In this document: piece by piece, positions 1-64,000 of the stretch
Position numbering within the stretch: the first letter of the stretch is position 1
Layout: the number at the start of each line of letters is the position of its first letter
Source of the DNA: Thiobacillus sp. 0-1251
GTDB lineage: Bacteria; Pseudomonadota; Gammaproteobacteria; Burkholderiales; Thiobacillaceae
Reading direction: 5' to 3'
Assembly (NCBI GenBank): GCA_001899305.1
Contig: MKWL01000001.1
Location: 620,001-684,000, forward strand
Length of the DNA: 64,000 nt
Notes under the pieces: generated by a model
Seen by the model: only the letters and a program-made list of their open reading frames with translations
The model's database searches: none
What the model was told of the DNA's origin: nothing
Position numbers and translations under genes: made by a program

Positions 1-1
1 G

Positions 2-646
2 GGCCTCGACGAAGGCGAGATCTTCAACGCCTATCACGAAGTCGCCAGCATCCGCGACAAGGACGACTTCCTCATCCCCTTCATCGACACGCTGACCAAC
101 CCCGAATTCAAGACCGGCACCCCCGAGGCCGACCAGAAGCTGCTGAAGTCGCTGATCGTCTTCGCCTGCATCATGGAAGGCATCTTCTTCTACGTCGGCT
201 TCGTGCAGATCCTCGCGCTCGGCCGCCAGAACAAGATGACCGGCGCCGCCGAGCAGTACCAGTACATCCTGCGCGACGAGTCCATGCACTGCAACTTCGG
301 CATCGATCTCATCAACACCATCAAGCTGGAAAACCCCCACCTGTGGACCAGCGAGTTCAAGGCCGAAATCCGCGACCTGATCCAGAAGGGCGTCGAGCTC
401 GAATACCGCTACGCCGAAGACACCATGCCGCGCGGCGTGCTGGGCCTCAACTCCGCGCAGTTCAAGGAATACCTGCGCTTCATCGCCAACCGCCGCTGCC
501 AGCAGATCGGCCTCGACGAAATGTTCCCCGGCGTCACCAATCCCTTCCCCTGGATGGCAGAGATGATCGACCTGAAGAAGGAGAAGAACTTCTTCGAGAC
601 GCGCGTCACGGAGTATCAGACGGGCGGGGCGTTGAGCTGGGATTGA
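2..646 (+). CDS. nrdB: ribonucleoside-diphosphate reductase, beta subunit (3' part)
   Basis: This is the C-terminal portion of the class Ia/Ib radical-generating small subunit, which houses the diiron-tyrosyl cofactor and passes the radical to NrdA for reduction of NDPs to dNDPs. The frame is open from base 2, so the start lies outside the window. Visible family motifs are the helix [11 protein letters not shown], whose Glu is an iron ligand, and [13 protein letters not shown], whose Glu and His are the last two iron ligands. The C-terminus, [10 protein letters not shown], is the flexible tail that docks on the large subunit. The Tyr-radical segment is upstream and not visible. A strong terminator follows the stop, so the gene closes its transcription unit. 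Confidence 0.95.
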
Positions 647-660
647 CCGGCTGAAATGAC

Positions 661-690
661 AAAAAGGCGCAGGGGACTGCGCCTTTTTTT
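661..690 (+). terminator. Rho-independent terminator of nrdB
   Basis: AAGGCGCA (664-671) pairs with TGCGCCTT (678-685) across a GGGGAC loop, followed by a run of T. It lies 15 bases after the nrdB stop codon. Confidence 0.92.
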
Positions 691-722
691 GTTTGCGATT
701 CGATGCACAGTAGGTGGAGGCT

Positions 723-1271
723 ATGTCGATTTCAACGGAGACTTTCTTTTGGACTCAAGTAGCGTCCATCATCACCTTTTTGGGCACACTGTTCGTATTG
801 TATCGAGTTCTGGTCTCCCAGAAAGACGCGACAATAGAACTGCAAAAAGAAAATATCACCTATCTCAAGGATCAGCTGGCCGACGCTAAGTCACAGTCAC
901 CCGACGTCCTCGCCCAGAGCCTAGCAAGTCGGGTCAAACTGTTCGAGGCAGAGCTTAAAAGGCTCGAACAAGACAAATCATCCACACTAGAGCAAATCAA
1001 AGAAAAAGAGGCTGAACTCAAACAGGCGCGGGAGGAAGCAGAAGATCTGACCAAGAAGGTTCAGCATGCCCACGAGCTCTTAAGTGGATTCCTTTGTCCT
1101 CAGTGCGGCGCATCTCTTGCGGAAAAGGCTTATCACTATGAAAGCGTCGAATATCAAGGAAGAGAGATAGACGTTGATCACGAATACATCGCATTTGAAT
1201 GTGGATACGAAATTATCGATGGTGTAGCAAAAGGACGCTGCAGGAACAGCGTCGAGAAATCTAATACGTGA
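723..1271 (+). CDS. membrane-anchored coiled-coil protein with zinc-ribbon-like C-terminus
   Basis: The family is not recognised. The 182-residue product has one hydrophobic helix at about residues 8-30, a long charged heptad-like coiled coil at about 35-118, and a C-terminal module with CPQC at 125-128 plus Cys160 and Cys173, which could hold one zinc. The ATG at 723 is preferred over an in-frame GTG at 714, because AGGTGGAGG lies just before 723 and would be part of the coding region otherwise. The stop overlaps the GTG of the next gene (GTGA), so the two are translationally coupled. Base composition and codon use are visibly AT-richer than nrdB, which suggests acquisition together with the downstream gene. 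A sensor or anchor role for the HEPN partner is inference. Confidence 0.8.
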   Translation: MSISTETFFWTQVASIITFLGTLFVLYRVLVSQKDATIELQKENITYLKDQLADAKSQSPDVLAQSLASRVKLFEAELKRLEQDKSSTLEQIKEKEAELKQAREEAEDLTKKVQHAHELLSGFLCPQCGASLAEKAYHYESVEYQGREIDVDHEYIAFECGYEIIDGVAKGRCRNSVEKSNT

Positions 1272-2032
1272 CCAATCGGAGTCTTCCGACTAGAGCACTC
1301 AAAATGGCCAAGGATTTTGATTACGGAAAATGGAAGTCGAAACTCTTATTCGAACAGGGGAACTATGAGTTTCTTCATCACTTTGTAAATGATGAAACGG
1401 CTGTCCGATCACACGCTAGCAATTATCGGTTGAAGTCATGGTCTGCTAGCGGTGAGGAAATTGAGAGCAAGGTTGGAGATGCATCGGGCCAGATGAAAGT
1501 TTGGTTCACTGACCACATAGCCTCAGGCGTTTTTCAAGCGCTAGAGACGCTCTCCGCTCAAATGATTGTTGTTGCAGCTTCATATACAGAAGGCATTGTG
1601 AATGAGTTTTTAACGTGCGTGTTTGCGGTACACCCGGATCGGATGCACGACTACCTGGAATGGAATTCCGAATCGCCAAGAGGATGGATTCCATTAAAGC
1701 TCGTTGTCGAGTCATCGGATCGGGAAAGCATGCTTGAAAAATTAGTCTTTCAAGCAGTTTCTAGGGCGGCCTCCGGGGATACTCGGGCGCTATTAAAGCG
1801 ACTAGAGAAATTGGGTAAGCTCGATTTCCCCAATGAAGTAAAAGAGCGGCTGATCAAACTACTCGAGTTAAGGAACAAGATTGTTCACGAGCAATACAAG
1901 CCAATTCTTGCTAAAGCGGATGTTGCGTCTACGTTCGAAGTTGCTGATGAATTCTTACGATTTTGCGCGTTGGCGTTGGTGAAAGTTGGCGCTCCAGTTA
2001 CAGATCCAACAGAATCGCTTAAGACCAACTAA
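1268..2032 (+). CDS. HEPN-motif protein (putative RNase-type effector)
   Basis: This 254-residue all-helical protein has no recognised name. Residues 202-207 read RNKIVH, the R-x4-H signature of HEPN-domain ribonucleases, set in a helix after a Leu-rich segment. An earlier helix (VAASYTEGIVNEFLTCVF, about 102-119) resembles the first helix of MAE_28990/RiboL-PSP-type HEPN proteins; that comparison is from memory. The GTG start at 1268 overlaps the preceding stop by four bases, and an internal ATG at 1304 is an alternative start. It shares the AT-rich composition of its partner. Many HEPN proteins cleave RNA in toxin-antitoxin or anti-phage systems, and the pairing with a membrane coiled-coil protein fits such a module. 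No activity can be proven from the sequence. Confidence 0.78.
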   Translation: MTNRSLPTRALKMAKDFDYGKWKSKLLFEQGNYEFLHHFVNDETAVRSHASNYRLKSWSASGEEIESKVGDASGQMKVWFTDHIASGVFQALETLSAQMIVVAASYTEGIVNEFLTCVFAVHPDRMHDYLEWNSESPRGWIPLKLVVESSDRESMLEKLVFQAVSRAASGDTRALLKRLEKLGKLDFPNEVKERLIKLLELRNKIVHEQYKPILAKADVASTFEVADEFLRFCALALVKVGAPVTDPTESLKTN

Positions 2033-2180
2033 AGGAACCTTGCTCGATTTGATTATGCGCCAACGGGATACACCATGACGCACACCTACTGCATGACGTC
2101 GAACTTCGTGCTGGCCGTTGTGTGCAACGAATTGGGTCAGACACCATAACCCCGCGATGGTTAACCACAGTGAAAATGAC

Positions 2181-2837
2181 ATGCATGCAGATCTGAACGA
2201 GCGCGTGGTCGTGGCGACGCAAACGGCGCCCTGGCTTGCCACGGCGGACGGCGAGGGCGCCTGCAAGCCGCTCGACAGCCTGGCGGCAGGGGCGGGCACG
2301 ACCAGCCTGGTGCAGGCGCCAGCGGGTGCGGTGTTCGCGTCGCCGGGCGGGGCGCTGGGTGAGGAAATCCTCGTGCTCGATGGCACGCTGACGGATGCGC
2401 GCGGCGTCTGGGGGGCGGGGGCCTACCTGCGCAATCCGCCGGGGTCGGAGGTTTCCCTGCACATCGAGACGGGGTGCGTGTTGTTCATCAAGCGCCTCGC
2501 GTTCGACGCGGACGATACGGCGGCGGTGCGGCTCGATACGGCGTCCATGCGATGGCTGCCCGGCCTGGTGCCGGGGCTGTCGGTGATGCCCTTGCACGAG
2601 CATGCAGGCGAGCATACGGCGCTGGTGCGCTGGCAGCCGGAGACATTCTTCCAGAGCCACGCGCATTTCGGTGGCGAGGAAATCCTGGTGCTCGATGGCG
2701 TGTTCGAGGACGAGTTCGGCCGCTATCCGGCCGGCAGCTGGCTACGCAGCCCGCACATGAGCCGGCACCAGCCGTTCAGCCGCGAGGGGTGCACGATCTT
2801 CGTCAAGGTCGGGCATCTCGGGGCGGGGCAGCAATAG
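2181..2837 (+). CDS. ChrR-like bicupin protein
   Basis: The protein carries two consecutive cupin domains of the ChrR/anti-ECF-sigma cupin type and lacks the zinc-binding N-terminal anti-sigma domain. Domain 1 (GEEILVLDGTL then GAYLRNPPG) has no metal-binding histidines. Domain 2 has HAHFGGEEILVLDG and SPHMSRH, which supply a His2-Glu-His type metal site. The start at 2181 (MHADLN) is chosen because a paralogue at 30122 begins MNADLN. The reading frame is open further upstream, but that part lies in repeat-scarred sequence. The substrate is unknown. Related cupins sense reactive oxygen or act as small dioxygenases or isomerases. It stands alone, followed by repeat remnants. Confidence 0.85.
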   Translation: MHADLNERVVVATQTAPWLATADGEGACKPLDSLAAGAGTTSLVQAPAGAVFASPGGALGEEILVLDGTLTDARGVWGAGAYLRNPPGSEVSLHIETGCVLFIKRLAFDADDTAAVRLDTASMRWLPGLVPGLSVMPLHEHAGEHTALVRWQPETFFQSHAHFGGEEILVLDGVFEDEFGRYPAGSWLRSPHMSRHQPFSREGCTIFVKVGHLGAGQQ

Positions 2838-2886
2838 GAGACACGATCCAAGGGGCCTGGGTCGAACGGGGCTTGTTGAAAACCCG

Positions 2887-2951
2887 AACAGACCTCGGGG
2901 TCACAAGACCTCGGGGTCAGGTCTTGGAACAGACCTCGGGGTCAGGTCTTG
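2887..2951. repeat. clustered GACCTCGGGGTCA repeats
   Basis: Three identical 13-mers GACCTCGGGGTCA occur at 2891-2903, 2907-2919 and 2932-2944. Two are followed by GGTCTTG, giving short palindromic units. They look like a decayed REP/RAYT-type repeat cluster downstream of the bicupin gene. Confidence 0.75.
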
Positions 2952-3020
2952 CAAAACCACATGTAGCCGGGAGAAGTAAGGTTGGCCCATCTCCCATCGG
3001 CTGCCGGGACGGGCGATGCA

Positions 3021-3035
3021 GTTACGTTCCGTAAC
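3021..3035. promoter_or_regulatory. GTTACG-TTC-CGTAAC palindrome
   Basis: This perfect 6+3+6 inverted repeat lies about 100 bp upstream of a small ORF and 310 bp upstream of the Gln-rich lipoprotein gene. It is a candidate operator. It resembles in sequence the GTTACA repeats upstream of the Spy-like gene at 39977-40002. Confidence 0.4.
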
Positions 3036-3138
3036 AATTCGGCAAGCGTCTGAAATCCTGCAGATACAGAGCGCGTCCATACTGTGATGATGCTGGGCGA
3101 TGGTGCCCGGGCCGTTTCAATCACAGGAGGATTCCGCC

Positions 3139-3276
3139 ATGCCGGCTGCTCACCGAAATCCCTATTCCCTGGGCGCTGCTGCGCTCGGTTTGCCTGCCGC
3201 GCTCGCGCCGGCGCACACCGACGAACGGCTATGCACTGCTTCGATGAAGAGGGTGGGGGGGCAGGTGTTGCGTTAA
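3139..3276 (+). CDS. possible 45-residue secreted peptide or truncated gene
   Basis: An ATG follows a consensus AGGAGG (3125-3130) at 8-base spacing. The peptide begins MPAAHRNPYSLGAAALGLP and continues into a hydrophobic, signal-like stretch with an Ala-rich end (ALAPAHT), then stops after 45 codons. It could be the 5' end of a secreted-protein gene whose remainder was deleted, given the repeat scars nearby, or a genuine small protein. No homologue is recognised. Confidence 0.35.
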   Translation: MPAAHRNPYSLGAAALGLPAALAPAHTDERLCTASMKRVGGQVLR

Positions 3277-3346
3277 CGTATTGCTTAGCCAGACCTGATT
3301 CCAAATCTCCAAATCGGTAACCCCACATCTGTGGAAGGAGCAGCAA

Positions 3347-4507
3347 ATGAAAAAGAGCTACGTGTTGATTGCGATATCGATGACCCTTGTACAGGGTTGC
3401 TATACCGCTCCCCCCTACGAATCATCCAGCTACGGCTCAGGATATTCCGGTGTCAGCATCGGCATCCATTATTCGACGTACCCGGATCTTGTCCGGATAC
3501 CGGGCTATCCCGTCTACTACGCGCCCGGGGTGGATTCGAATTACTTCTTTTACGACGGCTTCTACTGGGTGTTCCAAAGCGATAACTGGTATGTGAGCAG
3601 CTGGTACAACGGGCCGTGGAATTACGTGGGTTATTACGATGTACCGGCTTATCTGCTGCGCGTCCCGGTTCGCTACTACCGCCAGCCTCCGCCATATTTC
3701 CGCGACTGGCATGCCGACGCGCCGCCACATTGGGGGGATCACTGGGGTCACGAATGGGAACGGCGTCGAAGTGGGTGGGACCATTGGGACCCCCGCTCTG
3801 CCCCCGCACCTGCACCGTTGCCGGCTTACCAGCGGAATTATTCGGGAGACCGCTATCCTCGCGCAGTGGAACAGCAGCATACGATACGGTCCGAGTATTA
3901 CCGCTACCAGCCGCGTGAGCCTGTCACGCAGCAGTATTTCAAACCGCGTGCGCAGCAAGACCAGCAACGCCAGCAAGACCAGCAAGACCAGCAGCGTCAG
4001 CAGGAACAGCAGCGTCAGCAGAAGCAGCAACGTCAGCTGGAGCTGCAGCAGCGACAGCAAGAACAAGAGCGCCAGCTGGATCAGCAACGCCGCCAGGAAC
4101 AACAGCGCCAGCTGGAGCTGCAACAGCAACAGCAAGAACAGAAGCGTCAGCTGGAGCAGCAGCGACGCCAAGATCAGCAGCGACAGCAAGAACAGCAGCG
4201 ACAGCTGGAGCCGCAACAGCGTCAGCAAGAACACCAACGCCGCCAAGAGCAGCAGCGTCAGCAAGAGCCGCAGCGTCAGCAAGAGCCGCAGCGTCAGCAA
4301 GAGCCGCAGCGTCAGCAAGATCAGCAGCGTCAGAAAGACCTGCAGCAGCAACGCGATCTTGAGCGGCAACGGTCCCAACCTGAACCGAGGGGCAAGGCCA
4401 GGAACGACAAGGCTGCGCCACAAGGCCAGGTTCAAAAGGACAAGAATACTCAGCAAGAGTATGAGCGCAGGAAAAAAGAGTACGAGGAGCGTTATCAGAA
4501 TCGCTGA
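3347..4507 (+). CDS. Tyr-rich lipoprotein with long Gln-rich C-terminus
   Basis: The product has a lipoprotein signal (LVQGC, modified Cys at residue 18). A Tyr/Trp/Pro-rich domain follows, with YFFYDGFYWVFQSDNWYVS and YNGPWNYVGYYDVPAYL, the pattern of periplasmic YxYDGxY/WxxGxW-type lipoproteins. A tail of about 150 residues is dominated by QQRQQEQ-type repeats, expected to be coiled coil or disordered. Within the tail, an 18-bp unit CAGCGTCAGCAAGAGCCG is repeated perfectly three times (4253-4306) with a fourth diverged copy. The gene has a good RBS (GGAAGGAG) and its own terminator. Function is unknown; envelope association is likely. A small lipoprotein with the same Tyr-rich motif is encoded at 39524-39838. 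Confidence 0.85.
   Translation: MKKSYVLIAISMTLVQGCYTAPPYESSSYGSGYSGVSIGIHYSTYPDLVRIPGYPVYYAPGVDSNYFFYDGFYWVFQSDNWYVSSWYNGPWNYVGYYDVPAYLLRVPVRYYRQPPPYFRDWHADAPPHWGDHWGHEWERRRSGWDHWDPRSAPAPAPLPAYQRNYSGDRYPRAVEQQHTIRSEYYRYQPREPVTQQYFKPRAQQDQQRQQDQQDQQRQQEQQRQQKQQRQLELQQRQQEQERQLDQQRRQEQQRQLELQQQQQEQKRQLEQQRRQDQQRQQEQQRQLEPQQRQQEHQRRQEQQRQQEPQRQQEPQRQQEPQRQQDQQRQKDLQQQRDLERQRSQPEPRGKARNDKAAPQGQVQKDKNTQQEYERRKKEYEERYQNR
4253..4324 (+). repeat. 18-bp tandem repeat in the Gln-rich tail
   Basis: CAGCGTCAGCAAGAGCCG occurs at 4253-4270, 4271-4288 and 4289-4306, followed by CAGCGTCAGCAAGATCAG at 4307-4324. It encodes QRQQEP units and is in frame, so expansion or contraction would change tail length without a frameshift. 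Confidence 0.9.
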
Positions 4508-4508
4508 A

Positions 4509-4531
4509 GAACAGGGGACAGACCACTGTTC
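4509..4531. repeat. REP-like scar GAACAG...CTGTTC
   Basis: GAACAG (4509-4514) and CTGTTC (4526-4531) flank GGGACAGACCA. This is the AACAGGGGACAGACC type of dispersed proteobacterial scar. Confidence 0.55.
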
Positions 4532-4556
4532 CAGGTGACGGGCGCTGTGAACAAAG

Positions 4557-4585
4557 AAAAGGCGCACCGCAGTGCGCCTTTTTTA
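4557..4585 (+). terminator. Rho-independent terminator of the Gln-rich lipoprotein gene
   Basis: GGCGCAC (4561-4567) pairs with GTGCGCC (4572-4578), flanked by AAAA and TTTTTT. The stem is nearly the same as the nrdB terminator. Confidence 0.9.
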
Positions 4586-4619
4586 TTGCACTACCTCGCC
4601 GGCAGGTCAGTCGCGGCAG

Positions 4620-4752
4620 TTAAAGGGCCCAGGCCCACATTGTTTTCGACATTCGAAATTGCAAACGAATTCGAGCCGGGCCTTTAGACGTTATTTCTCC
4701 GTTGAGCCGGCAAACGGCCGCGGTTAAAGGGGGCCAGGGTCGAATTAACCCA
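4620..4752. repeat. REP-like element pair (TAAAGGGGCCAGGCTCGAATT family)
   Basis: TAAAGGGCCC at 4621 is mirrored by GGGCCTTTA at 4678-4686, preceded by CGAATTCGAGCC. A second copy, TTAAAGGGGGCCAGGGTCGAATTAA, follows at about 4723-4748. Related sequences sit at 5405-5425, 12647-12675, 16803-16831 and 40672-40695. No transposase is adjacent. Confidence 0.6.
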
Positions 4753-4761
4753 CCATGAAAC

Positions 4762-4956
4762 GCATCCCAACCTCTCTTCTCGGAGACGCCTGTTGCACTG
4801 ATCGACGGCACTTGCCACCGCAGCTTAATCATGGTGGAGTGCCTGAAGCTGCAACCCTGCCCACTGTGCATCGCCCAGCGCACGCCGCCGGACCGGGTGG
4901 ATCATGACCCCGGATCAGGTGAACCGATTTTTCAGGTATCCAAGGAGACGATATGA
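4762..4956 (+). pseudogene. dsbB remnant (PCPLCI motif)
   Basis: In the frame of base 4831 the translation reads VECLKLQPCPLCIAQR, the hallmark first periplasmic redox loop of DsbB, the membrane quinone reductase that reoxidises DsbA. After that motif the frame continues only about 24 codons with no transmembrane helices and stops at 4954-4956. The N-terminal helix expected before the motif is absent or degenerate. The remnant is flanked by REP-like repeats, consistent with deletion by recombination. Its stop overlaps the ATG of the next gene. Confidence 0.55.
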
Positions 4957-5330
4957 AAGTTGCCTACGTATTTGCCACCAACATGGCATCCACTTTTAAA
5001 CTGAACACCATGATCCTGCCCCAGCTCGAAGCGGGCAATCATGGCGCGGAGGTGGTGGGGATGATGTTTTTCGATGACAACATCTACACCTTGCGTAGCG
5101 GCGACCCCTTCGGCGAAAGGCTGGCGAAGGTGGCCCGCGAAAAAGGCATTCTCCTGATGGCCTGCGATCAGTGTGCGGTGCGCCGTGGATTGGCGGAGGG
5201 CGCGTTCGAGCAATGCGGCAGCGGCGAGGTGAGACCCAAGGGCCTGGTCGACGGCGTGCATGTGGGATGTTTTCCTCAGCTCTACGCCGCCTTGTCGGGT
5301 GCCGCCGGCGTCCAGGTCATTTCGCTTTGA
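4953..5330 (+). CDS. DsrE-like sulfur-relay family protein
   Basis: This is a 125-residue cytoplasmic protein of the DsrE/DsrF-like fold: strand MKVAYVFATN, helix, strand GAEVVGMMFFDDNIY, then GILLMACDQCAVRRGL carrying the CxxC where persulfide-carrying family members place their active Cys. AAGGAGACG precedes the ATG at 4953. The start overlaps the dsbB-remnant frame (ATGA). It resembles the DsrE-related SaoD group, from memory. A persulfide carrier or trafficking role is plausible but not shown. A REP-like scar follows at about 5405-5425. Confidence 0.8.
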   Translation: MKVAYVFATNMASTFKLNTMILPQLEAGNHGAEVVGMMFFDDNIYTLRSGDPFGERLAKVAREKGILLMACDQCAVRRGLAEGAFEQCGSGEVRPKGLVDGVHVGCFPQLYAALSGAAGVQVISL

Positions 5331-5456
5331 TTTCCTGAGGCGTCAAGACGCAGAATGACCGCATGACCGGCACGTCCGACCTGAACAAGGAACTGCGGCA
5401 GACCAAATGGGGCCAGACACCATTCGCTTTCTTTTTGTGAAAAAACCAGACTACCC

Positions 5457-6188
5457 ATGCGCGAATTCATTGCTTTAAGCCTATTGCTCTCCTCCATTCC
5501 TGCGCTTGCCGCACAACCGCCCGACGGCGCGGACTGGAGCGGCCCGTATGCCGGTGTGAGGCTTGCCGAGGGATGGGGCGAGGCACATCTGGGGACCGGG
5601 CAGTACGACCCGGCGTTCCCCTTCACGCCCACGTCGGTCCATCTGCGCGGCGCGGGCGCGGGGGTGTCGCTGGGGTATGACTGGCAGCGCGAGAACCTGA
5701 TTTACGGGCTGGGCGTGGACGTGCTGGATACGCACATCGACGGCACCCGCAGCCTGTACACCAACCCGCTTCCCGGACTGGTGGACGGTTGCGACAGCGC
5801 CCGCGCGAACTGTCCGATGCATCTCAGGCAGCGAGTGAAAAACCTGGCGACGCTGCGCTTGAAGGTCGGGCAGGCGTACGATCGCTTTGCCGTGTATGGC
5901 ACGGCCGGCATTGCCGCAGGAGAGGTCCGGGGCGACCTGCATGAAGCGATACAGTACTGGGGACCGACCGGAAACTGGGAATCCGACCAGCACCTCGCCA
6001 CGGGCTGGACCGCGGGTGCGGGCATGCTTTACGCGCTGACGGATAAGGTGCAACTGCAGGCCGACTATCTGTATGTGGACCTGGGAAAGAAGGACTATCG
6101 GTTCACGGATACCCCGGCCTTTGTCTACGAGCAGAACGCTGCGGTCCGGTTTTCGTTGCTGAGCCTCGGCCTCAATTACAGGTTCTGA
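5457..6188 (+). CDS. outer-membrane beta-barrel (Omp25/opacity-like) protein
   Basis: A cleavable signal peptide (MREFIALSLLLSSIPALAA) precedes an eight-stranded-barrel-like protein of 243 residues. It starts with WSGPYAGVRLAEGWG, the usual first strand of the Omp25/OmpW-like porin family, and ends LLSLGLNYRF with the terminal Phe recognised by the BAM machinery. Alternating hydrophobic strands such as VQLQADYLYVDLG support the barrel. A lone gene; function beyond outer-membrane localisation is unknown. Confidence 0.88.
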   Translation: MREFIALSLLLSSIPALAAQPPDGADWSGPYAGVRLAEGWGEAHLGTGQYDPAFPFTPTSVHLRGAGAGVSLGYDWQRENLIYGLGVDVLDTHIDGTRSLYTNPLPGLVDGCDSARANCPMHLRQRVKNLATLRLKVGQAYDRFAVYGTAGIAAGEVRGDLHEAIQYWGPTGNWESDQHLATGWTAGAGMLYALTDKVQLQADYLYVDLGKKDYRFTDTPAFVYEQNAAVRFSLLSLGLNYRF

Positions 6189-6271
6189 GCCGCGGCAACG
6201 GGGCCGGATGCTTATCGCACTGACTCACACAAAACCGCCTGGATGGGTCGCTCGCGTGAATTCGCACGCGC

Positions 6272-7345
6272 CTATTTCTTCCCGGCGGGTTCATCGCCCA
6301 TGCGCCAGATATCCACATCCTGGCCCTGTTCGCGCAGGCGGTCCGCCTTGGCGGACAGGTAGCGCTGAAAGCTCGGCTCTTTTTCGTAGGCGCCGCTCAG
6401 CACATAGGTCAGGATGCCCTGGGTGTGGAACAGTTTGAAATAGGCCTCGGAGCGGATGATTTCCTTGCCCTTTGCATCGAACAGCACGATGGAGGGCGCG
6501 TATTTGATGTCCAGCGCCCGGGCCCATGCGCGCGCCGTGGTGGCCTGTCCCTGCGGGGTGACCAGCGGCGTGTCCGACCACATGTTGAGCTGGATCGCAT
6601 CGAACCCGGCGATGATGGCGCGCGTCTGCTTGTCCGACAGGATCCTCTTGTGCAGTTCGGCGCAGGCGGGACAATCGCGTTGCTCGAAGAACACCGCAAT
6701 CGGCTTGGCCTTGCCCTTGCGCACGAGATTGAAGGGGGGCTTCTTGAAGAAGGACTCGCCGATCAATTCGCTGCCCGTCATAGGCGGCTGGTGTGCCGCG
6801 ACGTAATCGAGGTAGTTGGAATCCTTCGTGCCCTGCGCCGCAAACGCCAGTGCAGTCATGAACCGGGTGGGGGGAATGTAGCCATTGAGCCGCAAGACGG
6901 TTTGCCCGGCTTCGTCGAGAAACAGGATGGTGGGCGTGAACTGCACCTTGAGGCTGGCGGCAAACTGCTTCTCGGTCATGGACCGGTTGTCGAGTCCCTC
7001 GACCTCGCGGTCGCCCCACATGTTGATGGCGATTACGTCGAAGTGCTTCCGCAGATAGGTTTCGATGTCCTTTTGCGAAAGGTTGCGTTCGACCAGGGCA
7101 TGGCAGTAGGGGCAGCCGTCCTGCGTGAACAGGAGCATCACGCGCTTGTTCCGGGATTTGGCTTCTGCAATATCGTCCCCGAGGTTGAGGAAGCTTGCCT
7201 TGAACCAGCTCGGGTACTCGGTCTGGACCGCGCCATGGAACGCGCCCTCTTTCTTTTCCGCTGCGCCGGCAAGGCTGGAAAACAGCAGCAGGATGCATGC
7301 GAACCACTTGAGGGAATGAGGCCAGTGCATCGAATGTGAAATCAT
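6272..7345 (-). CDS. SoxW-like periplasmic protein with two thioredoxin domains
   Basis: A signal peptide (CILLLFSSLAGAAE, cleavage near residue 29) is followed by two thioredoxin-fold domains. Domain 1 has CPYC at 78-81 and the cis-Pro loop FTPTI; domain 2 has CPAC at 225-228 and YAPSI. Tandem domains of this kind are found near sulfur-oxidation genes (SoxW/thioredoxin-fold family) and handle thiol-disulfide exchange in the periplasm. The ATG at 7345 has GGAG five bases upstream; ATG at 7330 is an alternative. No sox genes lie next to it in this window. Confidence 0.88.
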   Translation of the reverse strand: MISHSMHWPHSLKWFACILLLFSSLAGAAEKKEGAFHGAVQTEYPSWFKASFLNLGDDIAEAKSRNKRVMLLFTQDGCPYCHALVERNLSQKDIETYLRKHFDVIAINMWGDREVEGLDNRSMTEKQFAASLKVQFTPTILFLDEAGQTVLRLNGYIPPTRFMTALAFAAQGTKDSNYLDYVAAHQPPMTGSELIGESFFKKPPFNLVRKGKAKPIAVFFEQRDCPACAELHKRILSDKQTRAIIAGFDAIQLNMWSDTPLVTPQGQATTARAWARALDIKYAPSIVLFDAKGKEIIRSEAYFKLFHTQGILTYVLSGAYEKEPSFQRYLSAKADRLREQGQDVDIWRMGDEPAGKK

Positions 7346-7603
7346 GTGTTCTCCAGCTTGCCGCTCAACGACGGTCTCGAATCAACCCAATCGACGCCCT
7401 GTCCGAATGGATCGCCGCAGCGTCGGGGTCTTGGCGCAGTCTGTAGTTTCGATCATAGGCGAATTGGGGTCCGAAGAACATTCGCGCGTCGGGCCGCTGG
7501 TGCGGATTGCATGCAGGGTCGACCGGGTGGATCAAGAGGGCGAAGGTCGAATGGTTTTGCGCTCGAAAGCGCCACGACTCATTTTCGATCCTGGCCCCTG
7601 GGT

Positions 7604-8782
7604 TCACGCGACCAGAACCGATGTCGTTTTCCGGGCGGCCACGATCTGGTTGCGTCCGCAGCGTTTGGCTTCGTATAGCGCGATGTCGGATGTGCGGATC
7701 AGCTCGGCGGGCGACGACACGGAAGCAAGATCGCACGAAGATACGCCGAAACTCAGGGTGACCTGGCTGGCCACGGGCGAGGCGTCGTGGGGCAGATTCA
7801 AGGCCAGGATACGCTCGCGTAACTGCTCGGCCACGGCGATTGCGCCGTCCAGATCCGTCTGCGGCAACAGGATCGCAAACTCTTCGCCGCCGATTCGGGC
7901 CGCCACGTCGCCGGGGCGGGACAGCGCGTGGTGCATGGCCTGCGCAACGTCCACCAGGCACAGGTCGCCGGCCGGGTGCCCGTAGTGGTCGTTGTATTCC
8001 TTGAAGTGATCGATATCGGCCATGATGAGTGACAACGCCACGTTGTCGCGCTTCGCCCTTGCCCATTCCTTGCCGAGTTCTTCCTCGAACAGCCGCCGGT
8101 TCGGGATGCCGGTGAGACTGTCCAGGCGGACCAGGTACTCCAGCGCCTGCGCCACTTCGCTTGACGAGAACAGCTCGCGGCGCAGTTTTTCCGCGTCGCG
8201 GAACAGGCGGTGGACCTGGGCGGAGGTGGCGAGCATGGTGAGACCGAAGATGATCATCAGCAGGCCCATGACGAGATGGATGCGGTCGCCCACCCACATC
8301 ATTCGGATGCCGATGGGGACCACGACCGGAATGGCGAAGCACCCATAGGCGTAGCGCACGGACGACAGCAGCGGAACGGCGCCGGCCACCATTCCCCCCA
8401 GTACAAAAGCGAGCACGACCTGGTGCGGGAAGGAACTGGGATGAAACAGGAGAATGCCGGACAGCCCCCACACCACGCCGGCCGCGCAGGCGCCTGCCAC
8501 GAAATACGTCGTCCAGACGGCCAGATCCGGCTCGCTTTTGGGCGAGGCGTTTCCAAACGCGCGCAAGCTGAGGAATCGCGCCCCGGTGACGGCGATGAGC
8601 AAGACTGACCAGCTTAGCAGGACGGGCGTGGGCACGGCGCCCCACAGCACCGCGGCAATGATGAGTCCGTTTGCCAGGTTGGCGATCAGCGATATGGGGA
8701 GCTGACGAAAGCTCTGCGCGATCTGCGGCACCAGGATGCCCGGATCCCGGGAATCTGAAGAGGGTGGCACGGGCTTATCCAA
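7604..8782 (-). CDS. membrane diguanylate cyclase
   Basis: A hydrophobic N-terminal half with about six transmembrane helices (residues ~30-200) is followed by a GGDEF domain that makes cyclic di-GMP from two GTP. The active-site loop is RIGGEEFAIL, and the product-inhibition site RPGD lies five residues before it, so feedback inhibition should be intact. The start is TTG with GGGAG at seven-base spacing. The membrane domain looks like a MASE-type sensor but its class is not recognised. Monocistronic. Confidence 0.93.
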   Translation of the reverse strand: MDKPVPPSSDSRDPGILVPQIAQSFRQLPISLIANLANGLIIAAVLWGAVPTPVLLSWSVLLIAVTGARFLSLRAFGNASPKSEPDLAVWTTYFVAGACAAGVVWGLSGILLFHPSSFPHQVVLAFVLGGMVAGAVPLLSSVRYAYGCFAIPVVVPIGIRMMWVGDRIHLVMGLLMIIFGLTMLATSAQVHRLFRDAEKLRRELFSSSEVAQALEYLVRLDSLTGIPNRRLFEEELGKEWARAKRDNVALSLIMADIDHFKEYNDHYGHPAGDLCLVDVAQAMHHALSRPGDVAARIGGEEFAILLPQTDLDGAIAVAEQLRERILALNLPHDASPVASQVTLSFGVSSCDLASVSSPAELIRTSDIALYEAKRCGRNQIVAARKTTSVLVA

Positions 8783-9045
8783 CGGCGAGCTCCCTTGACG
8801 AGGTTTCTGGACGCATCTCGTCTGCGCACGAACGTCTATCCAATATAGGCCACGCTGCGCGGATCATGGTTCGGGCATACGCATACTGCAACCTCTGGGC
8901 GCCGCTAACGGGGCCGGCTCGAATGGACGCCACGCGCTTGACGAGCCACGGGTCTCGCGAGCTTCGGATTCTGTTCCTCGCGGGATGCGCCGGGGTAAAC
9001 TTGCCGTCAGCGGCCGTTTGGCCAATCCAGGGGGAATCAGCGATC

Positions 9046-10014
9046 ATGTCCCAGCAGCATCCCATCGTTGCCGTGACCGGTTCGTCCGGTGCCGGCCTGT
9101 CCACGATACGCCACGCGTTCAAGTTCATTTTCGAGCGCCTGAACATCAAGCCCGCGATCGTTCATGGCGACGGTTTCCGGCGCTATACCGATCGGCAGTT
9201 CGCCGCCTTGCTCGACGAGGCGCGGCGCAGCGGCCGCAACATTTCCTGGTTCGGGCCCGAGTGCAATCATTTCCAGGAGCTGGAATCGTTTTTCCGGACC
9301 TATGGCGAATGCGGCAGCGGGGTGGTTCGCCAGTATGCGCACACGGCCGAGCACGGCGAGGAACTGGGGGTGCAGGCTGGCGAGTTCACGCCCTGGGCGC
9401 CGCTGCCGCCGGGCAGCGATCTCCTGTTCTACGAGGGGCAGCATGGCGGCCTGATGGCCAACACCTGGACCCGCCGCAAGATCGAATCGTGCCACTTTCC
9501 GCCGGAAATAGACCGTCGCGTGGGACGCCCGGGCGTCGACGTGGCCCAGCATGTGGACCTGCTGATCGGCGTGGCGCCGGCCATCAACCTGGAGTGGATA
9601 CAGAAGATCCACCGCGACTGCAAAAAGGGCACGTGCACGCCCGAGGAATCGGTGGAAACCATCCTGCGCCGCATGGACGACTACATCCATTACATCGTGC
9701 CTCAGTTCGGCCTGACCGACATCAACATCCAGCGCATGCCGCTGGTGGACACCTCCGACCCGTTCATTGCGCGCGACGTGCCGCTGGCCGACGAATCGCT
9801 CTGCGTGATCCACTTCCGCGACCGCGAACGCCATGATTTTCCCGAGTTGCTCCGGCGCATTCCCGGCGCCTACATGTCGCGCCCGACCACCATGGTGGTT
9901 CCCAACAACGACCTGCGGCTGGCGCTCGGCATGATTTGCGGTCCGATACTGGCCCGGTTCATGGAAGCGCGCAGCGAAGCGACGGGCTTGGGTCAGGCGA
10001 CGGTTTCCCCGTGA
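9046..10014 (+). CDS. prk: phosphoribulokinase
   Basis: Catalyses ATP-dependent phosphorylation of ribulose 5-phosphate to the RuBisCO substrate ribulose 1,5-bisphosphate, the dedicated step of the Calvin cycle. The 322-residue length fits the proteobacterial octameric form. Walker A is VTGSSGAGLST (residues 8-18; Thr is more usual at the Leu). VHGDGFRRY and FEGQ-like FYEGQHGG are family motifs. The ATG at 9046 follows AGGGGGAAT; the frame stays open far upstream, but that portion has no family similarity. No other cbb genes are adjacent. It implies autotrophic growth. Confidence 0.95.
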   Translation: MSQQHPIVAVTGSSGAGLSTIRHAFKFIFERLNIKPAIVHGDGFRRYTDRQFAALLDEARRSGRNISWFGPECNHFQELESFFRTYGECGSGVVRQYAHTAEHGEELGVQAGEFTPWAPLPPGSDLLFYEGQHGGLMANTWTRRKIESCHFPPEIDRRVGRPGVDVAQHVDLLIGVAPAINLEWIQKIHRDCKKGTCTPEESVETILRRMDDYIHYIVPQFGLTDINIQRMPLVDTSDPFIARDVPLADESLCVIHFRDRERHDFPELLRRIPGAYMSRPTTMVVPNNDLRLALGMICGPILARFMEARSEATGLGQATVSP

Positions 10015-10077
10015 ATTGAACCGTCAAATCAAGGGGGCGACCCAGACATGATCAGGTGTTGGCGCATTGGGTCATGC

Positions 10078-10440
10078 TCAGGCCGTTACCCACTCGACCG
10101 CCTCGGCAAACTGTGCGTTGGAAAAGACCTTGAGCGGACACGGGATGGCAAATCGAAAGAGGCCGATTGCGCCCCGCATGCCGTCGCTGTCCGTGACGAA
10201 GGCGATCTTTTCCCACGCCTTGAGATGGGTGAATCCCAGTTTCGCGTCATCCCACATCGCGCCTGCGCTGAATCCGGAAAATGCCGGCCCCAATTGGTAC
10301 AGGACGCGAACGGCGCCGTGCGCCTGCAGCTTCGATTCGATGGCGGGAATCACGACGGACTCATAGTCCTGCGCGGTCACCTGTCCCGATGCACGTAATC
10401 CGACGATGGGGTCTGGCAGACCCGGCAAAAGCTCGATCAT
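10078..10440 (-). CDS. STAS/SpoIIAA-like protein
   Basis: A 120-residue single-domain protein of the SpoIIAA-like (STAS/SEC14, formerly DUF3478) family: an N-terminal strand MIELLPGLPDPIVGLRASGQV, then DYESVVIPAIE, then VRVLYQLG, then KLGFTHLKAWEKIAFVTDS. Members adopt the anti-anti-sigma fold but lack a phosphorylatable Ser partner system; function is unknown. AAGGAG at six bases decides the ATG at 10440 over the in-frame upstream ATG. Two further leftward small genes lie upstream (10541-11111). Confidence 0.85.
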   Translation of the reverse strand: MIELLPGLPDPIVGLRASGQVTAQDYESVVIPAIESKLQAHGAVRVLYQLGPAFSGFSAGAMWDDAKLGFTHLKAWEKIAFVTDSDGMRGAIGLFRFAIPCPLKVFSNAQFAEAVEWVTA

Positions 10441-10540
10441 CACGCTCTCCTTCGCGATTCGCACAACCGGCGTTCAGCCCGGGAATGGCGGCACGGCCGG
10501 TTCGCGGGTTTGACGGCCTGCACTGCCGATAGCCTGCAAT

Positions 10541-10762
10541 CTACGCCTCTTCAGTATCCGTGGGTGCGCAGGGTTTTCCGAATACCCGTGCGACCAGCGG
10601 TATCGTGGTGGCGATACCCACCGCAAGAAGCGTCCAGCCGACAGCGCGTCGCCGGTCCGGATCCAATCGGTTGCAAAGCAGCAGGGCGAGGCCCGCGCCT
10701 GCTGCTGCCCGTGTGCCGGCGATCAATCCGATTTCTGGAACGGTCAGGTTTACGTGTCTCAT
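10541..10762 (-). CDS. small two-helix membrane protein
   Basis: About 73 residues with two hydrophobic helices: VPEIGLIAGTRAAAGAGLALLL and AVGWTLLAVGIATTIPLVARVF, joined by a basic loop NRLDPDRRR. The start is one of two adjacent ATGs (10765 or 10762) downstream of GGGAAGG; spacing favours 10762. Resembles DUF4267-like membrane proteins, but the assignment is weak. It sits between two leftward genes and may be cotranscribed. Confidence 0.7.
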   Translation of the reverse strand: MRHVNLTVPEIGLIAGTRAAAGAGLALLLCNRLDPDRRRAVGWTLLAVGIATTIPLVARVFGKPCAPTDTEEA

Positions 10763-10784
10763 CATATGCCTTCCCATCTGTATG

Positions 10785-11111
10785 TCAGGCCAGGTAAGCC
10801 TTGGCTTCTTCGCCCGGATTGGGCAGACCCGCGATACGCCAGGCCTGGCGCGGGGAGCGGAACCGCTGATGTAGGCAATCCGCGTCGAGGCCGTTGAGGT
10901 GGCAAATATGGCTCAAGGCCGTGACCGCCCCGAATTTGTGGAATTCCTCGCGCAAGGTCAGCAGCAACTGCTGCTGCAACGCATCCATTTCTCCCAGGCC
11001 CTCGGAATTCGCGATGCGCTGCGCCAGCGCGATATCCCATTGTTCGGGATTGATGACGAAACCATCCCTGTCAAAAAGGGTACTTGGATCTTTCGCGGTG
11101 GTTGGGTTCAT
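10785..11111 (-). CDS. DsrC/TusE-family protein lacking the C-terminal cysteines
   Basis: A 108-residue DsrC-fold protein: DRDGFVINPEQWDIALAQRIA at the N-terminus, the central helices, and the C-terminal arm RSPRQAWRIAGLPNPG. In DsrC this arm carries two redox Cys; here Trp91 occupies the upstream position (CysB) and the tail GEEAKAYLA has no terminal Cys (CysA). It therefore cannot carry a trisulfide or persulfide as DsrC or TusE do, and matches the cysteine-less RspA-type group proposed to be regulatory. A second DsrC-like gene is at 61888-62259. Confidence 0.88.
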   Translation of the reverse strand: MNPTTAKDPSTLFDRDGFVINPEQWDIALAQRIANSEGLGEMDALQQQLLLTLREEFHKFGAVTALSHICHLNGLDADCLHQRFRSPRQAWRIAGLPNPGEEAKAYLA

Positions 11112-11481
11112 GCGCTTGTCCTGTGTGCGGGGTTGCCGATGCCAGCGCCACCCCGTCTATCAATGCCGATTACGTGGCACGATGGCTAATCGGAAACGAT
11201 GGCCAAATGATGCCGACAAGGGCGATGATTGGCAGCGAGGGGGCGTCCGAATTCCGTGTAAGCCATGTCTGAAAATGGGAGCGGGGCTTCCCGCGTGGGT
11301 TGAAGTGGCCGGATCGAAGGGAGCGGAGGCTGTCGCTTCCCGCTTGCGATAACCTGCCTGCCAGGTGAGGACATGAGACGTTCCGGGCTATCTGGCATAA
11401 GGTACGCATGTTGACGCGACCGAAACATCGGTTCATGCGGACGATCCACTCTCAATCTGGATACAGGAAAGGCCTGCTGCG
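11112..11481. other. intergenic, divergent region without recognised gene
   Basis: About 370 bases between the leftward DsrC-like gene and the rightward GST gene. It must hold both promoters, but no convincing paired -35/-10 boxes, hairpins or repeats were identified. Short reading frames here lack ribosome binding sites. Confidence 0.5.
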
Positions 11482-12120
11482 ATGAGCGAACTGACCATCT
11501 GGACCTACGACTGGGTGCCTGAAGGCCCGCGTGGTTTTGTGCGTGATCTGAGGCTGAGATGGGCGTGCGAGGAAGCCGGTCTCGGCTATGCCGTCCGCAC
11601 GGTTCCATTCGACGGCCCTGATACCCATCATCTCGCATACCAGCCTTTTGGCCAGGTCCCCTTCCTGAGCGACGGCGAACTGGAGTTGTTCGAGAGCGGT
11701 GCCGGGCTGCTGCATCTGGCCCGGAAAAGCGACACGCTGATGCCGCGCGATCCGGTTGGCGAAGCGGAAACGCTGCAATGGACGATCGCCGCGCTCAACT
11801 CGATCGAGATGGTCTCCGTGCCGTGGTGGTTTTTGAAGATCTCCGGCGATGAGAACAATGGTCTTGAGGGATGGATGGGCACGCGTCTCGACCAGCTCGA
11901 AAAAGTGCTGGGCGGGCGGGCATGGCTCGCGGCGGACCGCTTCACGGTCGCAGACCTGCTGATGGCGGACGTATTGCGCATTCCGGACATCCGCTCGTTT
12001 GGCGACCGGCCGGCGACCGAGGCCTATGTGGCGCGTGTCACGGATCGCCCCGCATTCAAAAAAGCCCGGGCCGACCAGATGGATCATTTCGAGGCCGCCG
12101 ACGAGAAGCGGGCGAAATGA
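11482..12120 (+). CDS. glutathione S-transferase family protein
   Basis: A 212-residue two-domain GST. The N-terminal thioredoxin-like domain is MSELTIWTYDWVPEGPRGFVRDLRLRW with the cis-Pro motif GQVPFL and ELFESGAGLLHLA, where E/S contact glutathione. The C-terminal helical domain contains the hydrophobic core and N-capping motif AADRFTVADLLMADVL. Substrates are not predictable. The family conjugates or transfers glutathione to electrophiles in the cytoplasm. AGGAAAGG precedes the start. Monocistronic. Confidence 0.92.
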   Translation: MSELTIWTYDWVPEGPRGFVRDLRLRWACEEAGLGYAVRTVPFDGPDTHHLAYQPFGQVPFLSDGELELFESGAGLLHLARKSDTLMPRDPVGEAETLQWTIAALNSIEMVSVPWWFLKISGDENNGLEGWMGTRLDQLEKVLGGRAWLAADRFTVADLLMADVLRIPDIRSFGDRPATEAYVARVTDRPAFKKARADQMDHFEAADEKRAK

Positions 12121-12188
12121 ATCAAACGGACCGGGCTCGGGTGATTTGCCTTCGATGAATCCGGGCGAGGTGTTTCACGCCACGCGCC

Positions 12189-12557
12189 TTATTTCGCGAA
12201 ATCCTCGGGCCCGAAGATCTGCCGGATCTCGATGGTGTCGCCTTCGTCCGCCGGGCAGCGTTGCGCCCACTTCACCACGTCTTCCTTGGATGGCGCATCC
12301 ACCAGCCAGTAACCGCCCAGCACTTCCTTCGCTTCGATCAACGGCCCGTCGGTGACGGAGGGCTTGCCTTGGGTGAACGACACGCGCGCCCCCTTGGCCA
12401 ACGGGTGCAGGCCGTTGAGCGATTCGATTTTGAGCGCTTTGCCCATCTCCTCGTTGAAGCGTCCCATCGCTTCCATTTTCTTGAGGTCAGGCGTGAAGTC
12501 AGGCGCCGGTTTGCCGCCCTGGTACACGGCGGGAATCATCAGCATCATGAATTGCAT
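12189..12557 (-). CDS. YciI-like (DGPF domain) protein
   Basis: A 122-residue ferredoxin-like-fold protein of the YCII/DGPF family. Hallmarks are MQFMMLMIPA at the N-terminus and TDGPLIEAKEVLGGYWLVDAP, the DGPF motif region. In many bacteria these genes accompany ECF sigma factors, but none is adjacent here. Function is unproven. AAGGAG six bases before ATG 12557 selects that start over the ATG two codons upstream. Confidence 0.92.
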   Translation of the reverse strand: MQFMMLMIPAVYQGGKPAPDFTPDLKKMEAMGRFNEEMGKALKIESLNGLHPLAKGARVSFTQGKPSVTDGPLIEAKEVLGGYWLVDAPSKEDVVKWAQRCPADEGDTIEIRQIFGPEDFAK

Positions 12558-13019
12558 GGTCATCTCCTTTTGGGGTGTCGATAACCAGGACGACGTTTGT
12601 AGAGGGGCCGAATCGACAACCGATAATTTTTTCGAGAATAAAAAGAATAAAAGGGGCCAGGCTCGAATTGAATAATCGTAGCTTTGAAATCAGCGGATCG
12701 GTAGAAGTGAAGATACGAGGTTTTGCAAAAACACATTTTCATTCCACGCCAAGCTCCTTATTCGGGTCAATAAGGGATCGACTTCGGGTTGTTCATCCGG
12801 GTATTGAGTTCGGTAACGCAAAACCATGGCGACCAGAATGCCCCTGAAGTTCGCCATGCGATACCGCACCGGGCGGACCGCCGCTACATGTGGTCGGCAA
12901 GCGCGCTCTGGGTTATCCTCGCGGCCACGCCGTCTCCGGTCGATCCGTCAATCGCCAGGCCTGCAGGAGGCGGGCAGGTGTTTCAAAGCCTGGCGTTGTT
13001 CATAACAGGGGAGCCATAC
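12558..13019. other. intergenic region with a REP-like scar
   Basis: About 460 bases between the divergent YciI-like and lipoprotein genes. ATAAAAGGGGCCAGGCTCGAATTGAATAA at 12647-12675 is the clearest copy of the dispersed repeat. The rest shows no supported coding frame; the open frame running into the lipoprotein gene has no RBS or conserved sequence. Confidence 0.55.
12647..12675. repeat. REP-like scar, best copy
   Basis: Contains AAAGGGGCCAGGCTCGAATT, matching the elements at 4621, 4723 and 16803 with small differences. No transposase gene is adjacent. Confidence 0.6.
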
Positions 13020-13568
13020 ATGAAAAAAATTGCAGTCGTCCTTGCCGTGATGTCACTGAGCGCATGCTCGACCTTCACGCCACCGCGTTACAGCATTTCC
13101 GCTGACACTAACGTGGCTCTGAAGTCGATTGGCATAGGCAATATCAACGTGGGCCCGTTCACGGGACCAGCGACTTTTGACAGGGCCTGCCGAGGTGCCG
13201 GTCCGATCGCGCCGCCCGACAATATGAGCTTCGAGGCCTACATCCAGAAAGCGCTTGCGGACGAGTTGAAGGTCGCGGGCTTGTTCGATGACAAGACGCC
13301 GAAGATCACGCTCACAGGCAGCCTGGAAACCCTCAGCTTTTCCTCATCACGCGGACTCACCGGTGGCCAGTGGGATATCGGCTTGCGTCTCAAGTCGTCG
13401 AACGGAAAATCGCTTTTCGTCTCGGAACATTATGAGTTCGAGAGTGGATTTATCGCCGACACGGCATGCAAGCAGACGGCCGAAGCCTATTTTCCGGCGG
13501 TTCAGAACGTGATTGGCAAAGCGATCAGGAACCCGGATTTCAAGGCGCTTCTCGCTCAATCCCAGTAG
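13020..13568 (+). CDS. hypothetical lipoprotein
   Basis: A 182-residue product with a lipobox signal, MKKIAVVLAVMSLSAC (Cys16), and a single periplasmic domain: NVALKSIGIGNINVGPF, FEAYIQKALADELKVAGLFDD, KITLTGSLETLSFSS. The arrangement of a surface-strand/helix pair followed by ALADEL..AGLF resembles proteobacterial lipoproteins that carry a CsgG/TolB-N-like domain. Function is unknown. GGGGAGCC lies 11 bases before the ATG. Confidence 0.88.
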   Translation: MKKIAVVLAVMSLSACSTFTPPRYSISADTNVALKSIGIGNINVGPFTGPATFDRACRGAGPIAPPDNMSFEAYIQKALADELKVAGLFDDKTPKITLTGSLETLSFSSSRGLTGGQWDIGLRLKSSNGKSLFVSEHYEFESGFIADTACKQTAEAYFPAVQNVIGKAIRNPDFKALLAQSQ

Positions 13569-13751
13569 CGTGAGACTTGAGGCATGTGCAAGCAAGCCGC
13601 GTGAGAATTCCGCCGGCCGCCCTATAAAGGCGGGGGATGGGGATGAAACCATGTGTGGCTGGCAGCGCATGCTGCCGTGATTTGGTGTCGGCGGCGCTGA
13701 CGGCAGTGCAGGAGCGGGACCGTCCGCCGAGCGGAAAATGCTCCGCTGCAG

Positions 13752-14339
13752 TCAGTCGTCGAACACTTCGTAGTCGATCGGCTTGAAGCTGTAGTTGTTG
13801 GACTGCTCGGCGGAGCAGGCTGTGAGACCGACGATCAGATCCATCTGGGCAACAAGATCCACGTAGTCTCCCGCTTTGCTGCGGGGCGGCCTGACCGCGA
13901 TTTCGCCGGTCTCGCCGTTGACGTCGACGTTCATGAATATATTGAATGTGACCGGGATCTGGTCCGGCGCGATGCCGAAAGGCGCGAGCGCCTCCGACAG
14001 GTTGCCGTGACAGCCCCGGTGCGGATGCTCATGGCCGTAGAGGATGCGAAAGGTATCGGCAGAGCAGGGCGTCAGCAGAAAATCATGGCGTCGCACGCGA
14101 TCCTCGCCGATACGGAACATCGGCGTGCTGCGGTTGGAATACAGGATGTCGTCCGTCGTCAGGAAGAGTCTGGAGGCGTAATCGAGGGTACGTCCAGAGG
14201 ACAGGTACTCCTGTGTATCGCGACGATTGAACGCGACCAGGTCGGAGACTTGTTCGCCCCTCGGATCGATGACCCGCAGCCGCTGCCCGGCGCGCAGCTC
14301 GAACGCCACAGCCGAGCGGGGAGGGATCTCAGCGCGCAT
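13752..14339 (-). CDS. DUF1989 (urea-carboxylase-associated) family protein
   Basis: A 195-residue protein matching DUF1989: an N-terminal IPPRSAVAFELRAGQRLRVIDPRGEQVSDLVAFN, a central HPHRGCHGNL, the sequence VTFNIFMNVDVNGETGEIAV, and C-terminal VGLTACSAEQSNNYSFKPIDY. The conserved Cys and His residues fit the metal site of the family. These proteins occur with urea carboxylase and guanidine degradation genes. The start at 14339 lies inside the end of the upstream gene (11-base overlap), so translation is coupled to the YqcI/YcgG gene. Confidence 0.9.
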   Translation of the reverse strand: MRAEIPPRSAVAFELRAGQRLRVIDPRGEQVSDLVAFNRRDTQEYLSSGRTLDYASRLFLTTDDILYSNRSTPMFRIGEDRVRRHDFLLTPCSADTFRILYGHEHPHRGCHGNLSEALAPFGIAPDQIPVTFNIFMNVDVNGETGEIAVRPPRSKAGDYVDLVAQMDLIVGLTACSAEQSNNYSFKPIDYEVFDD

Positions 14340-15012
14340 GAAACGGGCACGTCCAGTGATCGTCGACGGCGCGTCCACTGTACTGACGGGCTTCAGAGCC
14401 GGCTCCAAAAGGTTTGAGCATGGGATTCGGCGTTCCTTCCAGTTGTGTGTCGCGCTTGATGATGGTGTCCCGAATCGGCATGTATTTCCCATCGCTTCGC
14501 AGGCGTTCGAATTGGTCGTGCAGATTGAACACCAGGGCCGGGCGCACAAAGCGCCGCGCAGTCCGGCTCGCGCCCGGGTGCAGGCCTACGACGTAGTATC
14601 CGCGCCCGCCCACGCTGAAGCTGAAGTCCGCAGACTTCGGGTCTTTGCTCACCCTGGGATCCCAGTCGTGATGGACGGCATCGGCATGATGCATGCTGTC
14701 CAGATACTGCCATAGAACGGATTCGAAAGCGTCTTCCGTGAGCGTTCCGGGCTGGCGAAACAGGACTACCACGCTCTGGAACAAGGGCGAATCGCGGTCG
14801 TACTCGTGACTGAACTGCTGCAAGGCAGCGACGGTCGAGGCGGCCGGGCCGCCTCGCAAAGTGTTTTCGATCCGGTAAATGATCTGCCCGCGGCTCAGCG
14901 CCGATTTCGCACCCACGCATGGAAAAGACTCGGCGGCAATAAATGCTTCGAAGCGGCCGATCAATTCCCCCTCCGAGATATCCGTAGCAGACGGTTGCGA
15001 TTGCATGCGCAT
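14329..15012 (-). CDS. YqcI/YcgG family (GntA-like) heme N-oxygenase candidate
   Basis: A 227-residue protein of the YqcI/YcgG family, which includes GntA, the heme-dependent N-hydroxylase of guanitoxin biosynthesis. Visible signatures are FPCVGAKSA near the N-terminus, GRGYYVVGLHPGASRTARRF, PALVFNLHDQFERLR, RDTIIKRD, EGTPNPML and the end SEARQYSGR with HWTCPF. It is first in a two-gene overlapping operon with DUF1989. Guanidine- or arginine-type substrates are a reasonable guess from the two families, but no other guanitoxin genes are present. Confidence 0.88.
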   Translation of the reverse strand: MRMQSQPSATDISEGELIGRFEAFIAAESFPCVGAKSALSRGQIIYRIENTLRGGPAASTVAALQQFSHEYDRDSPLFQSVVVLFRQPGTLTEDAFESVLWQYLDSMHHADAVHHDWDPRVSKDPKSADFSFSVGGRGYYVVGLHPGASRTARRFVRPALVFNLHDQFERLRSDGKYMPIRDTIIKRDTQLEGTPNPMLKPFGAGSEARQYSGRAVDDHWTCPFHAR

Positions 15013-15342
15013 AACGCCCTTCCTTCCTCGAGAGTCTGTTCCCTGGCCTGTCTATTCAAAACGGGCTGGATTCATGGACTCGAGCTTAGCGTCGACGGCG
15101 TTTGAGCGAAGTCGTCCAGGGGTCGGGATGCGTGTAGGAAATGGCTGAAGCGGCAGAGGCGTAAATACGGGCGGGTGCCCACCTGGGGCTGTTGGAGGTG
15201 GGCAGAGTCTCGAAGTTGGATTTTGCCCTCTCCCAACGCCGACAGTGTCTACGCGCCCTGGGCGCCTTTCTGTGCGTGGTCTGTCCGCTTACGGACTGAC
15301 GTGTTCCCGATGCCGCTGACGCCGGCAGGCACGGGAGCAAGC
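15013..15342. other. intergenic region, no feature seen
   Basis: About 330 bases between the YqcI/YcgG gene and the end of the next leftward gene. It should hold the promoter of the YqcI/YcgG-DUF1989 operon. No convincing small gene, hairpin or repeat was identified. Confidence 0.5.
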
Positions 15343-15792
15343 TTACTTTGATGTGGGAGAAAAAATCCCGCTCCAACGGCTGGTCGCGATACGCAACTGG
15401 TCTGACCCGAACTTCGTCAGTTTGAATTTTCCACCGTTTTTTAATGCAAGGCGCAAAAGCCAGCTGGCCGCCGGCCCCAGGCGAATCTGCTCCCCGCTGA
15501 ACCGGGCTTCGACATCCGTACCTGTTTTGCAAATGACGCCACGGCTCTCTGCCCAAAGGCCCTCGCCGGTTTTGGTGAATTCCATAAAAAGAGAACCATG
15601 GTTTTCAACAATGGACATCACCAGCGGTTTGCCGTCATCCATCGTAGTCTCTTCCCATTTCAGGGGGAAGATAGGGTGGCCGAGCATGACGCCCAATTCG
15701 CCGACCGTTGCTGCACAGGTTGGCAAAGCATGCGCTTCGCCATGCCAAGCCAGAAGCAATGGCAGGTATAACAGGATATATTTTCGGCGCAT
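15343..15792 (-). CDS. hypothetical secreted protein
   Basis: A 149-residue product with a signal peptide (MRRKYILLYLPLLLAWHGEAHA). The mature part has two Cys (LPTCAATVG and GVICKTG), which could form a periplasmic disulfide, and regular amphipathic strands (LVMSIVENHGSLFMEF). No family is recognised. Monocistronic, with slightly higher AT content than neighbours. Confidence 0.75.
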   Translation of the reverse strand: MRRKYILLYLPLLLAWHGEAHALPTCAATVGELGVMLGHPIFPLKWEETTMDDGKPLVMSIVENHGSLFMEFTKTGEGLWAESRGVICKTGTDVEARFSGEQIRLGPAASWLLRLALKNGGKFKLTKFGSDQLRIATSRWSGIFSPTSK

Positions 15793-16024
15793 GGCGAGAT
15801 CCCGTTTCTCTGGATGAGAGCGACTGGAGAAAACAGTCTAACCACACAATCTGATTTATTTCATGACAGTTTCAGCGTTGGAGGGCCATGTCCAGGATCG
15901 GTTTGCTTACGCCGCTCTGCCTGGGCTGAGGCCATAGCGGGCAGACACTCTCCGCCTGCCCTCCACACCCCATGCGACTCTCCCGACTTGATTTCGCTGA
16001 CCGGAAAACCCGGGAATCCCAGGG

Positions 16025-16381
16025 TCAGGGATGCGTGTATCCCAGCACCAACAGCAGCAGCGCCGTGATGGCCATGGCCGCGTGGAAGCTGACGCCCACC
16101 ATCGGTGGTGGCGAGCGGTGTTCATGGGTGCCCATGCGCAGGGCCAGCAGAACCAGCCCGCCGGCCAGCGCCAGCACGAACAGAAGCGCCGCATCGTTGT
16201 ACAACATGTGAACGGGACTGCTGAAGATATGCCGTCCCAACAGGACCAGGCCCAGCAGGGCAAGGCCGGCGTGCACCGCCGCCAGGGCCCGCGAGCCGCG
16301 TCGGTAGCGCACGCCCAGCACCACGAGCCCCAGGCCCAGCGCCACTGCCAGACAAAACAGAACGATTGCGGCAAGGATCAT
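16025..16381 (-). CDS. four-helix membrane protein
   Basis: A 118-residue integral membrane protein with four hydrophobic segments: MILAAIVLFCLAVALGLGLV, LAAVHAGLALLGLVLLG, AALLFVLALAGGLVLLALRMG and VSFHAAMAITALLLLVLGY. His residues in the second and fourth helices are noticeable, but no heme-binding pattern is established. GGAGA lies a few bases before the ATG. Function is unknown. Confidence 0.78.
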   Translation of the reverse strand: MILAAIVLFCLAVALGLGLVVLGVRYRRGSRALAAVHAGLALLGLVLLGRHIFSSPVHMLYNDAALLFVLALAGGLVLLALRMGTHEHRSPPPMVGVSFHAAMAITALLLLVLGYTHP

Positions 16382-16540
16382 GCGTTCTCCATCAATGCGT
16401 GCGATACAAGCTTGAATACGACCGGGTCTCGGACTGAGCGCTCGACGCGCGTCTTCGAACCTTGGGCGCGACTGCGTAGGGGGCGAGCAGGCTGAAGACC
16501 GGTCAAATAGGGCGTCGTTCCATCCATCTGAAAAAAACAC

Positions 16541-16780
16541 TCAATCAGTCGGCGCAAAAGGGTGGCCCGATCGCTGCCGGAGCGGCGTGAGAATGTCCGC
16601 CAGGCCGTTGTGATCGATTTCCTGCATCAGGGCCAGCAGACGGCCAATTTCACCCGGAGGGAATCCGTTGCGCGCGAACCAGTTGAGGTAATTGCCCGGC
16701 AGGTCCGCAATGATCCGGCCCTTGTGCATGCCAAAAGGCATCTCCCGGGTGACAAGTAATTCCAGGTCCTTTGGATTCAT
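16541..16780 (-). CDS. DUF3820 family protein
   Basis: A 79-residue protein typical of DUF3820 (putative quorum-sensing-regulated virulence factor fold): MPFGMHKGRIIADLPGNYLNWFARNGFPPGEIGRLLALM. The M-PFGKYKG-like motif and YL-WF are diagnostic. The molecular function is unknown. The start MNPKDLE at 16780 is preferred to the ATG three codons upstream. Confidence 0.9.
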   Translation of the reverse strand: MNPKDLELLVTREMPFGMHKGRIIADLPGNYLNWFARNGFPPGEIGRLLALMQEIDHNGLADILTPLRQRSGHPFAPTD

Positions 16781-16802
16781 GTTACCCACAGCCTGGGCAT
16801 CG

Positions 16803-16831
16803 AATAAAGGGGCAGACTGCCTGGCCCCGTC
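16803..16831 (-). terminator. terminator-like REP hairpin after the EamA gene
   Basis: On the minus strand GGGGCCAGGCAGTCTGCCCCTTTATT follows directly after the EamA stop: GGGGC pairs with GCCCC and a T-rich stretch follows. The same sequence belongs to the dispersed AAAGGGGC repeat family, so a repeat appears to have been co-opted as a terminator. Confidence 0.6.
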
Positions 16832-17747
16832 ATCCCTGTTTTGCCAATCGATGTGTCGCGCCCAGCACCGCGCCGATCGTCACCAGCACGACGCCGGAAA
16901 TGGTTACGGCATCGAGGGATTCCTTCAGCAATGGCACGGCGGCCACCGCCGAGATGCCGGGAACCATGGCCAGCATGAGCGTTGCCTTTTGCGGTCCGAT
17001 GTTGTGGATGGCGTAGGTGAAGAGCAGGCCGGCAATCGAGGCGGCCAGGATGCCTTGATACACGCCTTGCAACAGAATGAAGGACAGGGAAACAGTGGTG
17101 ATGGCCTTGGGCAGGAACAGGAGATAAACCGGCGTGTAGAAAACCATGGAAATCACGGAGACCCCGACCGTTGCTTCGATGGGTGGGACATGCCAATGCT
17201 TGAGCAACAAGACGAAGCTTGCGAAGCTGATTGCGGCAAGAAGAAAGAACATATCCCCCACCCATTGATGGGCGGGGGCACCGGAAATCTGCCCCAGGCT
17301 GTGGAAGCCGATCAGCATGATCCCCAGCCCCGCGACCAGCAGGGCGAATTCGGTCCGGATGCCAGGGCGATGCCCGAGTATGAGCCAGGTGATCAATGCG
17401 CTCGCAAAGGGAATGCCGCCATTGACCAGAATGCCCGCGTGCGCGGCCGGTGCAAGGGCAAAGCCCGAGTAGATGAACAAGGTGTAACCCGTGCCGCCAA
17501 TCGCGGCAAGCACGGCAAGCCGCGGCCACTTGAGGCGGTTCCATCGGGTCAACATAAAGGGTAGAAACGCCATTCCCGAGACGACGAAACGGATGGCCAC
17601 CATGTCATAGGGCGTAAGCGGACTGCGCCCGCCCAGCCGGGAGACGATGTTGAACCCGGACCAGATCATGACGACCACCGCTGCTGCCGAAAAGCCTTTG
17701 AGCAGGTTGAGACGATGGGCCGGAATAGTTGGATCGGCATCTGTCAT
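16830..17747 (-). CDS. EamA-family drug/metabolite transporter
   Basis: A 305-residue inner-membrane protein with ten predicted helices in two EamA repeats; GYTLFIYSGFALAPAAHAGILVNG and GLLFTYAIHNIGPQKATLMLAMVPG are the characteristic repeat ends. The family exports metabolites or amino acids; the substrate cannot be predicted. The start is the ATG before TDADPTIPAHRLN. Confidence 0.92.
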   Translation of the reverse strand: MTDADPTIPAHRLNLLKGFSAAAVVVMIWSGFNIVSRLGGRSPLTPYDMVAIRFVVSGMAFLPFMLTRWNRLKWPRLAVLAAIGGTGYTLFIYSGFALAPAAHAGILVNGGIPFASALITWLILGHRPGIRTEFALLVAGLGIMLIGFHSLGQISGAPAHQWVGDMFFLLAAISFASFVLLLKHWHVPPIEATVGVSVISMVFYTPVYLLFLPKAITTVSLSFILLQGVYQGILAASIAGLLFTYAIHNIGPQKATLMLAMVPGISAVAAVPLLKESLDAVTISGVVLVTIGAVLGATHRLAKQG

Positions 17748-17910
17748 GCGATGGGTTCCGGGATGTCGGGAGTGCTCACATTACCACTGACCACGCAATC
17801 GATCGCGTCGTGCACGCAGGCGGCAGCCGCACGATAAAAAAGCAGGTTCCGCGATCTTTTGTGCACTGGATGCGCCGGCGCGACGTGGCCGCTGCGGACG
17901 GCGTGCCCGT

Positions 17911-18399
17911 TCAATACGGCGTGCCGTCCTGGTGGAAGAAGCGCCACTGGCCGTCGACGAAGGTGGCGAACAGATCGTCGTCGGGGTAGGTGACTTCGTC
18001 GCCCGACGAACGGTCGCCGATTTCCAGAACCAGCACGTCTTCGCCGGTTTCGTTCAGCAGCTGGCTGGCATTGCCGGTGCCGGCCTTGAAGCCGGCGCAC
18101 ATGCCGGGCGCCAGGCGCATGCTGCCTTCGTTGGTGCGCAGGGTGGGCGATCCGGCGAGGATGTAGACCAGTTCGTCCTGCCGGGAATGCGCATGGCGCA
18201 AGGCCGAGACCGCACCGGGCGCCAGGCGCGTGAGGTTGACGCCGAAGTTCGTCAGGCCGAAGGCGTCGCCCAGGGCGCGCTTTTCGCGTCCGGCCAGGCG
18301 TTCGCCCAGCAAGGTCTGGATCGCTTGCGGGTAGATGGAGGGTCGGTCGCGCGGCGGAATGTCGAGGGCGACGCGGGCGACGGAGGTGGAGGGCGTCAT
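17911..18399 (-). CDS. cupin-domain protein linked to a MocR regulator
   Basis: A 162-residue single cupin: LRHAHSRQDELVYILAGSPTLRTNEG carries the first motif (H-x-H...E), and MCAGFKAGTGNASQLLNETGEDVLVLEIG the second. The C-terminus FATFVDGQWRFFHQDGTPY is conserved in this subgroup. It lies 37 bases downstream of the MocR gene in the same direction, so they probably form an operon. GGGAGAAAA precedes the ATG. The substrate is unknown; such cupins often accompany PLP or amino-acid metabolism regulators. Confidence 0.9.
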   Translation of the reverse strand: MTPSTSVARVALDIPPRDRPSIYPQAIQTLLGERLAGREKRALGDAFGLTNFGVNLTRLAPGAVSALRHAHSRQDELVYILAGSPTLRTNEGSMRLAPGMCAGFKAGTGNASQLLNETGEDVLVLEIGDRSSGDEVTYPDDDLFATFVDGQWRFFHQDGTPY

Positions 18400-18436
18400 G
18401 CAGTTTTCTCCCGTGATGGCGTGAGTGTGATGCGGG

Positions 18437-19843
18437 TCAGGCGCGCCGGGCGAGTTTGCCCAGCGCTTCCAGCGCCTGTTCCACCCGCGTGTCCCAGGGC
18501 AGGGCGGCGGCCAGCCGCAGGCAGTTGCGATAGCGGCCCTGCGGCGAGAAGAGATTGCCCGGGGTGAAACTGATGCCTTGCCGCAGCGCCTTGTCGTGGA
18601 GGGCGAGTGTATCGATGTGCTCCGGCAGTTCGACCCAGAGCACGAAGCCGCCGTCGGGGCGCGAGGTCCGGGTGCCGGCCGGAAAATGCCGGGCGATGTG
18701 CGCCTGCATGCGCGCCAGGTTGTCGGCGTAGGAGCGGCGTACCTTGTTGAGGTGGCGTTCGTAGCGGCCGTCCGCCAGGTAGCGGGCCACGGCCAGCTGC
18801 GGCAGGGTGGCGCTGGACAGGGTGCTGACGTACTTGAGGTGTTCGACGGCCTGGCGCCAGCGGCCCGGCACGATCCAGCCGACCCGGTAGCCGGGCGCGA
18901 TGGTCTTGGAGAACGAGGCGCATAGCAGCACGTTGTCCGTGCGGTCGTAGGCCTTGGCCGGGCGCGGCCGCGTGCGGCCATGCGCGAGGTCGCCATAGAT
19001 GTCGTCCTCGATGAGCGGAATGCCGCGCGCGGCGAGCATCTTCACCAGTCGGGTCTTGTGGGCGTCGGGCATGAGGCTGCCGGTGGGGTTGCTGAAATTG
19101 CTCACCACCGCTACCGCCTTGACCGGCCAGCGTTCCAGCGCCAGGGCCAGGGCGTCGAGGCTGATGCCTGTGACCGGGTCGCTGGGGATTTCCAGCGCCT
19201 GCATGCCCAGCGACTCGATCGCCTGCAGGGTGCCGAAGAAGGCGGGGCTCTCGATGGCGATGATGTCGCCGGCCTTGGCCACGGCGCGCAGGGCGAGGTT
19301 CAGGGCTTCCTGGCAGCCGTCGGTGATGACCACGTCGTCCGGACCGAAGGCACAGCCGCGTTCGGCGGCGCGCTGCGCGATGCGGATGCGCAGGGGTTCT
19401 TCACCCGGGGGAAAGCTGTAGCGGCTGGCGATATCGTTGCTGTCGCGCAGGCTGCGGTTGAAGGCAGCGCGCAGGTCGGCCAGCGGCAGATAACCGGGGT
19501 GGGGCGTGGCCGCGCCCAGCGAAACCAGGTCGGGTTGCAGCGCGTTGCGGCACAGGCGCAGGGCGACCTCGGTGACGCTGACCGTGCAGGGGCCTTCGGC
19601 ATTGTCGTTGCCTTTCGCGGGGGGCAGCGAGGATTCGGGGTGGCGCGCAAAGAATCCGGATTGCGGCCGCGCTTCCAGCCAGCCATGGCTTTCCAGCAGC
19701 CGGTAGGCCGACACCGCCGTGTTCTGGCTGACCCGGTGCTGTTCGGACAGCCGTCTGACGGAGGGCAGGCGGTCGCCGGGCTGGTACACGCCTTGGCGGA
19801 TGGCGTTCTTCACGTGCGTCGCGAGGTTTTCGTACAAGTTCAT
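18437..19843 (-). CDS. MocR-family transcriptional regulator (GntR-HTH fused to aminotransferase)
   Basis: A 468-residue regulator. The N-terminal winged helix (about 1-75, GVYQPGDRLPSVRRLSEQHRVSQNTAVSAYRLLE) is of GntR type. The rest is a fold-type I PLP aminotransferase domain with VITDGCQEALNLALRAV, SNFSNPTGSLMPD and ASFSKTIAPGYRVGW, where Lys binds PLP. Such proteins sense PLP-linked ligands and control a divergent gene. GGAGG fixes the ATG at 19843; the open frame beyond it is not part of the protein. Direct repeats in the divergent promoter are candidate operators. Confidence 0.95.
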   Translation of the reverse strand: MNLYENLATHVKNAIRQGVYQPGDRLPSVRRLSEQHRVSQNTAVSAYRLLESHGWLEARPQSGFFARHPESSLPPAKGNDNAEGPCTVSVTEVALRLCRNALQPDLVSLGAATPHPGYLPLADLRAAFNRSLRDSNDIASRYSFPPGEEPLRIRIAQRAAERGCAFGPDDVVITDGCQEALNLALRAVAKAGDIIAIESPAFFGTLQAIESLGMQALEIPSDPVTGISLDALALALERWPVKAVAVVSNFSNPTGSLMPDAHKTRLVKMLAARGIPLIEDDIYGDLAHGRTRPRPAKAYDRTDNVLLCASFSKTIAPGYRVGWIVPGRWRQAVEHLKYVSTLSSATLPQLAVARYLADGRYERHLNKVRRSYADNLARMQAHIARHFPAGTRTSRPDGGFVLWVELPEHIDTLALHDKALRQGISFTPGNLFSPQGRYRNCLRLAAALPWDTRVEQALEALGKLARRA

Positions 19844-19912
19844 GGCAGCCTCCTGTCTCGCCAGTGTAGGGCCAGCGCCGTGCCCGGATGCAGTACACGC
19901 GAAGCCGATCCC

Positions 19913-20001
19913 GATGGTTACAGTTGGCCCCCGGATGCAACTGTATCCCAATAAAACCCGTTTTTCTGCATCTGTATCGAGGCGCCGTACCTGCCTAGTA
20001 T
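19913..20001. promoter_or_regulatory. divergent promoter with MocR-type repeats
   Basis: GCAACTGTATC (19937-19947) and GCATCTGTATC (19968-19978) are direct repeats 31 bp apart, three helical turns. TACAGTTG (19919-19926) is the inverse of the first and forms a palindrome with CAACTGTA (19938-19945). The second repeat overlaps the expected -35 position of a TAGTAT -10 box (19996-20001) for the DUF1127 gene, the architecture expected for MocR activation. Confidence 0.6.
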
Positions 20002-20038
20002 TCCGGGCATGGATGGCAACATACGACAGGTAGGCAGC

Positions 20039-20389
20039 GTGGATGTCCGGCAGCTTGTGCGCCGGGCGGCTGCCTTGCGCAGGCGCTATATCCGGAGGGT
20101 TATAGGCAGAATCCTGCGGCGCCTGACCGTTGCCATGGCCTGCCGGCGGGCCGAATCCGAACTCGGTGCGTTGAGCGACCGAGCACTGCATGACCTCGGC
20201 GTGGATCGGGGCGGCATCATGTACGCGGTCCGCTATGGCCGAAGGGAACGCCAGGCGGGCGCACTGCGTCGGCTGCTGATTTCGGCACGACGATTGGGAA
20301 CGCACATCTGGAACAGGAGGACACGTGATCACGAAAGCGCAAGCCGACAGATTCGGCAAGGAATGGATCGAAGCCTGGAACAGCCATGA
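20039..20389 (+). CDS. DUF1127 domain protein
   Basis: A small, strongly basic protein whose centre, RRAESELGALSDRALHDLGVDRGGIMYAV, is the DUF1127 signature. Family members bind RNA or influence phosphate, carbon or arginine metabolism in other proteobacteria. A GTG start at 20039 is proposed because AGGTAGG lies four bases upstream and the -10 box ends at 20001. An ATG at 20009 in the same frame would need a near-leaderless mRNA. The 3' end overlaps the next gene by 65 bases. Probably controlled by the divergent MocR protein. Confidence 0.75.
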   Translation: MDVRQLVRRAAALRRRYIRRVIGRILRRLTVAMACRRAESELGALSDRALHDLGVDRGGIMYAVRYGRRERQAGALRRLLISARRLGTHIWNRRTRDHESASRQIRQGMDRSLEQP

Positions 20390-20681
20390 CCTGGACCGGA
20401 TCCTGTCGCACTACAGCGAGGACTTCGTGATGTCTTCCCCGCATATCGCCGTGATCGCGGGCGAACCGAGTGGCGTGCTCAAGGGAAAACGCGCGGTGGG
20501 GGACTACTGGAGGCGGGCCCTGTCGCGTTTCCCCGACCTGCGCTTCGAACTGCTGGCGACGTTTGCCGGGGCGGACAGCGTGGCGATTCACTACAACGGC
20601 GTGCGTGGTCCCGTGATCGAAGTGCTGTTCTTCGATGCCGGCGGCCTGGTCAAGCGGGCGGCGGCGCACTATCTGCCGTAG
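20325..20681 (+). CDS. SnoaL/NTF2-like protein
   Basis: A 118-residue cone-shaped alpha+beta barrel protein of the SnoaL-like/NTF2 superfamily: FGKEWIEAWNSHDLDRILSHYSEDFVM, then GVLKGKRAVGDYWRRAL and DLRFELLATFAG. Members are enzymes or ligand-binding proteins; this one has no assigned substrate. A GTG start with AGGAGG four bases upstream. It overlaps and probably shares a transcript with the DUF1127 gene. Confidence 0.9.
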   Translation: MITKAQADRFGKEWIEAWNSHDLDRILSHYSEDFVMSSPHIAVIAGEPSGVLKGKRAVGDYWRRALSRFPDLRFELLATFAGADSVAIHYNGVRGPVIEVLFFDAGGLVKRAAAHYLP

Positions 20682-20685
20682 CGCG

Positions 20686-20816
20686 GGCAGTGACCGTTCT
20701 ACCGCGCGAATTCCCGGGCGGACGGCATGGATTCAGTTCAGATTCGATTCAATTCCCGGAGCCGCAGAGACCACGGGCCACGACCTGGGGCAGTGACTGT
20801 TCTGATTCGAATGCCG
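20686..20816. repeat. two diverged scar repeats (GGGCAGTGACTGTTCT)
   Basis: GGGCAGTGACCGTTCT at 20686-20701 and GGGGCAGTGACTGTTCTGATTCGAATGCCG at 20787-20816 are near copies in the same orientation between the SnoaL-like gene and the RlmN-like gene. Confidence 0.55.
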
Positions 20817-20951
20817 CGACCGGCTTGAAGGATGGTGTCGGGTAGCCTGCGCGTAGTACGGGAACGCTCCGGGGCTTGCTCGACACATGGCCGATGGCGG
20901 CCAAGGCGCTCCGCAGTCGCCGGCATTCCCCGTGCTACCATCCGCCCCGCC

Positions 20952-22007
20952 ATGCGACTCCTCCAACTCCGACAACGTCTTCGCACTCTCGGCGCTGCGC
21001 CCTGCCATGAGGGACGCGTGCTGCGGGCGTGGGTTCAGGTACGCCCGCTCGATAACAAGCGCCGGCGTGCAGAGGATTTTCTGCCGCTGTCGGTGCGTCA
21101 CGCGCTTCCCGGTTTGTTCGATGAGCTGAATGCGCTCGCACGGGTGCATTCCGAGCATGCCGGCGAGGATGGCTCGGCGCGTTTGCTGGTGGAACTGGCG
21201 GATGGCCAGACGGTGGAAAGCGTGCTGCTGCCGCGCGACGGCGTGTGCGTGTCGACCCAGGTCGGCTGTGCGGTGGGCTGCGTGTTCTGCATGACCGGCC
21301 GTGCCGGTCTGCTGCGCCAGCTCTCCAGCGCGGAGATCGTCGCGCAGGTGGTGCTGGCGCGCAGCCGCCGCCCGGTGAAGAAGGTCGTGTTCATGGGCAT
21401 GGGCGAGCCGGCCCACAATCTGGACAACGTACTGGAGGCCATTGAGCTGCTCGGCGTGGAAGGTGGCATCGGCCACAAGAACCTGGTTTTCTCGACCGTC
21501 GGCGACCGGCGCGTGTTCGAGCGCCTGCCGCTGTCCGTGGTGAAGCCTGCCTTGGCGCTCTCGCTGCACACCACCGATCAAGAATTGCGCCGGCGTCTGC
21601 TGCCGAAGGCGCCCGACATCGCGCCGGTCGAACTGGTCGAGTTGGGCGAAGCCTATGCCCGCCGCACCGGCTACCCGATCCAGTACCAGTGGACGCTGCT
21701 CGAAGGCATCAACGACGGCGATGCCGAATTGGACGGGATCGCACGATTGCTGGCTGGTAAGTATGCGGTGATGAACCTGATTCCCTACAACCGCGTCGAG
21801 GGCAGCGACGAATTCGACTATCGGCGCCCGAGCTGGGAACGGGCGGCCGAGATGGCGCGCAGCCTGCACCAACGTGGCGTGCTCACCAAGCTGCGCCACT
21901 CCGCGGGGCAGGATGTCGAGGGCGGATGCGGCCAGTTGCGGGCGCGAACGCTGCGCATCGATGAAGGAACGATAAGGGTCAGCCCCGAAGGGATGTCCCA
22001 CGTTTGA
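20952..22007 (+). CDS. RlmN/Cfr-family radical SAM RNA methyltransferase
   Basis: A 351-residue radical SAM protein. C106, C110 and C113 (CAVGCVFC) bind the 4Fe-4S cluster. MGMGEPAHNLDNVLEA is the GGEP-type SAM motif, and Cys326 in EGGCGQL matches the catalytic Cys that receives the methyl group in RlmN. RlmN makes 2-methyladenosine in 23S rRNA and some tRNAs. This protein is shorter at the N-terminus than E. coli RlmN, as in the RlmN-like subgroup of several proteobacteria, so it may be a paralogue with another RNA site. No good RBS precedes the ATG chosen. Confidence 0.9.
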   Translation: MRLLQLRQRLRTLGAAPCHEGRVLRAWVQVRPLDNKRRRAEDFLPLSVRHALPGLFDELNALARVHSEHAGEDGSARLLVELADGQTVESVLLPRDGVCVSTQVGCAVGCVFCMTGRAGLLRQLSSAEIVAQVVLARSRRPVKKVVFMGMGEPAHNLDNVLEAIELLGVEGGIGHKNLVFSTVGDRRVFERLPLSVVKPALALSLHTTDQELRRRLLPKAPDIAPVELVELGEAYARRTGYPIQYQWTLLEGINDGDAELDGIARLLAGKYAVMNLIPYNRVEGSDEFDYRRPSWERAAEMARSLHQRGVLTKLRHSAGQDVEGGCGQLRARTLRIDEGTIRVSPEGMSHV

Positions 22008-22090
22008 CAGGCTCTCACCCTTTCGACTTCAGTAACGCCGCCGCTTGAATGCCGGTGCGGTGGCCTTGTCGGCGCATCGGATCACCCGAC

Positions 22091-22106
22091 TACGACTAAA
22101 GTTGTA
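22091..22106. promoter_or_regulatory. NarL/FixJ-type palindrome TACGACT-AA-AGTTGTA
   Basis: Inverted repeat of seven bases with one mismatch, 216 bp upstream of the unknown gene at 22322, within a 314-base intergenic region that contains no other supported feature. Similar palindromes serve LuxR/NarL-type response regulators; the regulator here is unknown. Confidence 0.4.
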
Positions 22107-22321
22107 TATCCCTCTCCGGGTATTCGACCTAGAGTGTTTTTAGCTGCCCGACACAAGCGGTCGCTGCGATCCGCCCGCCGTTCCGGTGTGCGCACGCGAA
22201 CGATGGACGTGAACGGGACGGACACACGATCTGAATCCATGAAGCGTTCAGATATTCGTCGGGCTGCCAGCATGCGACGCATGGCACGGCACCGATCGGA
22301 AAATCAGACACGGAGGGACAC

Positions 22322-23209
22322 ATGGCACTGACGACTTTCCACAGTACCGGCATCCAATATGCCGCGGATTTTTTTGCCGAAGACACCATTGCGTTGATGC
22401 TGCAGCCGCCTCAGGCGTTGACCTTGGAGGAGATGGTCATGGGCGTGGCGCCGCCGCCCGATACGCCGGAGGCTGCCGTAGCCGCGGCTTGGGCCGAGCT
22501 CGCAGACGATGCGGATTTCCAGAAGGCCGTCAGTGAAAAGCACTTCACCGAAGCCCAGGCGACGGCGACGCTCGTCAGCGGCATCGCGGCGCCGATGGGC
22601 GCCACGCTCGATGCAAAGCTGGCCGATACGCTCAAGGTGAATTACGAAACACGGATCGAAAACGGCAATTACGTCTACCTGCTCGATGGCGAACGCATCC
22701 TGACCATATCGGGGAGCATGGACTCGGCCCCCATGGTGGCGGCCAACGCCGATGCCATCCTGTACGGCTGTTTTCTCGTCATCGACGTGCTGGGCATCGT
22801 CGCTGCCGCAGCCAGCGTGAGCGTCGCGGTGCAGAAAAGCAAGATGGCCAAGAGCCTGCAAGGACCGCTGGGCGGATTCTTCAAGAAGGTGATGAACCCT
22901 ACTGCCGTGCGGGAGCTGAAACGGCTGGAGCAGCTGGGAGAAAAACTGGAGTTGATCAAGAAGGTGCTGTTCTGGCTGCGCGGCACCACCAATCTGAAAA
23001 CCGTCGTCGGCACCTTCCTGCAATCCCTGTCATGGATCGACTATGCGGTTGCGATCATCCAGCTTGTCGCGTCGGTCCTGCTGTTGATCGGAACGGGCGG
23101 CGCGACGATGGCCGCCAAGATCATGCAGCTGGGGGCGGCCATCGCCATGTTCCTTGCCGACTTGGTCGGCTTTATCCGGGCATTGACCAAACAGGCGCAG
23201 CCTGGGTAA
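22322..23209 (+). CDS. unrecognised membrane-associated protein
   Basis: A 295-residue protein of unknown family with a good RBS (GGAGGGACAC). The N-terminal half is soluble and acidic. Hydrophobic segments lie at about 142-165 (ILYGCFLVIDVLGIVAAAASVSV), 238-260 (IDYAVAIIQLVASVLLLIG) and 263-283 (TMAAKIMQLGAAIAMFLADLVG), separated by a basic region rich in Lys. The two C-terminal helices form a hairpin, a layout seen in some pore-forming proteins, but this resemblance is only architectural. It is monocistronic with a candidate response-regulator operator upstream. Confidence 0.8.
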   Translation: MALTTFHSTGIQYAADFFAEDTIALMLQPPQALTLEEMVMGVAPPPDTPEAAVAAAWAELADDADFQKAVSEKHFTEAQATATLVSGIAAPMGATLDAKLADTLKVNYETRIENGNYVYLLDGERILTISGSMDSAPMVAANADAILYGCFLVIDVLGIVAAAASVSVAVQKSKMAKSLQGPLGGFFKKVMNPTAVRELKRLEQLGEKLELIKKVLFWLRGTTNLKTVVGTFLQSLSWIDYAVAIIQLVASVLLLIGTGGATMAAKIMQLGAAIAMFLADLVGFIRALTKQAQPG

Positions 23210-23227
23210 CGAGACTCGAGTCCAGGC

Positions 23228-25582
<2,355 letters not shown>

Positions 25583-25802
25583 GGTTCGGGTGACTGAATG
25601 AGCCAGCCTCTACGTCACGAGGCTGGTGGGTGAAACATATAGGTTGCGCATTATGCCGAATATCTTCAAATCATTGCGAGGTGTGAGATACCCATGGCGC
25701 ACGTTCCCATCAATGCGGCCTTTGCATGGACTCGATGTATCGACCAAGCCAAGCGCCAAGACGCATGGCCATTCATGGGGGGATTGCCAACCCCCCGCCT
25801 GC

Positions 25803-27119
25803 TCAGGCCGGCATTGAACGACGCTTGTTGCGTCGCCAGAAACGGCCCATGAGCGGCTTGACGCTGATGCCATGCATCACGATGGACAGCGTAACCACGA
25901 TCAGCGTCAATTGCATCAGCTCCAGCGCCAGGGGTTCGGGTAGCCCGTGCTGGATGGCGTACATCAGGTAATAAAGCGAACCGATGCCGCGCACCCCGAA
26001 CCAGCCTGTCATGCCGTGCATGCGCCAGGATGTGCGGGTGCCGAGCAGGCCGATGAAAACACTGACCGGACGTGCCACCATGAACAGGAACAGCGCCAAT
26101 CCCACCGCGCGCCAGCTCCACGAATCGGGATAAAGCGTCCCGCCCAGCAGCAGGACCAACATGAGCTCCGACAGGCGTTCCAGGTGTTCCTTGAATATGA
26201 GCGCCCCCTGGCTGACGGTGGGTGACACGTCGGGATCGGGATTGGTCGAATCGGTATGCCTGACTTCCAGGGCAGAGCGCGAATCTGGGGAAGGCTTGGG
26301 CGTGTTGGCGAGCTTCAGTTCGGTCTGGCGCAATGCAACGGCAGCGAAAAAAACCGCCAGAAATCCCCACGCATGGACCTGTACGCTCAAGCCGTATACC
26401 AAGCCGATCAGGCCAAGTCCGAGAAAATCATCCAGCAGCTCGTGCCTGTGATGCTCGCCGCGCAACGTCCATCCCAGATAGGCCAGCGCGACCCCCGCGG
26501 TCACGCCGATGGCAATGCCGCCCAGCGTTGCCCACAGTCCGTCGACCACGGCCCATCGCAGGCCGAAATCGCCGATTTCATGCAGACCCAACAAGCCCAT
26601 TCCCAGCATCACGAACGGGAAGGCGGTGCCGTCATTCATGCCAGCTTCGGAGGTCAGCGTGAAACGCAATTGATCGCGGTCGCCGGGATGGCGGCTCTGG
26701 ACGTCCGTTGCCAGCACCGGATCGGTTGGCGCCAGGATCGCACCCAGCAGCACACCCGCACCCAATGGCAGTCCGAGCAGGTAATACGCGAAAAGCGTGA
26801 TCAAGCCGACGCTGACCGCCATCGATACCGTTGCCAGCAAAACGGGCGCGCGCCATCGCGCAAACCCGAACGGCACCGGCATTTTGACCCCCGCGGAAAA
26901 CAGGGAAATCAGCACCGCGACTTCGGTCAGCACTTCCAGCAGTGCCGATTCCTTGAGCGGATTGAAATGAAACAGGTCGAGGACCGTGGGCCCCATGATC
27001 AGCCCCACCGCCAGATAGATGATGGCCGATGTGACCGGCAGGCGTTTGAGGACGGTAAACGTCACGCCCCTGAAAAGCAGCAGGCTGCCCAAGAAGATGA
27101 ACCACTGTGCGTCAGTCAT
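25803..27119 (-). CDS. CPA1-type cation:proton antiporter
   Basis: A 438-residue inner-membrane antiporter with about 12 helices. The ion-binding signatures are APTDPVLATDV and SEAGMNDGTAFP, where the ND pair is the electroneutral CPA1 type. It exchanges Na+ or K+ for H+. A hydrophilic cytoplasmic loop (about 295-335) contains KPSPDSRSALEVRHTDST. ATG before TDAQWF is chosen; an upstream TTG in frame has no RBS. A second, distinct CPA1 antiporter is at 55192. Confidence 0.92.
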   Translation of the reverse strand: MTDAQWFIFLGSLLLFRGVTFTVLKRLPVTSAIIYLAVGLIMGPTVLDLFHFNPLKESALLEVLTEVAVLISLFSAGVKMPVPFGFARWRAPVLLATVSMAVSVGLITLFAYYLLGLPLGAGVLLGAILAPTDPVLATDVQSRHPGDRDQLRFTLTSEAGMNDGTAFPFVMLGMGLLGLHEIGDFGLRWAVVDGLWATLGGIAIGVTAGVALAYLGWTLRGEHHRHELLDDFLGLGLIGLVYGLSVQVHAWGFLAVFFAAVALRQTELKLANTPKPSPDSRSALEVRHTDSTNPDPDVSPTVSQGALIFKEHLERLSELMLVLLLGGTLYPDSWSWRAVGLALFLFMVARPVSVFIGLLGTRTSWRMHGMTGWFGVRGIGSLYYLMYAIQHGLPEPLALELMQLTLIVVTLSIVMHGISVKPLMGRFWRRNKRRSMPA

Positions 27120-27420
27120 TGTTTGCCTTGCTCTGGGTGGGTCCTGTTTGAGACACGCTCCGCGGCTGCGGGTTTGCAAACAGGATGTGGCGATCAAGAA
27201 AAATCAAAGGGGCGGAGTGAATGGCCCCTGGTTTTCGGAAGGCTTTGTGGATCGTGGCGCAGGCGGGATCGACTCCGTCAGTCCGTCTGGACTCCCCGAC
27301 CAGGACGACCGAGGATATCTTCGTACTTGACGGGCGAGTTGACGCCAGCACGGGCTTCACGCATTGATTCCACTGCAGCGCCAGACTCCCTTGGCGATCC
27401 CCGTCCCGTCCGTGACGGGA
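27120..27420. other. intergenic region, weak hairpin only
   Basis: About 300 bases between the antiporter start and the SYLF gene end. Near its right end, CCCGTC and GACGGG (27405-27419) can form a short hairpin just after the SYLF stop on the minus strand, but no T-run follows. The sequence AAAGGGGCGGAGTGAATGGCCCC near 27206 may be a decayed repeat. Confidence 0.4.
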
Positions 27421-27990
27421 TTATTTCTTGTCCAGCTTGGTGAACTTCGAGCCTTCCAGGGTCAGGTTGTACATCAGCCCTTTCTGGCCGAAGATGAAGC
27501 CGACGATCGGATCCTTGATGTTGTTGGTGTCGACCGCTTTGCCGACGCCGAGATCCACCAGAGCGACGGAGCCGTCCACGCCGACTTTCCAGCCCTCGCT
27601 TGCGCGGAATTTGTCGAGGGCGGATTCGTTGGTGAAGAGGACGACGATGCTCTTGGCTTGCGCACCCAGCTGGAAGCCGATGGAGGCGGCGGCGGTGCTG
27701 TAGTAGGCGACGGATTTTCCGCCTACCCGCAGCGCGCCTTCGCCGTATTCGCCGCCGACCCCGATGCCGGCCTTGTAGACCTTGGGAAATACCAGCGCGC
27801 CTTTGGCTATGCCGAGATAGGCCTTGGCCCCGTCAATCTTCTGGAAGGCCTTCAGTGTTGCGTCGACTTCGTGATCGATTTCGGCCGCGCTGGCCGCGTG
27901 TGCCCTGGGGGCGGCGAGGAACAAGGCCGCCAGGGTTGTCAGCATGAGGGCGGGAACGAGGTTCCGCCGTGTCGCAATCATGGGATTCAT
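27421..27990 (-). CDS. SYLF/YSC84-domain lipid-binding protein
   Basis: A 189-residue exported protein: a signal peptide ending in AAPRAHA, then the Ysc84/SYLF domain with KAYLGIAKGALVFPKVYKAGIGVGGEYGEGALRV and ASIGFQLGAQAKSIVVLFTN. The family binds phosphoinositides in eukaryotes; bacterial members are periplasmic or secreted and of unknown role. AAGGAGAGC precedes the ATG at 27990. Confidence 0.92.
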   Translation of the reverse strand: MNPMIATRRNLVPALMLTTLAALFLAAPRAHAASAAEIDHEVDATLKAFQKIDGAKAYLGIAKGALVFPKVYKAGIGVGGEYGEGALRVGGKSVAYYSTAAASIGFQLGAQAKSIVVLFTNESALDKFRASEGWKVGVDGSVALVDLGVGKAVDTNNIKDPIVGFIFGQKGLMYNLTLEGSKFTKLDKK

Positions 27991-28115
27991 GGACGCTCTC
28001 CTTCGTACAAGTTTCATATAAACAGTGTAGTGCAGCACCGGGGAGTCAGTGGATACCTCAATCGCGCGACGGTTCTGTCCGATACAGGGAAGCGTTCATT
28101 TCCTATATCCGCCCC

Positions 28116-28709
28116 ATGCGACTCGTTCCCGTCCTGCTCATCGTTGCCATCGCTGCCGGTGCATGGAATCATTTTTCCACGCGGCCTGTCGACCATGCCG
28201 CGGGCATCCTTGCACCGGACGATCCGGTGCAGATCGACCGGTCGGGTCTGCCGGCATTCTCGGTGGCGGACTACCGGATCATGCCGGCTGCGACGTTTTC
28301 GCTGCAAGCCCGCGTACTTGCGACGGAGGCCTATCATGCGGGCCGCGAAGCCGATCTGTCTCCCGTGGATCTCGCACTGGGCTGGGGGCCGATGTCGGAT
28401 AGCGCCGTGCTGGATCGCCTGCAGATCAGCCAGGGCAATCGTTTCTATTTCTACCGTTGGTCGGGCGCGCCGCCGATTCCGCCGGCGGACATCGTCGAGC
28501 ATAGCGCGAACATGCACATGATCCCCGCCAACGATGACATCAAGCGGCGCCTGGGCGCGGTGCGCACGGGTCAGATCGTCGCGCTGAGCGGTTATCTCGT
28601 GCGCGTGCAGGGGCCGGACGGTTGGCACTGGAACAGTTCGATGACGCGCAGCGACTCGGGCAATGGTGCCTGCGAGCTGGTGTGGGTGCAGGATCTCGCG
28701 ATACGCTGA
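28116..28709 (+). CDS. conserved hypothetical exported protein
   Basis: A 197-residue protein with an N-terminal membrane anchor or signal (RLVPVLLIVAIAAGAW). The periplasmic part has a conserved look: DLALGWGPMSDSAVLDRLQISQ, FYFYRWSGAPPIP, EHSANMHMIPA and a C-terminal SGNGACELVWVQDL. I recall this pattern from proteobacterial proteins without a function. The start has no strong RBS. It is divergent from the SYLF gene, with about 125 bases between them. Confidence 0.82.
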   Translation: MRLVPVLLIVAIAAGAWNHFSTRPVDHAAGILAPDDPVQIDRSGLPAFSVADYRIMPAATFSLQARVLATEAYHAGREADLSPVDLALGWGPMSDSAVLDRLQISQGNRFYFYRWSGAPPIPPADIVEHSANMHMIPANDDIKRRLGAVRTGQIVALSGYLVRVQGPDGWHWNSSMTRSDSGNGACELVWVQDLAIR

Positions 28710-28748
28710 GCCGGCCGTTCGGCGATTCGACGAGGGCCCGCATCCGGG

Positions 28749-29864
28749 TCATTCCATCAGCACACTGACCCGGTCCCGGCCATGGGACTTGGATTGATAC
28801 ATGGCTTCGTCGGCACGCGACAGGACTTCTGTCATGGTCTCGCCGGGCCGCGCAGCCGTTATGCCGAAGCTGGCCGTCACGCGCAGTTCAGGCTGCTCGA
28901 ACAGGAGCTGCTTGGTTGTGTCGCGTATCCGCTCTGCCAGGGCGGTCGCCTCCTCGATCGTGGTGTTGGGCAGCAGCATCACGAATTCTTCCCCGCCATA
29001 CCGTGCGACGAAATCGCTGGCGCGGAGGCTGCCCCTGAGATGGCCGGCAAATGCCTTGAGCACAGTGTCGCCTGCTGCATGTCCATACGTATCGTTTATG
29101 CGCTTGAACCAGTCGATGTCGGTCAGGATGACGGACAGGGGTGGGCCATAGCGCATCTGGCGGTTCAGTTCCATGACCATCCTGCCATCCAGGTGCCGCC
29201 GGTTCGCCACATCGGTGAGGGGGTCGGTGAGCATCAGTTCGCGGATGTGCGTCTCGCTTTGCTGCAGCTTCGTATAGGCGGATTCACGATCCTTGACGAA
29301 GTAATACAGCATGATCGCAATCAGGATGAAACCGCCACCGAGGTTCAGGAGAAAGTAGATGGTGTTGAGCCCGGCCGGCATTGGACGCGCATGGGTGGCA
29401 AAGGTCTGGTCGAAGAGCGCAGAGAAGACGAGCAGGGCGAGAAAGGCCAGCATCCAGTGCGTTGCCGCCTTCAGGTTGATGAAGAACAAGGCCGCCAGTG
29501 GCGCGAAGACGGCCCAGATCATCACCACGCTGCCGTTGGCAAAGCCGCCCAGGCTCCACATCAGAAGAAAGGGAACCAGCAGGATGAGCAGTTGCTGGCT
29601 GAAGCAGAAGAAGGCGAAGTGCCGGGTCTTGAAAAAGTGCAGAATGCTGCTGAAGGAAATGACGGAATACGCGAGTGGAATGGCGCCGGAGAACGGGTAA
29701 CCGTTGTACAGATAGAAGACGCCCCAGAACATGGCTGGAAACGCGATACTGGTGGACATGATCGTCATCACCGCCTTCTTCAGGCGGAGATCTTCCGAGT
29801 CCTCGGGCGCCACGCCCATCAAGGGCCAGCGTCGAAATAAACTATGCGGCGGGGTCTCTGTCAT
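28749..29864 (-). CDS. membrane diguanylate cyclase
   Basis: A 371-residue protein with six predicted transmembrane helices in the first 190 residues (MASE-like), a short coiled linker (SAYTKLQQSETHIRELM) and a GGDEF domain. The active site is RYGGEEFVML and the inhibitory site RASD sits five residues before it. It makes cyclic di-GMP at the inner membrane in response to an unknown signal. Monocistronic. Confidence 0.93.
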   Translation of the reverse strand: MTETPPHSLFRRWPLMGVAPEDSEDLRLKKAVMTIMSTSIAFPAMFWGVFYLYNGYPFSGAIPLAYSVISFSSILHFFKTRHFAFFCFSQQLLILLVPFLLMWSLGGFANGSVVMIWAVFAPLAALFFINLKAATHWMLAFLALLVFSALFDQTFATHARPMPAGLNTIYFLLNLGGGFILIAIMLYYFVKDRESAYTKLQQSETHIRELMLTDPLTDVANRRHLDGRMVMELNRQMRYGPPLSVILTDIDWFKRINDTYGHAAGDTVLKAFAGHLRGSLRASDFVARYGGEEFVMLLPNTTIEEATALAERIRDTTKQLLFEQPELRVTASFGITAARPGETMTEVLSRADEAMYQSKSHGRDRVSVLME

Positions 29865-30121
29865 GCAGCAGCTACCTGGGGCTGGGCCGGTAAAATGAAC
29901 CGATGATGTCCGATAGGTATCGGTATCCCGCCCAATAAAATGAAATGGCAGAATAACAGCTCGACGCGACTTCCCGTGGAACGGGGTCGATGGAGCCGGT
30001 ACTCAATGCCCATCGGGTTTTTCCTGATGCCTGCCCCCCAGAAAAGGCTTTATCGTGCGCGTATGGCGGTTGGACAGTACGTTTTCTCAAGGGCAGCAGA
30101 TGTGGAAAAGGGTATAAGGTG

Positions 30122-30790
30122 ATGAACGCCGATTTGAACGCACGCGTCGTGCTGGATACGGAAGCGATGGCATGGCGGGCGACGGATGGCGCGCGAGACG
30201 ACTGCAAGCTGCTCGATCGCGTCGACGCGGAGAGCGCCCAGACAACCAGCGTGGTACGGTGCGCACCGGGATGTGTACTCGAGCTGGCCAGGCAGGAACA
30301 GGGTGAGGAAATCCTGGTCCTGGAAGGAACGCTGATGGAGGGGCGGGCCGGGTATTCGGCGGGTGCCTACCTCCGCTACCCGCCAGGCGCGTCGCGCACG
30401 TTGCATACCGATCAGGGCTGCGTCCTGTTCATCAAGCGCTATCCGTTCGAGCCTGAGGATGCCGCCGTCGTGCGGATCGATACGACGAAGACGCCCTGGT
30501 TCCCCGGCCTGGTGTCCGGCCTGAGCGTCATGCCCCTGCACCAGTACCAGCACGAGCACGCCGCGCTGGTCCGCTGGCAACCCGAGACGTATTTCCAGCC
30601 GCATGCACATTTCGGCGGCGAGGAAATCCTGGTCCTGTCCGGCGTGTTCGAGGACGAATACGGCCGTTACCCGGCAGGCACCTGGATCCGCAGTCCGCAC
30701 ATGAGCCGCCACCAACCCTTCAGCCGCACGGGGTGTACGATCTTCGTCAAGACAGGTCACTTGCCGGTGACGGATCGCCGGCCAGCCTGA
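30122..30790 (+). CDS. ChrR-like bicupin protein (paralogue)
   Basis: A 222-residue double cupin with the same architecture as the gene at 2181: domain 1 GEEILVLEGTLMEGRAG without metal His, domain 2 HAHFGGEEILVLSGVFEDEYGRY plus SPHMSRH with a complete site. The start MNADLNARVVL matches the paralogue and follows AAGG. It has no anti-sigma domain and no sigma-factor neighbour. The two copies are 28 kb apart and clearly diverged rather than a recent duplication. Confidence 0.87.
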   Translation: MNADLNARVVLDTEAMAWRATDGARDDCKLLDRVDAESAQTTSVVRCAPGCVLELARQEQGEEILVLEGTLMEGRAGYSAGAYLRYPPGASRTLHTDQGCVLFIKRYPFEPEDAAVVRIDTTKTPWFPGLVSGLSVMPLHQYQHEHAALVRWQPETYFQPHAHFGGEEILVLSGVFEDEYGRYPAGTWIRSPHMSRHQPFSRTGCTIFVKTGHLPVTDRRPA

Positions 30791-30791
30791 T

Positions 30792-30820
30792 CGCGTTCCG
30801 GATCCGGGGAGCGTTTTTTC
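30792..30820 (+). terminator. probable terminator of the bicupin gene
   Basis: CGTTCCGG and CCGGGGAGCG form an imperfect stem directly after the stop codon, followed by TTTTTT. Confidence 0.6.
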
Positions 30821-30848
30821 ATTTCATGGCAGGCGGGATCGTGGACGG

Positions 30849-32099
30849 TCAGCCATAAGCAGATTCGTCCGTCGCAGGGCTGGCTTCGCTGGTCAGTTCT
30901 TCGGTCCAGGCGAGCGACTGCAATTGGGCAAGATTGACTTCTTCCGGACTGGAGTCGATGTCGCTGGCGTAGCGGGCGGTGCGCTCGAAATCGCCGCGTT
31001 CCGACGCTTCGGCGAGTTTCAGGAAAGGCGCATAAGGCCCCGTCTGGTGGACCAGGGCCTGGACGACGGCATCGGGCATCGGGAGCCGTTCGAGCAGCCG
31101 GGCAAGCGGGATTTCCATCAGCGGTTCGGCCAGGGAGAACAACCCGGTGATGAACAATTCGTCCTGGGCCTGGCGGTCGAGCCGGGACTGGCCGAGCAGC
31201 TCGCAGATGCGGCCGCGCGTCACGGCTGTCCGCGCCGCCAGGGCGTTGGTAGGCGTCGGCCTGGCGGTGACCAGTAACAGTGCGAGCCAGCGATACAGCG
31301 TCTTCAGCCCGATCAGGGTCAGGGCCTGGCGCACCGTATGGATCTGCTGCTGGAGGCCCGCGGCGGCGGAATTGGCATAGCGCAGCAGACGCAGGGTCAG
31401 CGCGGCATTGCGACGTAGTGGCTCTTCGATGTCGCTCAGGTCTTCGCATTTGCTGACCTTGTTCATCAGGTCGAGCACGGCCAACTGGCCCGGCTGGATG
31501 GATTTGTTGGCCAGATTCTCCGGGCGGGCGAAATAATAGCCCTGGAAATACTGGATGCCGCTGTTGCGGCAGAGTTCGAACATCTCGCGGGTCTCGACCT
31601 TCTCGGCGATGAACTGGCCGTTGAAGTCGCGTTGGATGTGCGCGAGGATTTCCACGGTTTTTTCGGGATGCTGTTCGAGCACGTCGAGCTTCACGAAGTC
31701 GACCATCGGCAGCAGCGGGCGGTACTCTTCCAGGCAGACGAAATCATCCAGGGCGAAGCGGTAGCCGAGCTGCCGGAGCTCCCGGATGCGGGCGATCAGC
31801 ACCGACGAGACGGGGACGGTCTCGAGGATTTCGTAGACCACGTGCTGGGGCGGAAGCAGGCAGACGAAATCGCTCATCAGGGTGGCTTCGTCCAGATTGA
31901 TGAAGGCGAGCTTGCCTTGCAGCAGCCAGTCGGGACCGAGACAGAGGGTATTGCTGATGACGCTGACGCCGGCCTGCAGCTGGCTGCTGATCTGGGCCGA
32001 AACGGAGGCCATCGATTGCCTGAACAGAAGTTCGTAGGCGAATAGGCGATGTTCGGCATCCACAATGGGTTGCCGCGCCAGAAAGGTTTCCGTGCCCAT
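30849..32099 (-). CDS. degenerate EAL domain plus HDOD domain protein
   Basis: A 416-residue two-domain protein. The N-terminal EAL-like domain (about 1-200) has FLARQPIVDAEHRLFAYELLFR, where the usual EAL/ELL catalytic Glu context is kept only in part, and FALDDFVCLEEYRPLLPMVDFVKLDV. Several metal ligands of active phosphodiesterases look replaced. The C-terminal HDOD domain (about 200-395) contains RLLRYANSAAAGLQQQIHTVRQALTLIGLKTL. The family (YuxH-type) is thought to signal without hydrolysing c-di-GMP. AGGAGA before ATG 32099 decides the start. Confidence 0.93.
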   Translation of the reverse strand: MGTETFLARQPIVDAEHRLFAYELLFRQSMASVSAQISSQLQAGVSVISNTLCLGPDWLLQGKLAFINLDEATLMSDFVCLLPPQHVVYEILETVPVSSVLIARIRELRQLGYRFALDDFVCLEEYRPLLPMVDFVKLDVLEQHPEKTVEILAHIQRDFNGQFIAEKVETREMFELCRNSGIQYFQGYYFARPENLANKSIQPGQLAVLDLMNKVSKCEDLSDIEEPLRRNAALTLRLLRYANSAAAGLQQQIHTVRQALTLIGLKTLYRWLALLLVTARPTPTNALAARTAVTRGRICELLGQSRLDRQAQDELFITGLFSLAEPLMEIPLARLLERLPMPDAVVQALVHQTGPYAPFLKLAEASERGDFERTARYASDIDSSPEEVNLAQLQSLAWTEELTSEASPATDESAYG

Positions 32100-32304
32100 C
32101 CAGTCTCCTCGCAAGACTTGTGTTTGTATCGTTCTCGGCAGAGCATTCAGTTCGTCGACATCGCCCTGGGGCCTGAGTGCTGAATGCGGTGTCGTCCGAA
32201 CCTGTCACCGTGACGGGAGTCAGAGACGTGTCGCTGCATCTTCGTGAGCTTTGCAAGACGAGGTAGCGGCGCGTCCCCGCAGAACTTGAGGCCTATCTTT
32301 CCAG

Positions 32305-33342
32305 ATGAATACAATCCTTCTCGGCAACAGCGACCTGTCCGTCCCATCTGTCTGCCTGGGCACCATGACTTTCGGGCAGCAGAACAGCGAGGCCGATGCG
32401 CATGCCCAACTGGACTATGCCCTGGGTCAGGGCGTCAATTTCTTCGATACTGCCGAGATGTATCCGGTACCGGCACGGGCGGAGACGACGGGGCTGACCG
32501 AACGCCATGTGGGCACCTGGCTGAAGCGCCAGGCCCGCGACCGCATCGTCCTGGCAACCAAGGCAACCGGCCCGGGCCGGGCATTGGACTGGATCCGGGA
32601 AGGTCGGCTCGATTTCAACCGGGCGAACCTGCAGCAGGCGCTCGACGGATCGCTGCAGCGACTGCAGACGGATTACGTCGATCTCTATCAGTTGCATTGG
32701 CCCGACCGCAATGTGCCTATGTTCGGCCACTATCATTTCGACCCGACTCAGGAGCGCGAGACCGTTCCACTGCAGGAAACCCTGGCCGCGCTGGCCGATT
32801 TCATCCGGGCAGGCAAGGTTCGCCACTGGGGGCTGTCCAACGAAACGCCGTGGGGGCTGATGACGGTGCTGCGGCTGGCCGACACGTTGGGACTGCCCCG
32901 CCCGGTTTCGGTCCAGAACGCCTACAGCCTGCTGAACCGGACCTGGGAAAACGGCCTGGCCGAAATCGGTTTCCGCGAGCGCGTCAGTTTGCTGGCCTAC
33001 TCGCCGCTCGGCTTCGGCGTGCTGTCCGGCAAATACCTGGATGACCCGACGACGCCAGGGCGGGTGAATCTGTTCGCCGGATTCGCCGGCCGCTATGGCA
33101 AGCCCAACACGGCGCCGGCCGTGGCCGCGTATGCGGCGCTCGCCCGGCGGCATGGCCTGACGCCCACCCAGCTGGCACTGGGTTTCGTCTATAACCGCTG
33201 GTGCGTCGGCAGTACGATCGTCGGTGCCACCACGATGGCGCAGTTGCAGGAGAATCTGGCGGCGCGCCAGACCGGGCTGAGCCCTGACATCCTGGCGGAT
33301 ATCGAACGCATCCACCTGCAGTTCCCCAATCCGGCACCCTGA
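32305..33342 (+). CDS. Tas-like aldo/keto reductase
   Basis: A 345-residue NADP(H)-dependent TIM-barrel oxidoreductase like E. coli Tas: LGNSDLSVPSVCLGTMTFGQQNSE, the catalytic Asp and Tyr in NFFDTAEMYPVP, Lys in VLATKATGPG and His in LYQLHWPDRN. The cofactor region GSTIVGATTMAQLQENL binds the NADP phosphate. Physiological substrate unknown. The gene has a weak RBS and stands alone. Confidence 0.94.
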   Translation: MNTILLGNSDLSVPSVCLGTMTFGQQNSEADAHAQLDYALGQGVNFFDTAEMYPVPARAETTGLTERHVGTWLKRQARDRIVLATKATGPGRALDWIREGRLDFNRANLQQALDGSLQRLQTDYVDLYQLHWPDRNVPMFGHYHFDPTQERETVPLQETLAALADFIRAGKVRHWGLSNETPWGLMTVLRLADTLGLPRPVSVQNAYSLLNRTWENGLAEIGFRERVSLLAYSPLGFGVLSGKYLDDPTTPGRVNLFAGFAGRYGKPNTAPAVAAYAALARRHGLTPTQLALGFVYNRWCVGSTIVGATTMAQLQENLAARQTGLSPDILADIERIHLQFPNPAP

Positions 33343-33396
33343 ACCCGGGGCAGGCTGTTCGCACTATCCGGTGCGCGCGTTCGCTGTGGTGGGAAC

Positions 33397-33419
33397 TTAC
33401 CATTTTCCTGGCATGGTAA
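33397..33419. promoter_or_regulatory. TTACCAT...ATGGTAA inverted repeat
   Basis: TTACCAT (33397-33403) and ATGGTAA (33413-33419) form a perfect 7-bp inverted repeat with a 9-base spacer just upstream of the hairpin leader of the small gene at 33460. It could be an operator or part of a longer leader structure. Confidence 0.4.
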
Positions 33420-33420
33420 T

Positions 33421-33457
33421 CGCACCTCCCTGATCGTTGGATCACTCAGGAGGTGCG
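33421..33457 (+). promoter_or_regulatory. ribosome-binding-site-sequestering hairpin
   Basis: CGCACCTCC (33421-33429) is perfectly complementary to GGAGGTGCG (33449-33457). After one bulged C, TGA (33431-33433) also pairs with TCA (33446-33448), leaving a 12-base loop. The right arm contains the Shine-Dalgarno of the gene that starts at 33460, so the folded mRNA would block initiation. Candidate thermometer or ligand/protein-controlled switch. Confidence 0.65.
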
Positions 33458-33459
33458 TC

Positions 33460-33663
33460 ATGATGACGGCCAGAAATGCGCCACCGCACGCCGAACGAAG
33501 CGATATCGTGGAATCGGAACTATTGGATATGCTGCAGACGCTGATCGATGCCCACTGCGGGCTGTCGGCAATTCATCAACTGCTTGATGAGGCCAAGACA
33601 ATGCCGGAAATCCGTGCCCGTTTTGCGCAGTGGCAGGCGAGCCAGCGCGAGCACGACACGTAA
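33460..33663 (+). CDS. small hypothetical protein under hairpin control
   Basis: A 67-residue acidic, helical protein: SDIVESELLDMLQTLIDAHCGLSAIHQLLDEAK and a basic C-terminal helix MPEIRARFAQWQASQREHD. No family is recognised. Its AGGAGGTGCGTC ribosome binding site is the right arm of a strong hairpin. Two consecutive ATGs are possible starts (33460, 33463). Confidence 0.75.
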   Translation: MMTARNAPPHAERSDIVESELLDMLQTLIDAHCGLSAIHQLLDEAKTMPEIRARFAQWQASQREHDT

Positions 33664-33740
33664 CGGACAGGCCCCTGCAGATACCGGCATGCGGATGCCG
33701 GCCAGAGCATTCACGCCCGCCAACACCGAGGCGTCGATCC

Positions 33741-33881
33741 TTAGGTTCTGTCCTGGGGAACGACGGTCTCCGGTACCGGAGGCGTCTCGGGCACCGTGGC
33801 TTTCTTGAGCGCCTTCTCAGCCTTCTTCTTCTTCTTTTCCAGCTCGCGTTGCCGTTTTTCGTACTGATAGTTGGGTTTCAT
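33741..33881 (-). CDS. small basic protein (MKPNYQYEKRQREL)
   Basis: A 46-residue protein: MKPNYQYEKRQRELEKK, a Lys-rich helix, then an acidic/Pro tail (VPETPPVPETVVPQ). I recognise the N-terminus as a widely conserved small proteobacterial protein of unknown function (MKPN-YEKRQ-E-KK). Only a short AGG precedes the ATG at 33881. Reading is continuous and codon use is normal for the genome. Confidence 0.7.
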   Translation of the reverse strand: MKPNYQYEKRQRELEKKKKKAEKALKKATVPETPPVPETVVPQDRT

Positions 33882-34031
33882 ACCTGAACAATAATGGGAG
33901 CCGGGCCAAACAACAATAGCGAAAGCAGGGCGGCGCAGGATGCCGCAGAATTGACGTCGCTGGTTGGGGGCTGCGGATGGTGTGATGTTTGACGGGCAGG
34001 GTCCGCATGAACCCTGCCCGAATGCATGACC

Positions 34032-34547
34032 TCAGGGATGGGCTTCGTTCGTAGGAGCGGCGCTTGTTGCGACGGTTGAAACGGCTCCAGTTGTAGCCTG
34101 TGGCTGTTGCGTTCCCTCCGGTTTGTCCGCAGGTGGCGCATCAATGGTGACTTTTTCGCCCATCAGGACAGTGATCATGGTTGGGTAGTCATACGCAGCG
34201 CCGCTTGCCACGTCGACGCCTGCACCGATCACGCCGCCAAAAATGATGTTGCCGAACGCCATGGCCTTGGTCGACGACTTCACGCTGGCCAGCCCCGGCT
34301 CCTGGTTTGCCTTCTCACAGTTGATCAGCAGATCTTCGTAGCTGCGCCTGACGGTCACCGAGCCTGGGCTTGTGACAAACCAGGTGCCCTTGTTGTTGGA
34401 GAGTTTACAGTTCGCACTCATGACAGCTTCGCCCTGCTTGCTGCGCGTTTCCACGGAGACGCTCTGATTCTGGCCGGAAACAATCGAAGCGCAGCCCGAG
34501 CCCAGCATCGTTGCAGACATTAAAACGACTAGATTGATCTTATTCAA
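34032..34547 (-). CDS. hypothetical lipoprotein
   Basis: A 171-residue lipoprotein: MNKINLVVLMSATMLGSGC (lipobox Cys19), then ASIVSGQNQSVSVETRSKQGEAV, a beta-rich domain with one Cys pair candidate (ANCKLSNN and INCEKAN), a hydrophobic Gly-rich stretch (AMAFGNIIFGGVIGAGVDVASGAAYDYP) that could cross or contact the membrane, and a Thr/Ala-rich tail. The start is TTG preceded by GGGAGGAG. Similar to common Pseudomonas/Betaproteobacteria lipoproteins without a function. Confidence 0.85.
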   Translation of the reverse strand: MNKINLVVLMSATMLGSGCASIVSGQNQSVSVETRSKQGEAVMSANCKLSNNKGTWFVTSPGSVTVRRSYEDLLINCEKANQEPGLASVKSSTKAMAFGNIIFGGVIGAGVDVASGAAYDYPTMITVLMGEKVTIDAPPADKPEGTQQPQATTGAVSTVATSAAPTNEAHP

Positions 34548-34674
34548 AACAACTCCTCCCTATGAACGCCTTTCCAGTAAAGGCGGGAGGATTCTATCTG
34601 CCTGCTTGTGGGAGCGATAGCTTGCCGGCAACCGGTTGGGCGACGTCCGGACCGTACCGGACGTCACCGGGCGA

Positions 34675-36027
34675 TCAACCCACTTTCGGCAGGCGCGCGA
34701 GCGCAGCCTCGATCGCTTCTTCCGGATAGGCGAAATCTTCGAGCTTGCCGCTGAAGTAGCTGTCGTAGGCCGCCATGTCGAAGTGGCCGTGGCCGGACAG
34801 GTTGAAGAACAAGGTCTTCGGTTCGCCGCTTGCCTTGCAGCGCAGGGCCTCGTCGATGCAGGCGGCGATGGCATGGTTGGACTCGGGCGCCGGAACGATG
34901 CCCTCGGCACGGGCGAAGGTGACGCCGGCCTTGAAGGTGGCGAGCTGGTGCACCGCCACCGCCTCGAGGAGCTTCTCGTGATAGAGCTGCGACACCAGCG
35001 CCGAGTCGCCGTGATAGCGCAGGCCGCCGGCGTGGATGCCGGGCGGCATGAAGTCGTGGCCGAGGGTGTACATCAGCATCATCGGCGTGAGCTTGGCGGT
35101 GTCGCCGAAGTCGTAGGCGTAGTGGCCGCGCGTCAGGGTGGGGCAGGAAGCGGGTTCGACCGCGACCAGGCGCACGCTCTTGCCGGCGGCCTTGTCGGCG
35201 AAGAAGGGGAAGGCCGCGCCGCCGAAGTTGGAACCGCCGCCGCAGGGGGCGAAGATCATGTCGGGGTAATCGCCGGCCTTTTCGAACTGCTTCTTCGCTT
35301 CCAGCCCGATCACGGTCTGGTGCAGCAGGACATGATTCAGCACCGAGCCGAGGGCGTAGTTGGTGTCGGCACGCGAGGCGGCGTCTTCCACCGCCTCGGA
35401 AATCGCGAGACCCAGTGAGCCGGGATTGTCCGGGTCCTCGGCCAGCGCGGCGCGCCCCGAGTTGGTTTCCATGCTGGGGCTGGCGAATACTTCCGCGCCC
35501 CAGGTCTGCATCATGGAGCGGCGGTAGGGCTTCTGCCCATAGCTCACCTTGACCATGTAGACGCGTACCTCCAGCCCGAACATCTGGCCGGCCAGCGCCA
35601 TCGAGCAGCCCCATTGCCCGGCACCGGTTTCGGTGGCGATGCGCTTGATGCCGGCTTCGGCGTTGTAGTAGGCCTGGGCCACCGAAGTGTTGACTTTGTG
35701 CGAACCGGCGGGCGAAACACCTTCGTACTTGTAGTAGATCTTCGCCGGGGTGCCGAGTGCCGCTTCCAGGCGATGGGCGCGGAACAACGGCGAGGGTCGC
35801 CACAGCTGGTAGATCTCGCGCACTTTTTCCGGGATCGGGATCCAGCGTTCCGCAGACATTTCCTGCTCGATCAGGCTCATCGGGAAGATCGCCGTCAGCG
35901 CCTCGGGGCCGATCGGCTTGCCGTCCGGACCCAGCGGCGGCGCCGGCCGATTGGGCATGTCGGCGACGATGTTGTACCAGTGGGTGGGAATCTCGGATTC
36001 ATCGAGCAGGAACTTGGTTTGCGGCAT
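34675..36027 (-). CDS. TrpB2-like PLP-dependent enzyme
   Basis: A 450-residue fold-type II PLP enzyme of the TrpB2 (tryptophan synthase beta-like) class. Lys111 in GSHKVNTS is the Schiff-base lysine, CGGGSNFGG binds the phosphate, and TETGAGQWG is the family loop. Unlike TrpB1 it carries the longer N-terminus typical of TrpB2. It can make tryptophan from indole and serine, but it lacks a TrpA neighbour here, so another indole-salvage or PLP role is possible. AAGGAG precedes ATG 36027. Confidence 0.92.
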
Positions 36028-36283
36028 GGCATTCTCCTTTTTTATGGGATCGTGTCGGCATTTCGGACAGGCAGGTCGACCAAAACCATCATCGACCAAT
36101 CGCTCCGGGCCGTCAACGAAGCCGCAAGCCGGCATGGTCCGAATGGGGCGGCTGGCGGACGACAGATACGCACGCGAAATTCCTGATTGTTTTTGTCGGG
36201 TATTGGCCTACAAATGAGTACAGGCTGCATGCTGACCCGTACTGCCCTCCCCCGATGTTCCCTTAACTCAGGAGACGTTCACC

Positions 36284-36703
36284 ATGAGAAACGTACATAT
36301 CGACTATCAAGGCCCGGACCAAGGCTTCCAGGCCGCCAGCCTGCTCGCGAAAGAAGCGGCGAAAGCGAACCAGATGAAGGATCCGACCATCATGTCGTGG
36401 CATCAGAGCGGCGGGATGGGCGAAACGCTGCCTTTCTACGACGGCGCCGATCCGGAAACCTGGTGGGAAAAATACGGGGAGGGCAACGGTGGCAGGCTGG
36501 AGGTCAGCGTGGGGGATGACTACCAGTTCATCCTGATGGACACGCGCGGCTACGAGACCGTGGGCGACATGCCGCTGCGCAACCTGACGGATCGCGACGG
36601 CAACCCGTACCTCTGCTTTACGCCCCTGCAGGGAATAGATTCCCCGGTGCCCAAGCGGGAGGCCTGCATCCTGCTGGATGGCTGGATGGCCGATCAGTTT
36701 TGA
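36284..36703 (+). CDS. AF1514-family protein
   Basis: A 139-residue protein of the AF1514/DUF5619 family: MRNVHIDYQGPDQGFQAASLLAKEAA, SWHQSGGMGETLPFYDG and DDYQFILMD. The family is found mainly in anaerobic or sulfur-metabolising prokaryotes and has no assigned activity. AGGAGACG lies eight bases before the ATG. The flavin reductase gene follows after 45 bases, so they probably form one operon. Confidence 0.85.
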   Translation: MRNVHIDYQGPDQGFQAASLLAKEAAKANQMKDPTIMSWHQSGGMGETLPFYDGADPETWWEKYGEGNGGRLEVSVGDDYQFILMDTRGYETVGDMPLRNLTDRDGNPYLCFTPLQGIDSPVPKREACILLDGWMADQF

Positions 36704-36748
36704 CGCATACCTGACGCCAGGCATGCATGCCACAGGAGAAACAGGGCA

Positions 36749-37414
36749 ATGAACCATACCGTCACGCTGCTGAGGAGCCAGTTCGTTACCCACGACGTGA
36801 AGCATTTCATCGTCAGCAAGCCGGAAGGCTTCTCCATCGTCCCCGGCCAGGGGGTGGAGCTGGCGGTCAATCGCCCCGAACTGCGGGAGCAGGGCCGGCC
36901 GTTCACGCCTACCGGGCTGGCCGGCGACCGGGTGCTCGAGTTCACCATCAAGGCCTATCCCGACCACGCGGGCGTGACCCAGGCGCTCCACCAGCTGGAG
37001 CCGGGCGCCGAGTTGCTGATGTCCGAGCCGTTTGGCACGATCCGCTACGAAGGACCTGGCGTGTTCATCGCCGGCGGTGCAGGCATCACGCCTTTTCTCG
37101 CCATCCTGCGCGACCTGGCGGGCAAGGGGGAGTTGGACAGGCAGACCCTGATCTTTTCCAACAAGGCCCCACGCGACGTAATCTGCGAAAGGGAATTGCG
37201 CCATGTGCTGGGTGAGCGCTGCATCCTGACCTGTACCGGTGCCACGGCGCCGGGCTATGAAAACCGGCGCGTCGATCGTGCGTTCCTGGAAGAAATGGTC
37301 AGTGATTTCACTCAGCGTTTCTACGTCTGCGGCCCACCGCCCTTCATGGATGCGATCAACGCTGCACTGACAGATATGGGGGCGCGTTCGGAAAGCCTGG
37401 TGTTCGAACGATGA
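36749..37414 (+). CDS. flavodoxin/ferredoxin-NADP reductase-like flavoprotein
   Basis: A 221-residue FAD/NAD-binding oxidoreductase. The FAD domain contains RPFTPTG, which resembles RxYS/T; the nucleotide domain has GVFIAGGAGITPFLAILRDL and FYVCGPPPFMDAI. There is no ferredoxin domain, so it needs an external redox partner. The preceding AF1514 protein is the obvious candidate. ATG follows GGAGAAACAGGGC. A bidirectional terminator closes the unit. Confidence 0.9.
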   Translation: MNHTVTLLRSQFVTHDVKHFIVSKPEGFSIVPGQGVELAVNRPELREQGRPFTPTGLAGDRVLEFTIKAYPDHAGVTQALHQLEPGAELLMSEPFGTIRYEGPGVFIAGGAGITPFLAILRDLAGKGELDRQTLIFSNKAPRDVICERELRHVLGERCILTCTGATAPGYENRRVDRAFLEEMVSDFTQRFYVCGPPPFMDAINAALTDMGARSESLVFER

Positions 37415-37454
37415 CATCCCGGCCCGCTTGCCCGGCCGGCAGGATTTCAAATAA

Positions 37455-37484
37455 AAACGGGGCATGCGCCCCGTTTCATTTTTC
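37455..37484. terminator. bidirectional terminator
   Basis: AAACGGGGC (37455-37463) pairs with GCCCCGTTT (37468-37476) across ATGC. T-rich tracts on both sides serve the convergent flavin reductase and rhodanese genes. Confidence 0.9.
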
Positions 37485-37498
37485 GATCAGCCCGTTTC

Positions 37499-38152
37499 TT
37501 ATTTCACCGGTTTGACAGTGGCCAGGCCCAATACTTCCCAGTCCTGCATGCCGCCGCGGTACCACTTGATCTTGTGCGCGGGATAGCCGATTTTCAGCAG
37601 GCCCTTGATGTTGGTGGGAGATTGTCCGCACCAGGGGCCATTACAGAACATGACGACCGTCTTGGCGTTGTCGAACATATAGAAGCCGTCCTGGTTCTTC
37701 ACGCCAAGCTGCTTCTCGAGGATTTCCTGGACCGTAATGGGGTCAGACTTGCCGATGTTGAGCTTGTCCCAGGGAATGTTGACTGAACCCGGTATCGTGC
37801 CCTTTTCCACCCAGTCCGGCGTGCGCGAATCGACCACCAGGATGGACTTGTCGCCGTCGCTCATTTTTTTCAGGTAGTGAATGATTTCAAGCTCGCCGAT
37901 GGTCTCGACTCCCGGTGCGATTTCGCCTGGTTGAATGCAGAAGGGCGGGCACTTGCGCGAGGTCTTGGCGAAATCTGGATTGACGGTGTTCTTCTGATCC
38001 TGATTGCGCATGATCGTGACTTTCTGGTCGCCGTGCATGACCTCGACGGAGGCCAGGTCGGCGGCAATGTTCACGTCCAGGGCGCTGGCGGCCATGGGCA
38101 CCGCAAGCGCGGCGAAAAGGGTAGTGGTGGCGATTAGCGCGCGAAGCTTCAT
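37499..38152 (-). CDS. periplasmic rhodanese-like protein
   Basis: A 217-residue exported protein: signal peptide ending AASALDV, then a rhodanese domain with DSRTPDWVEKGTIPGSVNIPWDKL and the active loop VVMFCNGPWCGQSPTNI, where the first Cys is expected to carry sulfane sulfur. An extra CPPFC motif (KCPPFCIQPGE) lies before the domain. Fits periplasmic sulfur chemistry of a sulfur oxidiser. AGGAGAC precedes ATG 38152; a small exported protein gene lies immediately upstream in the same direction. Confidence 0.92.
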   Translation of the reverse strand: MKLRALIATTTLFAALAVPMAASALDVNIAADLASVEVMHGDQKVTIMRNQDQKNTVNPDFAKTSRKCPPFCIQPGEIAPGVETIGELEIIHYLKKMSDGDKSILVVDSRTPDWVEKGTIPGSVNIPWDKLNIGKSDPITVQEILEKQLGVKNQDGFYMFDNAKTVVMFCNGPWCGQSPTNIKGLLKIGYPAHKIKWYRGGMQDWEVLGLATVKPVK

Positions 38153-38192
38153 GTTGTCTCCTAAAGTGATGCGGAATATGTGATGGGTCGAT

Positions 38193-38405
38193 CTAGTCGC
38201 ATTCCGGTTCTTCGTGGGTGGCACTGCTCTTCTTGGATGTAGATGAGGCGTTGTGGGCATCCTCCTTTGTGCTGGGTTGGCTGGGGTGATCGCTGGCTGC
38301 TTCAGGCGAGGGATGAGGCGGGGCGTCATCGGCTGCATTGGCGTTGCCTAGCGTCAGGCAGAGTACGGCCGCTACGATGCGGAACAGGCCGGTCATGCGT
38401 GTCAT
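38193..38405 (-). CDS. small exported protein
   Basis: A 70-residue product: signal peptide MTRMTGLFRIVAAVLCLTLGNANA, then a low-complexity hydrophilic part rich in Ser, Pro, His, Asp and Glu ending THEEPECD. GGAGG precedes the ATG at 38405. It may be cotranscribed with the rhodanese gene 40 bases downstream. Function unknown. Confidence 0.7.
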   Translation of the reverse strand: MTRMTGLFRIVAAVLCLTLGNANAADDAPPHPSPEAASDHPSQPSTKEDAHNASSTSKKSSATHEEPECD

Positions 38406-38736
38406 AGGGGTCCTCCATGGATGGGATCGATTGTTTATCCGCTGTACACGGACAGGGTTTTGCATATCTCCAAAGCATGTTTCATGCCGATTTGTATCTA
38501 TATGATTCTTAATGCGATCCGGTTTCATGTGTGTGCGACTGTGACACAGTTGTCAGGAAGTCTGTCATGACAAGAGGATAGTGTGCCCTTGGATAAACAG
38601 TCGAATCTTGAGGTGTTCCTGTTCCCTGTAAGACCAGAGGGCGGTAGTTGAACATCGGGCAGGTTTCATGGAGGATTCCAGGCTTTCCTACTGAAGCCGT
38701 AGCGCAGCCGGATATTCCCATGATGCGAAAACCTGT
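38406..38736. other. intergenic region, divergent
   Basis: About 330 bases between the small exported protein gene and the DUF2238 gene. A 10-base palindrome TGTCATGACA (38563-38572) is the only structure noted. Promoters were not assigned. Confidence 0.4.
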
Positions 38737-39483
38737 GTGGCGCAATGTACGGTTCGTCGCAGGCAAGCTCGTCTGGTGGCTCGCGACGTGACGCGCTACC
38801 ACGCCTTGTTGCTGGGTCTATTTGCGCTCGTATGGGGATGGGCTGCCATCGGGCCGACGTATCCGCACGACTGGCTGCTGGAGAATTACCTGGTATTCGT
38901 CTTCGTGCCGCTCATCCTGCTGACCGCACGTTATTTCAGGCTATCCGACCTCTCCTACACGCTGATCACCGTCTTCATGCTGATGCATGTGGTGGGGTCG
39001 CACTACACCTATGCCGAGGTGCCATTCGGCTATACGCTTCAACAGTGGGTCGGGGCGAGCCGCAACATGTACGACCGGCTGGTGCACTTCAGCTTCGGCC
39101 TGCTGCTGGCCTATCCGTTACGCGAGGTCTTCATGCGCGTGGCAAAGGTGCGCGGACTGTGGTCGTACTGGTTCCCGTTCGAACTGGTGCTGGCTTTTTC
39201 GGGTGCTTACGAGATCATCGAGTGGCTGGTGGCCGTCCGGGTCGATCCGTCGGCAGGCCTCGCCTTCCTCGGCGCGCAGGGGGATATATGGGATGCGCAG
39301 AAAGACATGGCGGTGGCGGCTGTCGGCGCGGCGATCAGCCTGCTGATCGTGGCCCTGTTCCACTGGCGCTACGATCCGGCCTTCGGTAGCGATCTGCGCG
39401 CCAGCCTGAAAATCGACCATGGCGACCGGCCCTTGGGTGAGCAGACCTTGTGGGCGATGCTCAGGAACCGGCGCCGGCGCTGA
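38737..39483 (+). CDS. DUF2238 membrane protein (YjdF-like)
   Basis: An integral membrane protein of about 230-248 residues with six helices: YHALLLGLFALVWGWAAIGP, LVFVFVPLILLTARYF, LITVFMLMHVVGSHYTYAEVPFG, LVHFSFGLLLAYPLREV, FELVLAFSGAYEIIEWLVA and MAVAAVGAAISLLIVALF. The pattern GSHYTYAEVPFG and DRLVHFSFG is diagnostic of DUF2238. The start is uncertain: GTG 38737 or GTG 38788, neither with a strong RBS. Function unknown. Confidence 0.85.
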   Translation: MAQCTVRRRQARLVARDVTRYHALLLGLFALVWGWAAIGPTYPHDWLLENYLVFVFVPLILLTARYFRLSDLSYTLITVFMLMHVVGSHYTYAEVPFGYTLQQWVGASRNMYDRLVHFSFGLLLAYPLREVFMRVAKVRGLWSYWFPFELVLAFSGAYEIIEWLVAVRVDPSAGLAFLGAQGDIWDAQKDMAVAAVGAAISLLIVALFHWRYDPAFGSDLRASLKIDHGDRPLGEQTLWAMLRNRRRR

Positions 39484-39523
39484 CGCTCAGGCCCGTCTCC
39501 CGGCGGGCGCCAGACAGGCGGCG

Positions 39524-39838
39524 CTAATCCCGCCTGCGGTCGTCATGATCGCGGTCCCGATCGCCTCCACCGTCGCGGCCTCTGTATCGGATCTCCCGGG
39601 GATAACGGTCCCGCGGCAGCTCTCTCCAGGGGCCTGTTCGTTCGTGCGAATAGCTCCACCGTTGATCGTGGTAGTAATAGAAAAAGCCATTGTGGTAGTA
39701 GTAGGGCTCGACGCCCAACTCGACCACCAGCGGCAGTGCGGGTGCCACGACCCATTCGGACCCTCGGTGCGAGGGAGCTACGACGCATCCGGAGAGTAGG
39801 AGCGCGGCGAGCAGTGCGATAGAAGACTTCCTGTGCAT
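39524..39838 (-). CDS. small Tyr-rich lipoprotein
   Basis: A 104-residue lipoprotein (lipobox LLLSGC, Cys18) with VEPYYYHNGFFYYYHDQRWSYSHERTGPWRELP, the same YxYxxGxYxY..W.YS...GPW pattern as the large lipoprotein at 3347, followed by an Arg/Asp-rich tail. Envelope location is expected; function unknown. It lies upstream of and divergent from the Spy-like gene. Confidence 0.82.
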   Translation of the reverse strand: MHRKSSIALLAALLLSGCVVAPSHRGSEWVVAPALPLVVELGVEPYYYHNGFFYYYHDQRWSYSHERTGPWRELPRDRYPREIRYRGRDGGGDRDRDHDDRRRD

Positions 39839-39976
39839 GGGTTTCTCCTGGTCAGCATCGTGGATGCGGTGCCCGCCACCCAGCCTGCTGACAGGAACGT
39901 GCGTGCCGGGTACGCGGGTGTTCGAGCTTGAAACCTAGCGCAAGCCGATTGAACTTCAAGCAGCCGGGCAGGCCAG

Positions 39977-40002
39977 GTTACATTCGGTTACAACTCGTTA
40001 CA
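39977..40002. promoter_or_regulatory. three GTTACA repeats at 10-bp spacing
   Basis: GTTACA at 39977, 39987 and 39997, in phase on one DNA face. Overlapping, TACATTCGGTTACA differs at one base from the E. coli RstA box (TACATNTNGTTACA). It lies about 110 bp upstream of the Spy-like gene and could also serve the divergent lipoprotein. Typical OmpR-family response-regulator site. Confidence 0.55.
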
Positions 40003-40109
40003 TAGTCACGGGTCTCCGACATCCCGGGGATACATCGCCGTCCCAGAATGCGTTTCATGCCGGCCTGCTTCGGGTCGGCTTCTTGACAATCTTTCTGAAG
40101 GAGAGCGCA

Positions 40110-40616
40110 ATGAAACTGATCCCGGGTTCTTTTACCAAACGTGCATTGATGGTGGGTTTGATCGCTGGCAGTGGCATTCTGGCGGCATCGTCTTTCGCCA
40201 TGACGGCGGGCGGGCCTGCCGGCAAGGACGGCTGCGATGCCCGGCAGGGCCAGAAAATCCACGCCAAGTGGGAAGCGCGGCGAGCCGAGCATCTGTCCGA
40301 GTTGAAGGAAAAACTCAAGCTGAGTCCTGATCAGGAAGCCGCATGGAACACCTTCACCCGTGCCGCCCAGCCTGGAATGCGTCATGCAGGTACCGATCGT
40401 CAGGCCATGCGGGACGAATTTGAAAAGCTGAACACGCCGCAACGCCTGGACAAGATGATGGCCCTGTCGGATGCGCGCCGCACCCGAATGCTGGAGCGCA
40501 ACCAGGCCATCAAGGCATTCTATGCCCAGTTGAACCCCGAGCAGCAAAAGGTGTTCGATGCCGAGGCGATGCCCGGCCCCATGCGGGCACGCGGGCATCA
40601 TCGCTTCCAGTCCTGA
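40110..40616 (+). CDS. Spy/CpxP-like periplasmic chaperone
   Basis: A 168-residue exported, highly helical basic protein with a signal peptide (LVGLIAGSGILAASSFA region) and the two LTxxQ-like motifs LKLSPDQEAAWNTF and LNPEQQKVFD that define the Spy/CpxP fold. The family protects periplasmic proteins from aggregation and, in CpxP, restrains envelope-stress signalling. AAGGAGAG precedes the ATG. A strong terminator follows, and GTTACA repeats upstream suggest control by an OmpR-type regulator. Confidence 0.9.
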   Translation: MKLIPGSFTKRALMVGLIAGSGILAASSFAMTAGGPAGKDGCDARQGQKIHAKWEARRAEHLSELKEKLKLSPDQEAAWNTFTRAAQPGMRHAGTDRQAMRDEFEKLNTPQRLDKMMALSDARRTRMLERNQAIKAFYAQLNPEQQKVFDAEAMPGPMRARGHHRFQS

Positions 40617-40637
40617 GTTGTCAGGCAGGTGGCAGGC

Positions 40638-40669
40638 AAGCGTGGGCGGCAAGCGCCCACGCTTTTTTT
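40638..40669 (+). terminator. Rho-independent terminator of the Spy-like gene
   Basis: AAGCGTGGGCG (40638-40648) pairs with CGCCCACGCTT (40654-40664), followed by seven T. Confidence 0.93.
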
Positions 40670-40758
40670 ATGGGGCCGGCTGGCCTCGAATAAACAATGG
40701 CGGAATGGCCGCGCTTCCAATACTATTTCCCGCATAAAAAATAATGGAGGAGGAGTTC

Positions 40759-40845
40759 ATGTTCATCGGAACGTTATCGAATCGAACCGGCCGCGTGGCG
40801 GCCGCCTGGACGAAACGGACGACTACGCACGCGCCACGTCGATGA
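40759..40845 (+). CDS. possible 28-residue peptide or leader
   Basis: An ATG follows GGAGGAGGAG at ideal spacing, but the frame closes after 28 codons (MFIGTLSNRTGRVAAAWTK and a basic end). It could be a leader peptide for the gene at 40937 or the start of a frameshifted gene. Only the RBS supports it. Confidence 0.25.
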   Translation: MFIGTLSNRTGRVAAAWTKRTTTHAPRR

Positions 40846-40936
40846 TGCATTCGGCAAGAAGGCATCCTGATCGCGCGGTAAGTGACGGCCCGGACTGGGT
40901 GCGTGATCATCCGTGCGGGCCCGGAAGTGCGGCACG

Positions 40937-41311
40937 ATGAGCCGGTCGACGACCGCCGTCTTGCTGTCCGCACTCGTATTGCCCGGCGCCGGTCATCTCT
41001 ATCTGAAACACTATCCGCGCGGACTCGCCTTGATCGCGATCAGCCTTATGTGCCTTTGGGTTTTCGTGGACCGGGCGATGCAGCAGGCGTCGTTGGTTCT
41101 CGATCAGTTGGCATCCGAAGGCGCAGCGGTCGATGTCGGCCGGTTATCGGAACTGGTCACACAGACGTCGAATGGCCCGGGCAGTCTCGTCATTACGGTG
41201 GCCTCGCTGGTGCTGGCAGGCTGCTGGGCGATCGGGATCGTCGATACCTACCGGATCGCACGAAACCAGCAGAACCGGAACGCATTGTCCCGCAGTCCGG
41301 CGAGGCGATAA
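40937..41311 (+). CDS. TM2-like small membrane protein
   Basis: A 124-residue membrane protein: SALVLPGAGHLYLKHYPRGLALIAISLMCLWVF, the PGxGHxYLG-like start of TM2/DUF5683-type proteins, and a second hydrophobic pair ending GCWAIGIVDTYRIARN. Function unknown. The NYN-LOTUS gene starts 66 bases downstream in the same direction. Confidence 0.82.
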   Translation: MSRSTTAVLLSALVLPGAGHLYLKHYPRGLALIAISLMCLWVFVDRAMQQASLVLDQLASEGAAVDVGRLSELVTQTSNGPGSLVITVASLVLAGCWAIGIVDTYRIARNQQNRNALSRSPARR

Positions 41312-41377
41312 GCAATTCGTCGCTCCCTCGCGAGAAGGGGGCTAATGCACGATCGAATGATCTGGAAAGGAAGAACG

Positions 41378-42289
41378 ATGGCCACACCGGATATCCGCAA
41401 CATTGCCGTATTTTGTGATTTCGAGAACGTGGCGATCGGTATCAAGGAAGCCAGCTATCCCGAGTTCAAGATTCGCCCGGTGCTCGAGCGCCTGTTGCTC
41501 AAGGGCAGCATTGTCGTGAAGAAGGCCTACTGCGACTGGGACCGCTACAAGGAATACAAGCGCGACATGCACGAGGCGGCCTTCGAACTGATCGAGATCC
41601 CGCATGTGCGGCAGTCGGGCAAGAACTCGGCGGACATCCGCATGGTGGTCGATGCGCTCGACCTTTGCTATACCAAATCGCACATCGATGCCTTCGTGAT
41701 CATCAGCGGAGACTCGGATTTCTCGCCGCTGATTTCCAAACTGAAGGAGAACGGCAAGAGCGTGATCGGCATCGGGGTGCGCGGTTCGGCCTCGTCGCTG
41801 CTGATCGGCAACTGTGACGAGTTCATCTTTTACGAGGATCTGGCACAGATCAAGGCGCCGCCGAAAGCGCCTGCCAGAAAGCCGGTGCCGACAGCGCCGG
41901 CTGCACCGGCCAAGGAAGCGGTCGTCAGCACACCCAAGAATCCGACCCGACGACGTACCCGGCCGACGGTGGAAAAACCGGTTGCGGCCGACGAAGGGCG
42001 GGTCGCAGGAATGGTCGAGCCGACTGCCGAGGACAAGAAGAACCAGGCGGTCGAACTCGTGGTGGGTACGGTCGAGCAACTGGTGGCGGAGCGCGGCGGC
42101 GAGGGTTCCATCTCGGCGTCGCTGATCAAGAGCACCATCAAGCGGATCCGACCGGGATTCAGCGAATCGGAATACGGCTACAGCGCATTTGGAAAAATCC
42201 TGGACGATGCGCACAAAAAAGGCGTACTGGTGGTGGACAAGAAGGAGGGGGGCGCCGTCATTGTCAGTCTGTCGCCCTCGCGGGGCTGA
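41378..42289 (+). CDS. NYN domain (PIN-like RNase) plus OST-HTH/LOTUS protein
   Basis: A 303-residue LabA/DUF88-type protein. The N-terminal NYN domain keeps the acidic residues of the nuclease fold: AVFCDFENVAIG, KNSADIRMVVDALDL and VIISGDSDFSPLISKLKENGK. A Pro/Ala/Lys-rich linker (about 165-220) joins it to a C-terminal OST-HTH/LOTUS-like winged helix (SISASLIKSTIKRIRPGFSESEYGYSAFGKILDDA). Such proteins act on RNA; the target is unknown. GAAAGGAAG precedes ATG 41378. Confidence 0.93.
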   Translation: MATPDIRNIAVFCDFENVAIGIKEASYPEFKIRPVLERLLLKGSIVVKKAYCDWDRYKEYKRDMHEAAFELIEIPHVRQSGKNSADIRMVVDALDLCYTKSHIDAFVIISGDSDFSPLISKLKENGKSVIGIGVRGSASSLLIGNCDEFIFYEDLAQIKAPPKAPARKPVPTAPAAPAKEAVVSTPKNPTRRRTRPTVEKPVAADEGRVAGMVEPTAEDKKNQAVELVVGTVEQLVAERGGEGSISASLIKSTIKRIRPGFSESEYGYSAFGKILDDAHKKGVLVVDKKEGGAVIVSLSPSRG

Positions 42290-42434
42290 GGTATGAGCGG
42301 ACGTTCCGGTCTTTTGCCGGAAGGAAAAACACTAAGCAGTCGGGATTGATGGGTCCCGATCATGAAGGCCACGCCGAGAACGACAACCCAGTCTGGCGGG
42401 TTTCACGGCTGAGGGTAGATTTGGAGCGAAACAG

Positions 42435-43757
42435 ATGCTTTTTCCGTTGATCGACGAACTGGCCACGACCGACATCGTGAGCGTGCCGCCCCGCGTTGCA
42501 GTCCGCCATGCGTTGCAGAAGATGTCGCAGCACAAGGTGCGCAACGTGGTGGTGGAAGAGGAACCGGGCGGCTACGGGTTGCTGACTGCGTCCGATGTGG
42601 TGCGGCTCCGCTTCTCGCAGCTGGGGCTCGATACCACGATCGGCGACGCGGGCTACCACGCCCTTCCCTACATCGCCAAGGGGAGCAATCTGCTGGATGT
42701 GATCGAGTTGTTCGACGACGCACATGGCTACGCGGCAGTGATCGACGAGTCGAACAAGCTGTTCGGCATCGTCTCGAACACCGATATTCTCGCCAGCCTT
42801 GATCCGCAGACCATGTTGCAGCGCCAGCAATTGCGCGATCTGCTGCGTCGCCACGAGGTCAAGAAAATGCCGCATGACACGCCGATCGGCGACGTGCTGA
42901 CATGTCTGGTCGATCAGGACGATGCGGTGGTCGTGACCGAGCAGGGCGTGGGAGTCGGCATCGTGACGACGCGCGATGCCATCCGCCTGCTGCACGACGA
43001 GGTGGCGCTGATGGACCCGGTGCATGTACACATGTCCATTCCGCTCCGTACCGTGACCTGCGACCTGACCGTGGGCGAGGCGGTGGCAGCCATGCGCGAC
43101 CTGAATTTCAAGCGGCTGGTGGTGGAAGACCCGCGAAGCCGGGAATTGATCGGCATCATCACCCAGCATGATCTCATTGGCGTGGCCTATAGCCGGTGGG
43201 CCGAGCTGATGCACCACCATGCGCTGGAGCTGCGCGAAATCATCCATGTGCTGGAAAACAAGACGGCACGATTGGAGAAAATCGCCGCGACCGACCCCCT
43301 GACCGGGATGGCCAACAGGACACGCTTCGAGGAATTGTTGCTCACCGAACAGGAGCGGCACTGCCGCCTGCCTACGGTGCCGTTTTCGGTGCTCATCGTC
43401 GACATCGACCGTTTCAAGCAGGTCAACGACACCTGGGGACACAACCAGGGCGATATCGTGCTGCGTGGAGTGGCGCAGCATATCCAGGGACAGTTGCGCC
43501 ACATCGATACGCTGGCGAGATGGGGCGGGGAGGAGTTCGCGGTTTTGCTGCCGCAGACCGATCTTGAAGCCGCCCATCTGGTTGCAGGCAGGATCTGCCG
43601 GTCGCTGGCACTAAACGTGTTCGAGCGTGTGGGGTGCGTGACGGCCAGTTTCGGCGTCGCCATGTACCAGACGGGCGAATCCGCGTCCGCGCTGCTCGGC
43701 CGTGCCGACGATGCGCTGTACCGCGCGAAGCGCAATGGCCGTAACCGCGTCGAATAG
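42435..43757 (+). CDS. diguanylate cyclase with four CBS motifs
   Basis: A 440-residue cytoplasmic protein. Two CBS-pair regions fill about 1-265 (DIVSVPPRVAVRHALQKMSQ, PIGDVLTCLVDQDDAVVV, LTVGEAVAAMRDLNFKRLVV). A short coiled linker (HALELREIIHVLENKTARLEK) leads to a GGDEF domain with RWGGEEFAVLL and an RHID inhibitory site five residues before. CBS pairs bind adenine nucleotides, so energy charge or SAM may gate cyclic-di-GMP synthesis. A DUF3465 gene begins three bases after the stop, suggesting an operon. Confidence 0.94.
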   Translation: MLFPLIDELATTDIVSVPPRVAVRHALQKMSQHKVRNVVVEEEPGGYGLLTASDVVRLRFSQLGLDTTIGDAGYHALPYIAKGSNLLDVIELFDDAHGYAAVIDESNKLFGIVSNTDILASLDPQTMLQRQQLRDLLRRHEVKKMPHDTPIGDVLTCLVDQDDAVVVTEQGVGVGIVTTRDAIRLLHDEVALMDPVHVHMSIPLRTVTCDLTVGEAVAAMRDLNFKRLVVEDPRSRELIGIITQHDLIGVAYSRWAELMHHHALELREIIHVLENKTARLEKIAATDPLTGMANRTRFEELLLTEQERHCRLPTVPFSVLIVDIDRFKQVNDTWGHNQGDIVLRGVAQHIQGQLRHIDTLARWGGEEFAVLLPQTDLEAAHLVAGRICRSLALNVFERVGCVTASFGVAMYQTGESASALLGRADDALYRAKRNGRNRVE

Positions 43758-43759
43758 GA

Positions 43760-44221
43760 ATGAACAGGCTCCTGTTGATTGCCGCGCTCGCAGTCGCCGC
43801 CTACTTCACGTTTGCCCCGGACATCCATACAGGGGGCAGCCGCGAGGCTCCGGCTTCGCACGGTGTGTCGCAGGCGGGGCAAGACGACCGCGATGCCGTC
43901 CTCGAACACGCATTTACGCATCACATCGGCAACCTGCAAGTGGCCGGACAGGGGACGGTGGTGAAGCAGCTGCCGGATGACGCCAGCGGCAGCCGGCATC
44001 AGCGTTTCATCCTGCGGCTGGCATCCGGCCGTACGCTGCTGATCGCGCACAACATCGATCTGGCGCCGCGCATCGAGACATTGCAAGCAGGGGATACGGT
44101 AGCCTTTTACGGCGAGTATGAATGGAACCCGAAGGGCGGCGTGATCCACTGGACGCACCACGACCCGCAGGGGCGCCATGCTTCCGGCTGGATCAAACAC
44201 GGCGGGCAGATCTACCAGTAG
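43760..44221 (+). CDS. DUF3465 exported protein
   Basis: A 153-residue protein with an N-terminal signal or anchor (RLLLIAALAVAAYFTFAP). The DUF3465 features are GQGTVVKQLPDD, RHQRFILRL, TLLIAHNIDLAPRI and the end GGVIHWTHHDPQGRHASGWIKHGG. The fold is OB-like; function unknown. It directly follows the CBS-GGDEF gene. Confidence 0.9.
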   Translation: MNRLLLIAALAVAAYFTFAPDIHTGGSREAPASHGVSQAGQDDRDAVLEHAFTHHIGNLQVAGQGTVVKQLPDDASGSRHQRFILRLASGRTLLIAHNIDLAPRIETLQAGDTVAFYGEYEWNPKGGVIHWTHHDPQGRHASGWIKHGGQIYQ

Positions 44222-44246
44222 GGGCCAGGCATGCCCGCCCCTGGAA

Positions 44247-45581
44247 TTACCTGGAGTGGATGCCCAGATAGGCGGCCAGGTCGGTTTCGACCCGGACGAA
44301 TTGTTCCACGTGGCAGACTTCGCGAATTTCCTCGGAAAGGGAGTGGGCGGCTGCAGCGTGGTGGCTGGGCGCAAGAAGGGGCAGGCTGACGCAGATGGCA
44401 AGCTTGAGACGGGTGCGGGTGCGCAGCAGGCGCAAGAATTTCTCCCAGCGTCCGACGGGCCGCTCGGGCAGCCGGATGTCTGCGGTGGCGGGATGGATGC
44501 AGCGAGGGTATTCCCGGGACGTGTCGATGCAGCCCCCTTCCTGATAGATCCCTTTGGGATCGCGCAGCCGCAGCATGCGTTGCAGGATGTACGCCTTGTC
44601 TGCCGGGTCGTTCAGCGAGGCGCGGACCCGCGCCTCGACGAGGCCTTCGTCCATCTGCGGCTCGCCGTGTTCGTCAACGTAGACGCCATGCCGCCAGTGA
44701 TAGATTTCCAGGCATTTCGTCGTCAGGCTGAACGGCTGGTCGCGTTTCCAGAAATTACTGAACAGGCCGTCTCCGAGATAGAACACCCATGAGCCTTCAT
44801 AGCCGGTTACATCGGCGGAGCGTTCGTCGGGGTTGCGAAACCAGAGACGATCGCCCGGGACATAGTATTTCGGCGGCAACGGGGTTTCCATAGCGCCGTA
44901 TTCATGCAGGAAAACATCGTGGAATTGCCCGGACATGATGGGCCGGCTCTCCCACTGGAGTTGCAAACGATGCAGCAATGCGGGGTTGCGGGCGGCCAGT
45001 TCCTGGGCCAGGCCCAGCAGAATGACGTATTCGGTCGCCCGATAGCAGGAAAACGCGTAGAGCTGGCCGGACACGTCGGGCTGGGTGGCCTTCACCAGAC
45101 CTTCGATCAGCGATCGGCCCGGCAGGATGGTGAAGCCTTTGTCCTCGACGTAGGTCCAGTAATCTTCGGGGCGCTCGGCCTCGGTAGTGTGGAAATCGAG
45201 TGCCGTCCGGCGCGCGGCCTGGACGATGTTGCGGCGGATATGGATGGCCGACATGGCCTCGGCGGCACTGGGAAACACGAAGGCCACCGGCCCCAGCAGC
45301 ATGGCCACCAGGATTTCCCGCTCCAGGTCGCCGATGCGGGCCACGGGATCGAGATGGAGGTGCTCGGACAATCGGCTGGTGTCGAAGTCGGGCGCCCATG
45401 CCTGTGTGAGATTCGACGGCAGGTGGAAGCGGAGGTCGAGGCCTTCCTGGCAGGTCTCGACCTGACCATCGAGTTCCAGCGAGGCGAGATAGGTGAGGAA
45501 ATCGCGGCGAGCGACGGCCAGGTTGGCGGCATCCTGTACCTGGATCAGGATGCCGCCGCGGGAAACGTGGATGCGGGTCAT
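44247..45581 (-). CDS. Tgl-like transglutaminase-fold protein in the cyanophycin locus
   Basis: A 444-residue protein. Its middle (about 95-290) aligns, from memory, with Bacillus spore-coat transglutaminase Tgl: AMSAIHIRRNIVQAA, DYWTYVEDKGFTI, QLYAFSCYRATEYVILLGLA, YYVPGDRLWFRNPD and YEGSWVFYLGDG. Cys179 matches the Tgl catalytic Cys116 and Glu262 its Glu187, while the catalytic His appears replaced near Asn276. An extra ~90-residue N-terminal domain and a C-terminal region with basic RTRTRLK are not in Tgl. It is last in the operon ABC-DUF1854-this gene. Cross-linking or isopeptide chemistry on cyanophycin or granule proteins is inference. Confidence 0.7.
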   Translation of the reverse strand: MTRIHVSRGGILIQVQDAANLAVARRDFLTYLASLELDGQVETCQEGLDLRFHLPSNLTQAWAPDFDTSRLSEHLHLDPVARIGDLEREILVAMLLGPVAFVFPSAAEAMSAIHIRRNIVQAARRTALDFHTTEAERPEDYWTYVEDKGFTILPGRSLIEGLVKATQPDVSGQLYAFSCYRATEYVILLGLAQELAARNPALLHRLQLQWESRPIMSGQFHDVFLHEYGAMETPLPPKYYVPGDRLWFRNPDERSADVTGYEGSWVFYLGDGLFSNFWKRDQPFSLTTKCLEIYHWRHGVYVDEHGEPQMDEGLVEARVRASLNDPADKAYILQRMLRLRDPKGIYQEGGCIDTSREYPRCIHPATADIRLPERPVGRWEKFLRLLRTRTRLKLAICVSLPLLAPSHHAAAAHSLSEEIREVCHVEQFVRVETDLAAYLGIHSR

Positions 45582-45605
45582 GGGAAGTGCCGGCCTTGTT
45601 CGGGA

Positions 45606-46076
45606 TTACATGAAGCGGTCGAGCAGCCGGCGACTGGTCTTGTCCAGTCTGGACAGCTCGCGGATCAGGTACTGCACGCCGTGACTGTCGCTGATGAGCA
45701 GGGCGGCTGCGCCGAGGCGGCGGATATCTTCCTCGCCCTTGAGAATGAAGCGGGTCTCGCCGCGGTCGGTCTCGACCGTCCAGGTGCTGGGCGTGGCGAA
45801 CGTGGAGACCTGCCGCAGCCGGTGGATCTCCGGCATGAATTCGCGACTGGCCAGTTCGGCTTCGATCAGTTTTCGCGTCACGTCGGGCACGTCGTCCAGA
45901 TGGTCGATCCAGGCCAGTTCGTGGCCGTCCGTGCCCATCAATGCAATGCCTTCCGCCGGCGCAGCGAGGGGGAAAGCACGCACGGGCTGCACGCCTGCAT
46001 GCTCGCTGCCGTCAGGAGCCGTCAGCAGAAGTCGGCCATGCGGGTCGCGGGTGAGTTGGAAGGGAACGGGTGTCAT
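45606..46076 (-). CDS. DUF1854 cyanophycin-associated protein
   Basis: A 156-residue cytoplasmic protein: FQLTRDPHGRLLLTAPDGSEHAGVQPVRAFPLAAP and VDHLDDVP-like DHLDDVPDVTRKLIEAELA, ending RRLGAAALLISDSHGVQYLIRELSRLDKTSRRLLDRFM. This is the DUF1854 pattern that is repeatedly found with cyanophycin genes. It lies between the ABC exporter (6 bases upstream) and the Tgl-like gene (24 bases downstream). Function unknown. Confidence 0.9.
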   Translation of the reverse strand: MTPVPFQLTRDPHGRLLLTAPDGSEHAGVQPVRAFPLAAPAEGIALMGTDGHELAWIDHLDDVPDVTRKLIEAELASREFMPEIHRLRQVSTFATPSTWTVETDRGETRFILKGEEDIRRLGAAALLISDSHGVQYLIRELSRLDKTSRRLLDRFM

Positions 46077-46082
46077 GGCGGG

Positions 46083-48371
46083 TCACTTCGGCATAGGGGG
46101 CTTGGCCTCGGCGCTGGCCGTGGGCAGTTCGTCCAGGTCGGTGTCGACGTTGCGGGCCTGGGCCTGGTAGAGGCGGTAATAGTGACCTTCGCGCGCCATC
46201 AGGTCATCGTGGTTGCCGACTTCGACGATGCGGCCGCGATCCATGACGACCAGCCGGTCGGCCTGGCGCAGGGTGGACAGGCGGTGGGCGATGGCGATCG
46301 TGGTGCGACCGCGCACCAGGTTGTCGAGCGCCTTCTGGATTTCCTTCTCGGTCTCGGTGTCCACCGACGAGGTGGCTTCGTCGAGGATGAGAATGGGCGG
46401 GTCGATCAGCAGCGCCCGGGCGATGGAGATGCGCTGGCGCTCGCCGCCCGAGAGGCCCTGGCCACGTTCGCCCACCAGCGAGTCGTAGCCGTGCGGCAGG
46501 CGCAGGATGAATTCGTGGGCGTGGGCCGCCCGGGCGGCGGCGACGATCTCGGCGCGGCTGGCGCCGGGTTTGCCGTAGGCGATGTTCTCGGCAATGGTGC
46601 CGAAGAACAGGAAAGGCTCCTGCAGGACGAGGCCGATGTGCCGCCGGTACTCCGCCACCGGCAGGGAACGGATGTCGACGCCATCGAGACGGATCGCGCC
46701 TTCCGACAGGTCGTAGAAGCGGCAGATGAGATTGACCAGGGTACTCTTGCCCGAGCCGCTGTGGCCGACGAGGCCGATCATTTCCCCGGGCCGGATATCC
46801 AGGCTGAGGCCACGGATCACGCTGCGGTTGCCGTAGCGGAAGAACGCGTCGCGGATCTCGATGCGGCCCTGCACCCGGTCGAGGTGCGTCGGCCGGGCAG
46901 GCTCGGGAACGCTGGAGACGTGGTCGAGGATGTCGAAGATGCGCTTGGTGCCGGCCGCGGCCTTCTGCGTCACCGAGACGATGCGGCTCATCGAGTCGAG
47001 GCGGCTGTAGAAGCGGCTGATGTAGGCGAGGAAGGCGGTGAGCACGCCGACCGTGATCTGGTCGTGGGCGATCTGCCAGATGCCGAAGGCCCACACCACC
47101 AGCAGGCCGACCTCGGTGAGCAGGGTGACGGTGGGGGAGAAGAGCGACCAGGTCTTGTTGAGGCGGTCGTTGACGGCCAGGTTGTGGCGGTTGGCCTCGC
47201 GGAAGCGCTGCGCCTCGCGCTGCTCCTGGGCGAAGGCCTTGACCACGCGGATGCCGGGAATGGTGTCGGCCAGCACGTTGGTGACCTCCGACCAGACGCG
47301 GTCGATCTTCTCGAAGCCGGTGCGCAGCCGGTCGCGCACGACGTGGATCATCCAGACGATGAAGGGCAGCGGCAGCAGAGTGACGAGCGCGAGCGCCGGG
47401 TTGATCGAGAACAGGATCGCCGCCGTCATGACGATCATCAGCACGTCGGTCGCGAAATCGAGCAGATGCAGCGACAGGAAGACGCAGATGCGGTCGGTTT
47501 CCGAGCCGATGCGCGCCATCAGGTCGCCGGTGCGCTTGCCGCCGAAGTACTCCAGCGAGAGGCGCAGCAGGTGTTCGTAGGTGGTGGTGCGCAGGTCGGC
47601 GCCGATGCGTTCGCTCACCAGCGCGAGGATGTAGGTGCGGGCCCAGCCGAGTCCCCATGCCAGCAGGGCTGAGGCGAGCAGGCCGGCGAGCAGCAGGGCC
47701 ACGACTCCGGTGTCGATCGGCTGGCCGTTCTGGTAGGGAATCAGTACCTTGTCCATCAGGGGCATGGTCAGGTAGGGCGGCACCAGCGTGGCGCCGGTGG
47801 CGGCCAGGGTCAGCAGGAATCCGGCCAGGAGCTGGCCCCGGTAGGGTCTCGCAAAGCGCCACAGCCGGAACAGGGTCCAGGTCGACGGCGCCTCGTGCAG
47901 TTCGCGGCTGCACAGGAGGCATTCCGTCTGGTCGGGCGGCAGTGGCGTCCCGCAGGTGGGGCAGAGGCTTTCATCCGGGGCAGGCACCGGCTGGCCGGAG
48001 AGGTGGGCTGCCAATTCCGCCGTAAAACGGTCGGCCAGCCGCAACGCGGCCCCGTTATGCGCCAGCGTGAAGCGCCAGCTAGCCAGGCGCGAGCTCGTGT
48101 CGTGGAGTTCCAGTGTGCCCACGCCGGCATGGTCGTGATACTGCAGGGACAGCCCTGGTCGCAACGGCCAGTCTGCCCAGCCGGTGTCGCCCGCCGACCG
48201 GGCCAGCAGGCGCCGGTCGGTCAGGACCAGCCGGCCTGCGGCAAACGCCAGATGGGCGTCGAGATTGGGCTCCAGGGTGGCCACGACCGGCTCGCCGGGC
48301 GCAAGTTGCGCGTCCAGATCGGCTTGCCAGGCTGCAGCAGCGCCAGGAAGGGGAGGAGGTGTACGGGTCAT
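46083..48371 (-). CDS. cyanophycin-associated ABC exporter (fused TMD-NBD) with N-terminal zinc ribbon
   Basis: A 762-residue half-transporter. Residues about 20-125 form a beta-rich domain ([41 protein letters not shown]) reminiscent of PH-like domains, then a zinc ribbon with C137, C140, C151 and C154. Six transmembrane helices follow (about 175-450), then the NBD with [17 protein letters not shown] and [12 protein letters not shown]. Such exporters are annotated as cyanophycin-metabolism associated; the substrate is unknown. ATG 48371 is divergent from cphA'. Confidence 0.94.
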
Positions 48372-48620
48372 GGATGAATGGCGTCGCCCCGGGGGAGGGC
48401 ATACCCGCAGGCGCGGCAATAATTTTTTTTCATTTTTCCCTGTGTATCGGCATCCGACCAGCCCCCGGCAAAGCGGCGTTTATTGTATGCTGCGCGGCGT
48501 GGTTCCGTGTAACCTGAACGTAGCAAACAACCATCTTTTCCGGCGAAGCCCCAGCGTCCCGATCCGCCCTTCCATGCCTGCCGCATTTCACCTCATCGTC
48601 CGGTACGGACGTCGTGCGTC
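48372..48620. promoter_or_regulatory. divergent promoter region of the cyanophycin island
   Basis: 249 bases between the ABC exporter and cphA' starts, AT-rich in the middle (AATAATTTTTTTTCATTTTTCC near 48420). It must drive both arms. No clear operator palindrome was identified. Confidence 0.45.
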
Positions 48621-50810
48621 GTGAACAGAAAAACCATCGAATTCCTGCGCGTCATGCATCTGGACGGGCCGAATATCTGGACCTACCGGCCTGTGCTGGA
48701 GGCCTGGGTCGACATCGGCGATCTCGAGGATTCGCCCTCCAATACCCTTCCCGGGCTGTACGAGCGCCTGACCGGCTGGCTGCCCGGCCTGATCGAGCAC
48801 CGCTGCGGCGTCGGCGAGCGCGGCGGTTTCCTGCTGCGCCTGCGCGAAGGAACCTGGCCGGCCCATATTCTCGAACACATCACGATCGAGCTGCAGAACC
48901 TGGCCGGCATGAAAGTCGGCTTTGGCAAGGCGCGCGAGACGGCCGAACGCGGCATCTACAAGATGGTGGTACGCACACGCAACGAACAGGTCGGCCGCGC
49001 CTGCCTGCAGGCGGGGCGCGACCTGCTGATGGCCGCCATCGAGGATCGCCCGTTTGATGTCGAGGGCACTGTGTCGCGTCTGCGCGATCTCGCAGACCGG
49101 CGCTGCCTGGGGCCGAGCACGGCCTGTATCGTCGATGGCGCGGCCAGCCGCCATATCCCGTCCATTCGCCTGACCGAAGGCAACCTGATCCAGCTGGGCT
49201 ACGGTGCCCGTCAACGCCGCATCTGGACGGCTGAGACGGACATGACGGGCGCGATCGCAGAAAGCATCGCAAGCGACAAGGACTTGACCAAGCGCCTGCT
49301 GAAGTCCTGCGGGGTGCCCGTCCCGGACGGCCGTATTGTCGACAGCCTGGACGATGCCTGGGACGCCGCGGAGGAGATCGGCCTGCCGGTCGCGATCAAG
49401 CCGGTGGACGGCAACCATGGCCGGGGCGTGTCCCTCGACCTCACCACCCGGGAGGATGTCGAACGGGCCTATCGGCTGGCCCTGGCGGAGGGAAGCGAGG
49501 TCATCGTCGAGCGCTATGTGCCGGGCAACGAGCACCGGCTGCTGGTGGTCGGCCCGCGCGTCGTCGCGGCGGCGCGCGGCGAGGCGGCCTGGGTGAAGGG
49601 CGATGGCCGCTCGACCATCGCCGAGCTGATCGACAGCCAGCTCAATACCGATCCACGGCGCGGCACGACGGAAGACTACCCGCTCAACCGGATCCTGATC
49701 GACGAAGACCCGGCGGTCGGCCTCGAACTGGCACGCCAGGGGATTGCGCCAACCGACGTCCCGTCAGCAGGGCAGACCATCCTGATCCAGCGCAATGGCA
49801 ACGTCGCTTTCGACGTCACCGACACGCTCCACCCCGATGTGGTGGAAACGGCCGTCCTTGCCGCGCGGGTGGTCGGACTCGACGTGGCGGGAATCGACAT
49901 GGTGGCGGAAGACATTTCCCGGCCGTTGGCAGAACAGGGCGGCGCCATCGTCGAAGTGAACGCGGGACCGGGACTGCTCATGCACCTCAAGCCCGCCGAA
50001 GGCACCCCGCGCCCGGTGGGCCGCGCCATCGTCGACCATCTGTTTCCCGATGGGGAGAGCGGCCGCATTCCCATCGTCGGCATCAGCGGTTCGCAGGGGG
50101 GCGCCTCCATCGCCCATGTGGTCGCCCAGCTGATTGCCTGTACCGGCAAGCGTACGGGTCTGGCCTGTCGTGACGGGCTTTATCTTGGGCTGCGCCAGGT
50201 CAAGCCGGGCAATTGTGCTAGTTGGCGTGCGGGCCGACAGTTGCTGATGAACCGGGGCGTGGATGCCGCCGTCTTCGAGCACGATGCCCGTTCGATCCTT
50301 CAGGAGGGCTATGCCTATGACCGCTGCCAGGTCGGCGTGGTGACCGACCTGCAGATGGATGCCTCGCTCGCGGAGTACTACATTCGCGAACCCGGACAGA
50401 TGGTCACGGTCATGCGCACCCAGGTTGACTTGGTGCTGCCGGACGGGGTGGCGGTTCTGCATGCGGGCGACCCGGCCGTGGCCGAACTGGCCTCGCTGTG
50501 CGATGGGACGGTGCTGTTCTATGCCCTCGAGCCCGGGCTGCCGGTGATCGATGCGCACTGTGCAGGCGGCGGCCGGGCCCTGTTTCTCCGCGACAACCAT
50601 GTGGTCGTCGCGGGCGCCACGGGCGAGACGCCGCTCTTCAGCCTGGCGGCCTTGCACCCCGCCATGAATGGAAAGCCGCTGCTCCAGCCCCTGTACGTTC
50701 TCGCCGCAGTGGGGGTGGCGCTGGCGCTTGATATTCCGCCGGAACTGATTCGTGCGGCAATGGATACCTGCGTGTCGTTGCCCACCCCTGCGATCCAGAC
50801 CAACTACTAG
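48621..50810 (+). CDS. cphA': cyanophycin synthetase-like protein with degenerate Mur domain
   Basis: A 729-residue homologue of cyanophycin synthetase. The N-terminal domain and ATP-grasp domain are complete (GPSTACIVDGAA, VAIKPVDGNHGRGVSLDL, VIVERYVPGNEHRLLVV, GGAIVEVNAGPGLLMHL). The Mur-ligase-like domain is shortened and its P-loop reads GISGSQGGASI (about 486-496) instead of GTNGKTTT, so the Arg-adding reaction should be dead. The product may be a polymerase partner of CphA or a CphA2-type dipeptide polymerase. GTG start; cphA follows after 55 bases. Confidence 0.93.
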   Translation: MNRKTIEFLRVMHLDGPNIWTYRPVLEAWVDIGDLEDSPSNTLPGLYERLTGWLPGLIEHRCGVGERGGFLLRLREGTWPAHILEHITIELQNLAGMKVGFGKARETAERGIYKMVVRTRNEQVGRACLQAGRDLLMAAIEDRPFDVEGTVSRLRDLADRRCLGPSTACIVDGAASRHIPSIRLTEGNLIQLGYGARQRRIWTAETDMTGAIAESIASDKDLTKRLLKSCGVPVPDGRIVDSLDDAWDAAEEIGLPVAIKPVDGNHGRGVSLDLTTREDVERAYRLALAEGSEVIVERYVPGNEHRLLVVGPRVVAAARGEAAWVKGDGRSTIAELIDSQLNTDPRRGTTEDYPLNRILIDEDPAVGLELARQGIAPTDVPSAGQTILIQRNGNVAFDVTDTLHPDVVETAVLAARVVGLDVAGIDMVAEDISRPLAEQGGAIVEVNAGPGLLMHLKPAEGTPRPVGRAIVDHLFPDGESGRIPIVGISGSQGGASIAHVVAQLIACTGKRTGLACRDGLYLGLRQVKPGNCASWRAGRQLLMNRGVDAAVFEHDARSILQEGYAYDRCQVGVVTDLQMDASLAEYYIREPGQMVTVMRTQVDLVLPDGVAVLHAGDPAVAELASLCDGTVLFYALEPGLPVIDAHCAGGGRALFLRDNHVVVAGATGETPLFSLAALHPAMNGKPLLQPLYVLAAVGVALALDIPPELIRAAMDTCVSLPTPAIQTNY

Positions 50811-50865
50811 GAATACGATCCGGCAGGGCGAGCCTGCCACGGGATACCCAACAGGAACGGCGTTC

Positions 50866-53436
50866 ATGGAAATATCACGCATCCGGGCACTGCGCGGGCC
50901 CAATCTCTGGAGCCGACACACGGCCATCGAGGCACTGGCGCAGTGTGCGCCCGAGGAGCGGTTGATCGACTCGATCAACGGGTTCGAGGCGCGCTTGCGG
51001 GCGCGTTTTCCGGAAATTGGTCCGATGCGTCCGATCGGTCAGGAGGATGATATTTCCGTGGCGCATGCGCTGGCGTTTGCCGCGCTCGGCCTGCAGGCGC
51101 AGGCTGGCTGTCCGGTCAGTTTCTGCGTCACGTCGCCCACGGTCGAGGCGGGAATCTACCAGCTTGTCTTCGAATATACCGAGGAGGCAGTCGGACGACT
51201 GGCGCTCGAACTGGCCGAGTCGCTGTGCCGGGCCGCGCACGACGATACCCCGTTCGATCTGGAGGGCGCCCTGGCGCGCCTGCGGGAACTGGACGAAGAC
51301 GTTCGCCTCGGTCCCAGTACCGGCGCAATCGTCCAGGCCGCCGTCGCGCGCGGCATTCCCTACCGGCGGCTGACGGCGAGCAGCCTGGTGCAGTTTGGCT
51401 GGGGAAGCCGCCAACGGCGTATCCAGGCCGCCGAGACGGATACGACCTGCGCCATTTCCGAGGCGATCGCCCAGGACAAGGATCTCACCAAGACGCTGCT
51501 GGAGGCTGCGGGCGTGCCGGTACCGCTCGGGCGGATCGTGACCGATGCCGAGGCAGGCTGGGCGGCCGCCTGCGAGATCGGTCTGCCGGTGGTGGTCAAG
51601 CCGCGCGACGGCAATCAGGGAAAAGGAGTGACGGTCAACATCCTGACGCGGGAACACTTCATGGCGGTCTATGGTGCCGCAGCGGCGATTAGCGAGGCAG
51701 TCCTGGTCGAGCGCTTCATTCCTGGCCATGACTACCGCCTGCTCGTGGTCGGCAACCGTCTGGTTGCCGCCGCTCGCCGCGAACCGCCGCATGTGATCGG
51801 CGATGCCGTCCATACCGTGCGCGAACTCGTCGCGCAGGTGAACAGCGACCCGCGCCGCGGCGAAGGCCATGCCACGTCCCTGACCAAAATCCGCCTCGAC
51901 GATATCGCCATGGCCCGTCTGGCTGTGCACGGCCTGGATGCGGACTCGATCCCCGCCATGGGGGAGCGGGTCGTCCTGCGCAACAATGCCAATCTGAGCA
52001 CGGGCGGTACGGCGACCGATGTGACCGACGATGTCCATCCCGACGTGGCGGCCCGCGCGGTGGAAGCCGCGCAGATGATCGGGTTGGACATCTGCGGCGT
52101 CGATGCGGTCTGCCAGACCGTGCACAAGCCGCTTGAAGAGCAGGGCGGAGGGATCGTCGAGGTCAACGCGGCGCCGGGTCTGCGCATGCATCTCATGCCT
52201 TCCTATGGCAAGGGGCAGCCGGTGGGCGAGGCCATCGTCTCGGCCTTGTTCCCGCCCGGCGAGGATGGACGCATTCCCGTCGTGGCGGTGACCGGCACCA
52301 ACGGCAAGACCACGACCGTGCGCCTGATCGCCCATTTTCTGACGCTTGCCGGCAAGCGCGTCGGCATGACGGCGACGGACGGTGTGTATGTGCAGGGACG
52401 GCGCATCGACACCGGCGACTGCAGCGGCCCGAAAAGTGCACGCAACATCCTCATGCATCCGGATGTCGACGCGGCGGTGCTGGAGACTGCCCGCGGCGGG
52501 CTGTTACGCGAGGGTCTGGCGTTCGACCGCTGCAAGGTCGCGGTGGTGACGAATATCGGCATGGGCGACCATCTCGGCCTCAACTTCATCACCACGGTGG
52601 AGGATCTCGCCGTGCTCAAGCAGGTCGTGGTGCAGAACGTTGCACCGGATGGCATGGCAGTTCTCAATGCCTGCGATCCCAAATGCGTCGAGATGGCGAT
52701 CCATTGTCCGGGATTGATCATCTTCTTCGCCGGCGAGTCACATCATCCCATCATCGCGGCCCATCGTGCACAGGGACATCGGGTGGTCTACCTGGACGGA
52801 GACTGCCTCGTGGCGGCGCTGGGCGACAGCGAGCAACGCCTGCCGCTGGCGGAGATCTCGCTGACGCGCGGCGGCACCATCCGTTTCCAGATCGAGAATG
52901 CGATGGCGGCCACGGCTGCCGCCTGGGCGCTGGAGCTGGACTGGGACCTCATCCGACGCGGCCTGCACAGTTTCGACAGTACGGCGCAGAACGTCCCGGG
53001 CCGCTTCAACCTGTTCGATTACCGTGGTGCCACGCTCATCGCCGACTATGGCCACAACCCCGATGCCATCCTCGCCCTCGTCAGGGCGGTGGACGCGCTG
53101 CCGGCGCAACGCCGGATCGTCGTGATCAGTGGTGCGGGCGACCGGCGGGACGAGGATATCCGCGAACAGACCCGTGCCCTGGGTGCGGCATTCGACGAGG
53201 CCATTCTTTATCAGGATCAGTGCCAGCGCGGCCGTGCTGAAGGCGAGGTGTTGGCTCTGCTGCGCGAAGGTCTGCGCGACGCCCCGCGCACGCGTGACAT
53301 CACCGAAATCACCGGCGAATTCCTGGCCATCGATATCGCCCTGTCGCACTTGAAGCCGGGTGACCTGTGCCTGATTCTGATCGATCAGGTGGAGGAGGCT
53401 CTGGCCCATATCGCCCGGCGCATCGCCGAGTCCTGA
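50866..53436 (+). CDS. cphA: cyanophycin synthetase
   Basis: An 856-residue enzyme that makes multi-L-arginyl-poly-L-aspartate granules: an ATP-grasp module adds Asp to the backbone and a Mur-ligase module adds Arg to each side chain. Visible are the N-terminal domain (MEISRIRALRGPNLWS), ATP-grasp KPRDGNQGKGVTVN, NAAPGLRMHL, and Mur P-loop GTNGKTTTVRLI at about 477-488, then ADYGHNPDAI and a complete C-terminal lobe. All motifs look intact. RBS AGGAACGG. Storage of nitrogen and carbon is the expected role. Second gene of the rightward operon. Confidence 0.97.
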   Translation: MEISRIRALRGPNLWSRHTAIEALAQCAPEERLIDSINGFEARLRARFPEIGPMRPIGQEDDISVAHALAFAALGLQAQAGCPVSFCVTSPTVEAGIYQLVFEYTEEAVGRLALELAESLCRAAHDDTPFDLEGALARLRELDEDVRLGPSTGAIVQAAVARGIPYRRLTASSLVQFGWGSRQRRIQAAETDTTCAISEAIAQDKDLTKTLLEAAGVPVPLGRIVTDAEAGWAAACEIGLPVVVKPRDGNQGKGVTVNILTREHFMAVYGAAAAISEAVLVERFIPGHDYRLLVVGNRLVAAARREPPHVIGDAVHTVRELVAQVNSDPRRGEGHATSLTKIRLDDIAMARLAVHGLDADSIPAMGERVVLRNNANLSTGGTATDVTDDVHPDVAARAVEAAQMIGLDICGVDAVCQTVHKPLEEQGGGIVEVNAAPGLRMHLMPSYGKGQPVGEAIVSALFPPGEDGRIPVVAVTGTNGKTTTVRLIAHFLTLAGKRVGMTATDGVYVQGRRIDTGDCSGPKSARNILMHPDVDAAVLETARGGLLREGLAFDRCKVAVVTNIGMGDHLGLNFITTVEDLAVLKQVVVQNVAPDGMAVLNACDPKCVEMAIHCPGLIIFFAGESHHPIIAAHRAQGHRVVYLDGDCLVAALGDSEQRLPLAEISLTRGGTIRFQIENAMAATAAAWALELDWDLIRRGLHSFDSTAQNVPGRFNLFDYRGATLIADYGHNPDAILALVRAVDALPAQRRIVVISGAGDRRDEDIREQTRALGAAFDEAILYQDQCQRGRAEGEVLALLREGLRDAPRTRDITEITGEFLAIDIALSHLKPGDLCLILIDQVEEALAHIARRIAES

Positions 53437-53598
53437 CAGGCTCGTCGCTGGCGCCGGATTCCCGCCCGGCGATGCTGGCCGCCCCGCTGAACTATTGCCG
53501 ACCGCCCCCTATCCAACTGGCTGCCCGCTCGTCATGGGCATCGACTTTGCTTGTGTCGAGGACAGGCATGCCGTTTCCCTGGAGGAGGTGGACACTTC

Positions 53599-54534
53599 AT
53601 GAAAAACTCATGGAAAGACAGCATCTACCTGCAACGTGAAGAACTGGCCCGCATCCTGCGCGAGCCATTGGCGCAGTTGGCCGGGCATTGCGCACCGGCA
53701 TGGGGCGATGGCGAGGCGCTGGATGCCGTTCTCGTCACGCACTTTGACGACATCCCGCATTGTTCCTTCCTTTATTGCGTCGGGGTCGATGGAGTTCAGG
53801 TCTGCAACAACGTCGGCCAGCATGGAGTCGAGCCAGGTTACCTCGGACGCGACCGCTCGCAACGTCCCTACATGAAGGAGGCAGTGCCGGTGTGGGGGTT
53901 TCTGCTCTCGGATGCCTACATCGGCCTGAACCGGCACCGCCCATCGCTGACTGCGCTGCAGGTCGTGAGCCGGGACAGCCGGACCCTGGGCTATCTCGGG
54001 GCCGACTTCGACTTGCGCAATCTGCCGGTGACGTCGGCGCTCTATGAGGAGCCCGGCTATTGGCGGCAGGTGAAAGGCGATCCGGCGATCCGCGGCACCG
54101 TATTTCAGCAGTGCCGGGTGGAAAGTCCGATGGATGGCAATCTGGATCAGGCCCTGTCGATTCTCGAGGAATTGTTGACGCAACGCGGCATGTTTCAATG
54201 CCAGATTCATTTTTCCAGCAGCCAGGCGACGATCTGGACCGTGGACGATCCGTTCCGCTATCGCATTCTGGACGCGGATGCCCTGAGCGACCCGGATATC
54301 TGCCTGATCTATCCCTCGCGTCCGTATCCCATCGATGCGACGATTCCGCCGGGCGACATCAACCGGATACTCGGTACGATGCAGGCCTTGCGGCTCACCG
54401 ATCCGACTTTCTATCTGCGTATGGCCTCGATCAATATTTTCAACGGCATGGTGAGCGTGACGTTTTCATGCGATGGTTCCCACTACATGCCGCATGTGGA
54501 ATTTCTGATGAAGGACACGTCGTTCTGGTTCTGA
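53599..54534 (+). CDS. PDC/Cache sensor-domain protein
   Basis: A 311-residue protein without a signal peptide or transmembrane helix. The centre is a PDC (dCache-like) ligand-binding domain: YCVGVDGVQVCNNVGQ, YLGRDRSQRPYMKEA, FLLSDAYIGLNRHRPSLTALQVV and GYLGADFDLRNLP. No output domain is attached, which is unusual because Cache domains normally sit outside the membrane of receptors. GGAGGAGGTGG precedes the ATG. It lies 160 bases after cphA in the same direction; a role in sensing Arg, Asp or dipeptides is a guess. Confidence 0.85.
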   Translation: MKNSWKDSIYLQREELARILREPLAQLAGHCAPAWGDGEALDAVLVTHFDDIPHCSFLYCVGVDGVQVCNNVGQHGVEPGYLGRDRSQRPYMKEAVPVWGFLLSDAYIGLNRHRPSLTALQVVSRDSRTLGYLGADFDLRNLPVTSALYEEPGYWRQVKGDPAIRGTVFQQCRVESPMDGNLDQALSILEELLTQRGMFQCQIHFSSSQATIWTVDDPFRYRILDADALSDPDICLIYPSRPYPIDATIPPGDINRILGTMQALRLTDPTFYLRMASINIFNGMVSVTFSCDGSHYMPHVEFLMKDTSFWF

Positions 54535-54622
54535 TCCGGGCACAAAGACCTGCATGGGGCGCGATAATCGGGTCTCGAACGGGCGTTGAGCCCGAATGTT
54601 CCATAGGTTGGGAAAGGTCATC

Positions 54623-55147
54623 ATGAACCGCAGGAAATTCCTTTGTGTGATCGGCTGCATGCTGGGGCTGGCAGCGCCAGCGATCGCGCAGACACTGGAA
54701 CCCGCGCTGTCGACGCGGACGCTGGTCAATGTCGATCCGCACGCGCATTACAAGGTGGTGTACGACATTCATTCCGCCGAGACGGCGGCTGGCATCAGCA
54801 AGGGACTGTTCTATGCGCGCGGCCTGATCGAAGCCTTCCGCAAGCAGGGCGTCACGCCGCAGCAGCTCGACATCCATCTGGTGCTGCATGGCGAAGCGGC
54901 GCAGTATCTGCTCATCGACACGACCTATCGCGATGTCGTCAACGATCCGTTCGCGGTCAATCTCAATGCGAAGATCACCCAGGACTTGCTGGGTCTTGGC
55001 GTGAGCGTGGAAATCTGCCACAGCGTCATGAAATCGAAGGGCTGGACGGCCGACGACGTCCTGCCGGGGGTCACGATCGTTCACGACGGCTATACGCGCA
55101 TCGTCAAGCTACAGAACGACGGGTACGCCTATATCGGCGGATTTTGA
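54623..55147 (+). CDS. periplasmic DsrE-family protein
   Basis: A 174-residue exported protein: signal peptide ending GLAAPAIAQT, then a DsrE-like fold with YKVVYDIHSAETAAGISKGL, LDIHLVLHGEAAQYLL and GVSVEICHSVMKSKGWTADDVLPGV. The single Cys in EICHSVM is at the position where DsrE-type proteins carry sulfur. Such exported DsrE-like proteins are frequent in sulfur and sulfide metabolisers. RBS GAAAGG. Independent of the cyanophycin genes as far as can be seen. Confidence 0.88.
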   Translation: MNRRKFLCVIGCMLGLAAPAIAQTLEPALSTRTLVNVDPHAHYKVVYDIHSAETAAGISKGLFYARGLIEAFRKQGVTPQQLDIHLVLHGEAAQYLLIDTTYRDVVNDPFAVNLNAKITQDLLGLGVSVEICHSVMKSKGWTADDVLPGVTIVHDGYTRIVKLQNDGYAYIGGF

Positions 55148-55191
55148 ACGGGCCGAGCGCCTGTATCCTGGATGCCTGAAATACTTACACC

Positions 55192-56430
55192 ATGCTTGAT
55201 ATCGCCGCCATCTGTCTGGTCATCACCGCGCTGCTGTCGTACCTGAACCATCGTTTCATCGGCTTGCCCACGACCATCGGCGTGATGGCGGCCGCGCTGG
55301 CGCTGTCCCTGGTGCTCATCGGCCTGGATGCGGTGGGTGTGGCACATGGATTGCGCGCCTACGAGGAATCGCTGCTGCGCTCGATCGATTTCTCGGACGT
55401 GCTCATGCAGGGCATGCTGTCGCTGTTGCTGTTCGCCGGCGCGCTGCATGTCGATCTGAGCGAACTCAAGGCCTACCGCTGGCAGGTCGGGGCGCTGGCC
55501 GTGCTGGGGACGCTGTTGTCGACGCTGGCCGTGGGTATCGGCTTGTGGCTGGTGCTGCCACTGATCGGGCTGGATTTGCCGCTGATGTACTGCCTGCTTT
55601 TCGGCGCGCTGATTTCCCCGACCGACCCGATCGCGGTGATGGGTATTCTCAAATCGGCCAATGCGCCGAAAGAACTGGAGCTGGTGATCGCAGGCGAGTC
55701 GCTGTTCAACGATGGGGTGGGCGTGGTGATCTTCTCGCTGCTCCTGGGCATGCTGGCGAGCGGCGTCGTACCGACTCCGGGACAGGGTCTCGAATTGCTG
55801 CTGCACGAAGCGGGTGGGGGACTGCTGTTCGGCTGGGTGCTGGGCTATGTGACGTTCCGCCTGCTGAAGAGCGTGGACAACTACCAGGTCGAAGTGCTGC
55901 TGACGCTGGCCGCCGTGACGGGCGGCTATACGCTGGCCAGTGCATTGCACGTGTCCGGACCGCTGGCCATGGTGGTTGCCGGGCTGATGATCGGCAATCA
56001 TGGCCGTGCGCTGGCCATGTCGGATACGACGCGCGGCTACCTGGACATGTTCTGGGAGCTGCTCGACGAGATGCTGAATGCAGCCCTGTTCGTCCTGATG
56101 GGCATGGAGGTGTTGCTGGTGGCATTTTCGCTCCATGAACTGGTCGCCGCGGCGGTGGCGGTAGGCGTGACGCTGGCCGCGCGGCTGTTGACGGTCGGTC
56201 TGCCGGTGCGCCTGCTTCCGCGCGCCTTCAATTTGCCGGCGGGCTCCTGGAAGGTGCTGACCTGGGGCGGCCTGCGCGGCGGGATTTCCGTCGCGCTTGC
56301 GCTCTCGCTGCCTGCAGGCCCGGAGCGCGACACCGTCGTCGCGCTCACGTATGGCGTCGTGGTGTTCTCGATTCTCGCGCAGGGGCTGTCGATCGGCGCG
56401 GTTACCCGAAGGGCGATTCGGTGCCGCTGA
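55192..56430 (+). CDS. CPA1-type Na+/H+ antiporter
   Basis: A 412-residue integral membrane protein with about 12 helices. Signature segments are ALISPTDPIAVMGIL and GESLFNDGVGVVIFSLL (ND motif of electroneutral antiporters), and a late WGGLRGGISVALALSLP typical of NhaP-type proteins. It exchanges Na+/K+ for H+ and supports pH and salt homeostasis. No clear RBS at the ATG. A ClC gene follows in the same direction after 130 bases. Confidence 0.93.
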   Translation: MLDIAAICLVITALLSYLNHRFIGLPTTIGVMAAALALSLVLIGLDAVGVAHGLRAYEESLLRSIDFSDVLMQGMLSLLLFAGALHVDLSELKAYRWQVGALAVLGTLLSTLAVGIGLWLVLPLIGLDLPLMYCLLFGALISPTDPIAVMGILKSANAPKELELVIAGESLFNDGVGVVIFSLLLGMLASGVVPTPGQGLELLLHEAGGGLLFGWVLGYVTFRLLKSVDNYQVEVLLTLAAVTGGYTLASALHVSGPLAMVVAGLMIGNHGRALAMSDTTRGYLDMFWELLDEMLNAALFVLMGMEVLLVAFSLHELVAAAVAVGVTLAARLLTVGLPVRLLPRAFNLPAGSWKVLTWGGLRGGISVALALSLPAGPERDTVVALTYGVVVFSILAQGLSIGAVTRRAIRCR

Positions 56431-56560
56431 CGCGTAGTTTTCCGGGAGGTTCCGGCGCGCAAGCCAGGCGGATCCGTCGCTGGATTCGGCTCCATTCGAT
56501 TCCGGCTTGAAACCGGCCGCCGAGACACGCCCCGGGCAGGTAGGTTAATATCGGTCCGTC

Positions 56561-57892
56561 ATGGCTTGGCCCCGTCCCCGATTCCCCTACGTTCAAAAAC
56601 GCCACCGCGTCGGCCTGCTTTCGCTGCGATTGTGGTTGCGCCACATGCTTTTCTGGAGCGGGGCGGTCGTCGTTGGCTTGGCGGCCACGGCGTTCGCCCT
56701 GAGTAGTGATTATGCGCATACGCTGTTCCGTTCAGTGGTGGCAGCCTCTCCCTGGCTGCCCTTCCTGGTCACGCCCCTGACGCTCGCCGGCGTGGCTGCG
56801 CTGACGCAGCGTTATTTCAAGGGAGCGGAAGGCAGCGGCATCCCGCAGACGATCGCGGCCATCCGCATGTCCGAAGGCAGCAATCGCGACGCGGTGCTGT
56901 CCCTGCGCGTGGCCATCGGCAAGATGTTCCTGACGTGCATCAGCCTGGCGGGCGGCGCCAGCGTGGGCCGTGAAGGTCCTACTGTCCAGGTGGGCGCGGC
57001 GCTGCTGTACAACCTGCGCTGGCTGGTCCGTTTCCCGCGGCATCTGATGGAGCGTGGCCTGATCGTTGCCGGCGGTGGCGCCGGCGTGGCGGCGGCCTTC
57101 AACACGCCGCTCGCGGGGATCGTGTTCGCCATCGAGGAAATGGCCCGGTCGTTCGAGGAGCGCTCCAGCGGCACCCTGGTCACGGCAGTCATCATTGCCG
57201 GCCTCGCCGCAGTCTATGTGCAGGGCAACTACACGTATTTCGGTGCGACCAATTCCACGCTCGCCGGCGCGTCCGGCTGGTTCGGCGTGTTGTTGTGCGG
57301 GTTGGCTGGCGGCCTGCTGGGCGGGGGATTCAGCCGTCTGTTGCTGGCCTTCTCGACGCATGGCCTGCCGGGCCGGGCGGGGACGTTCGTTCGTACCCAC
57401 CCCGTGAAGTTTGCCGCGCTCTGCGGTCTGGCATTGGCGCTGATCGGCTTCGCATCCGGGAGCGCCGTGTACGGCAGCGGCTACGTGGAGGCCAAGCGTC
57501 TGATCGAAGGCACGGGAACCGTGTCGGCGGGATACGGTATATGGAAAATGCTGGCAACGTTCGTGTCGTTCGTCAGCGGTATTCCCGGCGGATTGTTCGC
57601 GCCCAGCTTGTCGGCCGGCGCGGGAATCGGTCAGGTCGTGGCGGGCGTGCTTGGCCAGGCGGATGCCGGTGCATTGATCGTGATCGGCATGGCGGCCTAT
57701 TTCGCCGGCGTGGTCCAGGCACCCATCACCGCGTTCGTCATCGTGATGGAAATGACCGGCAACCACGACATGGTGGTGCCCCTGATGCTGTCCACGCTGT
57801 TGGCCACCGCCGTGTCGCGGGTCGTGTGCCCGCGGCCGCTGTACAAGGCTCTGGCGAGCAACTATCTGGCGCGCGTACGACCGCCTGCTTGA
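56561..57892 (+). CDS. ClC-family chloride channel/exchanger
   Basis: A 443-residue protein of the ClC family. Ion-path motifs are GSGIPQT, GREGPTVQVG (gating Glu present) and GGLFAPSLSAG. AIEEMARSFE keeps the inner Glu that distinguishes H+/Cl- exchangers from channels. There is no C-terminal CBS domain. With the preceding antiporter it may contribute to pH homeostasis. Confidence 0.94.
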   Translation: MAWPRPRFPYVQKRHRVGLLSLRLWLRHMLFWSGAVVVGLAATAFALSSDYAHTLFRSVVAASPWLPFLVTPLTLAGVAALTQRYFKGAEGSGIPQTIAAIRMSEGSNRDAVLSLRVAIGKMFLTCISLAGGASVGREGPTVQVGAALLYNLRWLVRFPRHLMERGLIVAGGGAGVAAAFNTPLAGIVFAIEEMARSFEERSSGTLVTAVIIAGLAAVYVQGNYTYFGATNSTLAGASGWFGVLLCGLAGGLLGGGFSRLLLAFSTHGLPGRAGTFVRTHPVKFAALCGLALALIGFASGSAVYGSGYVEAKRLIEGTGTVSAGYGIWKMLATFVSFVSGIPGGLFAPSLSAGAGIGQVVAGVLGQADAGALIVIGMAAYFAGVVQAPITAFVIVMEMTGNHDMVVPLMLSTLLATAVSRVVCPRPLYKALASNYLARVRPPA

Positions 57893-57953
57893 GACGTTTG
57901 CTGAGGGGAAGCCCAACGCAGCGCAGATCCTGTGACGACCCCCTGGAGTATCC

Positions 57954-58208
57954 ATGAAAATCCTGACCGCCTTGTTGCTGGGCCTGATGCTGACGATGTC
58001 AGGCTGCAGCAAGCTCACGCTGGAGAATTACAACAAGATCGCCATGGGCATGCCATATGACGAGGTCGTCCGGTTGATCGGGCCGCCTGATCGATGCGAC
58101 GATGTGATGGGCGTGCGCAGCTGCCAGTGGGGCGACGAAAAACATTCCGTCCATGTGAATTTTCTTGCAGGCCAGGTGCTGTTGTTCTCGTCCAGCAATC
58201 TGAAATGA
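57954..58208 (+). CDS. small DUF3862-like lipoprotein
   Basis: An 84-residue lipoprotein: MKILTALLLGLMLTMSGC (Cys18), then LTLENYNKIAMGMPYDEVVRLIGPPDRCDD and CQWGDEKHSVHVNFL, the BLIP/BamE-like fold of DUF3862. The function is unproven. Its stop overlaps the ATG of the MerB-like gene (ATGA), so the two are translationally coupled. Confidence 0.85.
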   Translation: MKILTALLLGLMLTMSGCSKLTLENYNKIAMGMPYDEVVRLIGPPDRCDDVMGVRSCQWGDEKHSVHVNFLAGQVLLFSSSNLK

Positions 58209-58969
58209 GTTCACCAACGCCCGCGGCCACCGCGGGCATGGCCAGCGTGCCTATGCTGCAAGCGACAGGGCGCCTCGCCCCCGCCTCCCCGAAGGACATG
58301 AGCGAATCCATCAAATCCTCCGTGCTGCGCCTGAACGACCTGTTGCCCCTGAAGGCGCGCCAGGACTGCCACGTGCCGGCATTCAGAGCTTTGCATCGCG
58401 CAGTGATCGTGTCTTTGGTCGTACGTGGACGCCCGCCTTCCCGGGCGGAGATCGCTGCCCAGGTGGGCGACATGCAGGTCGATGCGGCACTTGCCCGGCT
58501 GGGAAACGATGATCTCGTGGTGTTGTCAGCAGACCGACGAAATATCCTCGGAGCCTATCCTGTTACGTCGGAAGTCACGCCGCATGCACTTGAGGTCAAT
58601 GGACACTCGATTCATGCCATGTGCGCGCTCGATGCGCTTGCGGTCAGCCCCTTGTTTGATTGTCCGGTAAGCATCCGTTCGCATTGCCGGGTGACGGGGG
58701 ATGCGATCACGATCAGGCAGCACGGCGAGCGCATCGTGGACGCCAGCCCGGCCAGGGTGCAGGTGGGAGTGCGCTGGCAGGCGCCTTCGGGCGACAGCGC
58801 TGCGCACAGCCTGTGTACCGAGATGGTCTTCCTGAAAGACGTTGACGTCGCCGCCCAATGGCATGGGGGCGACGGGCATAACCATAGCCTATACACGCTG
58901 GAACAGGCTGTGGCATTTGGCGTGGATTATTTCAGGCCGTTGCTCTACGCGACGGCTGCGGATGCGTAG
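58205..58969 (+). CDS. organomercurial lyase (MerB)-like protein
   Basis: A 254-residue protein matching MerB. Cys140 and Asp143 in HAMCALDAL and Cys204 in HSLCTEMVFL reproduce the catalytic Cys96-Asp99-Cys159 geometry of MerB, which cleaves the C-Hg bond of organomercurials. An N-terminal winged-helix part (SRAEIAAQVGDMQVDAALARLGNDDLVV) precedes it, as in MerB. No merA, merR or merT lies nearby, so the natural substrate may differ. The start at 58205 overlaps the previous stop; later ATGs (58238, 58298) are possible. Confidence 0.85.
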   Translation: MSSPTPAATAGMASVPMLQATGRLAPASPKDMSESIKSSVLRLNDLLPLKARQDCHVPAFRALHRAVIVSLVVRGRPPSRAEIAAQVGDMQVDAALARLGNDDLVVLSADRRNILGAYPVTSEVTPHALEVNGHSIHAMCALDALAVSPLFDCPVSIRSHCRVTGDAITIRQHGERIVDASPARVQVGVRWQAPSGDSAAHSLCTEMVFLKDVDVAAQWHGGDGHNHSLYTLEQAVAFGVDYFRPLLYATAADA

Positions 58970-59114
58970 ACCCTCAAGGGATGGCAGACGGCGCCGATAG
59001 ACAATATGAGACGTCTCGAATTGTCTGCATAAGGTGAAGCGTGTTTCTCCTGCCGCCCGTCGGTTTTTCGTGTAGGCCTCACTACAATGCATTCATGCCG
59101 GACCAAAGGGGAGG

Positions 59115-59942
59115 ATGATGGCGCTGCAACCCGCAAGCTTGACTGACTGGCTCGCTTTTCTGGGACGGGCCGATATCCCCGTGCTGAAGCGCACCGCGCG
59201 CGAGCTGGAACGGCTGCGCGAGGACGAGGTTCAGCTCAACGCACGCGCGGTTGCCGACGTGGTCACCGACGACCCGCTGATGACGGTCAAACTGTTGCGC
59301 TACATGCAGACGCACAAGCGCCGAAACCAGACCCACGAGCTGGTCGACGTGAAACAGGCGCTGCTCATGATGGGCCTGGATACGTTTTTCCGTGAAGTGC
59401 CGGCGATGCCGATCGCGGAAGAAATGCTGAAGGAGCACCGTGCCGCGCTGGTGTATCTGCTGCGCACGGTCAGGCGGGCGCAGCGTTCGGCGTACTACGC
59501 CTTCGACTGGGCACTGCGCCTGCACGACATGCATGCGGAAGAGGTGCAGGTCTCCGCGCTGCTCACCCATGTGTCCGAAATGCTGATGTGGTGTTTCAGT
59601 CCCGAGCGGATGCTCGAAATCCAGAAATTGCAGGCGACCGACCACGCCATGCGCAGTGCCGACGCGCAGACGCTGGTACTGGGCTTTGCCGGCCTGGAGT
59701 TGCAGCGCCAGCTGACCATTGCATGGCGCCTGCCCGAATTGCTGAGGAACCTGATGGATCCGGCGCTGGCGCAATCGACCCGTGTGCGCAATGTCATGCT
59801 GGCGGTCAATCTGGCCCGACATTCTGCCCATGGCTGGCACGATGCGGCCTTGCCGGACGATTTCGACGAAATCGCCGCGCTGCTGCATATGGATCCGAAC
59901 AAGGTGATGGCGTTGGTGAAGGCCGGCCCCGCGATTGCCTGA
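59115..59942 (+). CDS. HDOD-domain protein
   Basis: A 275-residue helical protein of the HDOD class (HD-related output domain): DVVTDDPLMTVKLLRYMQTHKRRN, LVDVKQALLMMGLDTFFREVPAMPIA and LLTHVSEMLMWCF. The HD metal residues are absent, as usual for HDOD. The domain is common in signalling proteins of Betaproteobacteria. Adjacent ATGs at 59115 and 59118 follow GGGGAGG. It converges with the FlhG-like gene. Confidence 0.9.
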   Translation: MMALQPASLTDWLAFLGRADIPVLKRTARELERLREDEVQLNARAVADVVTDDPLMTVKLLRYMQTHKRRNQTHELVDVKQALLMMGLDTFFREVPAMPIAEEMLKEHRAALVYLLRTVRRAQRSAYYAFDWALRLHDMHAEEVQVSALLTHVSEMLMWCFSPERMLEIQKLQATDHAMRSADAQTLVLGFAGLELQRQLTIAWRLPELLRNLMDPALAQSTRVRNVMLAVNLARHSAHGWHDAALPDDFDEIAALLHMDPNKVMALVKAGPAIA

Positions 59943-59968
59943 ATCAGGCCTTTTACCGGGCGGCGAGG

Positions 59969-60808
59969 CTAGGCCAGCTTGGGCATGACGGTTTTTTCCA
60001 GCCGGGTGGCAAGCTGGGCGATGGCCTGTCCTGCCGGGCATCCGGGGGCGTTTTGCATCAGCAGCTGGCGCCGCATCACGGCCTGGCGGACCTCGGGATC
60101 GACCGGGATGTCCCCCATGTGAATCAGGTGGACGGGATGACCGGTCACGGTCGTGACGAAACGGTCAAGGACATGCTGCAGCTGGTGGGTGATCGGTAGC
60201 CCTGCGCCTGGACGGGAAGCCTGGTTGACGACGATGCGCACGGTTTGCCGCTGTTGTTGCCCCACCAGCACCTTGATGGTGGCGTAGGCATCGGTGAGCG
60301 AGGTCGGTTCGGGGGTGGCGACCATCAGGACCTCGGAGGCCAGTGAGACGGCAAACAGCACCACATCCGAGATCCCGGCGCCGGTATCCAGCAATACGAT
60401 GTCGTAATTCGGCACCAGGCTACCCATGATGCGCAGGAATTCGTTGCGTACCTCGGGGGTCAGCCGCGAATATTCGACCAGGCCGGAACCTGCCAGCAGG
60501 ACCGAAAACCCGCCCGGTGCCTGCAGAACGGCTTCTTCCAGCTTGGCCTTGCCGGTGAACACGTCGTGCAGGGTGATCTTGGGATAGAGATTGAGCACCA
60601 CGTCGAGGTTGGCGAGACCAAGGTCGGCGTCGAGCACCAGGACCTTGTTCCCGCGCTGGGCCAGGGCGGCGGCGAGATTGGCCGAGATGAAGGTCTTGCC
60701 GACGCCGCCTTTCCCGCTGGTGACGGCGATGACCTTGCCAAGCGGCTTGAGCGGGAGACGGCTCGTGTCCTGGTTGTCGGAGAGAGAGGGTGTGAGCAGG
60801 TCGTTCAT
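59969..60808 (-). CDS. FlhG/FleN-like MinD-family ATPase
   Basis: A 279-residue ParA/MinD superfamily protein: deviant Walker A SGKGGVGKTFISANLA, VLDADLGLANLDVVLN, DIVLLDTGAGIS and a MinD-like ending. Closest to FlhG/FleN, which control flagellar number or master regulators, but no flagellar gene is in the window. The ATG overlaps the stop of the diguanylate cyclase gene by four bases, so the two are coupled. A role in positioning or in regulation by c-di-GMP is inference. Confidence 0.9.
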   Translation of the reverse strand: MNDLLTPSLSDNQDTSRLPLKPLGKVIAVTSGKGGVGKTFISANLAAALAQRGNKVLVLDADLGLANLDVVLNLYPKITLHDVFTGKAKLEEAVLQAPGGFSVLLAGSGLVEYSRLTPEVRNEFLRIMGSLVPNYDIVLLDTGAGISDVVLFAVSLASEVLMVATPEPTSLTDAYATIKVLVGQQQRQTVRIVVNQASRPGAGLPITHQLQHVLDRFVTTVTGHPVHLIHMGDIPVDPEVRQAVMRRQLLMQNAPGCPAGQAIAQLATRLEKTVMPKLA

Positions 60809-61635
60809 GCGTTGACTCGATGGGTGGAATGGCCCCCGGGACCTGCACCATCAGGTGCGCTGTCTGCCGTCGTCGCGGCCTGGTCCATGACGAAATGACC
60901 GAACAGCAAGCCTTTTTCCTCGGCGCTGACCGAAATCTCATGCGGTAAATCGAGAAACACCTGGTTGCGTCCGTCGGCCTTGGCGCGATAGAGCTGCTGG
61001 TCGGCGCGCTCGATCCATAAATCGGTGGTGGAGCGCACCCATTCCGGCGCATAGGCGCCGCCAATACTGACCGTGACATGCAGGTTGACCAGCGGTGTCG
61101 CCGGGATGGACAGCGACTCGATCGTGCGGCGCACACGCTCGGCAACGGCGCGCCCGCAGTTGGGTCGGCAGTTGGGCAGGATCATGGCAAACTCCTCGCC
61201 GCCATAGCGCACGACCGTGTCCATCGGCCGCACACAGTGGCCCAGGCAGGCAGCGACGGCCTGCAATACCTGGTCGCCGGCCAGATGGCCATGGGTATCG
61301 TTGATGTGCTTGAAGTGGTCGATGTCGAGCAGCAGCAGCAGGATGGATTCACCGGATCGGGCCACCACCTCGATTGCGCGTTCCAGCGTCGCGATGAAGT
61401 GCCTTCGGTTGCCCAGGCCTGTCAGGGGATCCTTGAGCGAGAGTTCGCACAGTCCATTGATCACGCGCTGCAGATAGGCGAGCGGCGGTTCGTCGCTTGC
61501 CTGGCCGCTGTCTTGTCCGGCATGCTCCAGCAATGCACGCGCGTCATCCAGTTGCAAATCCTGCAGGTCGATCAGCGATGGATGGGATGTGGAAGCCACA
61601 GAAGGGGTTCTATACTCGGCGTCAGAATCGTGCAA
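60805..61635 (-). CDS. soluble diguanylate cyclase
   Basis: A 276-residue cytoplasmic GGDEF protein with a short helical N-terminus (LIDLQDLQLDDARALLEHAGQ) and no membrane helix. Active-site loop RYGGEEFAMIL with RPMD five residues before it, so inhibition by c-di-GMP should work. A C-terminal tail of about 40 residues (FGHFVMDQAATTADS...) is unlike other cyclases. First gene of a coupled pair with the FlhG-like ATPase. Confidence 0.93.
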   Translation of the reverse strand: MHDSDAEYRTPSVASTSHPSLIDLQDLQLDDARALLEHAGQDSGQASDEPPLAYLQRVINGLCELSLKDPLTGLGNRRHFIATLERAIEVVARSGESILLLLLDIDHFKHINDTHGHLAGDQVLQAVAACLGHCVRPMDTVVRYGGEEFAMILPNCRPNCGRAVAERVRRTIESLSIPATPLVNLHVTVSIGGAYAPEWVRSTTDLWIERADQQLYRAKADGRNQVFLDLPHEISVSAEEKGLLFGHFVMDQAATTADSAPDGAGPGGHSTHRVNA

Positions 61636-61887
61636 AGGATCAGATAAAGAAAACCCGACTGCATGTGGCGCGAAGTATGTGTCTATTTGTGCGTTTGATC
61701 AAGCACTTGGCGGACGCGGCGAGAGAAGTGCTGGCCAGTCGACGTAGGCGTGTAGCCGATCTGCATGGCAGCAGGTATTGCGCGGCCTTTCCGGGGAACG
61801 GACAGGGAGGCAAGCAACCGGCAAATGGGCGTTACGGTTGGTTTCCCGTCAAGCGGCGAACGGGAACGATGTGCGGTACATCCCGCC

Positions 61888-62259
61888 TCAGGCCACGCTG
61901 CCGAAGCTGGGATCCGTGGCGATATAAGGCGCTTTGAGGCCGGCTATGCGGCAACTTTGCGCGATCGGCCCGCCGGGAAACAAGGTATACAGGTATTTCA
62001 CGCCGCCTTGCCGATGGAAGCGCTCGTCCAGGGCATCATGCAGATCGCGCAGATTGATGACGGTGTCGTCGGCGTGTTGTGCGTAATAGTGCTGGAGGGC
62101 GCGAATCACGTTCCAGTGATCTTCGGTGAGTATCAGGCCTTCCTCGCGGGCAATGTTCATTGCGTCGTCCCGGGTCCATTCCATCGGGGCGTCTGGAAAA
62201 TTGGGATTGGGTTTGGACTCCCGGATCAGATGATTGATGTCGGCTGATTCGTGCAGCAT
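61888..62259 (-). CDS. DsrC/TusE-family protein with CysB only
   Basis: A 123-residue DsrC-like protein: WTRDDAMNIAREEGLILTEDHWNVIRALQHYYAQH, LHDALDERFHRQGGVKYLYTLFPGGPIAQSCRIAGLKAP. Cys103 corresponds to the inner Cys (CysB) of DsrC. The terminal Cys is missing; the tail ends TDPSFGSVA. TusE, in contrast, keeps the terminal one. The start at ATG 62259 is set by GAAGGAGAAGATC. A role in sulfur relay or regulation is likely, but not the full DsrC trisulfide cycle. Confidence 0.9.
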   Translation of the reverse strand: MLHESADINHLIRESKPNPNFPDAPMEWTRDDAMNIAREEGLILTEDHWNVIRALQHYYAQHADDTVINLRDLHDALDERFHRQGGVKYLYTLFPGGPIAQSCRIAGLKAPYIATDPSFGSVA

Positions 62260-62396
62260 GATCTTCTCCTTCGAGGGCTTGCAGGATGTCCTTTTAAAGT
62301 AGGACAGGCCTCCTTTGGATACAAGGCGCGTTTCGACCGGGTGGTTTCGCATGGGAATGTCTGAGGTAATCGTGATGCCACGCCTCCCAGACACCC

Positions 62397-62426
62397 ATAA
62401 AAAACCATGCCCTTCAGGGCATGGTC
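62397..62426 (-). terminator. terminator of the small exported protein gene
   Basis: On the minus strand ACCATGCCC-TGAA-GGGCATGGT forms a 9-bp stem (62404-62412/62417-62425) followed by TTTTTTAT, about 40 bases after the stop at 62464. Confidence 0.9.
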
Positions 62427-62463
62427 TCGTTGGCAGGCTGCGGTGATTCGCGCGTCGGTCCGG

Positions 62464-62742
62464 TCAGCGACGGCCGCCCCCGCTTGCGATGGCGCTACTG
62501 CCTGCGCCCGACTGCAGGGTAGACGTATCCAGGTAGCGGTTCACCGTATCGGCACCGGCGCCCTGGCGTACGAAGTCGCTGAACTCGGCGCCGCTCAGGT
62601 CGTCCTCGATCTGCGTGTTGTGGATGTCATTCGGCATGTTGGCCCAGCCTGCGCCCATGGGGCTGTTGTGGTCGGCCAGCGCCGAAACCGAGAACAGCGC
62701 GGCAAGGGAACCGAAAACCAGGGCGTGTGCGATTTGCTTCAT
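62464..62742 (-). CDS. small exported hypothetical protein
   Basis: A 92-residue protein with a signal peptide (MKQIAHALVFGSLAALFSVSALA) and a mature part: DHNSPMGAGWANMPNDIHNTQIED, DLSGAEFSDFVRQGAGADTVNRYL, then a Gly/Ser tail. AAAGGAG precedes the ATG. No family recognised; Betaproteobacteria often have such short secreted proteins. Own terminator. Confidence 0.8.
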   Translation of the reverse strand: MKQIAHALVFGSLAALFSVSALADHNSPMGAGWANMPNDIHNTQIEDDLSGAEFSDFVRQGAGADTVNRYLDTSTLQSGAGSSAIASGGGRR

Positions 62743-62908
62743 GAGTCACTCCTTTTGAGATTGAAATGTCCGGCATGCGGGGAGCGCATGCGGTATGTGC
62801 ATGGTAGGGAGCGTGTGTGGCTCGTCTGTGTCCCGGCCGTTCCAGAATGTGGCAGTGTGTGACAGGCGGGCTAAGCTGAAGGGGTCCGGTTCCCGTGAGG
62901 CGTCCATC

Positions 62909-63445
62909 ATGTCAAAGCGATCCTGTCCGTTGTCCAAGGTCTATGGCCTGCTGGAACCGGGGCCGGTGGTGCTGGTGACGACCCGCCGCAAAGGGAAGCC
63001 CAACATCATGACGATGTCGTGGCACACCATGATGGAATTCGAGCCGCCGCTGATCGGCTGCGTGATCAGCGGGCGCAATACCTCGTTCGATGCGCTTCGG
63101 ACGACGAGGGAGTGCGCAATCAACATTCCGACGCGGGAGCTGGCGAAACAGGTGGTGGGCGTCGGCAACTGCTCCGGGGAGACGGTCGACAAGTTCGCCC
63201 GATTCGGCCTGACTGCGGTCGAGGCTTCCGAGGTGAAGGCTCCGCTGATCGCCGAATGCTATGCCAGCCTCGAATGCCGGGTGGCCGACACGCGGCTGGT
63301 GAATCGTTACAACTTCTTCGTTCTCGAAGTGGTGCGGGCCTGGGTCGATACCGCAGTCAAGAACCCGCAGACCTTGCACCATCGTGGCAATGGCGTGTTT
63401 GCGGTAGCCGGCGAAACGATCAAGCTGCGTTCGGCGATGAAATAG
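62909..63445 (+). CDS. flavin reductase-like FMN-binding protein
   Basis: A 178-residue protein of the flavin reductase family: PGPVVLVTTRRKGKPNIMTMSWHTMMEFEPPLIGCVISGRNTSFDALRTTRECAINIPT and an ending VAGETIKLRSAMK. The split-barrel FMN site is typical. It would reduce flavin with NAD(P)H or bind FMN only. ATG 62909 is preferred; the open frame upstream has no similarity. Monocistronic. Confidence 0.92.
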   Translation: MSKRSCPLSKVYGLLEPGPVVLVTTRRKGKPNIMTMSWHTMMEFEPPLIGCVISGRNTSFDALRTTRECAINIPTRELAKQVVGVGNCSGETVDKFARFGLTAVEASEVKAPLIAECYASLECRVADTRLVNRYNFFVLEVVRAWVDTAVKNPQTLHHRGNGVFAVAGETIKLRSAMK

Positions 63446-63576
63446 TTCGAACGGAATGGCGTGGCAGTCGGATTGCCGCCCGGCCAGATTGAAATCCCGG
63501 TTGACGCTTCCGGCGGCCAGGCCCTGGCCGCATAATGCGCGCTGCATTTTGGCCGCGTGCGCGGCAGTCTGAGTTC

Positions 63577-64000
63577 ATGCCCAATCTTCCTTACTGGCGC
63601 CTGTCCGGTTTCTACTTCTTTTATTTCGCCTTCGTCGGCGCCATGTCGCCGTTCTGGGGGCTCTATCTGCGCTCGCTGACGTTCAATGCCTTCGAGATCG
63701 GCGTGCTGATGTCGCTGCTGCAGGTGATGCGGATCTTCGCGCCCAACATCTGGGGGCATATCGCCGACCGTACCGGACGCCGGACGACGATCGTGCAGGT
63801 CGCGGCACTCGGCAGCGTGCTGGTGTTCGGCGGCGTATTTTTCGGCAGCAGTTTCTGGTGGATGTTCGGGGTGATGGCCGCGCTGAGCTTTTTCTGGAGC
63901 GCGTCGCTGCCGCTGGTCGAAGCGATGACCCTGTCGCACCTGGGCGAGCGCACTGACACCTACGGTCGTATCCGCCTGTGGGGGTCGGTCGGCTTCATCC
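63577..64000 (+). CDS. MFS transporter, 5' part
   Basis: The first 141 residues of a major facilitator superfamily protein of the HcaT/PPP (MFS_1-like) group: LPYWRLSGFYFFYFAFVGAMSPFWGLYLRS, NAFEIGVLMSLLQVMRIFAPNIWGHIADRTGRR (motif A), then HLGERTDTYGRIRLWGSVGFI. The gene runs past the window end. Substrate unknown. Confidence 0.9.
   Translation, partial: MPNLPYWRLSGFYFFYFAFVGAMSPFWGLYLRSLTFNAFEIGVLMSLLQVMRIFAPNIWGHIADRTGRRTTIVQVAALGSVLVFGGVFFGSSFWWMFGVMAALSFFWSASLPLVEAMTLSHLGERTDTYGRIRLWGSVGFI

Follow-up and report, generated by a model that had tools for sequence, protein, structure and literature searches.

Cyanophycin, a nitrogen-storage polymer, is made in the cytoplasm. In the 64,000-nucleotide stretch analyzed here (the window), two cyanophycin synthetase genes lie on the plus strand, divergent from a three-gene operon on the minus strand. 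The synthetase gene cphA occupies the open frame 50752..53436, which opens upstream of the likely start, and its product matches TIGR02068 at 956.8 bits (cut-off 850). The second synthetase gene, cphA' (48621..50810), is shorter than cphA; its product matches NF010623 at 1016.3 bits (cut-off 877) and scores 696.6 bits with TIGR02068, below the cut-off of 850. CphA' has GSQGGA where CphA carries the Mur-ligase P-loop GTNGKT, and a Pfam search found no Mur ligase match in it, with the ATP-grasp match remaining.

The minus-strand operon begins with an ABC transporter gene (46083..48419, the open frame as listed, inside which the true start may lie; NF052233, 1446.6 bits, cut-off 880). It continues with a DUF1854 protein gene (45606..46076; PF08909, E = 4.9e-53; NF052234, 239.3 bits, cut-off 150) and ends with a gene for a 444-residue TGL-family protein (44247..45581; PF20085 and PDB Tgl chains), whose reading frame is intact in the ORF listing of the window. 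The gaps between these genes are 6 bp and 24 bp. A sequence-only reading had described the TGL gene as the last of an ABC-DUF1854 operon opposite cphA'-cphA, and the ORF positions and short gaps bear this out. With cphA, cphA' and the genes matching NF052233 and NF052234 adjacent to each other, the window holds a cyanophycin locus of the CphA/CphA'/ABC/DUF1854 type. NCBIfam names these last two families "cyanophycin metabolism-associated ABC transporter" and "cyanophycin metabolism-associated DUF1854 family protein," and this type of locus has thus been curated before; none of the NCBIfam models ties a TGL protein to cyanophycin. Compared with these two curated families, the TGL gene lies in the same operon here and occurs mostly in the same genomes. 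The closest relative among the fetched loci (the best 80 of 112) is 95% identical over the whole protein and comes from a metagenome-assembled genome titled Thiobacillus denitrificans.

Likeness of the TGL-family protein to Bacillus Tgl

Residues 81 to 343 match PF20085 (Pfam TGL, "protein-glutamine gamma-glutamyltransferase") at 118.5 bits (cut-off 23.7; E = 3.8e-34). A phmmer comparison of the protein with PDB 7c9j gives E = 1.7e-8, and a profile search against solved Bacillus Tgl chains gives E = 2e-16 for 7c9j and 2e-9 for 4p8i. As judged by sequence, the family resemblance is far beyond chance, and the likeness to Bacillus Tgl that had been seen by eye in the middle of the protein is confirmed. 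The Tgl equivalog model NF002869 gives 35.7 bits and its cut-off of 307 is not reached; the protein is thus a homologous member of the family, yet is not filed as Tgl. For comparisons within the family we aligned 77 sequences including the window protein (set A1; locus L001 is the window itself), while the other 31 of the 108 loci proteins were left out, being almost duplicates or to keep the set short. All 77 match PF20085 at E <= 0.001, as expected, since they were found via PF20085 or the window protein.

Bacillus Tgl forms glutamyl-lysine cross-links in spore coats; betaproteobacteria are not known to sporulate. The window protein shares with Tgl (PF20085; 4p8i and 7c9j; NF002869) the core, the catalytic Cys, and the PGDxxxFxNPD and YLGDGLF-type motifs, whereas it has longer N- and C-terminal parts with conserved residues of their own (K289, E292, W296, G349-G350, and R356) and occurs in betaproteobacteria in association with cyanophycin genes. 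Cyanophycinase CphB (TIGR02069) belongs to a serine hydrolase family unrelated to TGL, and the only possible likeness between the two would be a shared substrate. In the available part of PMC10318531, TGL is grouped with the NlpC/P60 peptidases in one papain-like cluster that has a "GD" motif. The window protein has this motif as P242-G243-D244; a Pfam search up to E = 1 gave no NlpC/P60 match for it.

The last residues of the protein (376 to 444; 44247..44456, minus strand) form a basic C-terminal extension of about 69 residues with a pI of 9.4 and one hydrophobic stretch. Alignment columns from 380 on are gapped in 91 of the 97 clade-A rows (the window protein's own clade); the extension is present in the other 6, which by ORF length are the Thiobacillus group. 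No signal peptide is evident: judged by a crude hydropathy threshold, 66 of 69 clade-A proteins lack a hydrophobic stretch at the N terminus, and 3 of the 69 pass. Because most of these proteins have no hydrophobic N terminus, the clade-A enzyme probably works in the cytoplasm.

A conserved cysteine in a remodeled active site

Tgl residues are numbered here from the residue names in PMC6490927 (partial text), which describes Cys116 of B. subtilis Tgl as paired with Glu187 or Glu115. Activity was not detected for the C116A, E115A, and H200A mutants, and E187A kept about 60%; R185 and H200 line the tunnel mouths, His200 on the Lys side (same source and part). We aligned the window protein to Tgl by HMM and by MAFFT and counted conservation in 97 clade-A sequences of the 108, that is, all except the 8 rows of a second clade (clade B) and L029, L078, and L080. 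Some rows represent one genome from two collections (for example L005/L042, L008/L040, and L017/L060), recognized by equal length and identity and by equal cphA places. Identities of clade-A proteins to the window protein go down to 42%.

The residue equivalent to Tgl Cys116 is Cys179 (codon 45045..45047, minus strand), the predicted nucleophile, which is Cys in 97/97 clade-A rows; the earlier claim that the catalytic cysteine is retained therefore stands. The preceding residue, Ser178 (45048..45050, minus strand; Ser in 96/97 rows), takes the place of Tgl Glu115. Both alignments set Tgl W184-R185-G186-E187-N188 against Y261-E262-G263-S264-W265, ungapped into YLGDGLF in 7c9j. By this alignment the place of Glu187 is taken by Ser264 (44790..44792, minus strand; invariant in A1) and that of Arg185 by Glu262 (44796..44798, minus strand; invariant in the 96/96 rows with a residue there). 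Retention of the catalytic glutamate had also been claimed: Glu262 is indeed invariant, but it aligns with an arginine of Tgl, and both glutamates of the Tgl dyad are replaced by serine. The His200 position falls at Phe277 when counted from the last aligned column, in the YLGDGLF block. This assignment, which agrees with the earlier impression of a changed histidine, is less firm than the others, with a MAFFT gap there in the Niallia Tgl, the only Tgl that extends far enough to cover the region. Glu187 is also absent from the Niallia Tgl, and Glu115 is kept. Of the 16 columns invariant in A1 (77 rows, the second clade included), none is His; they include Cys179, Glu262, Ser264, Lys289, Glu292, Trp296, Gly349, Gly350, and Arg356.

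In contrast to Bacillus Tgl, then, the window protein has lost both dyad glutamates and probably His200, and has an invariant glutamate in place of Arg185. Since Ser178 and Ser264 stand where Tgl has Glu115 and Glu187, it is doubtful that the protein is an ordinary Gln-Lys cross-linker. We infer a putative Cys-Glu site with the glutamate two residues earlier than in Tgl, which would point to the same face if this segment is a strand, as it is in Tgl. Catalytic partners shift position in other papain-like families too (PMC10318531, partial text). A glutamate replacing an arginine may favor a basic substrate.

Gene neighborhoods in relatives

A search for relatives of the window protein gave 112 confirmed candidates, the best 80 of which were fetched (L029-L108) with flanks of at most 10 kb and often less, within which linkage was counted. 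Genes of the cyanophycin system lie near TGL in 18 of these 80 loci, in four arrangements. Seven loci (L029-L034 and L050) have ABC-DUF1854-TGL in one direction, as in the window. In one (L040), cphA', cphA, and TGL are co-directional, with TGL directly behind cphA. Six (L044, L049, L054, L076, L077, and L093) place TGL tail-to-tail with DUF1854. The remaining four, with verrucomicrobial titles (L092, L094, L095, and L107), have TGL facing DUF1854 and the ABC gene across one membrane-protein gene, whose product has no Pfam match and differs from the acyltransferase described below. In L094 and L095, where cphA' lies within the sequence, TGL stands behind it. No cph gene was counted in the fetched flank of the other 62 loci; L039, with an ABC fragment (57% identical) at a contig end 6.6 kb from TGL, was not counted as linked. 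A rapidly built protein tree (77 sequences, with weak support on 27 of its 74 inner branches) requires no fewer than 5 changes between the linked and unlinked states.

The loci with verrucomicrobial titles are of the betaproteobacterial type, TGL included, with only parts of the locus in L107. Three verrucomicrobial TGL proteins sit inside the betaproteobacterial part of the tree, and their position suggests that the TGL/cph locus was transferred between phyla. In a draw around the verrucomicrobial genome G693, TGL was found in 1 of 194 genomes, G693 itself.

When flanking ORFs within 3 kb of TGL were clustered (best 80 of 112 relatives), the neighbors recovered were the cph genes, counted from ORF calls (the ABC transporter in 17 loci, DUF1854 in 12, and cphA/cphA' in 11). 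Apart from these, one family recurred, a membrane protein of the Acyl_transf_3 family (PF01757), found in 13 loci by ORFs; tblastn adds L045, for 14 of the 80 loci, with cph genes not nearby. It is co-directional with TGL and directly behind it in 10 loci (L048, L056, L058, L059, L063, L065, L069, L070, L072, and L074) and on the opposite strand in four (L039, L045, L088, and L098). All 14 genomes carry cphA. We rejected the idea that this neighbor is lineage specific, as it is too widespread (titles of Rhodoferax, other Comamonadaceae, Rhodocyclales, and Pigmentiphaga). The remaining neighbor families occur in 8 or fewer loci and are smaller and more local. No other result speaks as strongly as the PF01757 neighbor against TGL being tied exclusively to the cph locus. 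Possibly the membrane acyltransferase is a second partner of the TGL enzyme, and, more speculatively, it may be a second clue to function, with both neighborhoods pointing to acyl transfer.

Co-occurrence with cyanophycin genes

Among 250 genomes sampled evenly from the window's order (120 genera), PF20085 was present in 26 genomes and 18 genera. cphA (TIGR02068, E up to 1e-70) was called in 96 of the 250, 89 of them over the curated cut-off, and NF052234 (DUF1854) in 85. Among the TGL-bearing genomes, 25/26 have cphA, versus 96/250 overall, and 24/26 have NF052234. The exceptions are G154, where a TGL fragment lies at a contig end in a genome without cphA and NF052234 and with no cph gene on that contig (L119), and G122, where TGL lies behind cphA and the DUF1854 gene was not found. 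Fisher tests, which ignore kinship, give p = 8e-11 by genome and 2e-6 by genus (17/18 genera). From the best 80 of 112 relatives, 79 genomes were searched (that of L082 being outside this set), and 78 carry cphA (48/49 and 30/30), 70 of the 79 over the curated cut-off; the exception, G648 (locus L064, 2.2 Mb), has TGL without cphA. The two surveys share at least three genomes. TGL is an accessory gene, since 71 of the 96 cphA genomes do not have it. In a phylum-wide draw it was found in 4 of 398 genomes, all of the window's own order, and plasmid records gave no match to the window protein.

RuBisCO served as a control family; at the PF00016 threshold used (E up to 1e-20), which also captures RuBisCO-like proteins, it is present in 111 of the 250 genomes. 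It too is associated with TGL (21/26; odds ratio 6.3, p = 8e-5). Lineage or ecology and lifestyle therefore account for some of the co-occurrence of TGL and cphA. The odds ratio for cphA and TGL, 54, is higher, and the association holds on both sides of the control: cphA is present in 20/21 TGL-positive versus 29/90 TGL-negative genomes with RuBisCO, and in 5/5 versus 42/134 without it. The proposed recurrence of the gene with cyanophycin genes was thus upheld by both surveys and the four arrangements, against a real lineage background. Among cphA genomes, RuBisCO occurs in 20/25 with TGL versus 29/71 without; this enrichment of TGL in RuBisCO-bearing genomes may hint at a connection with autotrophy.

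All 85 genomes with NF052234 have cphA, and 11 of the 96 cphA genomes are without NF052234. Cyanophycinase was found in 5 of 10 tested genomes without NF052234 (one of which, G154, is without cphA). On these two counts, there are apparently two types of cph system within one order.

Proposed function and alternatives

The four gene orders near cph genes, with the near-complete nesting of TGL in cphA genomes, make a functional link of the TGL gene with cyanophycin quite likely. The specific reading that we prefer is more tentative, with a probability of roughly 0.4: a papain-like enzyme of the TGL family, acting in the cytoplasm and transferring acyl groups through its cysteine, recruited and dedicated to the betaproteobacterial cyanophycin system of CphA, CphA', ABC transporter, and DUF1854 protein. 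It starts from the observed family membership, conserved cysteine, remodeled active-site columns, gene order, and recurrence with cph genes. From these we infer the activity, the substrate, the role of Glu262, and transfer rather than hydrolysis. An acyl-enzyme would form when Cys179 attacks an amide in a side chain, in the likeliest case the isopeptide bond of beta-aspartyl-arginine (or -lysine) in cyanophycin. Glu262, at the Arg185 position, would replace the partners Glu115 and Glu187 and suit a guanidinium-rich substrate. The acyl group would then pass to an amine, supplied by a Lys residue either in cyanophycin that contains lysine or in a granule protein, leaving the polymer cross-linked or anchored. 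The differences at the Tgl tunnel-mouth residues R185 and, less surely, H200 are as expected for another substrate. As a mechanism, Cys179-dependent acyl transfer on cyanophycin itself appears most likely, ahead of hydrolysis and then of modification of a Cph protein. Several points stand against this reading. With Glu115, Glu187, and probably His200 of Tgl lost, the protein may carry out a different reaction or none at all, and cyanophycin is not known to contain Gln, the normal acyl donor. The 71 cphA genomes without TGL, the 62 of 80 loci with no cph gene counted, and the RuBisCO association also weigh against it.

Were water to resolve the acyl-enzyme, Cys179 attack on the beta-Asp-Arg bond would release arginine or cut chains, and the protein would be a cyanophycin isopeptidase. 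We regard this as unlikely, while noting that it would give one answer to nitrogen recovery in betaproteobacteria without cyanophycinase, or would describe a primer maker. The shared papain-like cluster with NlpC/P60 peptidases fits hydrolysis, as does the scarcity of cyanophycinase (TIGR02069, E up to 1e-5): it is absent from the window's genome and matched in 7 of 70 tested genomes with an NF052234-type locus (2/24 with TGL and 5/46 without), 4 of the 70 being over the curated cut-off. The available text of PMC5178258 likewise reports that no betaproteobacterial cyanophycinase had been found and expects an alternative pathway. However, TGL is also absent from 41 of the 63 such genomes without a cyanophycinase match and so is not the general answer, and the anti-correlation of TGL and cyanophycinase is not significant. 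A one-for-one substitution of TGL for cyanophycinase is unsupported, with TIGR02069 in 2/25 TGL-positive and 10/54 TGL-negative cphA genomes (p = 0.32; 54 of the 71 TGL-negative cphA genomes were taken in and 17 left out). Less likely still is a modifier of proteins that would, like Tgl, cross-link or conjugate CphA, CphA', DUF1854, the ABC transporter, or a granule protein via Gln and Lys. This is the chemistry of the nearest characterized relative (PMC6490927, partial text), and the gene order with DUF1854 and ABC suits it, but residues needed for Tgl activity, Glu115 and, less surely, the Lys-side His200, are replaced here.

The loss of the known Tgl catalytic partners would also be explained by a noncatalytic or repurposed TGL-fold protein, for example one that binds cyanophycin granules or helps them to assemble. 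Such a role seems improbable, for Cys179 in 97/97 and Glu262 in 96/96 rows, at identities down to 42%, are hard to explain without catalysis. Equally improbable is that TGL has no functional link with cyanophycin and merely shares lineages or lifestyle with it, its true partner lying elsewhere, for example in the membrane acyltransferase. The RuBisCO association, the 62 of 80 loci with no counted cph gene, TGL without cphA in G154, and the acyltransferase beside TGL all argue in this direction; the acyltransferase neighbor weakens both the preferred acyl-transfer reading and the protein-substrate alternative and strengthens this one. Against it, the cphA association is strong with and without RuBisCO, 14/14 genomes with the acyltransferase neighbor have cphA, and linkage to cph genes occurs in four arrangements and, by record title, two phyla.

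In the literature searched (most subscription papers and all bioRxiv-only preprints lie outside it), none of the matches listed connects a TGL protein with cyanophycin, and no paper joins cyanophycin and DUF1854. Papers on cyanophycin and transglutaminase, judged by titles or the openings of abstracts and by the available part of PMC7522526, gave no such link, and the word transglutaminase occurs 0 times in the accessible portions of a bioinformatic survey of cyanophycin genes (PMC10206079) and of an activated-sludge study (PMC10687191). The latter, in the same portion, describes two cphA copies clustered with an ABC transporter gene. Provisionally, then, the link of TGL with cyanophycin is new. 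The odds are somewhat short of even that the protein represents a new class of cyanophycin modifier, a TGL cysteine enzyme with its own predicted Cys-Glu site that would make or break beta-aspartyl isopeptide bonds in cyanophycin. Its action would either cross-link or anchor granules covalently or, in bacteria without cyanophycinase, set arginine free. Betaproteobacteria have paired cyanophycin synthetases and mostly no recognized cyanophycinase, and an unknown pathway is expected in PMC5178258 (partial text); the TGL gene may supply a step, so far undescribed, by which the polymer is made, anchored, or unlocked. With a conserved cysteine enzyme nearly confined to cyanophycin-synthetase genomes, the question of polymer use gains a gene, a predicted nucleophile, and several culturable hosts. 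If correct, this would be the first role of the TGL family outside spore coats, as far as the available parts of PMC6490927 and PMC10318531 go. It would be a second role for the family, with a rebuilt active site, and could provide a means to cross-link or tailor cyanophycin materials.

A second clade of TGL proteins

The eight clade-B proteins (L021-L028; context L111-L118) are 21 to 27% identical to the window protein and have the same Cys and Glu. Six of the eight ORFs begin with a hydrophobic, signal-peptide-like stretch, and because of these starts clade-B proteins may act outside the cytoplasm. No neighbor family occurs in more than 2 of the eight clade-B stretches, in one of which (L112) the TGL gene itself escaped the ORF caller. 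All eight host genomes carry cphA. Both clades occur in G047, on different contigs, and in G182, where they lie about 9 kb apart (G182:C1:2431998-2442248, L111) with the cphA genes far off at 1.23 Mb.
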